Assembly: GCA_024742765.1 (NCBI GenBank)
Contig: JANSXT010000004.1
Coordinates: 1 to 64,000, forward strand
DNA: 64,000 bases
Source of the DNA: Phyllobacteriaceae bacterium
Lineage (GTDB): Bacteria; Pseudomonadota; Alphaproteobacteria; Rhizobiales; Rhizobiaceae
Reading direction: 5' to 3'
The notes beneath the pieces were generated by a model. The model made no database searches. It was not told where the DNA came from and saw nothing but the letters and a program-made list of their open reading frames with translations. The first letter of the stretch is position 1. Each line of letters begins with the position of its first letter. Of the stretch, positions 1-64,000 are shown in pieces. Both the position numbers and the translations under genes were made by a program.

Positions 1-2152
1 GTTCCTGATGGGGATCATGTTCCTGTCGATCGCCGGCTACACCGTGAACATCGTCGTCCTGTTCAGCCTGATCCTGGCGGTCGGCATGCTCGTCGACGAT
101 GCGATCATCGTCACCGAATATGCGGAACGGCGGATGGCGGAAGGGGTGGCCGCGCCGCCCGCATTTGCCGAAGCGGCACGGCGCATGTTCGGACCGGTGG
201 TCGTGTCGACGCTAACGCGCATCGCCGCCTTCTCGCCGCTTCTGTTCTGGCCCGGCATTGTCGGCGAGTTCATGAGCTACATGCCGATCACGCTGATCGC
301 GACGCTGTCGGCATCGACCATCTATGCGCTCTTGTTCGCGCCGACCATCGGCTCGATCGTCGGCAAGGCCGCAGTTCAGAAGCGCAAGCCGGACGGCCTT
401 TATATGGGCATGATCAAGAAGGCGGTGCGTTATCCGATCCTGACGATCCTTCTGGTGGCCGCGCTGATGGGCGGTGTGGTGACCACCTATGTCCAGAACA
501 ACAATGGCGTCGAGTTCTTCCCCACGGTCGAGCCCGAATATGGCCTTCTCTATGTCAAGGCGCGTGGCAACCTGTCGCTGGAAGAGCAGGACGATCTGGT
601 CCGGCGCGCTGAACAAAGACTGTTGTCCTGGCCCGGTGTGGAGACGGTCTACACCCGCGTCGGATCGAGCCGCGGTGGCCTGCAACTGGGCTCCGGCGGG
701 TCGGAAGACACGATCGGCACGATCCAGTACGAATTTATCGACTGGCGCGAACGCAAGCCGGCCAGCGACATTCTGACCGACCTGCGCGCGCAGTTTGCCG
801 ATGTGGCGGGCGTCAACATCGAGATATCGGTGCCCGATGCCGGACCGCCGCAGGGTCGGCCGATCCAGGTGCGGCTGTCCGCCGACGATCCGACCGGCCT
901 TGAAGAGGCGGCCGCCGGGGTCGGTGCCTATCTGCAGACGCTGCCCGAGATCATCGATCTGGACACGGGACTTCCACCGCTGAGCATTGACTGGGAGCTC
1001 AAGGTGGACCGGACAGAGGCTGCCAAGTTCGGGCTGGGTCCGGACTCGGTCGGTCGCGTCGTCCAGCTTGTGACCACCGGTCTCAAACTGTCGGACTATC
1101 GTCCCGCCGGCACCGACGATGCGGTCGATATCCGCCTGCGACTTCCCGAGGACCGGCGGACGCTGTCGACGCTGGACGAACTGCGCGTGGAAACAGCAGC
1201 AGGCTCGGTGCCGCTGTCGAATTTCGTCAGCCGCGAGCCGGCGGCATCGCTCGGCACGCTGACGCGCATCGACGGCGCCCGGACCATCACGGTTGAGGCA
1301 AACCTGGTCGAAGGCGTTCAGGACTCGGTCCTACAGGCGCAGGTGGCCGACCACATGGCGTCGATGGACCTGCCGCCCAACATTCGCTGGGAGATGGTCG
1401 GCTCCGACCAGGAGAGCGACGAGGCGGCCGCGTTCCTTGGCCAGGCGTTTGGCGTTGCAATCTTCCTGATCTTTGCGCTGCTGCTCGCCCAGTTCAACAA
1501 GTTCACCTATGTCTGGCTGGTCCTGTCGGCGGTGGTCATGTCGACCATCGGCGTGCTTCTGGGGCTTGTCGTCATGGAGATGCCGTTCTCGATCGTGATG
1601 ACGGCGGTCGGCACGATCGCGCTGGCCGGCGTGGTGGTGAACAACAATATCGTCCTGATCGACACCTATGCGCATCTGCGCAACAAGGGCGTCGACAAGA
1701 TGGAGGCGGTCCTTGAGACCTGCCGCGAGCGCGTGCGACCGGTAATGCTAACCGCCGTGACGGCGATCCTGGGCGTCTTGCCGATCGCGTTCGGCGTCAA
1801 TCTGGCACTGCTCAGCCACGAGGTGACGATCGGTGCGCCGTCCACCCAATGGTGGATCGCCCTGTCGAGCGCCATTGTGTTCGGGCTGGCCTTCTCGACG
1901 ATCCTGACATTGATCGTCACGCCCGCCGCGCTGATGATCTTCACCCGCGACAATGAAAGCCTGGCGGCTGGTCACTTCCTGACCCGCTTCGGCCGTTGGC
2001 TGCGGACACGGGTCCGCCGGAAACAGGCCAAAGCGCCGGCCGCCGCGCCGCAGCACGAGACAGCCGAACCGCCCGCAAAGCCAGAGCCTGCCGAACCGAT
2101 GCCCGAGGAACTGCCCGACGATGTCAGGCCGTTCCCCAAGGCGGCGGAGTAG
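1..2152 (+). CDS. RND efflux transporter permease (AcrB/HAE1-type), 5' truncated by window edge
   Basis: 714-aa ORF open at the left edge; multi-TM RND segments (LILAVGMLVDDAIIVTEYAERRM; TAVGTIALAGVVVNNNIVLIDTYAHLR). Confidence 0.93.
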   Translation, partial: FLMGIMFLSIAGYTVNIVVLFSLILAVGMLVDDAIIVTEYAERRMAEGVAAPPAFAEAARRMFGPVVVSTLTRIAAFSPLLFWPGIVGEFMSYMPITLIATLSASTIYALLFAPTIGSIVGKAAVQKRKPDGLYMGMIKKAVRYPILTILLVAALMGGVVTTYVQNNNGVEFFPTVEPEYGLLYVKARGNLSLEEQDDLVRRAEQRLLSWPGVETVYTRVGSSRGGLQLGSGGSEDTIGTIQYEFIDWRERKPASDILTDLRAQFADVAGVNIEISVPDAGPPQGRPIQVRLSADDPTGLEEAAAGVGAYLQTLPEIIDLDTGLPPLSIDWELKVDRTEAAKFGLGPDSVGRVVQLVTTGLKLSDYRPAGTDDAVDIRLRLPEDRRTLSTLDELRVETAAGSVPLSNFVSREPAASLGTLTRIDGARTITVEANLVEGVQDSVLQAQVADHMASMDLPPNIRWEMVGSDQESDEAAAFLGQAFGVAIFLIFALLLAQFNKFTYVWLVLSAVVMSTIGVLLGLVVMEMPFSIVMTAVGTIALAGVVVNNNIVLIDTYAHLRNKGVDKMEAVLETCRERVRPVMLTAVTAILGVLPIAFGVNLALLSHEVTIGAPSTQWWIALSSAIVFGLAFSTILTLIVTPAALMIFTRDNESLAAGHFLTRFGRWLRTRVRRKQAKAPAAAPQHETAEPPAKPEPAEPMPEELPDDVRPFPKAAE

Positions 2153-2161
2153 GCCGTTCCG

Positions 2162-2641
2162 TCAGGCGCGCGTCACGCGCGCCAGGTAGCAGCCCGGCTT
2201 GGCGATGTGGAGGTGCAGTTCGGCGACGTCCGGATTGGCAAACATCGTTTCGATCGCGTCGTCGACTTTGTCGCCGTCGACCACGTCGGCTGCCGCCATC
2301 ATCCAGTCTGCATCGAAACCGCGGACCGATATGAGACGGCGGCGGATCACATCCGGGATCGAACCTGGCTCAGGTCGCGCTTGCCGGGCGCCCGTTCGCA
2401 CGAACACGGCGTGGCTGGCGCGGTAGGGCGAATCTTCGCCCAGATGCTCGAAATTGGCGAGCAACAGCCGTTCGCCGGCCTTTGCGTCCTCAAGGCTGAC
2501 GCGGCACGGATAACCCGGTTCGCAATCGGCGGTCCGCCAGCAGGCGCGACGTTCGACCAGTTCAGCCTCACCCATGGCGAACAGCGGTTCGAAGGGTGCT
2601 TTCGGCAGGGCGTGTATCTGGAATGTCATGGGCGTCCTCAT
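2162..2641 (-). CDS. DUF1203 domain-containing protein
   Basis: 159-aa ORF; RVSLEDAKAGERLLLANFEHL...SPYRASHAVFVR resembles DUF1203. Confidence 0.75.
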   Translation of the reverse strand: MRTPMTFQIHALPKAPFEPLFAMGEAELVERRACWRTADCEPGYPCRVSLEDAKAGERLLLANFEHLGEDSPYRASHAVFVRTGARQARPEPGSIPDVIRRRLISVRGFDADWMMAAADVVDGDKVDDAIETMFANPDVAELHLHIAKPGCYLARVTRA

Positions 2642-2713
2642 CTGTTGGAACGCCCATGATGGATTTCGGTCTTGTCCTGCGCCACCCGATACTTGCAGGT
2701 CGCGCGGTGCGGA

Positions 2714-3748
2714 TCAGGCCGCCTGCCGCTTTGGCGTGATCAGGCCGCGGTTCACCAGGATTTCGGCGATCTGGACCGTGTTAAGCGCGGCGCCCTTGCG
2801 CAGATTGTCGGAGACGACCCACATGTTCAGGCCGTTGTCGAGGGTCTGATCCTCGCGAATGCGCGAGATGTAGGTCGCATCCTCGCCTGCGGATTCGTAG
2901 GGCGTGGTGTAGCCGCCATCCTCATGCTTGTCGACGACAAGGCAGCCCGGCGCCTCGCGCAGGATGTCGCGGGCCTGGTCGGCGGTGATCTCGTTTTCGA
3001 ACTCGATGTTGACCGCCTCGGAATGGCCGATAAAGACCGGCACACGCACCGCCGTGCAGGTGACCTTGATCTTCGGGTCGAGCATCTTCTTGGTCTCGGC
3101 CATCACCTTCCATTCCTCCTTGGTCGAACCGTCTTCCATGAAGACGTCGATGTGGGGAATGACGTTGAAGGCGATCCGTTTGGTGAACTTCTTGGCTTCC
3201 ACCGGATCGGCGACATAGACCGCACGGGTCTGCGCGAACAGTTCGTCCATGCCTTCCTTGCCCGCGCCGGAAACGGACTGGTACGTCGCCACCACCACGC
3301 GCCTGATCGTGGCCGCATCATGCAGCGGCTTGAGCGCGACGACGAGCTGGGCCGTCGAGCAGTTCGGGTTGGCGATGATGTTCTTCTTCGCAAAGCCTTC
3401 GATCGCGTCGGCATTCACTTCGGGCACGATCAGCGGCACGTCGGGGTCATAGCGGAACGCTGACGAGTTATCGATGACCACGGAGCCGGCCGCGCCGATC
3501 TTGGGCGCCCATTCCTTGGACACCGAGCCGCCGGCGCTCATAAGGCAGATGTCGGTGGTCGAAAAATCATGGTTCTCAAGCGCCTGGACATTCAGCGTCT
3601 TGTCGCCGAACGAGACTTCCTGACCGACCGAGCGGCGCGAGGCCAGCGGCACGACGGTGTCAGCCGGAAAGCCGCGTTCGGCGAGGATATCGAGCATTTC
3701 GCGACCGACGTTACCGGTCGCGCCTGCGATGGCGATTGTGAAACCCAT
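2714..3748 (-). CDS. asd: Aspartate-semialdehyde dehydrogenase
   Basis: MGFTIAIAGATGNVGREMLDIL...NPNCSTAQLVVALKPLHD; start placed at MGFTIA. Confidence 0.96.
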   Translation of the reverse strand: MGFTIAIAGATGNVGREMLDILAERGFPADTVVPLASRRSVGQEVSFGDKTLNVQALENHDFSTTDICLMSAGGSVSKEWAPKIGAAGSVVIDNSSAFRYDPDVPLIVPEVNADAIEGFAKKNIIANPNCSTAQLVVALKPLHDAATIRRVVVATYQSVSGAGKEGMDELFAQTRAVYVADPVEAKKFTKRIAFNVIPHIDVFMEDGSTKEEWKVMAETKKMLDPKIKVTCTAVRVPVFIGHSEAVNIEFENEITADQARDILREAPGCLVVDKHEDGGYTTPYESAGEDATYISRIREDQTLDNGLNMWVVSDNLRKGAALNTVQIAEILVNRGLITPKRQAA

Positions 3749-3786
3749 GGTTCCCGTCTCCTGTCTCCCCACTTGCGGTCGTGCGC

Positions 3787-3821
3787 CACTCTTCCCGCCC
3801 CCGGGAGAGTGTGGGGCGGAA
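3787..3821 (-). promoter_or_regulatory. Alternative hairpins in asd leader
   Basis: On the minus strand, CACTCTCCCG/CGGGAAGAGTG and TTCCGCCCC/GGGGCGGGAA share the same 3' arm and cannot both form. Confidence 0.55.
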
Positions 3822-3825
3822 CGGG

Positions 3826-3861
3826 TCAGATCGTGGTGGTCTTCTTGATCATGGTGCGCAT
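3826..3861 (-). promoter_or_regulatory. Candidate leader peptide ORF (MRTMIKKTTTI*) of an asd attenuator
   Basis: Minus strand ATG CGC ACC ATG ATC AAG AAG ACC ACC ACG ATC TGA; 10 of 11 residues are Met/Thr/Ile/Lys. Confidence 0.7.
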
Positions 3862-3870
3862 GGTGGCCGC

Positions 3871-3899
3871 CTAGTGCCGGAATGCGCGATCAATGTCAA
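3871..3899 (-). promoter_or_regulatory. Candidate sigma70-type promoter for asd leader transcript
   Basis: TTGACA-N17-CACTAG on minus strand, just upstream of the leader ATG; the -10 is weak. Confidence 0.4.
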
Positions 3900-3928
3900 T
3901 CGACCCGAGGGTCTGATAGGCTCAGACC

Positions 3929-4405
3929 ATGGCAGCAATCGGGATCAGATCGTCAACAGTCATCGGTTTGGCGCTTGGCTGCTGGCTTGGCGCTGCGAAG
4001 CCGGCACCGGCGCAGAGCGATGCGCTGGTAGGCCGGCTGACGGCCGACCGTCTGACGGCCACATTCGTCGGAAAGATCTTTCGCGGCCTCTATCAGGACG
4101 GGGTCAATTGGCGCGAGGCCTATCTGGTAGATGGTGAGGTCGACTATGCGGACGACTTTGCCGCCGCGCGCGGCGAATGGTTCACGCGCAACGATCTTCT
4201 CTGCACCTTCTATGATGGCGATCTGGACGGCGGCTGCTTCATCGTCATGCAGCGCGCCGACAACTGTTTCGACTTCTATGCGGTCGATCCGGACACCGAC
4301 GAGCCCGATGCCACGCCAAGCGCGATCATCGCCGGCTACGACTGGACCGCACAGGGCTGGCGGTCGGACCGGGTTCCGACCTGTCCGGAAGGGCTGGTGT
4401 CTTGA
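3929..4405 (+). CDS. Hypothetical secreted protein
   Basis: 158-aa ORF with signal-like N-terminus; LVGRLTADRLTATFVGKIFRGLYQDGVNWREAYLVDGEVDY. Confidence 0.75.
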   Translation: MAAIGIRSSTVIGLALGCWLGAAKPAPAQSDALVGRLTADRLTATFVGKIFRGLYQDGVNWREAYLVDGEVDYADDFAAARGEWFTRNDLLCTFYDGDLDGGCFIVMQRADNCFDFYAVDPDTDEPDATPSAIIAGYDWTAQGWRSDRVPTCPEGLVS

Positions 4406-4419
4406 GCTTTGGCGTGCCG

Positions 4420-5526
4420 TCAGCCGGCCGCGTAGGCCGCCACGATCGCATCGCCCATCTCGGCGGTTGAGACCTGCCGCGCGCCATCGCCCATGATGTC
4501 GCCGGTGCGCAGACCGTCGTCGAGCACTTTTGCGATGGCGGCCTCGATCCGCGCCGCTTCATCGATCATGGCGAACGAATAGCGCAGGCACATGGCAAAT
4601 GAGGCGATCATCGCGATCGGATTGGCGATGCCCTGACCGGCAATGTCCGGCGCCGAACCGTGCACGGGCTCGTAGAGCGCCTTGCGATTGCCGGTCGCGG
4701 GATCGGGTGCGCCGAGTGAAGCGGATGGCAACATGCCGAGCGACCCGGTCAACATCGCGGCGACGTCCGACAGCATGTCGCCGAACAGATTGTCGGTGAC
4801 GATGACGTCGAACTGTTTGGGCCAGCGCACGAGCTGCATGCCGCCTGCGTCGGCCAGCATGTGGGTCAGTTCGACATCGGCATAGTGCGCGGCGTGGGTT
4901 GCCGTGACGACGTCATTCCAAAGCACGCCCGATTTCATCACGTTGCGCTTTTCCATCGAACAGACCTTGTTCTGCCGCGTCCGGGCGAGTTCAAAGGCCA
5001 CGCCCGCGATCCGCTCGATCTCGAACGTGTCGTAGACCTGCGTGTCGATGCCGCGCTTCTGACCGTTGCCGAGATCGGTGATCTCCTTGGGCTCGCCGAA
5101 ATAGACGCCGCCCGTCAGTTCGCGGACGATGAGGATGTCGAGTCCTTCGATCACATCGCGCTTGAGCGAGGATGCATCGGCGAGCGCCGGATAGCAGATG
5201 GCCGGACGCAGATTGGCGAAAAGCGCCATGTCCTTGCGCAGGCGCAAAAGACCGGCTTCGGGGCGCTGCTCGTAAGGAACGGTATCCCATTTGGGGCCGC
5301 CGACGGCGCCGAACAGCACCGCGTCGGCGGCCATCGCCCTGTCCATGTCCGCGTCGGAAATTGCTTCGCCGTGGGCGTCATAGGCCGACCCGCCGACAAG
5401 GCCCTGATCGGTGACGAAACCGGCGCCCTCTTTCGCATTCATGTGGTCGATCAGTTTGACGACTTCGGCCATGGTTTCGGGGCCGATGCCGTCGCCGGGC
5501 AGCAGGAAGAGCGAACGCGTTGTCAT
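4420..5526 (-). CDS. leuB: 3-isopropylmalate dehydrogenase
   Basis: [17 protein letters not shown]...[28 protein letters not shown]. Confidence 0.96.
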
Positions 5527-5602
5527 GGAAGGTCTCGTCTTTGAAAGAAGTCTGATCGCTTCTATGCGCTGGCGCCGGACAACTCAACGCCTGACCATGC
5601 GC

Positions 5603-5980
5603 TCAGTCCCGCAGGGCCGTCACGTCGATCTCGATCTTCATTTCCGGCCTGATCAGACCGCCCACCGTCATGGTCGCCGCGGGACGGATGCCGGAAAAGA
5701 ACTGGCCCAGCACGGGGAAGACGATGTCGGCGTGGGACGCATCGGTCACCACATACCGGGCGCGGACAATGTCGGTCCGCGCGAAGCCGGCGTCGCCCAG
5801 TGCCCGGTCAATCGTCGCAAGGGCATTTTTGCATTGGGTTGCGACATCGTCAGGCATTGTCATCGACGCATAGTCGTATCCGGTCGTGCCGGAGACAAAG
5901 CACCATTTGCCGGCGACGATCGCGCGTGAATAGCCAGCCGTTTCCTCAAAGAGAGAGCCCGTGGAAACCCGCTTGCGCAC
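5603..5980 (-). CDS. RidA/YjgF family protein
   Basis: GYSRAIVAGKWCFVSGTTGYD...RARYVVTDASHADIVFPVLGQFF; GTG start 5 bp after the upstream KAS stop. Confidence 0.88.
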   Translation of the reverse strand: MRKRVSTGSLFEETAGYSRAIVAGKWCFVSGTTGYDYASMTMPDDVATQCKNALATIDRALGDAGFARTDIVRARYVVTDASHADIVFPVLGQFFSGIRPAATMTVGGLIRPEMKIEIDVTALRD

Positions 5981-5984
5981 GGGC

Positions 5985-7196
5985 TCAAGCCCGTTTGACG
6001 GCGATGACGGCGTTCGACCCGCCGAACGCAAAGGAATTGCTGACCACGGCGACGACGTCGGCCTTGCGCGGCTCGTTCGGCACATAGTCGAGATCGCAAT
6101 CGGGGTCTGGATTCTCATAGCCAAGCGTCGGCGGCAGGACGCCATCGCGCACCGCGCCGACCGCTGCGATCATCTCCAGTGCGCCCGATGCGCCCATGCA
6201 ATGGCCGTGCATCGACTTGGTGGACGAGACCGCCAGCGAATCGGCATGACTGCCAAAGGCGCGGCGGATCGCCTGGGTCTCGGTCTTGTCATTGCCCATG
6301 GTTCCGGTGCCGTGGGCGTTGATGTATTGGACGTCGCCTGGCGTCAGATCCGCATCGTTCAGGCACTGCTCCATGGCCCGGGCGGCACCGTCCATATCGG
6401 GCGCGACGATATCACCCGCATCGGCGGTCAGGCCCGCGCCGGCCAGTTCGGCAAGAATGGTCGCACCGCGCGCCCGTGCATGCTCCTCGGTTTCGAGAAC
6501 CACGGCGCCGGCACCGTCGCCCAGAACAAGCCCGTCCCGATCGGCGGAAAAGGGCCGGCACCCGTTGCGCGACAGGATGCGCATGGAATCCCAAGCCTTC
6601 AGCACACCGAAATTGAGAGGCGCGTCGGAGCCGCCGGCAATCATCACATCAGCGCGTCCGGCGCGGAGCGTGTCAAGCGCCGCCGCAAACGCATGGTTGG
6701 CCGACGAGCAGGCCGAACTGGTGCCATAGACCGGCCCTTTCAGCCCGAACGCCATGGAGACGTGGACGGCAGGTGAAGACGGCATGGCCTGCGGCACCAG
6801 AAAGATGTCGGTGCGCTTTTTGTTTTCGAGAAGGATGGCCTTGTAATTGGTGTCGATGACATCGCCGCCGAAAATGCCCGTCCCGATGATCGCGCCGGTG
6901 CGGAGCGGGTCGATGCCATGATCCATGATGCCGCTGTCGGCGAGCGCCTCCTTGGCGGCGATCATCGCCAGGAGACCAAACCGGCTGGTGGTCAGGAGCA
7001 GACGGCGCTCGAAGCCGTGATCCGGCAGTTCGCGGACCTGCGCGGCCAGCTTTGCCTTCAACTCGTCCTTTTCGGGAATGTCGATCGGCGCGATGCCATT
7101 CGTGCCGGTCTTCATGGCGTTCCAGATCGCCGGCGCGTTGGTGCCAAGCGCGCTGATGCCGCCCAGCCCGGTGATGACGATGCGGGGTCGGCTCAC
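5985..7196 (-). CDS. Beta-ketoacyl-ACP synthase, FabF/NodE-like
   Basis: RIVITGLGGISALGTN; active-site region TSSACSSANHAFAAAL; NAHGTGTMGND. GTG start overlaps the ACP stop (GTGA). Confidence 0.93.
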   Translation of the reverse strand: MSRPRIVITGLGGISALGTNAPAIWNAMKTGTNGIAPIDIPEKDELKAKLAAQVRELPDHGFERRLLLTTSRFGLLAMIAAKEALADSGIMDHGIDPLRTGAIIGTGIFGGDVIDTNYKAILLENKKRTDIFLVPQAMPSSPAVHVSMAFGLKGPVYGTSSACSSANHAFAAALDTLRAGRADVMIAGGSDAPLNFGVLKAWDSMRILSRNGCRPFSADRDGLVLGDGAGAVVLETEEHARARGATILAELAGAGLTADAGDIVAPDMDGAARAMEQCLNDADLTPGDVQYINAHGTGTMGNDKTETQAIRRAFGSHADSLAVSSTKSMHGHCMGASGALEMIAAVGAVRDGVLPPTLGYENPDPDCDLDYVPNEPRKADVVAVVSNSFAFGGSNAVIAVKRA

Positions 7197-7459
7197 GCGC
7201 TGGCGCTCTTTTCGACCAGTCCGCGAACGGCGTCGCACACATCGCCCACCGTCTTGAGCTGTTCCCACGCGTCGGCGGCGTTCAGTTCGATCTCAATCTC
7301 GAACCGGTCCTCGAGATCGAAAATGACCTCGGCCAGTTCGAGCGACTGGATGTCGATGGTCGACAGTTCCGTTTCCGGCGTGATTTCGGCCGGATCGCGC
7401 TCGATCTTTTCGGCGATGATGCGCGCCGTCTCGGAAAAAATAGTGTCTGACATGTGCAT
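7193..7459 (-). CDS. Acyl carrier protein, NodF-like
   Basis: 88-aa ORF; ELSTIDIQSLELAEVIFDLEDRFEIEIELNAADAWEQLKTVGDVCDAVRGL. Confidence 0.9.
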   Translation of the reverse strand: MHMSDTIFSETARIIAEKIERDPAEITPETELSTIDIQSLELAEVIFDLEDRFEIEIELNAADAWEQLKTVGDVCDAVRGLVEKSASA

Positions 7460-7592
7460 GTGCCTTTGTCCGGCGCTGGCCGGGGTTCGGCCAACGCCGT
7501 CTGTGGTCCCCGAAAAGCCTTGTGGTGCTTGGTCGCGGCAATGTCAATCAACAAGGCCCTTCCGAAAATTGCCACCGGCGGTCGCTACCGCG

Positions 7593-8198
7593 TCACGCCC
7601 AGGGGCGTTCGGCGTTCATCGTGCCCTCGAACGTGTCGATCGCCGCGGCCTTCTCCAGCGTCAGGCCGATATCGTCCAGCCCGTTGAGAAGGCAGTGCTT
7701 GCGGTGCGGGTCGATGTCGAAACGGATGACACCGCCGTCGGGTCCGCGTATCTCCTGCGCCTCCAGATCGACCGACAGGGTCGCGTTGGCGCCGCGATCG
7801 GCATCGTCGAGCAGCTTTTCGAGCTCTTCGGGCGTGACGACGACCGGAAGGATGCCGTTCTTGAAGCAATTGTTGTAGAAAATGTCGGCAAAGCTGGTCG
7901 AGATCACGCAGCGTATGCCGTAGTCGAGCAGGGCCCAGGGCGCGTGCTCGCGGGACGATCCGCAGCCGAAATTGTCGCCGGCCACCAGGATCGACGCGTC
8001 ATTATAGGCGGGCTTGTTGAGAACGAAATCCGGATTGTCCGATCCGTCCTCGCGGTAACGCATCTCCGAAAAAAGGCCGCGACCCAGACCGGTTCGCTGG
8101 ATCGTCTTGAGATAATCCTTGGGAATGATCATGTCCGTGTCGATGTTGATGATCGGCAACGGGGCGGCGACACCGGTGAGCTTGTCGAACTTTTCCAT
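7593..8198 (-). CDS. leuD: 3-isopropylmalate dehydratase small subunit
   Basis: [33 protein letters not shown]...[15 protein letters not shown]. Confidence 0.96.
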
Positions 8199-8316
8199 GG
8201 GTCTTCTTCTTTGCGTTCGTTCGCGCACCGCTTAGCAAAGCGTTGCGCAAAAATGAAGCGCCGGCGCGCATGAGCGGGGACTTGCGCGACCATGTCCTTC
8301 GGCGGCACAAGAAGCC

Positions 8317-9222
8317 ATGACCGATTTCGACCGCGCGCAGCTTTTGCGTTCCGTTCTTTACGTGCCCTGTGACCGGCCCCGTGCCGTTTCCAAGTCTGAA
8401 ACGCTGGCTGCAGACGCGGTCATATTCGATCTGGAAGACGCGGTCGCGCCCGGGGCCAAGGCCGAGGCGCGGGAGACGGTGCGCACCCATTTTTCAGCGT
8501 TTCCGGCGTCCGAAAAGGTACGGGTGATCCGCATCAATGCCCTGTCGACGCCGTGGGGCACCGAGGACCTTCTGGCAGCGCGCGCGGCCGTGCCCGACGC
8601 GATCCTTGTCCCCAAGGTCGACGATGTCGCTGATGTTTTGGCAGTGACGGATGCGCTGAACGAGACCGATGCACCGAAGACGATGCGCCTGTGGGCGATG
8701 ATCGAAACGCCGCGCGGCGTCTTGAACGCACCGGCCATCGCCGATCTTGCGGGGCGCCCGGATGCGCGTCTTGATTGCCTGGTCGTCGGGACCAACGATC
8801 TGGCCAAGGAGGCGGGCATGGCGGGCGCCACGGCGCGTCAGCATCTTCACCCTTTGTTGATGCAGATCGTGCTGGCGGCCAAGGCCGGCGGCATTGCCAT
8901 TCTCGACGGCGTTTTCAACGACCATTTGGACCAAGCGGGCTTTGCGGCGGAATGCCGGCAGGGCGCGGAGATGGGTTTTGACGGCAAGACTTTGATCCAC
9001 CCGTCGCAGATCGCGCCGGCCAATGCGGCGTTCGCGCCCGCTGCCGAAGAGATAGAACGCGCGGAGCGGCTCGTTGCCGCGTTCGCTTCCGAAGACAATG
9101 CCGGCAAGGGCGTGATCACGTTCGAAGGGTCGATGGCCGAGCTCTTGCATCTGAAACAGGCTGAACGGCTGCTCGCGCGCGCCGCCGCGGCCGCTCGAAG
9201 GGAACGGAGTGAAAGCCCATGA
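8317..9222 (+). CDS. HpcH/HpaI aldolase/citrate lyase family (CoA ester lyase)
   Basis: RSVLYVPCDRPRAVSKSETLAADAVIFDLEDAVAPGAKAEAR...GFDGKTLIHPSQI. Confidence 0.92.
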   Translation: MTDFDRAQLLRSVLYVPCDRPRAVSKSETLAADAVIFDLEDAVAPGAKAEARETVRTHFSAFPASEKVRVIRINALSTPWGTEDLLAARAAVPDAILVPKVDDVADVLAVTDALNETDAPKTMRLWAMIETPRGVLNAPAIADLAGRPDARLDCLVVGTNDLAKEAGMAGATARQHLHPLLMQIVLAAKAGGIAILDGVFNDHLDQAGFAAECRQGAEMGFDGKTLIHPSQIAPANAAFAPAAEEIERAERLVAAFASEDNAGKGVITFEGSMAELLHLKQAERLLARAAAAARRERSESP

Positions 9223-9425
9223 AAGCCTATCGGCTGCTGACCGGATTTGACGATTCCGCCTTTTGTCACAAGGTGACCGAGGCGCTGAGCAAGGGTTGGG
9301 AGCTTTCGGGCGATCCGGTCTATGCGTTCGATCCGGTTGCGGCACAGATGCGTTGCGGACAGGCGGTGACCAAGGATGTGCCCGATCACGACTACGATCC
9401 GGTGCTCAAGCTGGGCAATCTGTGA
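9219..9425 (+). CDS. DUF1737 domain-containing small protein
   Basis: MKAYRLLTGFDDSAFCHKVTEALSKGWELSGDP; overlaps upstream stop (ATGA). Confidence 0.8.
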   Translation: MKAYRLLTGFDDSAFCHKVTEALSKGWELSGDPVYAFDPVAAQMRCGQAVTKDVPDHDYDPVLKLGNL

Positions 9426-10150
9426 TCGCGACAGCGCCGGCGCTGTCGCATCACGGGCGCCTTGGCGGCCTGGTGATCCTCGCTGCGTTGGCGCTGATGG
9501 TCTGGACGGGATCAAAGGCCAACGCGCAATCGCAATGCGCGCTGTCGCTGGTCCTGGCCATCGATGTCTCATCGAGCGTCGACGAGCGCGATTATCGGCT
9601 GCAGATGGACGGCCTGGCCAATGCGTTGCGCGACGAGACCGTGCGCCGTGCGATCGCGCAGGTCGGCGGCATACAGGTGACGGCCTTCGAATGGAGCGGC
9701 CGCCGCCAACAGGTCGAGATCGTTCCTTGGACCTTTGTTGCGGGCGACGAGACCGTTTTCGCGCTCGCCGATCGTCTGCAAGGTCATCCCCGGCGATACC
9801 AAGAGTTTCCCACTGCGCTCGGCTATGCGCTGGGCCATGCGGCCGGCCGTTTCGGGGCCGCGCCGCTGCGCTGTACGCGGCATGTGATCGACGTCTCGGG
9901 CGATGGCGTCAACAATGAAGGGTTCGGGCCCGGCCCGGCCTATGCGAACTTCCCGTTCGATGATGTCCAGGTCAATGGGCTGGTGATCGCCGGAGCGGAC
10001 CCCGATCCGGTCGCCTATTACCGCAACGAGGTGTTGTTCGGGCCGGGCGCGTTCATGGAGGTGGCCAACGGGTTCGCCGATTTCGAGGCGGCGATGAAGC
10101 GCAAGCTGCTGCGCGAGATCGTCGGTGGCGCCTTGTCCGGCCTGAAATGA
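9422..10150 (+). CDS. DUF1194 domain-containing protein (VWA-like)
   Basis: CALSLVLAIDVSSSVDERDYRLQMDGLANALRD...CTRHVIDVSGDGVNNEG; GTG start overlapping previous stop. Confidence 0.85.
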   Translation: MIATAPALSHHGRLGGLVILAALALMVWTGSKANAQSQCALSLVLAIDVSSSVDERDYRLQMDGLANALRDETVRRAIAQVGGIQVTAFEWSGRRQQVEIVPWTFVAGDETVFALADRLQGHPRRYQEFPTALGYALGHAAGRFGAAPLRCTRHVIDVSGDGVNNEGFGPGPAYANFPFDDVQVNGLVIAGADPDPVAYYRNEVLFGPGAFMEVANGFADFEAAMKRKLLREIVGGALSGLK

Positions 10151-10162
10151 CGCAATCCCGTT

Positions 10163-10585
10163 TCAGCCCGCCGATGCCTCGATATGGGCCATGTCGTCGT
10201 CGGAAAGACCGAAATGATGGCCGAGTTCGTGGATCAGCACGTGAGTGACGATGTCGCCCAGTGTCTCGTCATTCTCGGCCCAATAGTCGAGGATGGCGCG
10301 GCGATAGAGCGTGATCCGGTTGGCCTGCTCGCCGGTGGCCGGGTTCCATAGTTCGGCAATGCCGCGCCCCTCGAACAGGCCCAGCAGGTCAAACGGTGTT
10401 TCAAGGCCCAGATCGTCGGCGATCTCTTCGGTCGGATAGTCGGCGATGCGGATTTGCACGTCACCGGTCAGGGCGCGGAATTCGGCCGGAAGATGCGCAT
10501 AGGCTTCGCGCGCGATCTGCTCGACCTCGGCCAAGCCCGGCGCGAAGCGATCCTTCCAGTCTGTCTTGGGGTCATAGATGCCCAT
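10163..10585 (-). CDS. Metallopeptidase family protein (zincin-like)
   Basis: VTHVLIHELGHHFGLSDDDMAHIE zinc-binding motif. Confidence 0.88.
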   Translation of the reverse strand: MGIYDPKTDWKDRFAPGLAEVEQIAREAYAHLPAEFRALTGDVQIRIADYPTEEIADDLGLETPFDLLGLFEGRGIAELWNPATGEQANRITLYRRAILDYWAENDETLGDIVTHVLIHELGHHFGLSDDDMAHIEASAG

Positions 10586-11196
10586 GGCGCCGCCGGTTAC
10601 ACCCAACACTGCTCGGTTGCGGAAAACTTCATATATGCAGACGGGAAGCATTTGGAAAGATGATCGCCTGCCAGATGCGGCCGGCGCACAAATGAGGAAG
10701 GCGGTCGCCTAAGCTCCCGCCCCCCTGCATTTTCCGGGTCCGAACCGGCCCTTCGGCCTGTCCGCCTTGCGGCGGTCGGCATCCGCGCCGGCCGTCCCGC
10801 AGAACCGGACTGCCTGATCGCAAGGACCAAGCCTTCCGCACCGCTCCGACTTTGCCCGAAGGCTCCGCCGGACGTATTTTCTTCGCGCCCTGGCTGGCGC
10901 TAGGCAATCCCGTCCGAAGACATGAATGCCGGTCGGAATTTCTTGGGACTTGCATCCGCAATCAACCCCTCGACTTCCACCCGAAAGCAAAAGCCGCCTG
11001 TCCCGAAGGACTGGAACAATCGATCCGCATTCCGTTGAAAGATCGCTTCCCGATTGCCTGTATGAATACTCTCGCAACATGGCCCGTCTGTCGAGTCGGG
11101 TGGCTTTCGGGGATGTGGATGGCTGTGCAAAACCCGGCGCGCGTGACCATCATCTTTTGAATTCAACAATCTGCGCCTTAGCGCTCTGTGGACAGA

Positions 11197-12609
11197 TCAG
11201 CGGCTTTTCGCTGCCGGCACGGACTGGTCGGTGTTGGGCCCTATCGCCGATGCACGATCGTTGATGGTTTCGCGCACCGCTTCCCAAAGAAGCGAGAAGG
11301 ATTGGAAGCCCTCGTCGGTCACCTCGTCGGTGTCCAGCGCGCGGACGACCGTATGAAGGACGGCGTTCAGTTCGTCCTTCAGCATGGACAGTTCGGCACG
11401 GTCGGCGGCCTTTGCCGCCCGTTCCTGGATGTCGAGCAGTTGGTAGTTGTAGACGTCGGCGCGGTTCTTCTGGTTGGCGACGAAACGTGACCGGAGTGCC
11501 AACATTCCCGAGACCAGTCCCGTCATGATCATTACGAGCAAGGCCAGAGGCTCGGCGTTTTCCTGGACGAAGCTGGGCTCGTCGCGGTTGAAGAAGGCCT
11601 CGGCCCCTTCATGCAGTGGCACCGAAAGACCGCGGGCCGTGTCGGGTGCGGTGATCGCCGATGCCAGCGCGAAGCGGATCGTCAAATCCAACCGGTGCTC
11701 GAACAGGACGCGGGTGAGTTCGCGGATCGCTTCGGCATCGACATCGGCGCGGGTGACCAGAACCCGCGCGACGCCGAGCGTCGGGGTTCGGCCGGTGGGA
11801 ACGGGCAATGCGCCCGTCAATCCGCCCATCGGAACAGTGGCAGGGTTCAGAAACGGCCGTTTGACCGCGATCGCATCGGCCTGCCGGATCGGAATGTAGC
11901 GCAGTTTCAGGCCGGTGAGCTGAGCGTCCTCGAACATGCGGATCAGTTGCCGGTCGCGCATCGACCGGACCGCGAAAAGCGCATCGACATCGCCGCTGAG
12001 CAGTCGGTCGGCACCGTCGACAAAAGGCTCAGCTGTCCAGTCAAAGTCGCCGATCGGCAGATCATAATGGTCGCCGACCACCCAGAAGGAGCGGAAATTG
12101 GCAGTATCGAAATCCGGGATCGAGACACTGATGCGGTCCAAATCATGGACCGAAAAGGCCGGCACATCGTCGCGGACGATCAGGTGAAACAGGTCCGGAT
12201 AAAGGTTGGCGATGCCGCGAATGTCAGTGAAGACCGGCGTATCGGCGCGGATCACCGCCGCATCGATCCGCTTGGCGTTCAAAAGCGCGATGTTCTGCGA
12301 CGCGTCGCGCGAGGTGATGACCCTGAGGCGAAGCGTGTCGGAATGGCGTTCGATGACCTCGGCGGTCTCGCGCATGAGCGTATAGGCATCCGAGCCCGCA
12401 GGCCCGGTCGCCACGGTGAGCATGGCCGGGGCCGGGTCGCGGGTGATCCATTGCCAGGTCAGGAAAAGGGCACCGGCGATGACGGCGAGGCTGATCAGTG
12501 TGCCGCGCCGAACAAGCCGTTGCCGGCGTGAGCGGACGTTGGCCGACGAGACTGTCCGCCGTTTTTCGGCAACGGGCCTTTCGTCTTTGCGTGGATCGCC
12601 CTTGTTCAT
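11197..12609 (-). CDS. TAXI family solute-binding protein with flanking TM segments
   Basis: TVATGPAGSDAYTLMRETAEVIERHSDTLRLRVITSRDASQNIALLNAKRIDAAVIRAD; N- and C-terminal hydrophobic segments. Confidence 0.85.
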   Translation of the reverse strand: MNKGDPRKDERPVAEKRRTVSSANVRSRRQRLVRRGTLISLAVIAGALFLTWQWITRDPAPAMLTVATGPAGSDAYTLMRETAEVIERHSDTLRLRVITSRDASQNIALLNAKRIDAAVIRADTPVFTDIRGIANLYPDLFHLIVRDDVPAFSVHDLDRISVSIPDFDTANFRSFWVVGDHYDLPIGDFDWTAEPFVDGADRLLSGDVDALFAVRSMRDRQLIRMFEDAQLTGLKLRYIPIRQADAIAVKRPFLNPATVPMGGLTGALPVPTGRTPTLGVARVLVTRADVDAEAIRELTRVLFEHRLDLTIRFALASAITAPDTARGLSVPLHEGAEAFFNRDEPSFVQENAEPLALLVMIMTGLVSGMLALRSRFVANQKNRADVYNYQLLDIQERAAKAADRAELSMLKDELNAVLHTVVRALDTDEVTDEGFQSFSLLWEAVRETINDRASAIGPNTDQSVPAAKSR

Positions 12610-12628
12610 CGGCCCATCCCGAGCCTGT

Positions 12629-13855
12629 TCAGGTGCCGCGGTCGCGGGCGGCCAGCGTGCGAAGACGCAGGGCGTTCAGACGAATGAACCCGGCCGCGTC
12701 CTTCTGATCGTAGGCGCCGCGGTCATCCTCGAAGGTCACCAGCGCATCGTCATACAAAGACGCATCGGACTTGCGGCCCGTGACGATCACATTGCCCTTG
12801 TAGAGCTTGAGACGGACCGTGCCCTCCACGCGTTTCTGGCTTTCGTCGATCGCCGCCTGCAACATCAGACGCTCCGGCGAGAACCAGAAACCGTTATAGA
12901 TCAGCTCGGCATAGCGCGGCATCAGTTCGTCTTTCAGATGCGCCGCGCCGCGATCGAGCGTGACCGACTCGATGGCGCGATGTGCCGCGAGAAGGATCGT
13001 ACCGCCGGGCGTCTCATAGACACCGCGCGACTTCATGCCGACAAAGCGGTTCTCGACCAGATCGATACGGCCGATCCCGTTGTCGCGGCCCAGATCGTTG
13101 AGCGCCGCCAGAAGCGTCGCCGGGCTCATTGGCTTGCCATCGAGCGCGACGGCGTCGCCCTTTTCGAAGGAGATTTCGATGTCGGTCGGCTCGTCGGGTG
13201 CGTCCATCGGCGAGACCGAACGCATATGGACATATTCGGGCGGCTCCGCCCACGGGTCTTCCAGAACCTTGCCCTCCGAGGAGGAGTGCAGAAGGTTCGC
13301 ATCCACCGAGAATGGCGCCTCGCCCTGCTTGTCCTTGGGCACGGGAATCTGGTGCTTTTCGGCAAAGTCGATCAGATCTGTGCGGGACTTGAAGGCCCAG
13401 TCGCGCCACGGCGCGATGACCTTGATGTCCGGATCAAGCGCATAGGCGGACAGTTCGAAACGGACCTGGTCGTTGCCCTTGCCGGTTGCGCCATGGGCAA
13501 TGGCGTCCGCGCCGGTTGCGGCGGCGATCTCGACCAGCCGCTTGGAAATCAGCGGTCGTGCGATCGACGTGCCAAGAAGATAGATGCCCTCATAGACCGC
13601 ATTGGCACGGAACATGGGGAAGACGAAGTCGCGCACGAACTCCTCGCGCAGATCCTCGATGTAGATCTCGCGGATGCCGAGCATTTCGGCCTTGCGGCGC
13701 GCCGGCTCCAATTCGTCACCCTGGCCGAGATTGGCGGTGAAAGTGACCACCTCGGCGCCAAGCTCGGTCTGCAGCCATTTGAGGATGATCGAGGTGTCCA
13801 GCCCGCCGGAATAGGCGAGCACCACCTTGTTGATGTTCTTCAGGTCGATGGACAT
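12629..13855 (-). CDS. argG: Argininosuccinate synthase
   Basis: [49 protein letters not shown]. Confidence 0.97.
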
Positions 13856-14053
13856 GGAATTTCCGTGAAAAGTGCGAGTGTCGGCGACGCTTTGCGCGCC
13901 GGCGCGCACCATATTGGGTTTCCGTCGGGGCGCAAGTTCGCCGAAGGAGGAAATCCGGCGGTGGCGCGCTTGCCCCTGCTGCAAGTTCCGGGTTGCTTTG
14001 CGGCCTGGTCCGGCCTTCAATGCCTGGACTGGCGAAACCGAGAGTGACGACCG

Positions 14054-14701
14054 ATGAGCGCTTTCATACCCGATGCGACGATCCTGGCGCAGTTCGCCCT
14101 TGCCGCAGCCATCCTCGCGATCACGCCAGGACCGGACATGGCGCTCTATGTCGGTCGTTCGATCACCCATTCGCGCGCGGCGGGCCTTGCCTGTTTCGCC
14201 GGCGCGGCGACGGGAATTCTGGTGCACACCATGTTGGTGGCGCTGGGCCTTTCCGCCCTGCTGGTGGCGGCGCCGACGGCGTTCCTCGTCCTCAAGGTGA
14301 TCGGCGCGGCCTATCTGATCTGTCTTGCATGGCAGGCCATCCGGCACGGCTCGTCCTTTTCGCCGCGCTCGGGCAGGAACGCCGAGGCGGGATCGCTGTG
14401 GGGCCATTATCTGACCGGTATCGGGATCAACATCCTCAACCCCAAGATTGCCCTTTTCTTTCTGACCTTCCTGCCGCAATTCGTGTCCGCCAGCGATCCC
14501 AACGCGCCGGGAAAGCTGGTTTTCCTCGGCCTGTTCTTCCTCGTCATCGCCATTCCGATCATCCTGCCGATGATCTTCGCCGCCGACCGGTTCGCTGCCG
14601 CGCTGCGCGCCCGGCCGCGCGTCACGCGGACGCTGGACTGGCTGTTTGCCGGCGTGTTCGGCGCATTTGCGGTAAAGATCCTGACGGCGCAGGCGCGCTG
14701 A
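14054..14701 (+). CDS. LysE family translocator
   Basis: [37 protein letters not shown]; multi-TM. Confidence 0.92.
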
Positions 14702-14791
14702 CCGCAACCGTCCGAGGCGGCCTGTTTCCATCATGGTTCGGGCGCACTATTGCTGGCACAGGCGCAAAAGGCGATTCGCGAGCGGTGCGGT

Positions 14792-15451
14792 TTGATCAGA
14801 TTTGACAATGTGGGGCTGCGCTACGGGCTGGAGCCGGAGGTTCTGTCCGATGTGTCGTTTCACATTCCGGCGCAGTCCTTCCAGTTCCTGACCGGGCCGT
14901 CCGGCGCGGGCAAGACCTCCTTGCTGCGCCTGTTGTTCATGTCGCTGCGGCCGACACGCGGCCAGATCACATTGTTCGGCAAGGATGTCCTGTCGCTCGA
15001 CCGTCATGAGATGCCGATGCTGCGGCGCCGGATCGGCGTCGTGTTCCAGGACTTTCGGCTGCTGAGCCACATGACCATCTTCGAAAATGTCGCGCTTCCC
15101 CTGCGGGTGCGGGGCAAGGAGGTGGCCAGCTATCGGCGCGATGTCAGCGAACTGCTCGACTGGGTCGGGCTCGGCGACAAGCTCAACGCTCTGCCGCCAG
15201 TGCTGTCGGGCGGCGAAAAACAGCGGGTTGCGATTGCCCGCGCATTAATTGACCAGCCCGAGATCTTGCTGGCCGACGAGCCGACCGGCAATGTCGATCC
15301 GCCGATGGCGCGGCGGCTGCTGCGGCTCTTCATCGAACTCAACCGCTCGGGCACGGCGGTGGTCATCGCGACCCACGATCTTGGCCTGATGGAGCAGGTG
15401 GATGCGCGGCGCATGATCCTCTCCAACGGACATCTGGATGTGTTCGGATGA
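14792..15451 (+). CDS. ftsE: Cell division ATP-binding protein FtsE
   Basis: ABC ATPase: FLTGPSGAGKTSLLRLLFMSLRPTRGQI...LSGGEKQRVAIARAL; followed by ftsX. TTG start inferred. Confidence 0.92.
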   Translation: MIRFDNVGLRYGLEPEVLSDVSFHIPAQSFQFLTGPSGAGKTSLLRLLFMSLRPTRGQITLFGKDVLSLDRHEMPMLRRRIGVVFQDFRLLSHMTIFENVALPLRVRGKEVASYRRDVSELLDWVGLGDKLNALPPVLSGGEKQRVAIARALIDQPEILLADEPTGNVDPPMARRLLRLFIELNRSGTAVVIATHDLGLMEQVDARRMILSNGHLDVFG

Positions 15452-16395
15452 GCGGTCAGGACACCCAGCCCCTTCCGCCGGCCTCGCCCATCGTCCCGCC
15501 GGGCAACATTGCCGGTCAGGCGATGGCGCTGGTCGTTGCCATCATGTCTTTCCTCGCTTGCCTGACGGTCGGCGGCGTCTCGCTCGTCGGCCAGAGCGCG
15601 GCCACGTGGCAAAGCCAGATTTCGCGCGAGGCGACGGTTCAGATCCGGCCGGCGCGCGACTTCGACATCGAAACCGCACTGGCCGAGGCGCAGGCGATCG
15701 CCGCCGATTATGACGGGGTGCGCTCGGCACGGATCATCGACCGCGAGGAGACGCTGGGCCTTCTGGAGCCCTGGCTCGGCAGCGGGCTGGGGCTCGACGA
15801 ACTGCCGGTGCCGCGCCTTGTCGTGATCACCATCGACGAGACGGCGCCGCCGGACTTTGCCGGCATGCGCGCGGCGATCACGGAAGCGGTGCCCAATGCG
15901 ACGCTCGACGATCATCGTGCGTGGGTGGGGCGGCTCGTGGCGATGGCGCGCACGACGACGCTGGCCGGCCTCGCCGTCCTGGCTCTGGTGATGGTCGCGC
16001 TGGTGATGACGGTCGTCTTCGCCACACGCGGTGCCCTCGCCGGCAATCACGATGTGATCGAGGTGTTGCACTTTGTCGGCGCGCGTGCCGGCTTTATCGC
16101 GCGGCAGTTCGAGCGCCGCTTTCTAATCATTGGCCTGCAGGGCGCGGCTGCCGGCGGCCTTGCGGCGGTGGCGGTTTTTCTTGTCACGGGATTCTGGGCG
16201 AGCCGAAACCTGACGAGTGCCGAGACCGAACAATTGTCCGCCTTTTTCGGCGATTTCTCGATGGGTGCCGTTGCCTATGTGGGCGTGGGTTTGGTGGTCG
16301 TTTTGGTTGGCACGCTGACCATGGTGACGACCCGGGTCACGGTCCTGCGTGTTCTTTACGAGATCGACGAGAAGCGCGCCGATCCGTCGCTTTGA
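15448..16395 (+). CDS. ftsX: Cell division protein FtsX (ABC transporter permease)
   Basis: Four-TM FtsX-like; GNHDVIEVLHFVGARAGFIARQFERRF; overlaps ftsE stop. Confidence 0.9.
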   Translation: MSGQDTQPLPPASPIVPPGNIAGQAMALVVAIMSFLACLTVGGVSLVGQSAATWQSQISREATVQIRPARDFDIETALAEAQAIAADYDGVRSARIIDREETLGLLEPWLGSGLGLDELPVPRLVVITIDETAPPDFAGMRAAITEAVPNATLDDHRAWVGRLVAMARTTTLAGLAVLALVMVALVMTVVFATRGALAGNHDVIEVLHFVGARAGFIARQFERRFLIIGLQGAAAGGLAAVAVFLVTGFWASRNLTSAETEQLSAFFGDFSMGAVAYVGVGLVVVLVGTLTMVTTRVTVLRVLYEIDEKRADPSL

Positions 16396-16519
16396 GGCCT
16401 GCCGGCACTGGCGCGCGCTCTGTACCACGGCAAAATGTCGGTGATGGCGTATTGCGAACGGCGGCGGCGGCTGTTTTTTGGTCTACCGCGCGCCGCAATT
16501 GCGGACTAGGGTTCGACAC

Positions 16520-17179
16520 ATGTCGGACAGCGAAAACATCGACAAGGCGACCGGTGTGCTCGAACCCCGGCCGGGCCGCATTGCCGGGCGCATGCATCGG
16601 CTGCGCGACCTTCTCGTTGCTCTGGCGGCGTTGGCGCTGATTGCGATCGTGGTCGGGTTTTTCGTTTTTGCCGGGCGTGTCGGCGGGCAGACCGAGAACC
16701 GGCCGGCCGCAGTCTCCGCCGATGCAATCGTCGTCCTGACGGGCGGCCGTGCCCGGCTCGAACCGGCGGTCACCTTGTTGCGTCAGAAGCGCGGCGCGCG
16801 GCTTTTGATCAGCGGCGTCGATACCGACATCAGCGACGCCACGCTGCGCCGCACGCTGGGTATCGATGCCGACTTGTTTGAATGCTGCATCGACATCGAC
16901 CGCGAGGCGCTCGACACGCGGGGAAACGCCGAGAGCAGCGCCGCCTGGGCACGGCGCAACGGCTATGCAAGCCTGATTGTGGTGACCAACGATTATCACC
17001 TGCCCCGGTCGATGCTTGAGATGCGCAGCGCACTGCCCGACGTGGCGATCGTGCCCTACCCGGTCGTCAACACCGAGGCGGATGCCGACGATTTGGCCGC
17101 GTTCGCGGACCGGTACCGTGTGCTTTTCGGCGAGTATGCCAAATATCTGGTGGCGCGGGCGCGAACCCTTTCCTTCTAG
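16520..17179 (+). CDS. YdcF family protein (DUF218)
   Basis: ADAIVVLTGGRARLEPAVTLLRQKRGARLLISGV...VVTNDYHLPRSMLEMR. Confidence 0.88.
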   Translation: MSDSENIDKATGVLEPRPGRIAGRMHRLRDLLVALAALALIAIVVGFFVFAGRVGGQTENRPAAVSADAIVVLTGGRARLEPAVTLLRQKRGARLLISGVDTDISDATLRRTLGIDADLFECCIDIDREALDTRGNAESSAAWARRNGYASLIVVTNDYHLPRSMLEMRSALPDVAIVPYPVVNTEADADDLAAFADRYRVLFGEYAKYLVARARTLSF

Positions 17180-17243
17180 CTGTCAAGCGGGTTAAGAGGG
17201 CAGTCGCCCGCCGCGCCGCCATCGGTTCCGCAAGGTTCGCCCC

Positions 17244-18050
17244 GTGCTCGTCATCCGGTCCTTTCTGTTCAATCTGGCCTTTTATGCGAACAATGTCGTC
17301 CAGATGATCTTCTGGACGCCGTTCTATTTTCTCGGCCCGCGCAGCTTTGCCTGGTGGATCGTCCGGTTCTGGTCGCGCACCCATCTGTGGCTGATGAAGG
17401 TGATCGCCGGCACCGACCATGTTGTGCGCGGGCGCGAGAAACTGCCCCGGGGCGGTTACATCATCGCGCCCAAGCACCAGTCAGCATGGGACACGATCGC
17501 CTTCCTGCCCTGGTGGCCGGATCCGATCTACATTCTCAAGCGCGAACTGATGTGGATCCCGTTGTTTGGCTGGTACATTGCGCGCATGAAGATGATCGCC
17601 ATCGATCGCGGCAATCGCGAACAGGCGATCCGGTCGATCAATGCCAGCGCGCAGCGGGCCGTCGAAGATGGGCGCCAGATCATTATCTATCCGGAGGGCA
17701 CGCGCCGGCCGCCGGGCGCCGAGCCGTCCTACAAGAGCGGTATTGCCCACATTTACGACAAGCTGGACGTGCCGGTCGTGCCCATTGCCCACATGGCCGG
17801 CCTTTACTGGCCGCGGCGCAAATTCCTGCGCCATCCGGGACTGATCGAGGTCGAGGTGCTCGATCCGATCCAGCCGGGATTGACCCGATCCGCCTTCATG
17901 GCCGAACTGGAACGGCGAACGGAAGAAGCGTGCGACCGGCTGTTGCTGCGCGCTGTCGAGGGGCCCAACCCGCCGCCCCTGCCGCCATCGGCGCAAGCCC
18001 GGCTCGACGCGATCAGGGCGCGGCAGGCCGCCGATCCAGACGCTGCCTGA
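17244..18050 (+). CDS. plsC: 1-acyl-sn-glycerol-3-phosphate acyltransferase
   Basis: IIAPKHQSAWDTIAFLPW...IIIYPEGTRRPPGAEPSYKSG. Confidence 0.92.
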   Translation: MLVIRSFLFNLAFYANNVVQMIFWTPFYFLGPRSFAWWIVRFWSRTHLWLMKVIAGTDHVVRGREKLPRGGYIIAPKHQSAWDTIAFLPWWPDPIYILKRELMWIPLFGWYIARMKMIAIDRGNREQAIRSINASAQRAVEDGRQIIIYPEGTRRPPGAEPSYKSGIAHIYDKLDVPVVPIAHMAGLYWPRRKFLRHPGLIEVEVLDPIQPGLTRSAFMAELERRTEEACDRLLLRAVEGPNPPPLPPSAQARLDAIRARQAADPDAA

Positions 18051-18558
18051 TGCCGTCGGCAACCGCTTCGATCCAGCGGTCGCGAATGCCCATCTCGCGC
18101 ATGTGCGCTGCGGTGTTCAGCACATAGTCTTCGTTCGGTCCGGCTTGCCCCACTGCGCCGCACACCCGCTCGATTGCTTCCTCGACCCCAAGTCGTCCGG
18201 CATATTGCTCATGATTGCGGTCGGCGACATAGGTGACCGCTTCGGCGGCCTGACCGTCCGACAGAATGATGCGGCTGCGCCGTTCCTTGTAGACATGGGT
18301 GATCAGTTCGCGTTCGCGCAGATAGGCCATCACTGCGTCCTCGTCATCCGGCATGACGCGAAAGGCAACACCGACACAGGCGCCACCCCGGTCCAGCCCC
18401 ATGACCAGACCAGGCCGTTCGCGCGTGCCGCGATGTTCAAAGGAGCGGATACACAGGCTGCGGTGATAGCCGACCAGCCGCGCACGCCTGCGTTCGGCGA
18501 AGGAAAAGCCCGGTCGCCACATCAATGACGCATAGCCGAATATCCACAATTGGTTCAT
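18013..18558 (-). CDS. Gamma-glutamylcyclotransferase (ChaC-type)
   Basis: MNQLWIFGYASLMWRPGFSFAERRRARLVGYHRSLCI; 3' end overlaps plsC convergently. Confidence 0.92.
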   Translation of the reverse strand: MNQLWIFGYASLMWRPGFSFAERRRARLVGYHRSLCIRSFEHRGTRERPGLVMGLDRGGACVGVAFRVMPDDEDAVMAYLRERELITHVYKERRSRIILSDGQAAEAVTYVADRNHEQYAGRLGVEEAIERVCGAVGQAGPNEDYVLNTAAHMREMGIRDRWIEAVADGIRQRLDRRPAAP

Positions 18559-18605
18559 AAGTGCGACGTTCGCTTGGTCGTTGGGGAAAGAAGGTTGCAG
18601 CTAGC

Positions 18606-19619
18606 ATGAGCGGGGCCGGGAAAAAACCGTCTTACAATGCCGGGCGGCGGATCGGCTGGCTGATGACCGCTATCATTGCCGCCATCGTCCTTTATTCCGC
18701 CGGCTGGTTCTGGGCGGCGGACATGGTCGACCGAACGGTGACCGCTTCGGCCAATGACGAGGACGCGTCGCTCCGCTTTTCCTGTCCCGGACAGGATGTG
18801 CGCGGCTTTCCGTTCCGGATCGGCGTCTTTTGCGACGCTTTTGAAGTGGCCGCGGTGGACGGGTCCTTTGCGGCGAGCGGCAACGCCGTGCGCTCGGCCG
18901 CGCAGATCTATGATCTCCGCCGGGTGGTCGCGGAAATCGACAGCCCCGTCACCGTCTACGACGGGACGGGGATGGCCTTTCACTTTGACTGGAGCATGGG
19001 CCGGATCAATGCGGTGGCTGCACCGGTGAACGAACGGATGGTGGCCTTCGAGGCGGATGACATACGCATCGGTCTCGACGGGGTCGGCGAGCTGGCGCGG
19101 GCCGACCGTTTGGGGCTCTTTGCGCGCGAAGCGGGGACGGCCGTGGAAGTGGCGATGCGTCCGCGCGCGCTGACGGTCGATCCGGCGCTGGTTGGCGATC
19201 TTGCGCTGCCGCCGGTCGGGCTCGATGTCGATCTGCGGCTCGAGGACTGGGCGTCCACATGGGCATCCGGCCCTGTTTCCGCCGGGACGGGAATCGTCAA
19301 CCGCGCGGCGCTGCTTCTGACCGATGATCGCGGGGTGATCATCGACGGGCCGTTCAGCCTGTCTGCCGATGGTCTGATCAGCGGCGATTTTACCGTGCGG
19401 ATTGTCGACGTGCCCGGCGTTCTGGCGGCTGCGCGCGATGTGGTTCCGGAGTTCGCGCCGCAGATCGAGACACTTGCGGCCGCGACGCCCCGCCAGGCAT
19501 CCATGCCCGACGACGAACTGTCCCTGTCCTTCACCGTGCGCGAGGGCCGTGTCTTTGCAGGGCTCCTGCCGCTCGGCCGCATTCCGCCGATCCGGCTCGA
19601 CCTGTCGTCAGGTCTGTGA
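18606..19619 (+). CDS. DUF2125 domain-containing protein
   Basis: RFSCPGQDVRGFPFRIGVFCDAFEV; single N-terminal TM. Confidence 0.82.
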   Translation: MSGAGKKPSYNAGRRIGWLMTAIIAAIVLYSAGWFWAADMVDRTVTASANDEDASLRFSCPGQDVRGFPFRIGVFCDAFEVAAVDGSFAASGNAVRSAAQIYDLRRVVAEIDSPVTVYDGTGMAFHFDWSMGRINAVAAPVNERMVAFEADDIRIGLDGVGELARADRLGLFAREAGTAVEVAMRPRALTVDPALVGDLALPPVGLDVDLRLEDWASTWASGPVSAGTGIVNRAALLLTDDRGVIIDGPFSLSADGLISGDFTVRIVDVPGVLAAARDVVPEFAPQIETLAAATPRQASMPDDELSLSFTVREGRVFAGLLPLGRIPPIRLDLSSGL

Positions 19620-20555
19620 CTCACCACGCTTTGCGCTCTGCCGGCCGAAATTGGGCACTTCAACGTCCTGACCGGCCTCGATAATCGATTTGCGGACCTG
19701 CCGGGTGCGGGTGAACAGATCGAACAATTTGTCGCCGTCGGCCCAGCGGATTGCCCGCTGCATCGATGCCAAATCCTCGGAAAAGCGCGCCAGCATTTCG
19801 AGGATCGCTTCCTTGTTGTGCAGGCAGACATCGCGCCACATGGTCGGGTCGGATGCGGCCAGACGCGTGAAGTCGCGAAAGCCGGACGCGGAGTATTTGA
19901 TGACTTCGGATTCGGTGACCGTCTCCATATCCGAGGCGGTGCCGACAATGTTGTAGCTGATCAGTTGCGGCAGGTGCGACACGACGGCAAGAACGCGGTC
20001 GTGATGATCGGGATCCATCTCGTCGACATCGGAGCCGCAGGCGCGCCAGAACGCCGTAAGCTTGTCGAGCGCCGCGGCATCGGTGTCCGGCAACGGCGTC
20101 AGGATGCACCAGCGGTCCTCGAACAGCGTCGCAAACCCGGAATCGGGGCCGGAATATTCCGTGCCGGCGATCGGGTGGCCGGGAATGAAATGGACGCCTT
20201 GGGGAATGTGCGGCGCCATCTGGTCTATGACCGACCGCTTGGTGGACCCGACATCGGTGACAATGGCGCCGGGCTTGAGCGCGCCGGCGATGGATTTGGC
20301 GACCGCACCGGATGCGCCGACCGGGACCGAGACGATGACGAGGTCGGCGCTGTCCACCGCTTCGGCCGCGTCGGTGTGATAGCTGTCGCCAAGCCCGAGC
20401 TCCTCGGCCCGCTGCAATGTCGAAGCGCTGCGCGTTGCGATGGCGATATGGTCCGCCAGCTCTTCCCGGCGGATCACGCGGGCCAGCGACGAGCCGATCA
20501 GGCCGATGCCGATCAGGGCGATCCGGCCGAACAGGGGTTTGGCTTGGTCAGTCAT
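19608..20555 (-). CDS. Prephenate/arogenate dehydrogenase
   Basis: IALIGIGLIGSSLARVIRREELADHIAIATRS...FIPGHPIAGTEYSGPDSGFATLFEDRWCIL. Confidence 0.94.
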   Translation of the reverse strand: MTDQAKPLFGRIALIGIGLIGSSLARVIRREELADHIAIATRSASTLQRAEELGLGDSYHTDAAEAVDSADLVIVSVPVGASGAVAKSIAGALKPGAIVTDVGSTKRSVIDQMAPHIPQGVHFIPGHPIAGTEYSGPDSGFATLFEDRWCILTPLPDTDAAALDKLTAFWRACGSDVDEMDPDHHDRVLAVVSHLPQLISYNIVGTASDMETVTESEVIKYSASGFRDFTRLAASDPTMWRDVCLHNKEAILEMLARFSEDLASMQRAIRWADGDKLFDLFTRTRQVRKSIIEAGQDVEVPNFGRQSAKRGESQT

Positions 20556-20557
20556 CG

Positions 20558-21667
20558 CTAACGTTTCATGAAGGCGGTCAGCGCCTCGATCACGCCCTCA
20601 TTGGCCTCTTCGGTGCCGATCGTCATACGCAGCGCATTCGGTAGCCCATAAGGGACGACCTGACGCAGCACATAGCCGCGCTCGACCAGCCAGGCATCGG
20701 CGGCGGCAGCGCTGCGGTCCGGATCGTCGTCGGGGAAATGGATGAGCACGAAGTTTCCGACGCTTGGCGTGACATTCAGGCCGAGCGCCTCGAACGCCTC
20801 GGTCAGTTTCGGCAGCCATGTGTCATTGTGCGCGATCGCCCTGTCGATATGGGCGCGGTCGGCGATCGCGGCGGCGCCGGCGGCGATGGCCGGGGCGTTG
20901 ACGTTGAACGGACCACGCACGCGGTTGAGCGCGTCGACGATTTCCGCAGGTCCGTAGAGCCAGCCGATGCGCAGGGCGGCAAGCCCGTGGATCTTGGAGA
21001 AGGTCCGCGTCATCACGACATTGCGGTTGGCCGAGACCAGCTCGATCCCCGAGGCATAATCGTTGCGCCGGACATATTCGGCATAGGCAGCATCGAGCAC
21101 AAGAACGACATGCGGCGGCAGGCCCGCATGCAGGCGCCGGACTTCGGCGTCGGACAAATAGGTGCCCGTCGGGTTGTTGGGATTGGCCAGAAAGACGATC
21201 TTGGTGCGTTCGGTGACGGCAGAGAGAATGGCGTCCACGTCGGCCCGGTGGTCGGTCTCCGGCACGGTGACGGGTGTGCCGCCGGCGGCCAAAATCTGGA
21301 TCTTGTAGACGAGGAAGCCGTGCTCGGAAAAAACCCCCTCATCGCTGGGTCCGATATAGATCGATGCCAGAAGGCCGAGCAGTTCGTCCGAGCCGTTCGA
21401 GCATACGATGTTGTCCGGGTTGAGCCCGTGCGCGTCGGCAATCGCCGTGCGCAGCGCTGTGGACGATCCGTCCGGATAGATTTCCAAATTCTCGGCCGCG
21501 CGTTTGTAGGCCTCGATGGCAGCCGGACTTGCGCCGAGCGGTGTCTCGTTGGACGACAGCTTGTGCAGCCTGACGCCCGGGGCGGCCTTGTCACGGCCCG
21601 GCACATAGGCGGCGATCTGCATCACGCCTTCATTGGGCTGCGGTATCGAGCGGTCTGGTCGGGTCAT
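20558..21667 (-). CDS. hisC: Histidinol-phosphate aminotransferase
   Basis: [38 protein letters not shown]; start MTRPDRS overlaps chorismate mutase stop. Confidence 0.95.
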
Positions 21668-22452
21668 GCTGAACTGTCCATGGCTTGCGCGGGCGCGAAA
21701 TAGCCCCCGGCGGCGCGGATGTCGAGCAAATCGTGCGGTGCGCTGCCGCCAGCGGGAATAGCGATCAGGGCGCGTTCGCTTGCCGAGCCGGGCCTGATAA
21801 CCTCGCCGCCGGTCCATTGGTCGAGCGTGTTCTTGCTTTTGACAAGTCCGGTATAGAGCCGCATGTCGAACGGAACTGGGTCGGACAGGGGCGGCGACAG
21901 GACGAACGCGTCGACCGTCGGAAACGGCACGTCGGCAACCGGAAGGCGCGCCATCACCGACAAGCCGCCCGACGAATCGAGCCCGTCCCACCAGGCGCCC
22001 GCGCCTTCGAGCGATACGATGACGAGCGCATTCTGTTCGACAATCGCCGCGTCCATCGCGCCGGCCGCGTCCCCGTGTTCCTCGATGGCGACCGTGAAAC
22101 CGAACTGGAACCGCGCCATGTCGCGCATTGTCGCGGCTTCCGCGCCGCCGACCAGATGAACGCGATAGGGCGCCTGAAGCCAGGTGAAGGTCGAGATGAT
22201 CTCACGCCAGACATGGACGATCATCGACAGCGGCACCGAGCCGGAATGCCGTTCGGCCAGGATGCGCATCATCTGCGCCTCGCGACCGGGCCGGAAGGCG
22301 GCGCCCTTGGCCTGGTCGGCGCCCTTGATGCGGATCAGTTCGTCGATCACGCCGGCGCGCTGCATCAAGAGCCCGTGCATGGATTCGTCGACCGCGTCGA
22401 TCTTGGCGCGCAATTCTGTCAGGCGCTGCGGATTGGGAGGCGTTTGGGCCAT
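21664..22452 (-). CDS. Chorismate mutase domain protein
   Basis: [34 protein letters not shown]. Confidence 0.92.
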
Positions 22453-22516
22453 GAGTGTTCGGTCTCGTCGTGTCGCGAAGTCATAGTCTCGCGATCCGGC
22501 AATTGCAAAACCGGCG

Positions 22517-23263
22517 TCAGCCCTCGACCTCGCGTCCGGCGACGGTCCCTTGCGGCGCCAGAGCCGGCACAAAGACGCGGCGCGACTGGCGTTCAGCGAC
22601 GGGCAGGCCTTGATAAAGCCGCTTCTGGGCTTCGATTACCAGAACGCCCCCGAAGACCGGCCAGAGCCGCAGGCCCCATGCCTCGAGCCGGGTCGACAGA
22701 CGCAAGGCGAGAAAGCGCCGCGAGGGAGGAAAGAACAGCGCTTCGGTTTCGGCGGTCATGGTGAAATTGGCGTCGCGCAGCAGCTTGACCAATTGACCGC
22801 GGGAGAACGGCCGGCCATTGCCGAACGGTGTCTGCTCGATCTGCGCCCAGACGCCGCGCCGGTTGGGCACGACGATGACGAGGCGGCCATTGGGCGCCAG
22901 AACGCGCCAGATCTCCATCAGCGTTTCGCGCGGGCTTTCGGCATGTTCAAGCGCATGAACCAGCAGCATCCGATCAATCGAGGAATCGGGCAGCGGCAAT
23001 TCCTCGTCAAAGACGAGCGCGGTCTTCGACGGTCCGGTGCGCGGCCAGCGGGCGGCCCCCTGGGCCGCAAGCATGAAGGCGAGCGTGCGTTCGGTGTCGG
23101 GCTCGAAACGATCGAGCCATGGCCGTGTGTGACCCAGACCGACCAGCCGCTCATTGGGCATCGGCTTCCAGATGCGCGACAGGGCGAGGCCAATGGCGCG
23201 GCTCGTGCGCTTGCCAAGCGCCGAATGGTAAAAGGCGCGCAGTTCGACAATGTCGGTATGCAT
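22517..23263 (-). CDS. Class I SAM-dependent methyltransferase
   Basis: SSIDRMLLVHALEHAESPRETLMEIWRVLAPNGRLVIVVPNRRGVWA. Confidence 0.92.
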   Translation of the reverse strand: MHTDIVELRAFYHSALGKRTSRAIGLALSRIWKPMPNERLVGLGHTRPWLDRFEPDTERTLAFMLAAQGAARWPRTGPSKTALVFDEELPLPDSSIDRMLLVHALEHAESPRETLMEIWRVLAPNGRLVIVVPNRRGVWAQIEQTPFGNGRPFSRGQLVKLLRDANFTMTAETEALFFPPSRRFLALRLSTRLEAWGLRLWPVFGGVLVIEAQKRLYQGLPVAERQSRRVFVPALAPQGTVAGREVEG

Positions 23264-23349
23264 GGTTCGGCGCGACCCCTCGCATTGACGCGGCGCCAGA
23301 AAACCGCATTTGTGCGGTCAGGGCAACGCGGATCGGAAGGACATGCAAC

Positions 23350-24114
23350 ATGATCGAGATCGAACAGTTTTCCTGCCTGTCCGACAATTTCGGCGTTCTG
23401 GTGCATGATGCGAAGACCGGGCGCACGGTTTCGATCGATGCGCCGGAGGCCGCTGCCATCGAAACGGCCCTTTCGCGGCGGGGCTGGGCGCTGACCGACA
23501 TTCTGGTCACGCACAAGCATTTCGATCACATTGACGGTCTCAAGCCGCTCAAGGAGGCCTATGGCTGCACGATCACCGGCCCCAAGGCCGAAGCGGACGC
23601 GATCGGCATGCTCGATGAAGAACTGGTCGAAGGCGATGTGTACGAGGCCGGGTCCATGGTGTTTTCGGTGATCGAAACGCCGGGCCACACACTGGGCCAG
23701 ATCAACTACCACTGCCCGCAGGCCAATGCGCTCTTTGCCGGCGATACGTTGTTCTCGCTGGGATGCGGTCGGCTGTTCGAGGGCAGCGCCGCCGACATGT
23801 TCGCCTCGCTCGAAAAGCTCAAGGTCCTGCCGCCGCAGACGCATCTTTACTGCGGTCACGAATACACAAGGGCCAATGCGGCCTTCGCGCTGTCTGTCGA
23901 TCCGGACAATGATGCGCTGAAAGTCCGCGCCGATCAGGTGGAGGCGCTCCGTGCCGAAGGCTTGCCGACATTGCCGGTCACGCTGGAGCGCGAACTCGCC
24001 ACCAATCCGTTCCTGCGAACAGACGATGCGGGCATTCGCAAGCAACTGGACATGGATGTCGCCGACGATGTCGCCGTTTTCGCCGAATTGCGGGCGCGCA
24101 AGGACCGCTTCTGA
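23350..24114 (+). CDS. gloB: Hydroxyacylglutathione hydrolase (glyoxalase II)
   Basis: DILVTHKHFDHIDGLKPLKEAYG...GHTLGQINYH...CGHEYTRANAAFALSVDPDN. Confidence 0.95.
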   Translation: MIEIEQFSCLSDNFGVLVHDAKTGRTVSIDAPEAAAIETALSRRGWALTDILVTHKHFDHIDGLKPLKEAYGCTITGPKAEADAIGMLDEELVEGDVYEAGSMVFSVIETPGHTLGQINYHCPQANALFAGDTLFSLGCGRLFEGSAADMFASLEKLKVLPPQTHLYCGHEYTRANAAFALSVDPDNDALKVRADQVEALRAEGLPTLPVTLERELATNPFLRTDDAGIRKQLDMDVADDVAVFAELRARKDRF

Positions 24115-24116
24115 AT

Positions 24117-24767
24117 TCAGATGAAGGCCGACAGGATCAGGGTCTGCGCTGCGACATAGAGCACCCAGATCGACGGGCCGGTGACCGTGCGCCTTGCCGC
24201 GTTGTCGGGCGCGATCACGAACTTTTCCATGCCGAGGATGGCGTCCGATGCCATGAACAGCACGGCGCCCGCAATGACCAGCCAGGAGCCTGTCAGCAAT
24301 GCGGTCACGCCCATCGCAAGGATGGCTCCGACATAGGCCATGACCGGCCAGCGCAGTGGGCCGGCATGGCGAAACAGGATCCGGCCCAGGATGATTGCAA
24401 CTGTGACCATCGCGGCTCCAATCGGCCAGGAAAGGGCCGGCATGTCGGTGAAGCGGCTTTGAGCGAACAGCAGGACGTAGATCACATGTCCAGTGAGAAA
24501 GGCGATCAGACCTGCAAGAAACGTGATGTCCGGCCGGTCGTCACCATCGGAGGCGGGGCGTGCGAAGGCCAAAAGCAGATCGCCCAGCGCACACAGAATG
24601 AGCGCGGCGACCAGAAGCATGGGCGCACCGGCCATCGACGCCACGATGGCAAACAATGTTACCGGAACCGTTTTGACGATCGCGCGGGCGATGACGGCGC
24701 GCCCCTGCGGCATGAACAGATAGCCGACGGCGCATGCCAAGGCGACGAGGAGCAGGCCTTGCGTCAT
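24117..24767 (-). CDS. Lysoplasmalogenase (YhhN family)
   Basis: Multi-TM; AALILCALGDLLLAF...LAGLIAFLTGHVIYVLLF...LFMASDAILGMEKFV. Confidence 0.85.
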   Translation of the reverse strand: MTQGLLLVALACAVGYLFMPQGRAVIARAIVKTVPVTLFAIVASMAGAPMLLVAALILCALGDLLLAFARPASDGDDRPDITFLAGLIAFLTGHVIYVLLFAQSRFTDMPALSWPIGAAMVTVAIILGRILFRHAGPLRWPVMAYVGAILAMGVTALLTGSWLVIAGAVLFMASDAILGMEKFVIAPDNAARRTVTGPSIWVLYVAAQTLILSAFI

Positions 24768-25693
24768 GGCGCGCTCCGCCGGCCGATGGTCGATAGGGCT
24801 GCCAGAAGGGCGCCGGCTGTGATCAGAACGCAGGCAACTAGAACCGGCCAGCCGGCGTCGGCCCGTCCGGCAGCGATGAGGATGAGCGTCGACAGAAGAG
24901 GGGCGGCATAGCTGGACGTGCCGACGAGCTGTATGTCGCCGTGCTTGACGCCATGGTCCCAGACATAGAAGGCCGCGCCGACCGGCAAAAGGCCGAGGCC
25001 GATGACGGCCAGCCATTGCGTCGCATCGAGCGGCCAGACGGCGGTTTCGCGCTCAAACAGCCACCAACAGAGTGTCGAAAGCAGCATTGCGACCGCGCAA
25101 AAGACGATGACGGCCGATGTCGGAACGGCCGCAAAGCGCCGGGCGATCAGCGAATAGCCGGCCCATGTGAATGCGGCGGCGAAGGCCAGCGCATAGCCAT
25201 CGACAAACCGGGGATCGATGGAAAGCGACGTGCCGCGCGTGACGATCAGTGCCGCGCCGGAAAAGCCCATAAGGGCGCCGGCAATGTGATACCAGCGCAG
25301 TTTTTCACCGGGCAGGAGCGCGCTGCCGACGACGATGAGAAGCGGCCAAAGATAGGCGATCAGGCTCGCCTCTACGGCCGGCGCCGCCTTCAGGGCGGCG
25401 AAATAGAGTGCGTGGTAGCCGAACAGGCCGATGCTGCCGAGCCCATAGGCGAGCCATTGCCCGTTTGCCGGCAACAGGCTCTGCCGGTTCCGGCGCGATG
25501 CGTGCCACAAAAGCCCGACGAGCGTCCCGACGGCAAAGCTGATGGCCGCGGTCTGGAAGGGCGGCATGGCGCCGGTGGCATCGGTCAAGAGCGCCAGAAA
25601 ACCCCACATGACGACCGCAAGGAACCCGGCCAGCGTCGCCAGATTGCGATGCCGGGATGAAGCAGGTCGAGTTGTGGGGCTGGCTGCGTCCAT
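24764..25693 (-). CDS. DMT family transporter (EamA, YddG-like)
   Basis: GFLAVVMWGFLALLTDATGAMPPFQTAAISFAVG; about 10 TM. Confidence 0.88.
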   Translation of the reverse strand: MDAASPTTRPASSRHRNLATLAGFLAVVMWGFLALLTDATGAMPPFQTAAISFAVGTLVGLLWHASRRNRQSLLPANGQWLAYGLGSIGLFGYHALYFAALKAAPAVEASLIAYLWPLLIVVGSALLPGEKLRWYHIAGALMGFSGAALIVTRGTSLSIDPRFVDGYALAFAAAFTWAGYSLIARRFAAVPTSAVIVFCAVAMLLSTLCWWLFERETAVWPLDATQWLAVIGLGLLPVGAAFYVWDHGVKHGDIQLVGTSSYAAPLLSTLILIAAGRADAGWPVLVACVLITAGALLAALSTIGRRSAP

Positions 25694-25717
25694 GCCCCGC
25701 CGTTTCGGGGCGGGCGG

Positions 25718-26500
25718 TCAGTTTGTCAATTGTTCAAAGCGCGTGGCGGTGACATTGACCGTGGCGCCGTCGATCTTCACGCGTGCCTTGACCGGCGCAT
25801 AAAGGCCGGTTTGGCCGACCGGAGCGAAACTGATCTCGATGCGGCCCTTGTCGCGCATCCAGTTGATCTCGCGCTTGGAGCGGTTGAAACCGGCAATCGG
25901 CACGAATTGGGCCCGGCAGGTAACGGCATCGCCGCTAAAGCCCTTGGCCGAAAACGGGATGGTCCGCAGATAACTCATCTTCAGATCGGCCCGCAGCGCT
26001 CCCGAGAATGTGCTGATCGTGCGGGCGCAGACCTGCCGCAAGGACGGTGCGGGAACCAGCATGGCGCCGATCGGATCGAGGACGCCGGACAGTTGCGCCG
26101 GCGTCGGTTCGATCCAGTCATCGCCCTTGGAGACGTTAGGCGTGTTGCTGGCCGAGGTGACCCTGCCGCCCGAAAAGGCGATCACGGTGCGCTTGTCGCG
26201 GCCATTGTCGGTGTAGCGGACATCGAAATTGCCCGACTGGACGTTGCCGCCGGCGATCGCGCCCGAGGCGTTGAGCGTGCCCGCCGTGGTGGTGAACAGC
26301 CGCGCCACGCCGCGGGCGCGCATGGTGGCGTTGACCGTGTAGCTGCTGGTGTCGATTGTCGACTGGAAGCTTGTGGAGGCGATGCGCAGGCCAAAGGCGG
26401 ATACGGAATATTCCGATGCATAATTGGCCGCTTTCACGGGCTGTGTGCTGATGGTGGTTGCGGCCAGCGCGGCCAATGCGGCGGTGACGATGCGTCGCAT
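25718..26500 (-). CDS. DUF3108 domain-containing protein
   Basis: Signal peptide; YSVSAFGLRIASTSFQSTIDTSSYTVNATMRARGVARLF. Confidence 0.8.
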   Translation of the reverse strand: MRRIVTAALAALAATTISTQPVKAANYASEYSVSAFGLRIASTSFQSTIDTSSYTVNATMRARGVARLFTTTAGTLNASGAIAGGNVQSGNFDVRYTDNGRDKRTVIAFSGGRVTSASNTPNVSKGDDWIEPTPAQLSGVLDPIGAMLVPAPSLRQVCARTISTFSGALRADLKMSYLRTIPFSAKGFSGDAVTCRAQFVPIAGFNRSKREINWMRDKGRIEISFAPVGQTGLYAPVKARVKIDGATVNVTATRFEQLTN

Positions 26501-26611
26501 GAATATGGTCCCGTTCCTTTACTGTCCCTTCGGCCTTGCTGGGTCAGCAATATGCCGATTGTGTGGACGGATATGGCGCCGGCATGCTGAATGGCGGCTG
26601 AACGAACGGCA

Positions 26612-26640
26612 TTGACGGCCAGCCGCGCAAACACTATAGA
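26612..26640 (+). promoter_or_regulatory. Candidate sigma70 promoter for rpmB
   Basis: TTGACG-N17-TATAGA. Confidence 0.65.
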
Positions 26641-26759
26641 GCGGCGACTTTTCCGCAATGCGCCAGGTCCATTGCCGCATCCGGTTTCCGGAATTGGGGC
26701 GTCTGGGCCGTTTTGCGCTGCCGGACCCGACAATTGCAAGACGATCGAAGGTGAATCCC

Positions 26760-27056
26760 ATGTCGCGCGCATGCGAACTGACGAACAAGGCGGTCATGGC
26801 CGGCAACAATGTCAGCCACGCCAACAACAAGACCCGCCGCCGCTTCCTGCCCAATCTGTGCCAAGTGACGCTGATGAGCGAAACGCTGGGCGAAAAGTTC
26901 CGCCTGCGTGTCTCCGCTGCTGCCCTGCGCTCGGTCGAGCATCGCGGCGGTCTCGATGCCTATCTGGCCAAGGCAAAGCCCGCCGAACTGTCGCAGCGTG
27001 CGCGCCTGATCAAGCGCCGCATTGCGCAGAAGCAGGCCGAAGGCGCACAGGCGTAA
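26760..27056 (+). CDS. rpmB: 50S ribosomal protein L28
   Basis: [36 protein letters not shown]. Confidence 0.97.
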
Positions 27057-27069
27057 AGCCAGTTTCATC

Positions 27070-27090
27070 GCCGGCCTGTCGTGGGCCGGC
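27070..27090 (+). terminator. Hairpin downstream of rpmB (weak intrinsic terminator)
   Basis: GCCGGCC-N7-GGCCGGC, followed by TTCATCT (poor U-tract). Confidence 0.4.
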
Positions 27091-27101
27091 TTCATCTGCA
27101 A

Positions 27102-27131
27102 CTGGTGGCATCACCCAGGATAAAAAAATGC
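27102..27131 (+). promoter_or_regulatory. Candidate preQ1-I-type riboswitch
   Basis: CTGG-T-GGCATC-AC-CCAG-GATAAAAAA-ATGC: 4-bp P1, A-rich tail, and loop GCAT complementary to ATGC at the start codon. Downstream gene is a queuosine-precursor transporter. Confidence 0.72.
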
Positions 27132-27775
27132 GTTCCTTTCCGCTTGTCCCAACGCTCGGCTTCGTTGCCGCCATGTGCGCGGTCGTCGCCGCGTCCAACT
27201 ATCTCGTCCAGTTCCCGGTCGAAGCGACGCTCGGCGGCGTCAATCTGGCCGACCTTCTGACCTGGGGTGCGTTCACCTACCCGGTGGCTTTTCTGGTCAC
27301 CGACCTGACCAATCGCCGGTTCGGCCCATCCGCTGCGCGTATCGTGGTGTTCGCCGGCTTTGCACTCGCCGTGATCCTTTCGATCGTTTTGGCGACGCCG
27401 CGCATTGCGATCGCTTCGGGGACCGCGTTCCTGACCGCGCAACTGCTCGATGTCGCCATCTTCGACCGTCTGCGCACGCAGGCATGGTGGCGCGCGCCGC
27501 TTGTCTCCTCGGTGCTCGGCTCGGTGCTCGATACGTTCATTTTCTTCACGCTGGCATTTGCGCCGGCCTTTGCGCTGATCGATACCGGGCTCGGCATGGA
27601 AGACGGTTCGCTCGGCTTTGCCGTGCCGTTCCTGGGCGTTTTCGGAGCGTCACCGCTCTGGGTGTCGCTGGCCGCAGGCGATCTTCTGGTCAAGCTTCTT
27701 GTCGGGCTGGCGATGCTGGTGCCTTACGGCCTGCTCTTGAATGTCAGCCGCCCACGGCATCTGCCGGCGGCGTGA
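27128..27775 (+). CDS. Queuosine precursor transporter (YhhQ/VUT family)
   Basis: TLGFVAAMCAVVAASNYLVQFPV...LTWGAFTYPVAFLVTDLTNRRFG. Confidence 0.92.
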   Translation: MRSFPLVPTLGFVAAMCAVVAASNYLVQFPVEATLGGVNLADLLTWGAFTYPVAFLVTDLTNRRFGPSAARIVVFAGFALAVILSIVLATPRIAIASGTAFLTAQLLDVAIFDRLRTQAWWRAPLVSSVLGSVLDTFIFFTLAFAPAFALIDTGLGMEDGSLGFAVPFLGVFGASPLWVSLAAGDLLVKLLVGLAMLVPYGLLLNVSRPRHLPAA

Positions 27776-28784
27776 GATAGCGGAACTCGATCAAGAGATT
27801 GCGCTGCAGGATGGAATGATTGTCGTCCGAGACGATGGTCAGGCGCGGCACGCCATCGGCATCCTCGGTGATCGCCAGACCTTCCATATTGTCAATCTGA
27901 AAGCGCATGTCGGCCTCCAGCAGGATTTCGCCATCGACCGTGGCGCGCGCGCTGATGTCGGCATCGTCGATCCGGCGTAAGCGCATCGCAACGCCGTCCC
28001 GCACATTGAAGCGGCGCTCCAGCAGAACCAGATCGCCGTCGGGAAGAAAATCCATGTCCGTGACGTAGAAATCGTCCCGCTTGACGACGGAAAACTCGAA
28101 CGTTTCTCCGGTTTCCGGCCTCGCGAACGCCATGATGTTGCCGGCCGCATCGAGACTGTTTTCGCTGACACCGATCAGCGCACCGGCCAGCGCGCTTGCC
28201 GTCGTGCCGATGGCGATGCCCTCGAACCCGCGATTACGGCGCAGTTCGTGCAGCGGCACGGGCGGCGGGGCGCTGGTCTGCCACCGGCGTTCGCCATCTT
28301 CGCTGCGGTATCGGGCGACGCGGTGCTCGCGCTCGAACGACACCCAGACATCGGCGCCGCGGATCGCGATGCCCTCGGCATCGGCCAACCATTTGCCCTC
28401 CATTGGCCGGCCGTTTTCGCCGGCAATCTCGCGCATGGTCAGTTCGTCGACGCCAGCGGGCCTGCCGTCTTGATGGCGCATGAGGGTTCCGTCGACCCAG
28501 AATCCGGTGTCGGTGACGCCGGTGAAACGGCCCTGCCCCTCGACGAAGCGAAAGCCGGACAGGGCGCCGAGATGGCGTGAAGAGGCGTTGATCTCGAGGC
28601 CGCCGGCAAATTCCAGATCGCCGAAGCGCATCTCGTCGGAGCCGATACGGAAGCGGGTGATCGGTCGCGTCCGGGCTTCCATGCGGAGCAGTTCGGCCTG
28701 TTGGGCTTCGGCCGGCGCCGGCGGGACCGTCAATGCCGCAACGGTCAGTGTTGCCAGGGCGAGCGCTGCTCGCACCATGCCCAT
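27744..28784 (-). CDS. Esterase-like activity of phytase family protein
   Basis: FGDLEFAGGLEINASSRHLGALSGFRFVEGQGRFTGVTDTGFW...FLPDGDLVLLERRF. Confidence 0.85.
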   Translation of the reverse strand: MGMVRAALALATLTVAALTVPPAPAEAQQAELLRMEARTRPITRFRIGSDEMRFGDLEFAGGLEINASSRHLGALSGFRFVEGQGRFTGVTDTGFWVDGTLMRHQDGRPAGVDELTMREIAGENGRPMEGKWLADAEGIAIRGADVWVSFEREHRVARYRSEDGERRWQTSAPPPVPLHELRRNRGFEGIAIGTTASALAGALIGVSENSLDAAGNIMAFARPETGETFEFSVVKRDDFYVTDMDFLPDGDLVLLERRFNVRDGVAMRLRRIDDADISARATVDGEILLEADMRFQIDNMEGLAITEDADGVPRLTIVSDDNHSILQRNLLIEFRYLTPPADAVGG

Positions 28785-30716
28785 TCAGCCGGCCCGCCGC
28801 CGGCGCGGCGCCGGGCGGCCCTGAAGGCGTCCGGATGCGCCCTCATCGGTGAACAGGGCCGCCAGTTGCTCGGTCATGGCGCCGGCCAGTTCTTCGGCAT
28901 CGACGATGGTCACGGCGCGGCGATAATAGCGGGTCACGTCATGGCCGATGCCGATTGCCAGCAATTCGACGTCAGAGCGCGTCTCGATCTCCTCGATCAC
29001 CGCGCGCAGATGACGCTCAAGATAGTTGCCCGGATTGACCGACAGGGTCGAATCGTCGACCGGCGCGCCATCGGAAATCATCATCAGGATGCGCCGCTGT
29101 TCGGGGCGGGCGGCAAGGCGACGATAGGCCCAGGTCAGCGCTTCGCCGTCGATATTTTCCTTCAAGAGACCCTCGCGCATCATCAGGCCGAGATTTTTGC
29201 GCACCCGGCGCCACGGCGCATCGGCGCTCTTGTAGATGATGTGGCGCAAATCGTTGAGACGGCCGGGTTCGGCCGGCTTGCCGCGCTTGAGCCAGGCTTC
29301 GCGCGCCTGCCCGCCCTTCCAGGCGCGCGTGGTAAAACCGAGGATTTCCACCTTGACGCCGCAGCGTTCGAGCGTCCGTGCCAGAATGTCGGCGCAGGTT
29401 GCTGCGACCGAGATCGGCCGGCCGCGCATGGAGCCGGAATTGTCGATCAGAAGCGTGACGACGGTGTCGCGGAAATTTGTGTCGCGCTCACGCTTGAAGG
29501 TGAGCGCGCCAAAGCCCCCCTTCATCTCCTCGACGACCACGCGCGGCAGTCGCGCCGGGTCGAGATAGCCTTCTTCGAGGTCAAAATCCCATGACCGGTT
29601 CTGCTGGGCCATCAGGCGCCGCTGGAGCCGGTTGGCGAGACGGCCGACGACGCCCTGGAGGTTGGCGAGCTGCTTGTCGAGATAGGCGCGTAGACGGTCC
29701 AGTTCAGCTTCGTCGCACAGTTCTTCGGCGGCGATCGTCTCGTCGAATTCGGTCGTGTAGATGCGGTAGTCGATGTCCGACAAAATGTCCTGAAAACCGG
29801 GATCGGGCCGTTCGACCTCGCCCGGCTCCTCGGCGTCGAGATCGAAATCGTCGTCCATGTCGTCGCTGGTGGCGTCGGACGCTTCCATCTCGCCGGCTTC
29901 GGTTTCCTCGCTCTCGGCGGGCGCTTCGTCCTGGTCGGCGCTTTCCTCGCCCGACTGCTGGTCGTCCAGCCCGCCATCGTCCTGTTCTTCCTGGTCGGGC
30001 GGCTGTTCGTCGGGGCTGTCATCGTCGTCGGCTTCGTCGGCGCCATCGCCTTCATAATCGTCCGCCATTTCCATGGCGGCGAGCATGTGGCGCACGGTGC
30101 GCGCGAACGCGTCCTGATCTTCGACATTGGCGGCGAGCGCGTCGAGATCGGCACCGGCCTTGTCGGTGATCCAGTCGCGCCAGAGATCGGCGACGGCGCT
30201 CGCCGCGTCCGGCGTCGGGCGGCCGGTCAGTTTCTCGCGGACCATCAGCGCGACCGCTTCTTCCAGCGGCGCCTGATCCTTTTCGGTGACCGCCGACAGG
30301 TTGTTGCGCGTGAACCGGTCCTCAAGCATAGCGGCGAGATTGTCTCCGACGCCGGCCATGCGGCGCGTGCCCAGCGATTCCACACGCGCCTGTTCCACCG
30401 CGTCATAGATGGCGCGCGCCTGATCGCCCTCCGGCGCGATGGCACGATGGGTGACATTGTCATGGCAGGCCGAGCGAAGGGCGATCGAATCGCCCATGCC
30501 GCGCGTCACCATGACGTCGTTTTTGGTCACGCGCTTGGGCAGGTCAGTCAGCCGCGCATGCTTGCCGGCGAAGGCCGGCCGGTCGGTCGAAAAGACAACT
30601 TCCAGTTCCGGTTCGCCCGCAATCGCGCGCATGCAGCCGGTCACCGCCCGCTTGAAGGGCTCGGTGTCGGCGGGCTTTTGCACGCGCTTGCGGGAATTGT
30701 CTCCGGGGCTGGCCAT
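28785..30716 (-). CDS. cobT: Cobaltochelatase subunit CobT
   Basis: Acidic central region plus VWA domain ([45 protein letters not shown]); next to cobS. Confidence 0.95.
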
Positions 30717-30737
30717 TTGCTCGCGGTCGGGACCTCG

Positions 30738-31724
30738 TCAGCTCAACGCGACGTTCGCCGCCGATTCCTTGAGTTCCTCGCCGAAGCAGCGCTGGTAGAA
30801 CTCGGCGACCAGCGTGCGTTCGAGATCGTCGCACTTGTTGAGGAAGGTCAGGCGGAACGCCATGCCGAGATCGCCGAAGATCTCGGCGTTTTCGGCCCAG
30901 GTGATCACCGTGCGCGGGCTCATCACGGTCGACAGATCGCCATTCATGAAGGCCTGCCGCGTCAGGTCGGCGAGCCGGACCATGGCGTTGACGGTCTCGC
31001 GGCCATCCTTGGTCTGGTAATGCTTCGCCTTGGCAAGGACGATCTCGACCTCATTGTCGTGCGGCAGATAATTGAGCGTGGTGACGATCGACCAGCGGTC
31101 CATTTGCGCCTGGTTGATCTGCTGGGTGCCGTGATAAAGGCCGGTCGTGTCGCCCAGCCCCACCGTGTTGGCGGTGGCGAACAGACGGAAGGCCGGATGC
31201 GGGCGGATCACACGGCTCTGGTCGAGCAGTGTCAGCCGGCCTGAACTTTCCAGAACACGCTGGATGACGAACATCACGTCCGGGCGGCCGGCATCATATT
31301 CGTCAAAGACCAGCGCGACATTGTTCTGGTAGGCCCAGGGCAGGATGCCGTCGCGAAACTCGGTGACCTGCTTGCCGTCGCGGACGACGATGGCGTCCTT
31401 GCCGACCAGATCGATACGGGAAATGTGGCTGTCGAGATTGACGCGCACAGCCGGCCAGTTGAGCCGCGCTGCGACCTGCTCGATATGGGTCGACTTGCCG
31501 GTGCCGTGATAGCCCGACACCATGACGCGACGATTGTGGGCAAAGCCGGCGAGGATCGCCAGCGTGGTGGCACGATCGAAAATATAGTCCGGATCGATTT
31601 CCGGCACATGGGAGTCGCCCGCCGAAAAGGCTGGAACGGTCATGTCGACATCGATGCCGAAGGTTTCGCGCACATCGACGCTCGTGTCGGGCATGTCTGC
31701 GATGTCGAGTTCGATCTTGTTCAT
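30738..31724 (-). CDS. cobS: Cobaltochelatase subunit CobS
   Basis: AAA+ ATPase; [25 protein letters not shown]. Confidence 0.95.
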
Positions 31725-31786
31725 TGCGTCTTCTCCGGCGCGGCGCCCCCGGCCACGCCCGTTCTCATTGTCCTATGGATGGCGCG

Positions 31787-32401
31787 CTAGCACAGGCCGG
31801 CGGTCTTTAACAGTTGATAGGCCTGGATCACGTCGCGGAACCGCTCCTCGGATGTCCGGTCGCCGCCATTGGCGTCGGGGTGGTGCTTCTTGACCAGTTC
31901 CTTGTAGCGCGTCTTGACGTCGTCAGAGGTCGCATCGTCTTTCAGGCCGAGCGTCCGCATGGCCTTGGATTCAAGCGGCTTGAGCCGGCGCACCGGCTTC
32001 TGGCTCTGCGCCCTTTCCCAGGCGGCGGGATCGCGCATCCGCATGGCCTTGGCCGATCCCGATTTCAGATCGGAGAAGACCGGCGCAGCGGTCGTCTTCA
32101 CATTCGCCGTCCCCATCTTCCAGGTCGGTCGGTTGCCGGTCATGGAGTCCTTTTGGAACTTGGCGATGTCGTCATCCGACAGGCCTGAGAAATAATTGTA
32201 GTTCTTGTTGTACTCGCGCACATGGTCGAGACAGAACCACAGATATTCGCCGTCGCGGTTGCGGCCGGCGGGGGCCTTGTGCGTGCCCGGCCGCTCGCAC
32301 CCCGCCCATTGGCAGCGGTTGCGCGCTTCCTCCTCGGCCTGCCTCTTCTTGCCGCCAGGCTTGATGCGGATCGAATCGAAATATTTCGAGCTGGATTTCA
32401 T
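31787..32401 (-). CDS. J domain-containing protein (DnaJ-like)
   Basis: C-terminal LGLKDDATSDDVKTRYKELVKKHHPDANGGDRTSEERFRDVIQAYQLL. Confidence 0.9.
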   Translation of the reverse strand: MKSSSKYFDSIRIKPGGKKRQAEEEARNRCQWAGCERPGTHKAPAGRNRDGEYLWFCLDHVREYNKNYNYFSGLSDDDIAKFQKDSMTGNRPTWKMGTANVKTTAAPVFSDLKSGSAKAMRMRDPAAWERAQSQKPVRRLKPLESKAMRTLGLKDDATSDDVKTRYKELVKKHHPDANGGDRTSEERFRDVIQAYQLLKTAGLC

Positions 32402-32542
32402 GCGGAACCGATTATGGCGCAACGCCATCTGCAAACAAGGATTGACATCGGGAATGCGCGCGGTACGCCAGACGCAAGGGCGCGGAAAAACGACGCACCC
32501 GTTTACCGGTGATCACGACACGTGGCAAGCAGGAGATAGGCA

Positions 32543-32833
32543 TTGGCGGGTCCGATTGAAAGCGCGATGCGCGACAGGCTGGCTGCGGCCTTTGCGCCCG
32601 AGCGGCTCGATGTCATCAATGAAAGCCATCTGCATGCGGGCCATCAGGGCGGTGCGGTGGACGGCACCGGCGAAACCCATTTCCGCGTTCGGATCATGTC
32701 GGCCGCCTTTGACGGCCTTGGCCGCGTGGCGCGGCACCGGGCGGTCAATGATGCGCTGGCCGAGGAACTGGCCGGCGGCGTGCATGCGCTTGCCATCGAG
32801 CCGGCTGCACCGGGCGAGGCGGTGCGGTGGTAG
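32543..32833 (+). CDS. BolA family protein
   Basis: AMRDRLAAAFAPERLDVINESHLHAGHQGG...GETHFRVRI; TTG start. Confidence 0.93.
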   Translation: MAGPIESAMRDRLAAAFAPERLDVINESHLHAGHQGGAVDGTGETHFRVRIMSAAFDGLGRVARHRAVNDALAEELAGGVHALAIEPAAPGEAVRW

Positions 32834-32836
32834 GTT

Positions 32837-32883
32837 CACCCTCGCCCTTCGGGGCTCGCTACGCTCGCACCTCAGGATGAGGG
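32837..32883. repeat. Palindromic intergenic element (Rhizobiales-type dispersed repeat)
   Basis: CACCCTCGCCCTTCGGGGCTCGCTACGCTCGCACCTCAGGATGAGGG; nested GC-rich inverted repeats. Confidence 0.6.
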
Positions 32884-32944
32884 CTGTGATTGCCGGGCTT
32901 CGAAGGGCGCGGGTCTGACACTGCAGTTCAGAGCCCGACTATCC

Positions 32945-34201
32945 TCATACCGGCCGGACGCGCAGCTTTCTGATCCGGTTCTTCTCGCGCTTGAGCACAA
33001 TGAAGCGTTTGCCGTGGAAGGTGAAGGCCTGCTTTTCGGCGGGGATCGTCTTGGCCTCGTGGATGACAAGCCCGGCAATCGTGTTGGCATCGTCGTCCGG
33101 CAGGTCCCAGTCGAGCGCGCGGTTGAGGTCGCGGATCGGTACCGACCCATCGACGACGACAGACCCGTCCGCCTCGGATTGAACGCCGGCAACCTCGACA
33201 TCGTGTTCGTCGGCAATGTCGCCAATGATCTCCTCGATAATGTCCTCGAGCGTGACCAGCCCTTCCAGTTCGCCATATTCGTCGACGACGATCGCCACAT
33301 GGGCCCGGCGGCGCAGGAATGCGTTGAGCTGGTCCTGCAGCATGGTCGTATCAGGCACGAACCAGGGCTTGTTGGCGATCTTCATGATATCGACCCGCGT
33401 CGGATCGTTGTCGACCGCGTGCAGCGCGCGCAACAGGTCCTTGGCGTGGACGATGCCGACAATGTTGTCGGTCTCGCCGCGCCAGACCGGCATGCGCGTA
33501 TAGGGGCTTTCGAGGATCTCGCGCACAACGATTTCGGGCGAATCGTCGGCATTGACCATACGCATCGACGTGCGGTGGATCATGATGTCGCCGACATCGA
33601 GTTCGCTGAGGTCGAGCACGCCGCCGAGGCGATCGCGTTCCTCCTTGACGAAGGAGCCCTCCTCATGAAGCACCGTGACCGCGCCGCGCAGTTCTTCATG
33701 CGCCGACAGGATCGATTCGTTCGCCTCGAAGGTGACGCCGAAAACGCTCAAGATGCGACGGACGATGAAGTCGACGGCGCGGGCCAGCGGCGAGACGAGC
33801 GCAACGAAGATCTGGATGGCCGGCACGACGAACATGGCGAACCGGTCGGTCTTGGAGATCGCCAAATATTTCGGCATCACCTCGGCGAAGATGACCAGCA
33901 GCACCGTCATGACGAGAGTGGCGTAGACGACACCGGTCTCACCGAACAGCGACAGGAACAGGGTGGTTGCAAGCGCAGACGACAGCACGTTGATCAGATT
34001 GTTGCCGATCAGTAGCGCGCCGATCAACCGCTCCTTGTTTTCGGTCAGCCGGCCGACGGCGCCGGCGCGGGCATTGCCGTTGGCCTCCATCTGGCGCATG
34101 CGGCCGCGTGACACGGCGGTCAGCGCCGTCTCCGATCCGGAAAAGAAGCCCGACATGACAATCAGCACCGCGATGGCGCCGGCTATGATCCAGATTTCCA
34201 T
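32945..34201 (-). CDS. HlyC/CorC (CNNM) family transporter with CBS domains
   Basis: GSETALTAVSRGRMRQMEANGN...MPVWRGETDNIVGIVHAKDLL...VVDEYGELEGLVTLEDIIEEIIGDI. Confidence 0.93.
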   Translation of the reverse strand: MEIWIIAGAIAVLIVMSGFFSGSETALTAVSRGRMRQMEANGNARAGAVGRLTENKERLIGALLIGNNLINVLSSALATTLFLSLFGETGVVYATLVMTVLLVIFAEVMPKYLAISKTDRFAMFVVPAIQIFVALVSPLARAVDFIVRRILSVFGVTFEANESILSAHEELRGAVTVLHEEGSFVKEERDRLGGVLDLSELDVGDIMIHRTSMRMVNADDSPEIVVREILESPYTRMPVWRGETDNIVGIVHAKDLLRALHAVDNDPTRVDIMKIANKPWFVPDTTMLQDQLNAFLRRRAHVAIVVDEYGELEGLVTLEDIIEEIIGDIADEHDVEVAGVQSEADGSVVVDGSVPIRDLNRALDWDLPDDDANTIAGLVIHEAKTIPAEKQAFTFHGKRFIVLKREKNRIRKLRVRPV

Positions 34202-34206
34202 GACAG

Positions 34207-35331
34207 TCAGCTCTCGAGCATCTGTTGAAGGAACGTCCTGACCTCGGACGGTGGCACGTCACGGGCAACGAAAGCCTCGCCGATGCCGTGCGTCAGGATG
34301 AAGGTGAGCGCGCCGCGCGAGACTTTCTTGTCCTGGGCGATGAAATCCATCAGCGCGTCGGCGTCCGGTATGTGGGCGCGCACCGGCGTCAGATCGGTCG
34401 GCAGGCCGGCCGTTTCAAGATGGGCGGTGACGCGTTTCACATCGTCGGGGCTACACAAATTCATGCGCGCCGAAAAGGCATACGCCAGCACCATGCCGAT
34501 GGCGACGCCCTCACCATGAACGAGCACATCGGAGCGATAGCCGGTGATGCCTTCCAGCGCATGGCCGAATGTGTGGCCGAGATTGAGCAGAGCCCGTTCT
34601 CCGGCCTCGCGCTCATCGCGGGCGACAATGGCGGCCTTGGCTCGGCACGATGTGGCGATCGCCTGCGTCCGCGCCGGGCCGCCGGTGGTGATCGCATCGA
34701 GATTGTCTTCCAGCCAGGAAAAGAAGGACGCATCGTTGATCAGTCCGTATTTGGCCACCTCGGCATAGCCAGCGCGGAACTCGCGTTCGGGGAGCGTATC
34801 GAGAATGGCCGTGTCGGCGATGACGATGCGCGGCTGATAGAATGCGCCGACCAAATTCTTGCCCTGCGGCGCGTTGATCCCAGTCTTGCCGCCGACAGAC
34901 GAGTCCACCTGAGCCAGAAGTGACGTGGGGACCTGCACGAAGCCCGTGCCGCGCCGGGTCACCGCCGCCGCAAATCCGGTCAGGTCTCCGATCACCCCGC
35001 CGCCGAGCGCAATCACCAGATCGCCGCGTTCGAGACGCGCATCGAGCAGCGCTTCGACGGTTTGTTGGAGATGGCCGAAATCCTTGGTCGCTTCGCCCGG
35101 CGGCAGGATGATGGGCGTTGCCTCCAGCCCGGCTGCGGAAAGGCTATCGTGCAGCATGTCGAGATGAAGTGCGGCCACGTTCTCGTCGGTGACGATCGCG
35201 CAGCGGGCACCGGGCACCAAATCGGCCAGCCGTGCACCGGTCTCGCCGAGAACGCCCGGGCCGATGACGATGTCGTAACTTCGGTCGCCCAGATCGACGC
35301 GAACCGTCTGGTGCAGGGACTGGTCGCTCAT
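34207..35331 (-). CDS. aroB: 3-dehydroquinate synthase
   Basis: LVIALGGGVIGDLTGFAAAVTRRGTGFVQVPTSLLAQVDSSVGGKTGIN. Confidence 0.97.
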   Translation of the reverse strand: MSDQSLHQTVRVDLGDRSYDIVIGPGVLGETGARLADLVPGARCAIVTDENVAALHLDMLHDSLSAAGLEATPIILPPGEATKDFGHLQQTVEALLDARLERGDLVIALGGGVIGDLTGFAAAVTRRGTGFVQVPTSLLAQVDSSVGGKTGINAPQGKNLVGAFYQPRIVIADTAILDTLPEREFRAGYAEVAKYGLINDASFFSWLEDNLDAITTGGPARTQAIATSCRAKAAIVARDEREAGERALLNLGHTFGHALEGITGYRSDVLVHGEGVAIGMVLAYAFSARMNLCSPDDVKRVTAHLETAGLPTDLTPVRAHIPDADALMDFIAQDKKVSRGALTFILTHGIGEAFVARDVPPSEVRTFLQQMLES

Positions 35332-35927
35332 GAGCCGATCGTTCCGGTTTGGGGTGTTTTGACGTGCAGATGGTCGTGGAGGGCGTTGACGACCATGTCG
35401 GCCATCTCCTCCTTGCCGACATCGCGGGATATGACGGTTACATCGGCGGTCGCATAAACCGGGTAGCGCTCGTCCATCAGCTTTTGCATCACCGCGCGCG
35501 GATCGGGCGCCTTGAGTAGCGGCCGCGTCGCCTTGCGCGAGACGCGCGCCATCAAGAGATCAAGGTCGGCCGATAGCCAGACCGAGACGCCGGCGGCACC
35601 GATCGCGGCCCGTGTGTCGGCGTTCATGAAAGCGCCGCCGCCGGTCGCCAGCACCGTTGCGCCGGCGCCGAGCAGCCGGGTCATGACGCTGGCCTCAAGG
35701 CGCCGGAACTCGGCCTCGCCATAGTGCTCGAATATGTCGGCGATCGACATGCTCGCCGCTTCCTCGATCTCATGATCGGCATCGATGAAGGGCAGTTCGA
35801 GCTGTGCGGCGAGCTTGCGCCCGATGGCCGACTTGCCGGCGCCCATCAGGCCGATCAGCACGATCGGCCGCCCGTCCAGCCGGGCGACGACCTGTTTGGC
35901 CGGGTCGGGCGATTTTTCTGTCATCAT
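35328..35927 (-). CDS. aroK: Shikimate kinase
   Basis: IVLIGLMGAGKSAIGRKLAAQLELPFIDADHEIE. Confidence 0.96.
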   Translation of the reverse strand: MMTEKSPDPAKQVVARLDGRPIVLIGLMGAGKSAIGRKLAAQLELPFIDADHEIEEAASMSIADIFEHYGEAEFRRLEASVMTRLLGAGATVLATGGGAFMNADTRAAIGAAGVSVWLSADLDLLMARVSRKATRPLLKAPDPRAVMQKLMDERYPVYATADVTVISRDVGKEEMADMVVNALHDHLHVKTPQTGTIGS

Positions 35928-36048
35928 ATGATGTTAGCACATCATGGCGATGGCCGAGTCAAGCCGTTTGCCGGCGCTTGATCTTTCCCCCGTCGACGCT
36001 GCATAAGAAGCGCAATTGTCCGATTTCGGGCAAAGATGGTTGTGTGTG

Positions 36049-36258
36049 ATGCCCAGTCTGTTCCGGTTCCTCTTCGTGTTGGGTGTTCTAGTGGCGCTGG
36101 CCTATGGCGCCATGTTCGCTCTGGTGGTTTTCGTCGAACCCGAGCCGCGTCCGATGACAGTCACGATCCCCGCTGACCGCCTCAATCCGGTGCGGATCAC
36201 CGTTCCCGCGCCGCCGCCGGTCGAAACGGATGAGGCGAACACGGAAACCGCGCAATAG
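36049..36258 (+). CDS. Small hypothetical membrane protein
   Basis: 69-aa; one TM (FRFLFVLGVLVALAYGAMFALVVFV) and Pro-rich tail. Confidence 0.7.
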   Translation: MPSLFRFLFVLGVLVALAYGAMFALVVFVEPEPRPMTVTIPADRLNPVRITVPAPPPVETDEANTETAQ

Positions 36259-36297
36259 GCAGCGTTTCGGTAAGGTCTCGCCGATAGGCTGACCGCC

Positions 36298-37227
36298 ATG
36301 ATCGAACCGTTTCTTGAGATGATGAGCGCCGAGCGGGGTGCGGCGGCCAACACGCTTCATTCCTACCGCCGCGATCTGGAGGATGCCGACCGTTTCGTGC
36401 GCGCCCGCGGCGTGAGCGGATTGCACGTTGCGCAAACCGCCGATCTTTCGGCCTATCTGCACGATCTGGAAGCGCAGGGGTTTGCCGCCAGTTCGCAGTC
36501 GAGGCGCCTGTCGGCGCTGCGCCAGTTCTTCCGTTTCCTGTTTGCCGAAAATGTCCGCTCCGACGATCCGACCGGCGTCATCGCCTCGCCAAAAAAACAG
36601 CGGGGCCTGCCGCGCCATCTGAGTATGAATGCGGTGTCGCGCTTGCTCGAGGCGGCGCGCAGCGAAGCGCTTGAAGGCCACAAAGCGCCGGCGCAGGCGC
36701 GGCGGACGGCGCGTACCCATGCGATGGTGGAGTTTCTCTATGCCACCGGACTGCGCATCAGCGAACTGACGCGCCTGCCAGTGACGATACTTTATCGCGA
36801 CGAACCGTTCTTCATGGTCAAGGGAAAGGGCGCCAAGGAGCGCCTCGTCCCCCTGTCCGAGGGCGCGCGCGGCGCGGGACAGGCCTATCGCGCGCTTTTG
36901 GAGTGCGATGAGCGCGCCAGCCAGTGCCCGTTCCTTTTCCCTGATGACAGTTTTTCGGGGCCTGTGGCGCGGCAGGTTCTGGCGCGCGATCTCAAGGCGC
37001 TGGGCGCGCGCTGCGGCATCGCCGCCGCAGACCTTTCACCGCACGTGCTGCGCCATGCCTTTGCGACCCATCTTCTTGAAAACGGTGCCGATCTGCGGGT
37101 CGTGCAGCAATTGCTGGGCCATGCGGACATATCGACCACGCAGGTCTACACCCATGTCATGGATGAACGGCTGCATGCGCTGGTCAGCGCGCATCATCCG
37201 TTGGCGGCGTCCGGAAACCGACAATAA
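36298..37227 (+). CDS. xerD: Tyrosine recombinase XerD
   Basis: [39 protein letters not shown]; next to aroK/accA. Confidence 0.93.
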
Positions 37228-37324
37228 GGCAAGGCGCGCCCGCCATCCTTGACATCATGCCCGTTTGCCGCCACCTGCATGCCGCAACGGGCGCAGGAAC
37301 CGGCCGATGGCCGCAGGATGATCG

Positions 37325-38281
37325 ATGTACAGCTATCTTGAGTTCGAAAAACCGATCGCAGATCTGGAAGGCCAGATCCTCGAACTCAAAAAGCTGGCCG
37401 AAAGCGGCGAGGGGGCCGTCGACGTCGCCGAGGAAATCGCGCGGCTCGAAAAGCGTTCGCACGAGGCGCTGGTCGAGGCTTATCGCAAGCTGACCCCATG
37501 GCAAAAGGCGATGGTCGCCCGCCATCCCGACCGGCCGCACTGCATCGATTATGTCGAGGCGCTGTTCACCGAATTCACGCCGCTCGCCGGCGACCGCAAT
37601 TTCGCCGAGGATGAGGCCGTCCTGGCCGGGTTTGCGCGCTATCAGGGGCAGCCCGTCGCGGTCATCGGCCAGGAAAAGGGTAACGACACCAAATCCCGGC
37701 TCAAGCACAATTTCGGCATGGCGCGGCCGGAGGGCTATCGCAAGGCTGTGCGGATCATGGAACTGGCCGACCGGTTCGGCCTGCCGGTGATCACGCTGGT
37801 CGACACGGCCGGCGCCTATCCGGGCATCGGCGCGGAGGAGCGCGGACAGGCCGAGGCGATCGCCCGGTCGACGGAGAAGTGCCTGAACCTGAGGGTCCCT
37901 ATCGTGTCGGTGATCATCGGCGAGGGTGGTTCGGGCGGTGCGATCGCCATTGCCACGGCCAACACCGTGCTGATGCTTGAACACGCGATCTATTCGGTGA
38001 TCTCGCCGGAAGCGGGCGCGTCGATCCTGTGGCGCGATGCGGCGCGCGCCAAGGACGTCGCCACGGCCATGAAGATCACGGCCCAGGACCTGTTCGAACT
38101 GAAGATCATCGATGCGATCATTTCCGAACCGCTGGGCGGCGCGCATCGCGACGTATCCGCCGTGATGGCCAAAACCGACAGCCATCTCACCAAGGCCATG
38201 GCGGCGATGGACGGCAAGGATGGCGACACGCTCAGGCGCGAGCGGCGCGAGAAGTTCCTCGCCATCGGCCGCAACCTCTGA
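37325..38281 (+). CDS. accA: Acetyl-CoA carboxylase carboxyltransferase subunit alpha
   Basis: [21 protein letters not shown]...[25 protein letters not shown]. Confidence 0.97.
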
Positions 38282-38392
38282 CACCCCCGGTCGCGTCCGC
38301 CAATCCGCGTCAGCCTGCCGCGCCCGTGCCTGCGCCTATCGCTTGGCAAGTGACGGCCGCATGCATATTTGTTGGCCGTCCACCCAAGGGGA

Positions 38393-39547
38393 ATGAGCAT
38401 GGCACAGGCACCGAGCCAAGATTTGGTCACCGACACGCTGCGCAAGATCACGCTGCCTGACGGACGCGATCTGGTGAGCGCCGGGATGGTGTCGGACATC
38501 TTCATTGCCGACGGCAAGGTGTTCTTCTCGCTGACCTGCGCTGCTGCCGATGCCGAGCGGCTCGAACCTGTCCGCAAGGCGGCGCAGGCCGCCGTCACCG
38601 CGCTGCCCGGCGTCAGTTCGGCGATGGTCGCACTGACCGCCGAAAAGAAGGGTGGCGCGAACGGCTCGGCGCCGCAGGCGCGCAATGTGCCCCCGCCGCA
38701 GCCATCGGCAGAGCGGCGTCCGGTGACAGACCGGCCGAAGGCCGACGTTCCGGGCGTCAAGCACATCATCGCCGTCGCCTCGGGCAAGGGCGGGGTCGGC
38801 AAGTCGACCACCGCGATCAATCTGGCGCTCGGCCTGGCCGCCTGCGGGTTGAAGACGGGCATCCTCGATGCCGACATTTACGGACCGTCCCTGCCGCGCC
38901 TTCTGGGCCTGAAGGACACCAAACCGCAGCAGCTCGAAGGGCGCATTCTCAAGCCGATCGAGCAGTACGGGCTCCAAGCCATGTCGGTCGGTTTTCTGGT
39001 CGAGGAAGAAACGCCGATGATCTGGCGCGGGCCGATGGTCGTCTCGGCGATCACGCAGATGCTGCGCGAAGTCGCCTGGGCCGATCTCGACGTTCTGGTC
39101 GTCGACATGCCGCCGGGCACGGGTGACGCGCAATTGACCATGGCGCAGAACGTGCCGCTGTCCGGCGCGGTGATCGTCTCGACGCCGCAGGATCTGGCGC
39201 TGATCGATGCGCGCAAGGGCCTGAAAATGTTCGAGAAGGTCAATGTGCCGGTTCTGGGCATCATCGAGAATATGAGCTATTTCGTCGCCCCGGACACGGG
39301 CGTGCGTTACGACATTTTCGGCCATGGCGGTGCCAGGGCGGAAGCCGAGCGGCTCGGTGTCCCCTTCCTGGGCGAGGTGCCGCTGGTGATGGCGATCCGC
39401 GAGACCTCGGATGCCGGCCGGCCAATAACCGTGGCGGAACCGGACGGCCCGCATGCAGCCGCCTACACGGCCATCGCCGAACAGGTTTCGGCGGCGCTGT
39501 CGGCCGGTGCCGGCGCGAAACCCGCACCCGCCATCGTTTTCGAGTGA
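38393..39547 (+). CDS. Mrp/NBP35 family ATP-binding protein (ApbC-like Fe-S carrier)
   Basis: IIAVASGKGGVGKSTTAINLALGLA...LGIIENMSYFVAPDTG. Confidence 0.95.
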   Translation: MSMAQAPSQDLVTDTLRKITLPDGRDLVSAGMVSDIFIADGKVFFSLTCAAADAERLEPVRKAAQAAVTALPGVSSAMVALTAEKKGGANGSAPQARNVPPPQPSAERRPVTDRPKADVPGVKHIIAVASGKGGVGKSTTAINLALGLAACGLKTGILDADIYGPSLPRLLGLKDTKPQQLEGRILKPIEQYGLQAMSVGFLVEEETPMIWRGPMVVSAITQMLREVAWADLDVLVVDMPPGTGDAQLTMAQNVPLSGAVIVSTPQDLALIDARKGLKMFEKVNVPVLGIIENMSYFVAPDTGVRYDIFGHGGARAEAERLGVPFLGEVPLVMAIRETSDAGRPITVAEPDGPHAAAYTAIAEQVSAALSAGAGAKPAPAIVFE

Positions 39548-39578
39548 TCGCGTCCCGGCGGGCGCGGCCGGCCGGAGC

Positions 39579-40991
39579 TCAGCCCTTCAGCGCGCGAATG
39601 TCGACAAAGCGGCCGGCGATCGCCGCGGCGGCGGCCATGGCCGGCGAGACGAGGTGCGTCCGGCCCTTGTAGCCCTGCCGGCCCTCGAAATTGCGGTTTG
39701 ATGTCGAGGCGCAGCGCTCCTCCGGCTTCAGCCGGTCGTCATTCATCGCAAGGCACATGGAGCAGCCCGGCTCGCGCCAGTCAAAGCCCGCCGCCTTGAA
39801 GATCGTGTCCAGCCCTTCCGCCTCGGCCTGCGCCTTGACCAGTCCCGAGCCGGGCACGATCATCGCATCGACCCGCTCGGCCACGCGCTGGCCTTCGACG
39901 ACGCGGGCCACTTCGCGCAAATCCTCGATGCGGCCATTGGTGCAAGAGCCGATGAACGCACGGTCGATCTCGATGTCGGTGATCTTGGTGCCCGGCTTGA
40001 GACCCATATAGTCGAGCGCCCGCCATTTGGAGGCGCGCTTGTTGGCGTCCTCGATCTCGTCCGGGTTCGGCACGCTGCCCTCGATCGAGACGACGTCTTC
40101 GGGCGAGGAGCCCCAGGAGACGATCGGCGGCAGGTCGGCTGCATCGAGCGTGACGATCTTGTCGAAATGGGCGCCTTCGTCGGTGTGCAGCGTCTGCCAA
40201 TAGGCGAGCGCCATGTCCCACGCCTTGCCCGTGGGCGCGCGGGGCTTGTCCTTGATGTAAGCGAACGTCGTCTCATCGGGCGCGATCATGCCGGCGCGGG
40301 CACCGCCTTCGATCGACATGTTGCAGACGGTCATGCGCCCTTCCATGGAGAGCGCCCGGATCGCGTCACCCGCATATTCGATAACATGGCCCGTGCCGCC
40401 GGCGGTGCCGATCTGGCCGATGATGGCGAGGATGATGTCCTTGGCCGTCACGCCCTCGGGCGCGACGCCATCGACGCGCACCAGCATGTTCTTGGCCTTT
40501 TTCTGGATCAGCGTCTGGGTTGCCAGCACATGCTCCACTTCGGACGTGCCGATGCCGTGCGCCAACGCGCCGAATGCACCGTGGGTCGAGGTGTGGCTGT
40601 CGCCGCAGACGATGGTCATGCCCGGCAGGGTGAAGCCCTGTTCGGGGCCGACAATATGGACGATGCCCTGCCGGCGGTCGCTTTCGGAATAATATTCGAT
40701 GCCGAATTCGGCGGCGTTCTTCGCCAGCGCCTCGACCTGGATGCGGCTTTCCTCGTTCTTGATGCCCAGATGGCGGTCGGGCGAGGTCGGCACATTGTGG
40801 TCGACCACGGCCAGCGTCTTGTCGGGCTGGCGGACGGTGCGGTTGGCCATCCGCAGGCCCTCGAACGCCTGCGGGCTCGTCACCTCGTGTACCAGATGCC
40901 GGTCGATATAGATGAGGGAGGTGCCGTCTTCGGCTTCGTGGACCAGATGATCGTCCCAGATTTTGTCATAGAGCGTGCGCGGCGCGGCCAT
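39579..40991 (-). CDS. leuC: 3-isopropylmalate dehydratase large subunit
   Basis: [44 protein letters not shown]. Confidence 0.97.
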
Positions 40992-41116
40992 GGCGGCGTG
41001 TCCTCATTGGCGAGTTGGCGGTATCGCGCCGATATGCAACGGCGGGGGAAGGGGCGTCAAGGATGCGCGCTTCCTGTGCGGCCTCGTTGAAGCGCCGCGC
41101 CCAGCCAACCGCCTGA

Positions 41117-41392
41117 CTAACGTTGCTGTTGAAGGCGGAACTCGAAGTAGCGCAACTGCTGCTCAGGAATATCGCGCCGGTCGACCCGACCATTACGCAT
41201 GTCGCGCAACAGCTGCTGCTCGGCCCGACTGTCGAGTGCGAAGCTGGGATTGAGCTTGGGTGTCAGGATCGGATCGTACAGGCGGCCCGAGGCAATGGCG
41301 TTGAGCCGTCCGCCGCCGCGAGAGCCTTCAAATGCGAGTGCCGGGGCTGCGGGAAGCGCCAGAATCGCTGCAAGAAAAGCCCGTCTTTTCAT
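41117..41392 (-). CDS. Hypothetical exported protein
   Basis: MKRRAFLAAILALPAAPALA signal peptide; about 91 aa. Confidence 0.65.
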   Translation of the reverse strand: MKRRAFLAAILALPAAPALAFEGSRGGGRLNAIASGRLYDPILTPKLNPSFALDSRAEQQLLRDMRNGRVDRRDIPEQQLRYFEFRLQQQR

Positions 41393-41530
41393 ATCGGCCT
41401 CCGCTTTGCGCACCAAGGTGGACACAATCGTCACCCGCTATCTGGTCCCATGATGAGCGAATTGCCAGAGGCGCCCGAACATATTGTCGTGAGGCAGCGT
41501 CGCGGCTCGAGGCGATCGCCGGGCGGGCAC

Positions 41531-42163
41531 CTAGACCTTGACGATCTCAAAGCGACAGACATCGCTGCCCCATCCCACGCACTCGGTCTCGTGGATCGTG
41601 ATGGCCGGATCGACGAGGGTCTGGAACAGGCGCCGGAACACCGCCGCATGCCAGACGCAGGATGAAAAACCGACCTTGCCCAGACAGATCGGATTGTCGT
41701 GAATGGCGATGAAGTCCGGGCCCTGCTCGATGCGCGCATTGCCGGCAAAGGTCCAGGCGTTGCGGGCAATCGCCGTCAGCAAAAGGCGTTGCGCGATGCC
41801 CCTTGGCAGATGTTTTAACAGCCACTGGGCGGCTTTGGGGATGCGGTTGGCAAGGATATAGTCGCCCGTCAGTTCGCCGGCCCGCTTCATCACCGCATGG
41901 GCGGTTTTCGCATCGAGCTCGGCGGCGATCTGGCGGTTCAGAGCGTTGACGATATCGGCCTCGACCATGGCGTGGGGATCGGCATCGGCAAAGTGCTCGA
42001 GGCCCGCGGCGGCAAAGATGGTCTGGCACGTTTCGCCGCCGGCCAACTCGCGGAGCGCCATCCGCGTCTGGATGATGGCGTTGGGTCCGACGGTCGGTTT
42101 GGGCGCTCCCGCCGCAACATGAAAGACCGGCGCGCCGGCCGTTCCGGCATCAAGGGCCGTCAT
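41531..42163 (-). CDS. bchJ: BchJ-like bacteriochlorophyll biosynthesis protein (V4R domain)
   Basis: C-terminal V4R-like CLGKVGFSSCVWHAAVFRRLFQTLVDPAITIHETECVGWGSDVCRFEI; directly downstream of bchE. Confidence 0.82.
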   Translation of the reverse strand: MTALDAGTAGAPVFHVAAGAPKPTVGPNAIIQTRMALRELAGGETCQTIFAAAGLEHFADADPHAMVEADIVNALNRQIAAELDAKTAHAVMKRAGELTGDYILANRIPKAAQWLLKHLPRGIAQRLLLTAIARNAWTFAGNARIEQGPDFIAIHDNPICLGKVGFSSCVWHAAVFRRLFQTLVDPAITIHETECVGWGSDVCRFEIVKV

Positions 42164-42197
42164 GATGCGTCTCCCCGGCCAAGGCGACGCCGGGCTG

Positions 42198-43904
42198 TCA
42201 TTCCGCGGCCGGCGGCGCGTCAGTCGGCAGCTTTACCCTCGGCGGCCGCTTGGCGCTTGGCCGGCGCGTTGATGTCGGCAGTCCCGAATAGTCTTCCATC
42301 TGCTCGGTGCCGCCGCCGCATGCCATCGGCACGCCTTCCTCGTTCTTTTCGATCTTCCTGCGCGCCTCTTGCAGCGCGACCTTCTTGTCGTGAATGGCGG
42401 CCCAGTCGTCGAGCTGTGCCTTGGCGATCGTACGGGTCTCGTCGAAGTGGAAATCGACCTTGCCCTTGGATTGCGGACCCCAGTAATTGTGCTTGCCGAG
42501 GTCATAGAATTTGCGCTGGAAGCCGGCCTTCAGGAACGCTTTCAGGCAGCCGAGCAGATAACGGCGACGGAAACCCGTGCCGCGCCACGGATAGTGGAAC
42601 AGCGCCTTCTTGGAATAAAAGCGCCGGTAATTGTTCATCACCCGGTCGAGAAGCTCGTCGCGGTCCATCGCCTCGGGCTTCATGATCGGCGTGACGAAAT
42701 TGTACTTCGAAAAATCGAACACTTCGACCTTATCGCCCAGTTCCTGGAACAGCGGCGTGAACGGCCAGGGCGTGTACATGGCCCAGTTGGCAAGATCGGG
42801 CTGCCAGTCCCAGGCCATTTTGTAGGTTTCTTCCAGCGTCTCGGCGGTCTCATTGTCGAGGCCGACGATGAACTGCGCTTCGGTGAAGATGTCGGCGTCG
42901 CGCAGCAGCTTGATCGCCCGCTTGTTGTCGGCGACCTTGGTCTCCTTGTTGAACTGGTCGAGCTTCATCTGCGCGGCGGCTTCGGTGCCCAGCGAGACGT
43001 GCACGAGACCCGCCTTTCGGTAGAGCGGCAACAGTTCCTCGTCGCGCAGAATGTCGGTGACGCGCGTGTTGATACCCCATTTGATCTTGTCGGGCAGGCC
43101 GCGCGCGATCAGCTCTTCGCAGAATTCGATGAATTTCTTGCGGTTGATGGTCGGTTCTTCGTCGGCGAGAATGAAGAAGCCGACGCCGTGACCGTTGACC
43201 AGCGTCTCGATCTCGTCGACGACGGCTTTAGGATCGCGGACGCGATAGTCGCGCCAGAACTTCCATTGCGAGCAGAACGAACAGGTGAAGGGGCAGCCGC
43301 GCGCCATGTTCGGGATCGCCACCTTCACGCCGAGCGGCACGTAGATATATTTGTCCCATTCGAGCAGCGACCAGTCGGGCTCGATCGCATCAAGCTTCTT
43401 GACCGTCGGCGCGGCGGGCGTGGCGACGATCTGTTCGCCATTGCGGAAGGCCAGCCCCTTGATCTGGTCGCGCTCTGCCGGCCAACGCCCCTGATCGACG
43501 GCGGTAACGAATTCGGCGAAAATCTCTTCGCCCTCACCGCGTACGATCACGTCGACCCACGGCGCCTCGGACAGGACCTGCTTGTACATGAAGGTGGCGT
43601 GGACGCCGCCCAGCACACGCACGGCCTTCGGACAGACCTGATGCGCGATCTTCAGCACATTCTCAGCGACATAGATGGAGGGCGTGATCGCCGTCGTGCC
43701 GACAATATCGGGCTGCAGATCGGCAAGCCTCTTGCCCAGATCGACATCGTCGATCTCGTTGGTCATCGCATCGATGAAGGTGACCTTGTCGAAACCGGCC
43801 TTCTTCAGCGATCCGGCCAGATAGGCGACCCATGCGGGCGGCCAGTTGCCGGCGATTTCCGCCCCGCCCGAATGGTAGTTGGGATGAACGAGTACGACAT
43901 GCAT
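42198..43904 (-). CDS. bchE: Magnesium-protoporphyrin IX monomethyl ester anaerobic oxidative cyclase (B12/radical SAM)
   Basis: [38 protein letters not shown]; radical SAM cluster motif [33 protein letters not shown]. Confidence 0.9.
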
Positions 43905-43945
43905 GGCGGGCCTCCCGACGTTTTGCGGGAAGCGTACGCCCGACT

Positions 43946-43963
43946 TGTCAAGCTTAGTTGACA
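43946..43963. promoter_or_regulatory. PpsR/CrtJ-type box
   Basis: TGT-CAAGCTTAGTTG-ACA (TGT-N12-ACA) upstream of bchE. Confidence 0.6.
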
Positions 43964-43971
43964 TAAATCAA
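43958..43971. promoter_or_regulatory. FNR/FnrL-type box
   Basis: TTGAC-ATAA-ATCAA, one mismatch to TTGAT-N4-ATCAA; about 60 bp upstream of bchE ATG. Confidence 0.65.
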
Positions 43972-44074
43972 CGTCAACGCATTTGGTCGGCAGGTGCAAT
44001 CGGTGCAATTCTCCGCTTGACCGGCCAGGCGATCGGGCGCATCGCGCGGCGTCTGTTTGTTGGGCGCTTGGACG

Positions 44075-44971
44075 ATGTTCATCCACGAGATCGCCGCTCT
44101 GGCGGCCGCCACCGTCTGGGCGCTGACCGGGCTCGTCTCGGTGGCGCCGGCGAGGCATCTGGGCGCCATCGCCTTCAACCGGCTGCGCATGGCGATGGTG
44201 TTCGCCATGCTGGCGGTGTGGGTGACGGCGACGGGCACCTGGAGCACGCTTTCCGGCGACGCGTTCTGGCCGCTGGTCTGGTCCGGCGTGATCGGCATCT
44301 TTCTGGGCGACACGGCGCTGTTTCTGGCCATGAACCGGCTGGGGCCGCGCCGCACGGGCATCTTGTTTTCGATGAATGCGCCCATGTCCGTCGTTTTGGG
44401 CTGGATGGTTTTGGGCGAAGCACTGTCCGCGGTGACCCTGACCGGCATCGTCATCGCCATGGCCGGCGTCGTGCTCGCCATCGTCTTCGGCAAGCGCAAG
44501 GATCAGCTCCATCAATGGGAGAGCGTGACCGAGCCGCTGTGGGTTGGCGTCGGGCTCGGCCTTGCTGCGGCGCTGTGCCAGTCAATCGGCGCACTGATCG
44601 CGCGTCCTGTCATGGAAACGGGCATGGTCGATCCGGCCGCGGCCTCGGCGGTGCGGATCGGTGTGGCGGCACTGTGCCTGACCGTGCTGATGCAGGTGCC
44701 CGCCGCGGCGATCCGTCAGGCCAATCCACCGACCTGGACCATTGCCGGCTATACTGCCCTGTCGGGCTTTCTGGCGATGGCGCTCGGCATGACCTTCCTG
44801 CTGTTTGCCTTGTCGGGCGGCGAAGTGGGCATCGTCACGACGCTTTCGGCGACGACGCCGGCGATCATGCTGCCGCTCTTGTGGTGGCGGACGCGGGAAA
44901 TGCCGGCTGCCGGCGCCTGGATCGGCGCCGCGCTCGTCGTCATCGGCAGCGCCTTGATCTTTGCGGGCTAA
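44075..44971 (+). CDS. DMT family transporter (EamA)
   Basis: MFIHEIAALAAATVWALTGLVSVAPARHLGAIAFNRLRM; about 10 TM. Confidence 0.88.
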   Translation: MFIHEIAALAAATVWALTGLVSVAPARHLGAIAFNRLRMAMVFAMLAVWVTATGTWSTLSGDAFWPLVWSGVIGIFLGDTALFLAMNRLGPRRTGILFSMNAPMSVVLGWMVLGEALSAVTLTGIVIAMAGVVLAIVFGKRKDQLHQWESVTEPLWVGVGLGLAAALCQSIGALIARPVMETGMVDPAAASAVRIGVAALCLTVLMQVPAAAIRQANPPTWTIAGYTALSGFLAMALGMTFLLFALSGGEVGIVTTLSATTPAIMLPLLWWRTREMPAAGAWIGAALVVIGSALIFAG

Positions 44972-45795
44972 TGCTGCTGGCTCTTCCGCAGCCTTTTCTC
45001 GAGTTGCCGCAGCGCCAGCGACAGGCCGATCGTCAAAATGAGATAGATGTAAGCGACGATCGAATAGGTCTCAAAGAAGCGGAAAGAGCCGGAGGCATAG
45101 ACCTTGCCCATCTGGGTGATGTCGGCGACGCCGAGCACCGAGACCAGCGAGGAATCCTTGACCATGGCGACGAAATCATTGCCGAGTGGCGGCAGGATGG
45201 TGCGGATCGCCTGCGGGAAGACAATGAAGCGGAAGCGCTGGAACGGCGACAGTCCCAGCGCTTCGGCCGCTTCGATCTGGCCCTTGTCGACGGCCAGGAT
45301 GCCGGCGCGGAACACTTCGGCGATGAACGCCGAATAGCCGATCATCAGCGCCAGGATCGCCCGCCACAAGAGCGAGATGTCGCGCACCAGAAGCGGCTCC
45401 ATCCAGCCGGCCTGCTGGGCGGGCCATGTCGCGGCGTTGATCAGCCAGACAAGACCGGGTGCGCCGACAAAGGCGATGTAGAACAAGAGAACGATGATCG
45501 GGATGCCGCGGATGACCTCGACATAAAAGCGCGCGATCTGCCGAAGGACGAGCGAGTTCGACAACGCCATCAGCGCCAGAAGAAGGCCCAGAAGGCTCGC
45601 CATCGCAAAGCCGACCAGCGTGACGAAGACGGTGATCTGGACGCCGCGCCACACGGTACGGAACACCTGGGTGTAAAGGTCATTGGTGGCGATCAGGATG
45701 GCGAGGCCGAGACCGATGACCGCCAGCGCCACCAGCCACCAGGGAAAGTCGCCGTCGGGTGCGTCTTGCGATGGTTCTGGCGGCAGGGCGGTCAT
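44968..45795 (-). CDS. Amino acid ABC transporter permease (His/Glu/Gln-type)
   Basis: EVIRGIPIIVLLFYIAFVG...EVFRAGILAVDKGQIEAAEALGLSPFQRFRFIVFPQAIRTILPPLGNDFVAMVKDSSLVSVLG. Confidence 0.94.
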   Translation of the reverse strand: MTALPPEPSQDAPDGDFPWWLVALAVIGLGLAILIATNDLYTQVFRTVWRGVQITVFVTLVGFAMASLLGLLLALMALSNSLVLRQIARFYVEVIRGIPIIVLLFYIAFVGAPGLVWLINAATWPAQQAGWMEPLLVRDISLLWRAILALMIGYSAFIAEVFRAGILAVDKGQIEAAEALGLSPFQRFRFIVFPQAIRTILPPLGNDFVAMVKDSSLVSVLGVADITQMGKVYASGSFRFFETYSIVAYIYLILTIGLSLALRQLEKRLRKSQQH

Positions 45796-45854
45796 CGGAT
45801 TTGCCAGCGGCTCGGGGATTTCATAGAGCGCCGTGGTGGGCGGAGGGAAAAGAC

Positions 45855-46058
45855 GTGTCCAGAATCGTATGGGTGATCATCGCGTTCGGCATCTTCTACC
45901 TTTTCTACGGCGCAAAGGTCTTTTCGCCGAGATGGCATTGGGATCAGGTCAAGCGCATGGCGCGCAACGAGCCGACCTTTTCGTCGCTGGTGACGATCAC
46001 GCTGGCGCTGTTGATCGCGTTCGTCCTGGTGACCTATGTCCGCACCGTGACCGGCTGA
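45855..46058 (+). CDS. Small hypothetical membrane protein
   Basis: SRIVWVIIAFGIFYLFYGAKVFSPRWHWDQVKRMARNEPTFSSLVTITLALLIAFVLVTYVRTVTG; GTG start; two TM. Confidence 0.6.
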   Translation: MSRIVWVIIAFGIFYLFYGAKVFSPRWHWDQVKRMARNEPTFSSLVTITLALLIAFVLVTYVRTVTG

Positions 46059-46133
46059 CCGGTGGTTCGCATGGGGCACAGGCCGGCACGCGTGCGATGC
46101 GCGCGCCGGCCGGGCTCGAAAAACGCCTAACGC

Positions 46134-46940
46134 CTACTGGCCCAGCGAATACTCCAGGAACCATTTGGTGTTCAGCGCGTCGAGCGTGCCGTCGGCTTCC
46201 ATGGAAGCGATGGCCGCATTGATCGGTTCGACCAGGTCCGAGCCCTTGGGGAAGATGAAGCCGAAATCCTCGGTTCCGAGCGGTTCGCCGACCAGCTTGA
46301 GCGCGCCGTCCGAAGCCTTCACATAACCCTCGCCCGCGGTGCCGTCGGTCAGAACGACATCGACATCCCCCGTGCGCAGCGCCTGAACCGAGGCGCCGAA
46401 GGTCTCGAACAGCTTGATGCGCGGATTGGCTTCGTCGCCATCGAGCATGTCGTAGACTGCGACATAGAAGGGGGTCGTGCCCGGCTGGGCGCCGACAAGC
46501 CCGTCCTCGAAGGCGGCAAAGCTCGGCGCGTCGGCAAAGCGTTCCTCGTCGCCGCGCACCAGCATGAACATCTGGCTGGTCATGTATTTGTCGGAGAAAT
46601 CGACCTTCTCCAGCCGGTCCTCGCGAATGGTGATGCCGGTCATGCCGACATCATACTGGCCGTCGGAAACCGCCTGGATCATCGCGTCCCAGGAGATGTT
46701 CTGATATTCGATCGTCGCGTTCAGCCGCTCGCCGATCTCTTCCATCGCGTCATATTCCCAGCCGATCTGCTCGCCGGTGGCGGGATCGAGGAATTGCAGC
46801 GGCGGATAGGCGTTCTCGGTCACCACCGTGATCGTGCGGCCTTCCAGATCGGGCAGATCCATCGCAATCGCGCCGCTTGCAGCGCCGGCCGCCATCACCG
46901 TTGCCGCCGCTGCCGTCATTACCCATCGCCGTGTGAACAT
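46134..46940 (-). CDS. Amino acid ABC transporter substrate-binding protein
   Basis: [69 protein letters not shown]. Confidence 0.94.
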
Positions 46941-47057
46941 CGCGCTTACTCCCTGTCTCATTGTGAGGTGCCCCGTCCGGGAGGCGGACGGGCAAAGGCC
47001 GACAGTGGCCCGGAAACGGATGGCAGGCAAGGGCGGCTTGTGCGGTGCCGCAAACGA

Positions 47058-47084
47058 AAAGGCGGACCGTTCGGCCCGCCTTCG
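47058..47084 (-). terminator. Intrinsic terminator of rplS transcript
   Basis: Minus strand GGCGGGCCGAACGGTCCGCC followed by TTTTCGTTT. Confidence 0.65.
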
Positions 47085-47125
47085 CGTCGTCCCCCGCTTG
47101 CGCGGTTATGCAATCGGCTTGCGCC

Positions 47126-47671
47126 TTATTCCTTGGCGTCCGCCTCAGCCGTAGCCGCAGCTTCCGCTTCGGCGGCCTTTGCGGCTTCGGCCGCTTCCTC
47201 GGCGGCCTTTTCTGCAGCGAGCGCCTGTGCAGCGGCAACCTTTTCAGCTTCAATGCGGGCGCGCTCCTCGGCCAGCGCCTGACGCTCGGCCTCGTTCAGC
47301 TTGCGGGCGCGCGCGCCGGTGTTCTCGGCGATGCGGGCCTTTTTGCCGCGCAGACCGCGCATGTAATAGAGCTTGGCGCGGCGGACCTTGCCGCGGCGCA
47401 CGACTTCGACTGCCTCGACGAGCGGCGAGAACATCGGAAAGACGCGCTCAACGCCTTCGCCATAGGAAATCTTGCGTACGGTGAAGTTCTCGTTGAGGCC
47501 GGAACCGGCGCGGGCGATGCACACGCCCTCATAGGCCTGAAGGCGGGTGCGCTTGCCTTCGGTCACGCGGACCTGCACCCGCACGGTGTCGCCGGGCGAG
47601 AAATCGGGAAAGGTGCGCTTTTCGCTGATCTTGGCGGCCTGCTCGGCCTCGAGCTGACGGATAATGTCCAT
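47126..47671 (-). CDS. rplS: 50S ribosomal protein L19 with Ala/Glu-rich C-terminal tail
   Basis: [54 protein letters not shown]. Confidence 0.96.
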
Positions 47672-47934
47672 CTCGACTGTCCTTTTTGTTCTTTTGAACC
47701 GCCAGAGCGCTCGCTTGGGTGCACAATCGCCGGGTTAGGGTCTCATCGTGCGGCCTGGTCCGGATTTGCGTCCCGTACCGGAGCGGTGGTCATGCCCGTA
47801 GTTGCTGTAAAGACTTCGGTTTGCCCGAAATTCCGCGCGCTCATACAGGAAGCCGGCGGTTTTGTCACCCTGTTGCGTCGAAAAACGGCACAGGGCAGCA
47901 ATACCACTGAGTCGTGCCCAAAACACCATTGGTG

Positions 47935-49011
47935 TCAGACGTTCCTCTCGGCATCGAACACCGGCGTTCCCTGATGAAACCGCAGCTGCCAGCCATGCTT
48001 GCCACCCCGGCTCCAGATTGACGAGCGGTTGCATCGCTGTACCGCCTCGCCGTACCGCACTTCGCTGACATAGCTGACTTGTACCGTCGTTGCGTCTAGC
48101 GGATGCAGGTGCAGATTGGCCAAGGGGAGCCGAGCCTCGATCTCTTGCCGCTCACCGGCGCTAAAAAGCAACTCATCACGCTTGTAACGCCGGCCTGAAC
48201 ATCCGAACTCGATGAAATCGGCTGCAAAGATCGCATCCATGTATGTGTTGTTGAACCGGGACTCTGCGACCCAAAGGCTGGTTTCCAGTCGTTCAAGGTC
48301 ACTTCGGTCGGCTTCGGTGAGCGGTACAGTTACACAAGCAAGGTCTGGGCGCCGTGCCTTGGTCAGCGTTTCGGACTGTTCGCGGCGCCAGTCTTCGATC
48401 TTGGCATGGTTGCCCGATGTCAGCACGTCGGGAATCGTCCGGCCCTCCCACTCGGCAGGTCGGGTATAGTGCGGATGTTCCAGCAAGCCGGTTTCGAAGC
48501 TCTCAGTCAGCCCGGATTGGGCATTGCCCATCACGCCGGGAAGCAGGCGAATAACAGCATCAAGCAGCACTTGTGCGGCGACCTCGCCGCCCGACAGCAC
48601 ATAGTCGCCGATCGACACTTCCGTAAGCTGCCGTGCCTCGATCACACGCTCGTCGACGCCCTCGAACCGCCCGCAGATGATGACGGCGCCGGGGCCGGCG
48701 GCCAGATCGCGCACCATTTGTTGGGTGAGGGTTTTGCCGCGCGGGCTCATCAAAAGGCGGGGACGCTGATCATCGGCGGGCGACACGTGATCGACGGCCC
48801 TGGCGAGGATATCGGGACGCAAGACCATGCCCGCGCCTCCACCCGCGGGCGTGTCGTCGACGCTGCGGTGGCGGTCGGTGGCAAAATCGCGGATCTGCGT
48901 CACTTCGAGCGACCACGCGCCTGATGTGAGCGCCTTGCCCGCCAATGCCTGGCCCAGCGTGCCGGGAAACATGTCCGGATAGAGGGTCAGGACGGACGCC
49001 TTGAAACTCAT
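47935..49011 (-). CDS. trmD: tRNA (guanine-N1)-methyltransferase TrmD fused to a C-terminal DUF4440/NTF2-like domain
   Basis: TrmD signature [29 protein letters not shown]; after ARRPDL continues as [48 protein letters not shown]4440-like. Confidence 0.88.
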
Positions 49012-49553
49012 GACGCCTCGTCCTCGTCGGGACGGGCGACGATCTCGCCGGGCGGAACGAGCGTCAGGCGCCCGGCACCCATGTCGATCTCGGGCACGAC
49101 CGCGCGGGTGAACGGATAGAGTTCGGTGCGGCCCCCGCCGGCTGGCCGCACTTCAATCATGTCGTCGGCGCCGAAATTGTGGACCGCGACAACCGGGCCC
49201 AAACGCGTGCCGTCCGAGCCAACCGCCTCCAGCCCGACCAGATCGTCGATGAAGAACTCATCGTCTGCCAGTTCGCCATCGGGCAGTTGCGACCGGTCGA
49301 CGAAGAGTTCGGTTCCGTTGAGCGTTTCGGCCGCTTCCCGGCCATTGACCTGTTTGAAGCGGACGACGACCACGGTCTTGGACGGCCGGATGGCGGTGAT
49401 CTTGAAGGCGTTGCCGTCCTTGTCGAATAGCGGGCCATAGTCGCCCAGCGCCAACGGATCGCCCGTGTGGGACTTGACGCGCACCTCGCCGCGCACGCCA
49501 TGGGGCGCGCCGATCACGCCCATCAGGACGGGGTTGGCCGGTTTCGTGCTCAT
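49008..49553 (-). CDS. rimM: Ribosome maturation factor RimM
   Basis: [34 protein letters not shown]. Confidence 0.95.
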
Positions 49554-49647
49554 GGAAGTGCGATAATCGGTTTTGTGCGGCGCGCCAAGCGGCGGGTTTG
49601 TGGCCGTCATCAAGCAAGCGGTAACCGTGCCGGCCTAGACTGCCGAC

Positions 49648-50586
49648 ATGACCGAAGCGCTTCTGCCTGCACGACCGGACCTGATTGCCGCACGCAAGGC
49701 GTGGATGAAAAAGCTTGCCGGCGAACGGCGACTGGCGGCCAACACCGTCGAGGCTTATGAACGCGACACACGGCAGTTCCTGCACTTTCTCGCCGATCAT
49801 CAGGGCGGTCCGCCTGGTATCAAGCAGATCGCCGACCTCAAGCCGATGGATCTGCGCGCATTCCTGACCCGTCGGCGGACGCAGGGCGCGGGCACGCGAT
49901 CACTGGGCCGCAATCTTGCGGCGGTGCGTTCCTTCCTGCGCCATCTCGAAAAAGAGGGTCTGGCGAACGCGGCGGCGGCGACCGCGATGCGCGCGCCGCG
50001 CCAGCCCAAATCCCTGCCCAAGCCGCTGACGGCGGCTGATGCGGTGCGTGCGGTCGATGCGGACGAGCAACTCAACGATGAACCCTGGGTGCGTGCCCGC
50101 AACGCGGCGGTGCTGACGCTTCTTTATGGCTGCGGGCTGCGCATCGGCGAGGCACTGTCGCTCGATGGCGGCGATCTGCGCGATCCCTCGGCGCGCTCGA
50201 TCGCGGTCACCGGAAAGGGCGAAAAGACACGCACGGTCCCGCTTTTGCCGATCGTCTTCGAAGCTGTGGATGCCTATCGCGATCTGTGTCCATATGATCT
50301 GTCGTCTGGCTCGCCGCTGTTTCGTGGTGTGCGCGGCGGTGCGCTGCAAGCCGCCGTCCTGCAACGGGACATGCGGCGGCTGCGCGGTGCGCTGGGCTTG
50401 CCCGACACGGCGACGCCGCACGCGCTGCGCCATTCGTTCGCGACGCATCTGCTCGGCTCGGGCGGCGATCTGCGCACCATCCAGGAGCTTCTGGGCCATG
50501 CGAGCCTGTCGACCACGCAGGTCTATACGGGCGTCGACGCTGAGCGCCTGCTCGACGCATGGCGCGCCGCTCACCCGCGTGCCTGA
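49648..50586 (+). CDS. xerC: Tyrosine recombinase XerC
   Basis: TPHALRHSFATHLLGSGGDLRTIQELLGHASLSTTQVYTGV. Confidence 0.93.
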   Translation: MTEALLPARPDLIAARKAWMKKLAGERRLAANTVEAYERDTRQFLHFLADHQGGPPGIKQIADLKPMDLRAFLTRRRTQGAGTRSLGRNLAAVRSFLRHLEKEGLANAAAATAMRAPRQPKSLPKPLTAADAVRAVDADEQLNDEPWVRARNAAVLTLLYGCGLRIGEALSLDGGDLRDPSARSIAVTGKGEKTRTVPLLPIVFEAVDAYRDLCPYDLSSGSPLFRGVRGGALQAAVLQRDMRRLRGALGLPDTATPHALRHSFATHLLGSGGDLRTIQELLGHASLSTTQVYTGVDAERLLDAWRAAHPRA

Positions 50587-50658
50587 CGGCGTTCGTTGGT
50601 GCATCGTTAAGGATGGCGTTTAACGGAAACGTCGTCACTGGCCGCTAATCTCGCGCGC

Positions 50659-51744
50659 ATGCAAAACCTTGCCGTCAATGCCGTATCATTTGCCGACAGG
50701 CTCAGCGGCCTCGCGTTGAAGTTGATCGCCGCGCTCAATGTTGCGTTCGCTGCGCTGCTTTTGCTGACGATCATGTCGGTGAGCGCGCGCGCGCAAGACG
50801 CCGCTCTGCCGGCATGCACGGGCGTCAATTTGCTCGCAGAGCTTGCCGAAACCGATCCGGATGCGCACCGCGCGGTTCTGGCCGAGGGCGCCGAAACGCT
50901 CAATGGCGATGCCATCCTGTTCCGGATCGAAAAGGAGGGTGTGGCGCCGTCCCATCTGTTTGGCACGATGCACATGACCGATCCGCGCGTCACCGAACTG
51001 CCGGCCTTCGCGCAGGACGCTTTCGATGCGTCGGAAACGCTCGTCATTGAAACAACTGAAATCCTCGATCCGGCCAAGTCGCAGATGGCCCTGCTCGCCC
51101 GGCCCGAACTGACCATGTTCACCACCGATGAGCGGATCAGCGATTTTCTCGATGCCGGCGATGAAGCGGTGTTGCGTGAAGGTCTGGCAAGCCGCGGGCT
51201 GCAACTGGCGCTGGTCGACCGGATGAAACCCTGGCTGGTCGCGGCCATGGTGGCGCTGCCCGAATGCGAAATGGCACGCAAGCAGGCCGGCCAGCCGATC
51301 CTCGACATCGCACTGGCCGAACGGGCCGAAGCGGCCGGCAAGGAATTGGTCGGGCTTGAAACGATCGTCGAACAGCTTGAAGCCATGGCTTCGCTGCCGA
51401 TGGCGTTTCACTTGCGCGGTCTGGTCGAAACGATCGCGCTCGGCGACCGCATCGATGATGTGATCGAGACGATGATCACGCTTTACGATGACGGTCAGAC
51501 CGGGCTGGTCTGGCCGGTGCTTCGGGTGTTCACGCCCGAGGCTGTCAGCCATGAGGGCGGTTATGCGGCGTTCGAGCAGACCATGGTGACGGCGCGCAAC
51601 CACACCATGGCGGAGCGCTCGCTGCCCATTTTGGAGACGGGCGGCGCCTTCATTGCGGTCGGCGCGTTGCACCTGCCCGGTGAAGACGGCCTGGCGAAGC
51701 TCTACGAGGATGCGGGCTATACGGTCACGCCGGTTTATGAGTGA
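50659..51744 (+). CDS. TraB/GumN family protein
   Basis: SHLFGTMHMTDPRVTELPAFAQDAFDASETLVIETTE...TGGAFIAVGALHLPGEDGLAKLYEDAGYTVTPV. Confidence 0.9.
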   Translation: MQNLAVNAVSFADRLSGLALKLIAALNVAFAALLLLTIMSVSARAQDAALPACTGVNLLAELAETDPDAHRAVLAEGAETLNGDAILFRIEKEGVAPSHLFGTMHMTDPRVTELPAFAQDAFDASETLVIETTEILDPAKSQMALLARPELTMFTTDERISDFLDAGDEAVLREGLASRGLQLALVDRMKPWLVAAMVALPECEMARKQAGQPILDIALAERAEAAGKELVGLETIVEQLEAMASLPMAFHLRGLVETIALGDRIDDVIETMITLYDDGQTGLVWPVLRVFTPEAVSHEGGYAAFEQTMVTARNHTMAERSLPILETGGAFIAVGALHLPGEDGLAKLYEDAGYTVTPVYE

Positions 51745-51751
51745 CGGCCCG

Positions 51752-52987
51752 TCACTCGCCGTGGCCGGCGATCATCATCGCTTCATAGGCAAGGCGCTCG
51801 GTCTTCTTCATCCGTTCGGATTCCGACTTAAGCTGCCCGCAGGCGGCCAGAATGTCCTGCCCGCGCGGCGTGCGGATCGGCGAGGCATAGCCATTGGCGT
51901 TGATGAAGTCGGCGAATTTTTCGATCTGCTCCCAGTCCGAGCACTCATAGTCCGAGCCGGGCCATTTGTTGAACGGGATCAGGTTGATCTTGGCGGGAAT
52001 GCCCTTGAGGAGGCGCACCAGTTCCTTGGCGTCGGCGAGCGAATCGTTGACGCCCTTGAGCATCACATATTCGAACGTGATGCGTCGGGCGTTCGACAAG
52101 CCCGGATAGGCGCGGCAGGCGTCCAGCAGGTCGGCAATCGGATACTTCTTGTTGATCGGCACGAGCACGTCGCGCAGTTCGTCTGTGACGGCGTGCAACG
52201 AGATGGCCAGCATGGCGCCGGTTTCCTCGCCGATCGGGCCGATCTTCGGCACGACGCCCGAGGTTGACAGCGTCACGCGGCGCTTTGACAGCGACAGCCC
52301 GTCGCCGTCGGTGAAAACCTGCATGGCATCGCGCACATGCTCATAATTGTAGAGCGGTTCGCCCATGCCCATCATGACGATGTTGGAGACCTTGCGGCCT
52401 TCCGACGGCACGATTGCGCCGGCGGGCGTGTCGGCATCGGGAAAATCGCCCAGGCGTTGCCGCGCCAGCATGACCTGGGCCACGATCTCGCCAGCGGTGA
52501 GGTTGCGGACGAGCGTCTGCGTGCCGGTGTGGCAGAAGGTGCAGGTCAGCGTGCAGCCGACCTGGCTGGAAACGCACAGCGTGCCGCGCCCTTCCTCGGG
52601 GATATAGACCGTTTCGATCTCCACCGGCTTGCCGGCACCGCGCGGCGGAAAGCGCAACAGCCATTTGCGCGTACCATCAGCCGAGATCTGTTCTTCGACG
52701 ATCTCTGGTCCGGCAATGGTGAAGCGCTCGGCGAGCGTGGCCTTCAGATCCTTGGAGACATTGCTCATGGCGGCAAAATCGTCGACGCCGCGCACATAAA
52801 GCCAATGCCAGAGCTGCTGCACCCGCATCCTGACCTGGCGCTCGGGTACACCGGTATCGCGCAGCGTCTGGCCGAGCTTTTCCCGCGTCAGACCGATCAG
52901 CGACGGACGGTCATCGGCGCGGGCGGCCTGCCCGGCGGCAAGCTGCGCGCGCGTCGTATCGTCGCGTATGTCCAGTGTGACGGCCAT
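51752..52987 (-). CDS. rlmN: 23S rRNA (adenine(2503)-C(2))-methyltransferase
   Basis: Radical [28 protein letters not shown]...[17 protein letters not shown]. Confidence 0.96.
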
Positions 52988-53048
52988 GGGTTCGGATCGG
53001 TTCGGGTTGCTGAAAGCCGCATATGTGTCACGGCGCGCCAAAGCGCAA

Positions 53049-53075
53049 GAAAAAGCCGGGCTCAAAAGCCCGGCT
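53049..53075 (-). terminator. Intrinsic terminator downstream of ialB-like gene
   Basis: Minus strand AGCCGGGCTTTTGAGCCCGGCT followed by TTTTCTT. Confidence 0.8.
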
Positions 53076-53104
53076 GATCTGCAATCGCAATCGGCGCAAT
53101 GCCG

Positions 53105-53620
53105 TTATTGGCAGGTCTGGATCGCGTTCAGAGCCGCGGTCACGCCCGACAGCGAATATTCGTAAGTGGTGTTGGTGCCGCGTCTCGACGTGGCCTGAAC
53201 CACCATGCGCGAGCCGGCCCGCATGGCCGCAACCAGCGCGGGGTCCTGCGCCGCGTTCTCGGTCCAGGCGGTATTGTCCTTGGAGAAAAAGGAGAAGGGC
53301 GATCCATCCACGGTCACGGTGACCTTGGAATTCTCCTGAAGCGTGTAGCCGGCGATGAACTGCGGCTCGAACGTGACGTTCTGGCCGCGCCTTTGGGTGA
53401 CGACGAAGAAATTGTCGCCATGATTGACGTTGGAGGGCTGCTTGGTCAGCGGCACCGAGACCACATAGCAGACCTTGGCGCCGCCGGACTGATAGCTGAT
53501 GGCGCCCCAATCGTTGAACTGTCCGATGCGCTGCGGCGTCTGTGCCTGCGCGGTCGCGCTGCCGGCCATAAGGGCGCCCGCCGCGACCGCCGCCGCCAAA
53601 ACTCGTTTTCCGTGAAACAT
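53105..53620 (-). CDS. Invasion-associated locus B (IalB) family protein
   Basis: QRIGQFNDWGAISYQSGGAKVCYVVSVPLTKQPSNVNHGDNFFVVTQR. Confidence 0.9.
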   Translation of the reverse strand: MFHGKRVLAAAVAAGALMAGSATAQAQTPQRIGQFNDWGAISYQSGGAKVCYVVSVPLTKQPSNVNHGDNFFVVTQRRGQNVTFEPQFIAGYTLQENSKVTVTVDGSPFSFFSKDNTAWTENAAQDPALVAAMRAGSRMVVQATSRRGTNTTYEYSLSGVTAALNAIQTCQ

Positions 53621-53961
53621 TGTTCCTACCAGGTTCGTTTGGTGCCGCATAAGCGTCTTGGCGCCCGGATTTGTGCCGTTCGCCCATGGTTTCCACCTTG
53701 GAAAAAGATGGTTACCAAACCATGAACGGGACCGGCTTTGCACCGTCGCGCCGACCGCGTCACGACAGCGTTGCGGAGCGGTGTCTGGCCGTCATGACGC
53801 GTCCATTCCGGCTTCGACGAAAGGCTGTCGCCGAGGAAAACGGCAACAGTTTGACTTTATTCGGCAAATTGGTTGAATGTCGGCACGGCGGTGTAAAATG
53901 CCGGGCGCAGTGCCTCGTGCCAGCGCGCACCGCGCTCATGTCCGGAACCAGAGACTGTTTG

Positions 53962-54534
53962 ATGAGCGAGCAGCACAAACACTTCGCCGCGCTGGCCGCG
54001 CGTGTGGCCGGCGACCGCGACAAGGTCGCGTTCGCTGAACTGTTCGACTTCTTCGCGCCGCGCATCAAGGCCTATCTGCGCCGGCTGGGGCTGGAGGACA
54101 GTGCCGCCGAAGACATCGCGCAGGAAGTGATGATCGTCCTGTGGCACAAGGCGAACCTGTTCGATCCGTCCAAATCGTCGCTGTCGACATGGCTCTTTCG
54201 CGTTGCCCGAAACCGGCGCATCGACGCGTTGCGGCGCGACAAGTCGGGGCTTCTCGATCCGGACGAGCCGATGCTGCGGCCGGCCGAATCACCGCTGCCC
54301 GATGCGATGATGGATGGCGAGCAGCGCGATGCGCGGGTGCGCGAAGCGCTGGCCGATTTGCCCGAAGAGCAGGTCGGTTTGGTCCGCATGGCCTTTTTTC
54401 TGGGCTACTCGCACAGCCGGATCGCCGACGAGACCGGATTGCCCCTCGGCACCGTCAAATCGCGCATCCGGCTGGCCTTCGGGCGGTTGCGCCGGGCGCT
54501 GGAAAAGGACGAACAGGTCGACACGGACTTCTGA
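53962..54534 (+). CDS. ECF-type RNA polymerase sigma factor
   Basis: DSAAEDIAQEVMIVLWHKANLFDPSKSSLSTWLFRVARNRRIDALRRDK...GLPLGTVKSRIRLAFGRLRRAL. Confidence 0.93.
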   Translation: MSEQHKHFAALAARVAGDRDKVAFAELFDFFAPRIKAYLRRLGLEDSAAEDIAQEVMIVLWHKANLFDPSKSSLSTWLFRVARNRRIDALRRDKSGLLDPDEPMLRPAESPLPDAMMDGEQRDARVREALADLPEEQVGLVRMAFFLGYSHSRIADETGLPLGTVKSRIRLAFGRLRRALEKDEQVDTDF

Positions 54535-54582
54535 ACGCCGCCATCGCTTGCTCCTCCCAAATCTGTCGCGTAAGCATCGGCG

Positions 54583-54912
54583 ATGGTTTCGATTCGCGTT
54601 TTTGCCGGTGTGTTGCTGCTCTCCGTTCCGGTGGCGCTGGCGGCTTGTTCGGCCGGCGGCGATGTCGGCGTCAGCCAGGGTGCCCAACCCCGACTTGCCA
54701 GCTGGAGCTGCACCGGCGGCGTGCGGCTGACAATCGCGCGCACCGGCTCGGGGCTTGATGTGACCGATAGCCGCGGCGTCACCGTCAGCCTGCCGCCCGA
54801 TCCGCCCGGACAGCGCGAGCGCTATGCCAAGACCGGCTATGCGCTGGTGTTCGCCGGCCGTACCGCGAGCTGGTTTGCCGGCGGTCAGGCGCCGACCGAT
54901 TGCCGTCGCTGA
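54583..54912 (+). CDS. Putative lipoprotein, MliC-like
   Basis: Lipobox-like LAACSAGG; LASWSCTGGVRLTIARTGSGLDV...SLPPDPPGQRERYAKTGYALVFAGRTASWF. Confidence 0.6.
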   Translation: MVSIRVFAGVLLLSVPVALAACSAGGDVGVSQGAQPRLASWSCTGGVRLTIARTGSGLDVTDSRGVTVSLPPDPPGQRERYAKTGYALVFAGRTASWFAGGQAPTDCRR

Positions 54913-55040
54913 CCGGCAATCTCATGTAAGCGCGAACCGGTTGTGGCGATTGATCGGTCCACGATCGATCGTACCACTGCCGGTTTTGCAGCCCTCTACC
55001 GCGTCCGACCAATTGCCCATGGCACGATGCCGCATGACCT

Positions 55041-55069
55041 TTGACGCAGTGCGAAACGCGCTCTAGAAC
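55041..55069 (+). promoter_or_regulatory. Candidate sigma70 promoter for sdhCDA
   Basis: TTGACG-N17-TAGAAC. Confidence 0.5.
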
Positions 55070-55139
55070 GGTTCCAATCGCGACGCCGCGCGGGCCGCAT
55101 GGCAGCGCGCACCAAATCAGAACGATCAAGGGGAAAGCG

Positions 55140-55559
55140 GTGTCTTCAACCAGTTCGTCGGCCACCAGCGGCCAGGCCAGAAAGGAACGGCCGCTTTCGC
55201 CGCATCTGTCCATCTACAAGCCGATCCCCAACATGGTCGCCTCGATCATGCACCGCATTACCGGGGTGGCGCTCTATTTCGGCACCGTGCTGATGGCCTG
55301 GTGGTTGATCGCGGCGGCGGCGGGCCCGGACTATTTTAATTTCGTCAGCGGCTTTTTCGGCTCGCTTTTGGGCATGCTGATCCTGCTTGGATACACGTGG
55401 GCGCTGATGCATCACCTTCTGGGCGGGCTGCGGCATTTTGCCTGGGATGCGAGCAAACTGATCAGCAAGCAGATGTCGACCAAACTCGCCTATGCGACGT
55501 TCATCGGGTCAGGCGCGCTGACGCTTCTGGTCTGGCTGATCGCCATGCTGGCGCGCTGA
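55140..55559 (+). CDS. sdhC: Succinate dehydrogenase cytochrome b556 subunit
   Basis: [43 protein letters not shown] start. Confidence 0.96.
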
Positions 55560-55569
55560 GGAGAATGCC

Positions 55570-55950
55570 ATGTCCATCAAGACACCTTTCAAGCGCGTCG
55601 AGGGCTTAGGTTCGGCCAAGGACGGCACCGAGCATTTCTGGCGCCAGCGGCTGACCGCACTGGCCAATGTGCCGCTGATCATCGCCTTTGTCTGGATCGT
55701 CGTGTCGCTCAACGGCGAAGATCATGCCACCGTCACGGCGACCTTCGCCAATCCCTTCGTTGCGGTGATCATGCTGCTGGTGATCGGCTCGGGGCTCTAT
55801 CACGCAAAGCTCGGCATGCAGGTGGTCATCGAGGACTATGTGCATAGCGAATTGGCCAAATATGCCCTCCTCGTCGCCAACATCTTTTTGACCTTCGGGA
55901 TCGCGGTTCTGGCGGTCTTCGCCATACTGAAAATGGGTTTCGGAAGCTGA
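55570..55950 (+). CDS. sdhD: Succinate dehydrogenase hydrophobic membrane anchor subunit
   Basis: [26 protein letters not shown]...[22 protein letters not shown]. Confidence 0.95.
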
Positions 55951-55951
55951 C

Positions 55952-57802
55952 ATGAGCACCAATGGCACTGCAGCGGCACCGGGCGTCAACGGCCGGGCCT
56001 ACACCTATGAGGACCACAAATTCGATGTCGTGGTGGTCGGCGCCGGCGGTGCCGGACTGCGTGCCACGCTTGGCATGGCCGAACAGGGGTTGAGAACCGC
56101 CTGCATCACCAAGGTGTTCCCGACCCGCTCGCACACGGTCGCGGCGCAGGGCGGAATCGCGGCCAGCCTGCAAAACATGACGCCGGACTCCTGGCAGTGG
56201 CACATGTATGACACCGTCAAGGGCTCAGACTGGCTCGGCGATGTCGATGCCATGCAATATCTCGCCATGGAAGCGCCCAAGGCAGTCTACGAACTCGAGC
56301 ACTATGGCGTGCCGTTTTCGCGCACCGAGGACGGCCGCATCTATCAGCGCCCGTTCGGCGGACACATGCAGAATTATGGCGAGGGGCCGCCCGTGCAGCG
56401 CACCTGCGCGGCCGCCGACCGCACCGGGCACGCCATCCTGCACACGCTCTACGGCCAGTCGCTGCGCAACAATGCGCAGTTCTATATCGAATATTTCGCC
56501 ATCGACCTGATCATGGACGAGGACGGCACCTGCACGGGTGTCGTCGCCTGGAACCTCGATGACGGCACCATCCATCGCTTCTCGGCGAAGATGGTGGTCC
56601 TGGCGACGGGCGGCTATGGCCGCGCCTATTTCTCGGCAACGTCCGCGCACACCTGCACCGGCGATGGCAACGGCATGATCGCCCGTGCCGGCCTGCCGCT
56701 GCAGGACATGGAATTCGTGCAGTTCCATCCGACCGGCATCTATGGCGCGGGCTGCCTGATCACCGAGGGCGCGCGCGGCGAGGGCGGTTATCTGGTCAAT
56801 TCCGAGGGCGAGCGGTTCATGGAGCGCTATGCGCCCTCGGCCAAGGACCTCGCCTCGCGCGATGTGGTCTCGCGCTGTATGACGATGGAAATCCGGGAAG
56901 GCAGGGGCGTCGGCAAGAACAATGACCATATCTTCCTGCATCTCGACCATCTCGATCCGGCGGTTCTGGCCGAGCGCCTGCCGGGCATTTCCGAAAGCGC
57001 GAAGATCTTCGCTGGCGTCGATGTCACCCGCGAGCCGATCCCGGTTCTGCCGACGGTTCACTACAATATGGGCGGCATCCCCACCAATTATTGGGGCGAG
57101 GTGCTGAATCCGACCGATGGCGATCCCGACGCGATCGCGCCCGGCCTGATGGCCGTCGGCGAGGCGGGCTGCGCGTCGGTGCATGGTGCGAACCGGCTTG
57201 GTTCGAACTCGCTGATCGATCTGGTCGTGTTCGGCCGCGCCGCCGCCATTCGCGCCGGCGAGGTGGTCGATCGCGAGAGTGCCATTCCCGATGTCAATGA
57301 AGCGTCCTGCGACAAGATCATGGAGCGGTTCGACCGGCTGCGCCATGCAAGCGGCGGTACACCGACCGCCGATCTGCGCCTGAAGATGCAGACGATCATG
57401 CAGGAGGACGCCGCCGTCTTCCGCACCCAGGAAACGCTGGAGCAGGGCTGCCGCCGCATGGATGCGGCCTATCAGGAACTGGCCGACCTGAATGTCACCG
57501 ACCGGTCCATGATCTGGAATTCCGATCTGGTCGAGACGCTGGAACTGGAAAACCTGATGGCGTGCGCGATCACCACCGTCTATGGCGCCGAGGCGCGCAA
57601 GGAGAGCCGCGGCGCCCATGCGCGCGAGGACTTCAAGGACGGCCCGATGGCCGGGCGCGACGACGAGACTTGGCGCAAGCACACGCTTTCATGGATGAGC
57701 GAGACCGGCGCCGTGACGCTCGACTACCGGCCGGTGCATACTGACCTTCTGGCCGAAGGGATCGAGCTGGCCAAGATCGCGCCGAAAGCGCGGGTCTATT
57801 GA
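55952..57802 (+). CDS. sdhA: Succinate dehydrogenase flavoprotein subunit
   Basis: [48 protein letters not shown]. Confidence 0.97.
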
Positions 57803-57840
57803 TCTTCCCATTGGGGTCGGGCGCTGTCTGAGCGGTCCTT

Positions 57841-59526
57841 GTGCCGCGCCTAGCGGGTAAACCCGATGGCAATGTCTTGGGCATAGGGTTCTCCGGCACG
57901 AGCCGGAGCAGCATGCCGATGACGACGCCAACTTCGCAGACACACGAGACCGGATCCATGGCGCAGGCCATTGGCTGGATGATCGGGGTCACGCTGGCGT
58001 TTTTCGGGTTCGGCTTCATGCTGCACAGCCTGTGGGACGCCGACATCGCCATGTCAGGCCTGATGGTTCTGGCGGCGATCGTGCTGGTCAGCTTTGCGGG
58101 GCCGCGCCGGAGGCATGAAGGCCGCAGCCGGTTCTTGCCGCCACTGGTGCTGATCCCGGCGCTCATGTTTGCGTTTTGGCATTTCATCACGATCAAGTTC
58201 GGACATTTCGGTTTCGGGCCGATCCTGTTTCATGCCCAGTATGGCGTCGAGGCGAACGGGATTGTCGGCGAATTCCTGCACAGTTCGCGCGTCCCGCTCC
58301 TGTTCATCGCCGCTTTGGTCGCGGGGCTCTGGCTGATTTCGGCAACCGACTACCGGTTTCGCCGGATAGACCGGTTCGCGGTGCTGCCGTTGCTGGTCGC
58401 AAACCCGTTCACCGTGTCCGCTTTCGAATATGTCGGAATTGCCCGTGCTTCCCCCGACTGGTCGATTGCCGAGCGCTTTGTCGAATCCGAGGCGCTCGAA
58501 CAAACCGGCGAGGCGGCGCCGAACCTGTTGCACATCATACTCGAGAGCAGCGAACATACGCTCTATGACCGGTCCGATTTCGGCGACGTCATGGACCCGT
58601 TGATCCCGTTCGCCGAACGCGGCCTGCAACTGACCGGCGTGCAGCAGGCGGCATTGACGGGCTGGTCGCTGGCCGGCGATCTTGCCTCCCACTGCGGCGT
58701 TCCCCTGCTGCCGCTCGGGCTTGTTTCCTACAACAGCTTTCACGTCATCGAGCGGGGCTTCATGAGCGGCGCCGCTTGCCTGGGCGGCCTTTTGAGGCGC
58801 GACGGCTACAACACCAGCGTCATGCATACATCGCCGTTGCAGTTCGCCGGTGCCGATAAGCTTTATAGCTCGCATGGCTGGGACCATCTGCTTGGATTGC
58901 CGGAACTGCGACCGCACTACCCGGTCGGCGGAAACGCCTGGGGGCTCGACGACGAGGACCTTTATGACGCGGTCTATGAGCGCGTGGCCAAGCTGTCGGC
59001 AGGCTCCGAACCATTTGCCATCGTGATGGCCAATGCGGGCGGGCATGCACCCAAGGGTTTCGTCTCGCGCTCTTGCCGCGGCCGACCGACCGTCGAGCGG
59101 CTCGACGATCCCTCGCTCCAGGCATATCGCTGCACGCACGAGCTGGCCGCCGCGATGCTGGCGCGCCTTGAAGCAGGCGGCTATCTCGACAACACCATCG
59201 TCGTTGTCCAGAGCGACCATCTGGCGATGCGCAACACGATCTATGCCAAGCTGGAACGGCACGAACGCCGGAACCTCTTCTTCGCCTTCGGCTCCGGCAT
59301 TGCGCCGCAGGTCATCGACCGCGACATGACGATGATGGACATCTATCCGACGCTTCTCGATTTGATGGGCTATGCGCCGCCGAACGGCCGCGCCGGGATC
59401 GGTGTGTCGGCTTTCGCTGCGGGCCCGACCCTGACCGAGGAGCACGGATTGCGCGCCCTCGACAAGGCGATTTATGGCGACACGGTGCTGCGCAACCGGC
59501 TTTGGGCGATCGAGGCCGGCAGTTGA
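57841..59526 (+). CDS. Sulfatase-fold membrane phosphoglycerol/phosphoethanolamine transferase (OpgB/MdoB-like)
   Basis: N-terminal TM helices; LLHIILESSEHTLYDRSDF...VQQAALTGWSLAGDLASHCGVPLL...VVQSDHLAMRN. Start uncertain. Confidence 0.8.
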   Translation: MPRLAGKPDGNVLGIGFSGTSRSSMPMTTPTSQTHETGSMAQAIGWMIGVTLAFFGFGFMLHSLWDADIAMSGLMVLAAIVLVSFAGPRRRHEGRSRFLPPLVLIPALMFAFWHFITIKFGHFGFGPILFHAQYGVEANGIVGEFLHSSRVPLLFIAALVAGLWLISATDYRFRRIDRFAVLPLLVANPFTVSAFEYVGIARASPDWSIAERFVESEALEQTGEAAPNLLHIILESSEHTLYDRSDFGDVMDPLIPFAERGLQLTGVQQAALTGWSLAGDLASHCGVPLLPLGLVSYNSFHVIERGFMSGAACLGGLLRRDGYNTSVMHTSPLQFAGADKLYSSHGWDHLLGLPELRPHYPVGGNAWGLDDEDLYDAVYERVAKLSAGSEPFAIVMANAGGHAPKGFVSRSCRGRPTVERLDDPSLQAYRCTHELAAAMLARLEAGGYLDNTIVVVQSDHLAMRNTIYAKLERHERRNLFFAFGSGIAPQVIDRDMTMMDIYPTLLDLMGYAPPNGRAGIGVSAFAAGPTLTEEHGLRALDKAIYGDTVLRNRLWAIEAGS

Positions 59527-59615
59527 AGCGCGTCGATTTGGCCATGGCGTGAGGCCATTTGTGCGGTTGCAACATTGCAGCGCAACATCGATAACAGGGC
59601 GCACTATGGTCCAAC

Positions 59616-59644
59616 TTGATCGGGCCGTGCTGGTTCACTATCAC
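59616..59644 (+). promoter_or_regulatory. Candidate promoter for sdhB
   Basis: TTGATC-N17-TATCAC. Confidence 0.4.
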
Positions 59645-59703
59645 CGCGGTTGTGTGGTCCGCGACGCGTGGCCGGCATCGGTTGCAGAAGAAAGACGAGG
59701 CAG

Positions 59704-60483
59704 ATGGTCGAACTCGCCCTTCCCAAGAACTCGCGAATTGAACCGGGACGGTCCTGGGCCCGGCCCCAGGGGGCCAACAATCTCAAGGAGTTCCAAATCT
59801 ATCGCTGGAGCCCCGATGACGATCGCAATCCACGCCTCGATACCTATTATGTCGATCTCGATGATTGCGGGCCGATGGTTCTCGACGGCCTTCTTTGGAT
59901 CAAGAACAGCGTTGACCCGACGCTGACGCTGCGCCGGTCGTGCCGCGAAGGGATTTGCGGCTCGTGCGCAATGAACATCGACGGTACCAATACGCTGGCC
60001 TGCACCAAGGGCATGGACGAGGTGGAGGGGCCGGTGAAGGTCTATCCCCTGCCGCACCTGCCGGTGGTCAAGGATCTGGTGCCGGACCTGACCAATTTCT
60101 ACGCCCAGCACCGATCGATCGAACCCTGGCTCAAGACCACGACGCCGGCGCCCGAAAAGGAATGGAAGCAGAGCCATGAGGACCGCGCCAGGCTCGACGG
60201 TCTTTATGAATGCATCCTGTGCGCCTGTTGCTCGACCTCCTGCCCGTCCTATTGGTGGAACGGCGACCGTTATCTGGGGCCGGCCGTGCTGTTGCAGGCC
60301 TATCGCTGGCTGATCGACAGCCGCGACGAGGCGACCGGGGAACGGCTCGATCATCTGGAAGACCCGTTCCGGCTCTATCGCTGCCACACGATCATGAACT
60401 GCACACAGGCCTGTCCCAAAGGCCTCAATCCGGCCAAGGCGATCGCCGAGATCAAGCAGATGATGGTCGAGCGGCGGGTCTAG
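59704..60483 (+). CDS. sdhB: Succinate dehydrogenase iron-sulfur subunit
   Basis: [28 protein letters not shown]...[33 protein letters not shown]. Confidence 0.97.
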
Positions 60484-61048
60484 CCCTTTCATCGGCCAGC
60501 GGCGGCACCACACGATCACCGGAGCGCGCCGCACGGGCGATCTCGGCGCCGGTTCCCGTGGATTCGTAGAACGCGCGGGGCGGTCGAGCGCTCTCATCGA
60601 CGGTTCGCACGACCCAATCGCACGCTTCCAGTGATTTGAGCGTTTGCGACAGGGCGCGGTTGGTGACCGTGCCCAGCGACCGGCCGATCTCGTTGAACGG
60701 GCGCGGCGCGCCCAAAAGCGCGAGGACCGGGACGGTCCAGGTCCGGCGCAGAAGGTCCTTGTGCGGCGAATCGGTGGCGGCTTGGACGACAGCATAGGCG
60801 ATGGCGGCCGCCTGGCGCCCGGATTCGGTCAGGCGGAACTCGGGCCGCAGCGGATGCCCGTGCCCGGGATTGCGCTCGATCAGTCCCCGTTCGACCAGAT
60901 GTTCCATGCTCTGCGCAAATGCCGAACGACCGGCGCCCGTTGCCGTCAGGAGATTGGCCTGTCGGCCGGGCACGCCCTCATGCATCGCCGACAGGATGGC
61001 CAGTGACCACGCCTTTGCGGACATGTTGACAAGTGTGGCAATGTCCAT
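60452..61048 (-). CDS. Winged-helix transcriptional regulator, HxlR-like, two tandem wHTH units
   Basis: [22 protein letters not shown]...[31 protein letters not shown] and [47 protein letters not shown]. Confidence 0.82.
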
Positions 61049-61049
61049 A

Positions 61050-61068
61050 AAATATACTTAGCATATTT
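61050..61068. promoter_or_regulatory. Candidate operator palindrome between divergent regulator and VOC gene
   Basis: AAATATACTTAGCATATTT (AAATAT-N7-ATATTT), AT-rich in a GC-rich genome. Confidence 0.6.
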
Positions 61069-61088
61069 AATGAAAAAGGGGAACCATC

Positions 61089-61466
61089 ATGGCCGTAGCG
61101 ACACTCAAAGACACAATCACGATCGCAATCTCGGTGCGCGACCGACATGCCAGCGCCAATTGGTACAATGAGATGTTGGGGTTCGAAGCGCTCTATCACG
61201 CCGACGACGCCGGCTGGAGCGAAATGTCGACCTTCTCCAAGGGCGTCACGCTCGGCCTTGGCGAGCAGGCAGAGCCGGCGCCCGGCAACTCGGTCCCCGT
61301 ATTCGGCGTCGCCGACATCAAGGCCGCCCGGCAGAACCTTGAAGCGGCCGGTGTCGCATTTGACGGCGAGACGATCGAGATCGAAGGCATGGTGCGTACC
61401 GCGACATTCTACGATCCGGACGGCAACGCGCTCATGCTGGCCGAAGATCTGACCGGCGCAAACTGA
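61089..61466 (+). CDS. VOC family protein (glyoxalase/bleomycin resistance superfamily)
   Basis: TIAISVRDRHASANWYNEMLGFEALYHADDAGWSEM...VRTATFYDPDGNALMLAEDL. Confidence 0.9.
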   Translation: MAVATLKDTITIAISVRDRHASANWYNEMLGFEALYHADDAGWSEMSTFSKGVTLGLGEQAEPAPGNSVPVFGVADIKAARQNLEAAGVAFDGETIEIEGMVRTATFYDPDGNALMLAEDLTGAN

Positions 61467-61484
61467 GCCGGCTGCCCCGCCCGC

Positions 61485-62303
61485 TTATTCGCGGCGCAAA
61501 ATCCGGTCGACGAGGAAATTGCCCGCGCGGCTTGCCTGATATGCCTCCATCATCGCCTGCTTGTCATAGTCGGTGTGCAGCCAGTCGCGAAACGCAACGC
61601 CGCGTTCGCGGTGGGCGTCCCTGTAGGCTTCGATAAAGGCGTCGAGCATGCCGGTCTTGGCGTGCTTGAGATGGAGGTAGCGGAATGACAATTGTGCCAA
61701 CGCGTCCTCGGGCGGACGGCCGGACCAGAGCATATAGAGCGCAGCGCCCAGCCCTGCCCGGTCGGCACCGGACTTGCAATGCATCAAAAGGGGTTTTTCG
61801 GCACGTTCGAAGATCGCAAACAGCGCCTCGACCTCTTCGGGCGTCGGCGGCATGCGCGAATAGAGCCGCGTGTCGATCATCTCGATACCGGCACGGGCGC
61901 ATGCCTCCTGTTCGAGAAAATAGGATCCCCAGCGCGACGGCCCGCGCAGATTGATGATCGTGCGGATGCCGCGACGGCCAAGATCGGCGACCTGGTCGGG
62001 CGAAGGCTGGTTCGAGCGCCAGACGTCGGGCGCGATTTCGTGCAGATTGCGCCACCAGAGCCGCAGGAAACCGTGATCGAACGCCATCATGTCTAGATAG
62101 GCGCGGCGCCGGTTGGATGGCCGCGTCAGATCGGCGATCCAGGCTTCGCGCCAGATCGACTGGCGTTCGCGGAAAGCGGATTTCAATCGGGCTATCAAGA
62201 CGGTTGCGCCGGCGCCGGTTTGGATGCGCGGCCTGCTTAGGCAGGAGGACGCCGTTTGGCAAGCGGCAGGCGGCCCAACGCTATTCACACAAAGGCTACT
62301 CAC
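61485..62303 (-). CDS. Tyrosine/dual-specificity protein phosphatase family protein
   Basis: P-loop HCKSGADRAGLGAALYMLW; RSNQPSPDQVADLGRRGIRTIINLRG. True start probably downstream of ORF start. Confidence 0.85.
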   Translation of the reverse strand: MSSLCVNSVGPPAACQTASSCLSRPRIQTGAGATVLIARLKSAFRERQSIWREAWIADLTRPSNRRRAYLDMMAFDHGFLRLWWRNLHEIAPDVWRSNQPSPDQVADLGRRGIRTIINLRGPSRWGSYFLEQEACARAGIEMIDTRLYSRMPPTPEEVEALFAIFERAEKPLLMHCKSGADRAGLGAALYMLWSGRPPEDALAQLSFRYLHLKHAKTGMLDAFIEAYRDAHRERGVAFRDWLHTDYDKQAMMEAYQASRAGNFLVDRILRRE

Positions 62304-62379
62304 ACAGAAGTGTTTCGGCTTGAGTTGCCAGCGCGGCGCGGTCGGTTAAGTCCGAAACAACAGTTACGGGAGCCATTCC

Positions 62380-63030
62380 ATGTCGACATCCGCCATCCGC
62401 GCCACCTTTCTTGCAGCCGCCCTCGCCACGGGTGCCATGACGGGAGCGGCCCAAGCCGAAACCCGGTCGCTGATCGTCGCCGGTGGATGCTTCTGGTGCG
62501 TCGAAAGCGATTTTGACCACGTTGCCGGTGTCGTCAGCACCACATCGGGCTATGCCGGCGGTGAGATGCAGAACCCGACATACCGGAACCATGGCCGGCA
62601 TCGCGAGGTTGTCAAGATCGACTATGATTCGTCGGTGACCGACTACAGGACCCTGATCGATATCTTCCTGCGCACGGTCGATCCGCTGGATGCGGGCGGC
62701 CAGTTCTGTGATCGCGGACGCTCCTATGAGACGGCGATCCATGCGGCCAATGATGCCGAAAAAGCGGCGGCGCTGGAAGCGGTCAATGTCGCCTCGCAGA
62801 CGCTCGGGCAAACTGTGGTCACGCCTGTCGAGGGCCCGGTGACGTTCTGGGAGGCGGAAGACTACCACCAGGACTATTATCTGAGCCAGGAACGCCAGTT
62901 GACGCGTTTCGGCTATGTCACGCGGGCGGAAGCCTACAAGGGCTATCGCAAGGGATGCGGACGCGACGAACGGGTCAAGCAGATTTGGGGCGCCGAGGCC
63001 TATCGGGGCGTCGACAAGCCGGCGAGCTGA
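62380..63030 (+). CDS. msrA: Peptide-methionine (S)-S-oxide reductase MsrA
   Basis: LIVAGGCFWCVESDFDHVAGVVSTTSGYAGGEMQNPTYRNHGRHREVVKIDYD; signal peptide. Confidence 0.95.
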   Translation: MSTSAIRATFLAAALATGAMTGAAQAETRSLIVAGGCFWCVESDFDHVAGVVSTTSGYAGGEMQNPTYRNHGRHREVVKIDYDSSVTDYRTLIDIFLRTVDPLDAGGQFCDRGRSYETAIHAANDAEKAAALEAVNVASQTLGQTVVTPVEGPVTFWEAEDYHQDYYLSQERQLTRFGYVTRAEAYKGYRKGCGRDERVKQIWGAEAYRGVDKPAS

Positions 63031-63179
63031 TTTCGCCCCAAACCGCCAAATATCTGCCATTGCGGCATTTTTGACGTCCATGCGCCAAATGTGCCGGTCA
63101 GCATTTTCCAGCCATTGCCTCCTGTGTCATAATAACGATACAGAAATCGGCAAGGGACGGTTAATCGCGACCGGACATC

Positions 63180-64000
63180 ATGGCCATGGAAATCCAGAGT
63201 GCGACTTCAACCTTTGCGGGCGTCATCAACGGCCGGAAGACGGATGTTGCCACCGACAATGATCCGCATATTGTCGACCAGCTGATCGCCGAGCGCGGAC
63301 ACACGCTTGTGAAGAGCCCCCTGTGGCCGGTGCTGCGCCCCGCGCTCTACAAGGTGCTTCACTATGATGAAGCCGTGCGGATGGCCGATGCGGTGGCCGC
63401 GATGAGCGGGCTGGACTGCTTCGGCCATATCAGCGATCTGCTGAAACTCGATGTGCGCGTCAAGGGAAGCGAGCACCTGCCGTCCGACGGCGCGTTCATT
63501 CTCGTTTCCAACCATCCGACCGGCATCGCCGACGGCGTGGCCGTCTATGACATGCTCAAGGACATCCGTCCCGACTTCATGTTCTTTGCCAACCGCGACG
63601 CCATCCGCGTCAACCAGCGGCTGGCCGAGATCATCATTCCGGTCGAATGGCGCGCCGACCAGAAATCGCATGCCAAGAGCCGCGAAACACTGGTGCGGAC
63701 CAACCGCGCCTTCAAGGACGATCGCGCGATCGTCCTGTTTCCCTCCGGGCGGATCGCCTATTGGTCGCAGGGCGGGCTCAAGGAACGTTCATGGCAGGCC
63801 ACCGGCATCCAGATGGCCAAGCGCTACCATGTGCCGATCGTGCCCATGCACATGGAAGCGCGCAATTCCTGGCTGTTCTACCTTTTGGCGCACCGCAACC
63901 CGGAACTGCGCGACATGACCGTCTTCCACGAACTGCTCAACAAGTCGGGCAAGACGTTTGCGATGACGCTCGGCGCGCCGATCGATCCCGAAACGCTCGA
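63180..64000 (+). CDS. PlsC-type acyltransferase, 3' truncated by window edge
   Basis: Open frame from ATGGCCATGGAAATC to window end; LVSNHPTGIADGVAVYDMLKDIRPDFMFFANRDAIRVNQRLAEIIIPVEW. Confidence 0.85.
   Translation, partial: MAMEIQSATSTFAGVINGRKTDVATDNDPHIVDQLIAERGHTLVKSPLWPVLRPALYKVLHYDEAVRMADAVAAMSGLDCFGHISDLLKLDVRVKGSEHLPSDGAFILVSNHPTGIADGVAVYDMLKDIRPDFMFFANRDAIRVNQRLAEIIIPVEWRADQKSHAKSRETLVRTNRAFKDDRAIVLFPSGRIAYWSQGGLKERSWQATGIQMAKRYHVPIVPMHMEARNSWLFYLLAHRNPELRDMTVFHELLNKSGKTFAMTLGAPIDPETL

Follow-up and report, generated by a model that had tools for sequence, protein, structure and literature searches.

A candidate Thr/Lys leader-peptide attenuator upstream of asd in the Roseitalea neighbourhood, with counterparts across Rhizobiales

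The analysed DNA, a window of 64,000 nt, carries an asd gene preceded by a short open reading frame rich in Thr and Lys codons, and similar frames are conserved upstream of asd in many related bacteria. Comparative sequence analysis suggests, with a probability of roughly 70%, that this leader is part of a leader-peptide attenuator, in which the availability of charged Thr- and Lys-tRNAs would determine how strongly asd is expressed. The gene stands at the branch point from which lysine, threonine, methionine, isoleucine and diaminopimelate are made.

The leader, its promoter and asd

The Asd protein scores 458.8 bits against TIGR01296 asd_B (cut-off 324.2) and 518.7 bits against NF011456. It is 97% identical to its counterparts in one Tepidamorphaceae and one Roseitalea assembly, the nearest named records, and the source genome belongs to the Roseitalea neighbourhood. 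The leader proposed by an earlier, sequence-only reading is read directly from the minus strand (3861..3826) as ATG CGC ACC ATG ATC AAG AAG ACC ACC ACG ATC TGA, with 77 nt between its stop and the asd ATG at 3748 (Table 1). Among ATG-initiated ORFs of 9–25 aa it is the only one on either strand of the 64-kb window in which at least 90% of residues are M, T, I or K, and none appeared when the window was simulated 40 times with a first-order Markov model, which argues that the leader ORF did not arise by chance. At the genus level the leaders (L001, L002, L031, L142) differ by synonymous changes of Thr codons only. In one same-genus genome (G002:C18:434523-435483) asd matches in two pieces (query 1–38 and 58–344), which may represent a frameshift, an insertion or an assembly error, and the leader of that locus (L142) is intact. 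Between leuB and asd the window also holds a 158-aa ORF (3929-4405, plus strand), divergent from the asd leader, with a signal-peptide-like start and no NCBIfam match.

Table 1. Features of the asd upstream region in the analysed window
Feature	Sequence or product	Position	Strand	Basis or remark
Leader ORF	MRTMIKKTTTI, stop	3826..3861	-	Thr/Lys-rich leader conserved 5' of asd; genus-level changes synonymous only
-35 element	TTGACA	3894..3899	-	sequence and comparative spacing
-10-like element	CACTAG	3871..3876	-	17-nt spacer from -35; comparative spacing
Segment A	CCGCCCC	3813..3819	-	directly after leader stop; pairs with C
Segment B	CTCTCCC	3803..3809	-	pyrimidine box; partner of C' in hairpin S2, alternatively of D
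Segment C	GGGGCGG	3795..3801	-	partner of A
Segment C'	GGGaAGAGTG	3787..3796	-	forms hairpin S2 with 3811..3803, CACTCTCCC
Segment D, purine box	GGGGAGA	3764..3770	-	just 5' of asd Shine-Dalgarno; coevolution with B
asd Shine-Dalgarno	AGGAGA	3757..3762	-	sequence
asd	aspartate-semialdehyde dehydrogenase, 344 aa	2714..3748	-	TIGR01296 asd_B and NF011456 profile matches

The arrangement TTGACA-N17-CACTAG, which the sequence-only reading had placed just 5' of the leader, is indeed present. Its CACTAG, 9 nt from the leader ATG, is a weak hexamer that was not called by a sigma-70 consensus scan, and the support for it is comparative: TTGAC lies 35–39 nt 5' of the leader ATG in 18/18 short-leader loci, and the usual distance in the long-leader group is ~50–54 nt, enough to accommodate a ribosome-binding site. 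Transcription is predicted to start at ~3865–3862, that is 0–4 nt before the leader ATG. Given the short spacing in all 18 loci, the Roseitalea clade probably has a leader mRNA that is leaderless or begins within a few bases of the AUG. A promoter-pattern search across 121 genomes was too unspecific to use.

Thr/Lys tails across relatives

The asd upstream regions were collected from 199 loci, some of which represent the same species repeatedly. In 87 of 177 such regions the tail of the best ORF held at least 8 Thr or Lys codons among its 14, a level that was found in no shuffled sequence and that compares with a maximum of 5 on the reverse strand. With the threshold set at at least 7 of 14, Thr/Lys tails were found in 26/36 genomes of the same GTDB family, 10/22 in other families of the order and 5/61 outside the order, these being counts of sampled genomes rather than of independent events; several loci below the threshold are clear short Thr/Lys/Ile leaders. 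Judged by their upstream sequences, candidate counterparts of the leader are present in most close relatives, in roughly half of the remaining Rhizobiales families that were sampled and in a few other Alphaproteobacteria. Many other alphaproteobacteria lack the Thr/Lys leader, and in these asd frequently comes directly after leuB. In one 700-nt locus (L152, genome G042) a very long, nearly perfect inverted repeat, CCAGCCCGCTCCCCCGGCCCAACCACCC ... GGGTGGTTGGGCCGGGGGAGCGGGCTGG, lies directly 5' of asd and occupies the place that the leader has in relatives.

The tails end in ...KTTAKTTTKTV in Rhizobium and Sinorhizobium, ...ITAKTTIKTV in Agrobacterium, ...KTTKTTA in Roseibium, ...KKTSIS and ...KTTIII in the Jiella and Aureimonas groups, and KKTTTI at the locus studied here. 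The N-terminal part of the leaders varies in length and sequence, and the C-terminal Thr/Lys block alone is kept. Across 51 leaders of at most 80% identity, the last 11 codons are 43% Thr, 22% Lys, 5% Ile and 2% Met, figures that describe the family and do not test it, since the tails were picked for their Thr/Lys/Ile content; the tests are the tail counts given above and the M/T/I/K simulation. In the same frame, codons -14 to -29 of these leaders hold 8% Thr, and no Thr richness was found in their other two frames. A check suggested earlier asked whether the short ORF keeps its codons across Rhizobiales while the flanks drift. The proposal that leader codons control asd is strongly supported in its Lys/Thr part, these codons being kept across families in drifting surroundings, but not for Met and Ile, which lie outside the conserved signal: Met is rejected as a sensed amino acid by its 2% share, and the 5% share of Ile makes its contribution marginal at most.

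Alternative folds and the candidate switch

The RNA between the leader stop and asd contains segments that can pair in two mutually exclusive ways, as A:C or as B:C' in hairpin S2. Coevolution of the partners was tested by comparing the own partner segment of each species with partners taken from other species. In windows that were picked after inspection of the sequences, and with species kinship outside the permutation model, this gave z 5.4 for A (+3..20) with C (+30..55) and z 4–5 for B (+15..34) with D (-34..-10), the observed B:D value being reached in 0/10000 permutations. Narrower windows were chosen because duplex energies over the whole region gave a weak signal (191/5000). B showed no coevolution with asd codons or with the middle spacer, which served as null controls; A (stop..S2) with D was not significant, and leader codons with A gave a weak signal (306/5000). 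In the 14 sequences of the short clade, 100% of A:C cells are paired. A covariation score on the alignment of these 14 sequences was not above shuffles, the alignment being too conserved and the S2 columns out of register. Striking single cases are CGTTTTGCTCTC:GAGAGCAAGACG in L143 and CGCTTCCC:GGGAAGCG in L005. The asd 5' regions of Aquamicrobium aerolatum and Mesorhizobium microcysteis (L046, L033) carry an additional palindrome-like insertion, placed after the D box and ahead of the asd start.

The stretch after the leader stop was folded locally for 24 species. In most of them the minimum-energy fold is the A:C hairpin as long as the ribosome has not reached the stop codon, and S2 once it sits on the stop codon and covers A. 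In Roseitalea itself (L001, L003) the local fold of the stalled state is mixed rather than a pure A:C hairpin. Mutually exclusive folds 3' of the leader, with the choice depending on the ribosome position, are thus predicted by modelling and supported by coevolution, with a mixed picture in Roseitalea.

No intrinsic terminator with a U-tract, the classical mark of thrL/trpL-type attenuation, was found between 3650 and 4000. Elsewhere the same kind of leader does come with such signals. In another lineage (L179, L191) a Thr/Lys asd leader is followed by a U-tract terminator called by the scan, and at two further loci (L192, L116) by a similar terminator-like hairpin, for which the scan called no U-tract terminator in L192. 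At all four loci the segment after the leader stop matches the 3' arm of the hairpin and so can pair with its 5' arm, in L192 and L116 by complementarity, which can be read as classical antiterminator logic.

The following switch would be consistent with these observations. The leading edge of a ribosome lies ~15 nt from its P site, so that A would be accessible while the ribosome stalls at the Thr/Lys codons and covered once it stands at the stop codon. Under Thr/Lys shortage the ribosome would stall at these codons and A would pair with C, placing B in the apical loop, from where it could pair with D beside the asd Shine-Dalgarno sequence; this A:C state would be the expressed one. When the ribosome reaches the stop codon, A would be covered, B would pair with C' in S2 and asd expression would be lowered. 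The direction of the switch is argued by analogy, A:C being taken as the expressed state in Rhizobiales on the model of the antiterminator lineages (L179, L191, L192, L116). B:D pairing would not be plain sequestration, since D lies upstream of the Shine-Dalgarno sequence and not on it. Equilibrium folding of whole leaders revealed no clean switch of Shine-Dalgarno access with ribosome position: access was ~0.3 at nearly all ribosome positions in the long-leader group, and in the short-leader group it rose from 0.45 when A was free to ~0.65 when the ribosome covered A, a trend opposite to the proposed sign.

In this clade S2 is not followed by a U-tract terminator, and the controlled step is therefore most likely the initiation of asd translation, which we prefer to Rho-dependent termination. 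In the latter, Rho would load on the C-rich stretch after the leader stop, whose accessibility would depend on folding and on where the ribosome stands, and transcription would end before asd. The C-rich character of this stretch, the lack of an intrinsic terminator between 3650 and 4000 and the apparent use of termination with the same leader in other lineages give Rho some weight, but the coevolution of B with D beside the asd Shine-Dalgarno sequence would be left unexplained, and we regard this mechanism as unlikely. More improbable still is that the leader merely serves constitutive translational coupling or re-initiation on asd, its composition being incidental. Its stop is only 77 nt away from the asd ATG, and B:D pairing would shorten the distance further; yet only one frame keeps the Thr/Lys codons, and it does so in leaders that vary widely in length and sequence, 5' of a gene of the Thr/Lys pathway. 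Action of the peptide in trans rather than through ribosome position has a precedent within the same order, the trp leader peptide peTrpL of S. meliloti (PMC10117765), but it is very improbable, as the leaders differ in N-terminal length and sequence and keep only the C-terminal Thr/Lys block. A metabolite riboswitch in place of a ribosome-sensing element, which the compact conserved RNA and its possible pseudoknot might suggest, is equally improbable, as the conserved features are helices and codons and neither the window nor nine relatives gave an Rfam 15 match at gathering score.

Related leader systems and significance for asd regulation

The preferred reading, a ribosome-sensing Thr/Lys attenuator, has relatives among known systems. 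The thrL leader peptide of enterobacterial thrABC carries codons for the end products of its pathway and senses them by ribosome stalling. The asd leader is likewise rich in codons of pathway end products; however, thrL is Thr/Ile-rich and accompanied by an intrinsic terminator, whereas the leader described here is Thr/Lys-rich, stands 5' of asd and lacks a terminator. The LEU element of actinobacterial leuA combines a candidate leader peptide with alternative folds, including a pseudoknot, that involve the Shine-Dalgarno region (PMC1262725). These three features recall the arrangement predicted for asd, but LEU belongs to another amino acid, gene and phylum, and in it the Shine-Dalgarno sequence pairs with the leader codons as such. 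The trpL/rnTrpL system of S. meliloti has a leaderless leader ORF, and its attenuator small RNA arises by transcription termination (PMC10117765); the bacterial order and, probably, the leaderless ORF are shared with the Roseitalea asd leader, while tryptophan and the termination-derived small RNA set it apart.

The closest counterpart is SEP5 of S. meliloti (Hadjeras et al. 2023, PMC10117765). This small ORF lies in the 5'UTR of an 'aspartate dehydrogenase' gene and contains, towards its 3' end, six Thr codons and three for Lys. Its translation was shown by Ribo-seq and Western blot, and it was proposed as a leader peptide 'conserved only in Sinorhizobium' (PMC10117765). The earlier reading, which knew of no described asd leader peptide in alphaproteobacteria, needs correcting on this point. 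The Sinorhizobium tails ...KTTAKTTTKTV contain exactly six T and three K, as SEP5 does, and from this composition and from position we infer that SEP5 is the Sinorhizobium member of the asd leader family. The Roseitalea leader shares with it the Thr/Lys-rich C-terminal block and the location as a small ORF in the asd 5'UTR, but it has 11 aa, without the long N-terminal part, and is probably leaderless; SEP5 was, moreover, reported without an RNA structure.

A proposed asd leader in S. meliloti has thus been known since 2023 (PMC10117765), and what the present analysis adds is the distribution of such leaders across the order and outside it, a short form that is probably leaderless, the absence of a terminator, and the coevolution of a box after the stop with one before the Shine-Dalgarno sequence. 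The sequence-only reading had noted neither the probable leaderless start nor the lack of a terminator nor the conserved candidate RNA switch after the stop. More tentatively, and at odds we put below even, these elements may together form an order-wide Thr/Lys asd switch. It would have shed the terminator that other alphaproteobacteria retain, would act through an RNA in which A:C and B:D together form a pseudoknot and connect the leader stop with the ribosome-binding region of asd, and in one clade would start from a leaderless leader mRNA. Relatives seem to use the same switch, some together with the usual transcription stop signal and some in its absence, which makes asd a single gene in which terminator-type and terminator-less attenuation may be compared between related bacteria. 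If true, a Thr/Lys-sensing leader would explain the tuning of asd in many Rhizobiales, including plant symbionts and agrobacteria, and an isolated observation in S. meliloti would become a lineage-wide system.
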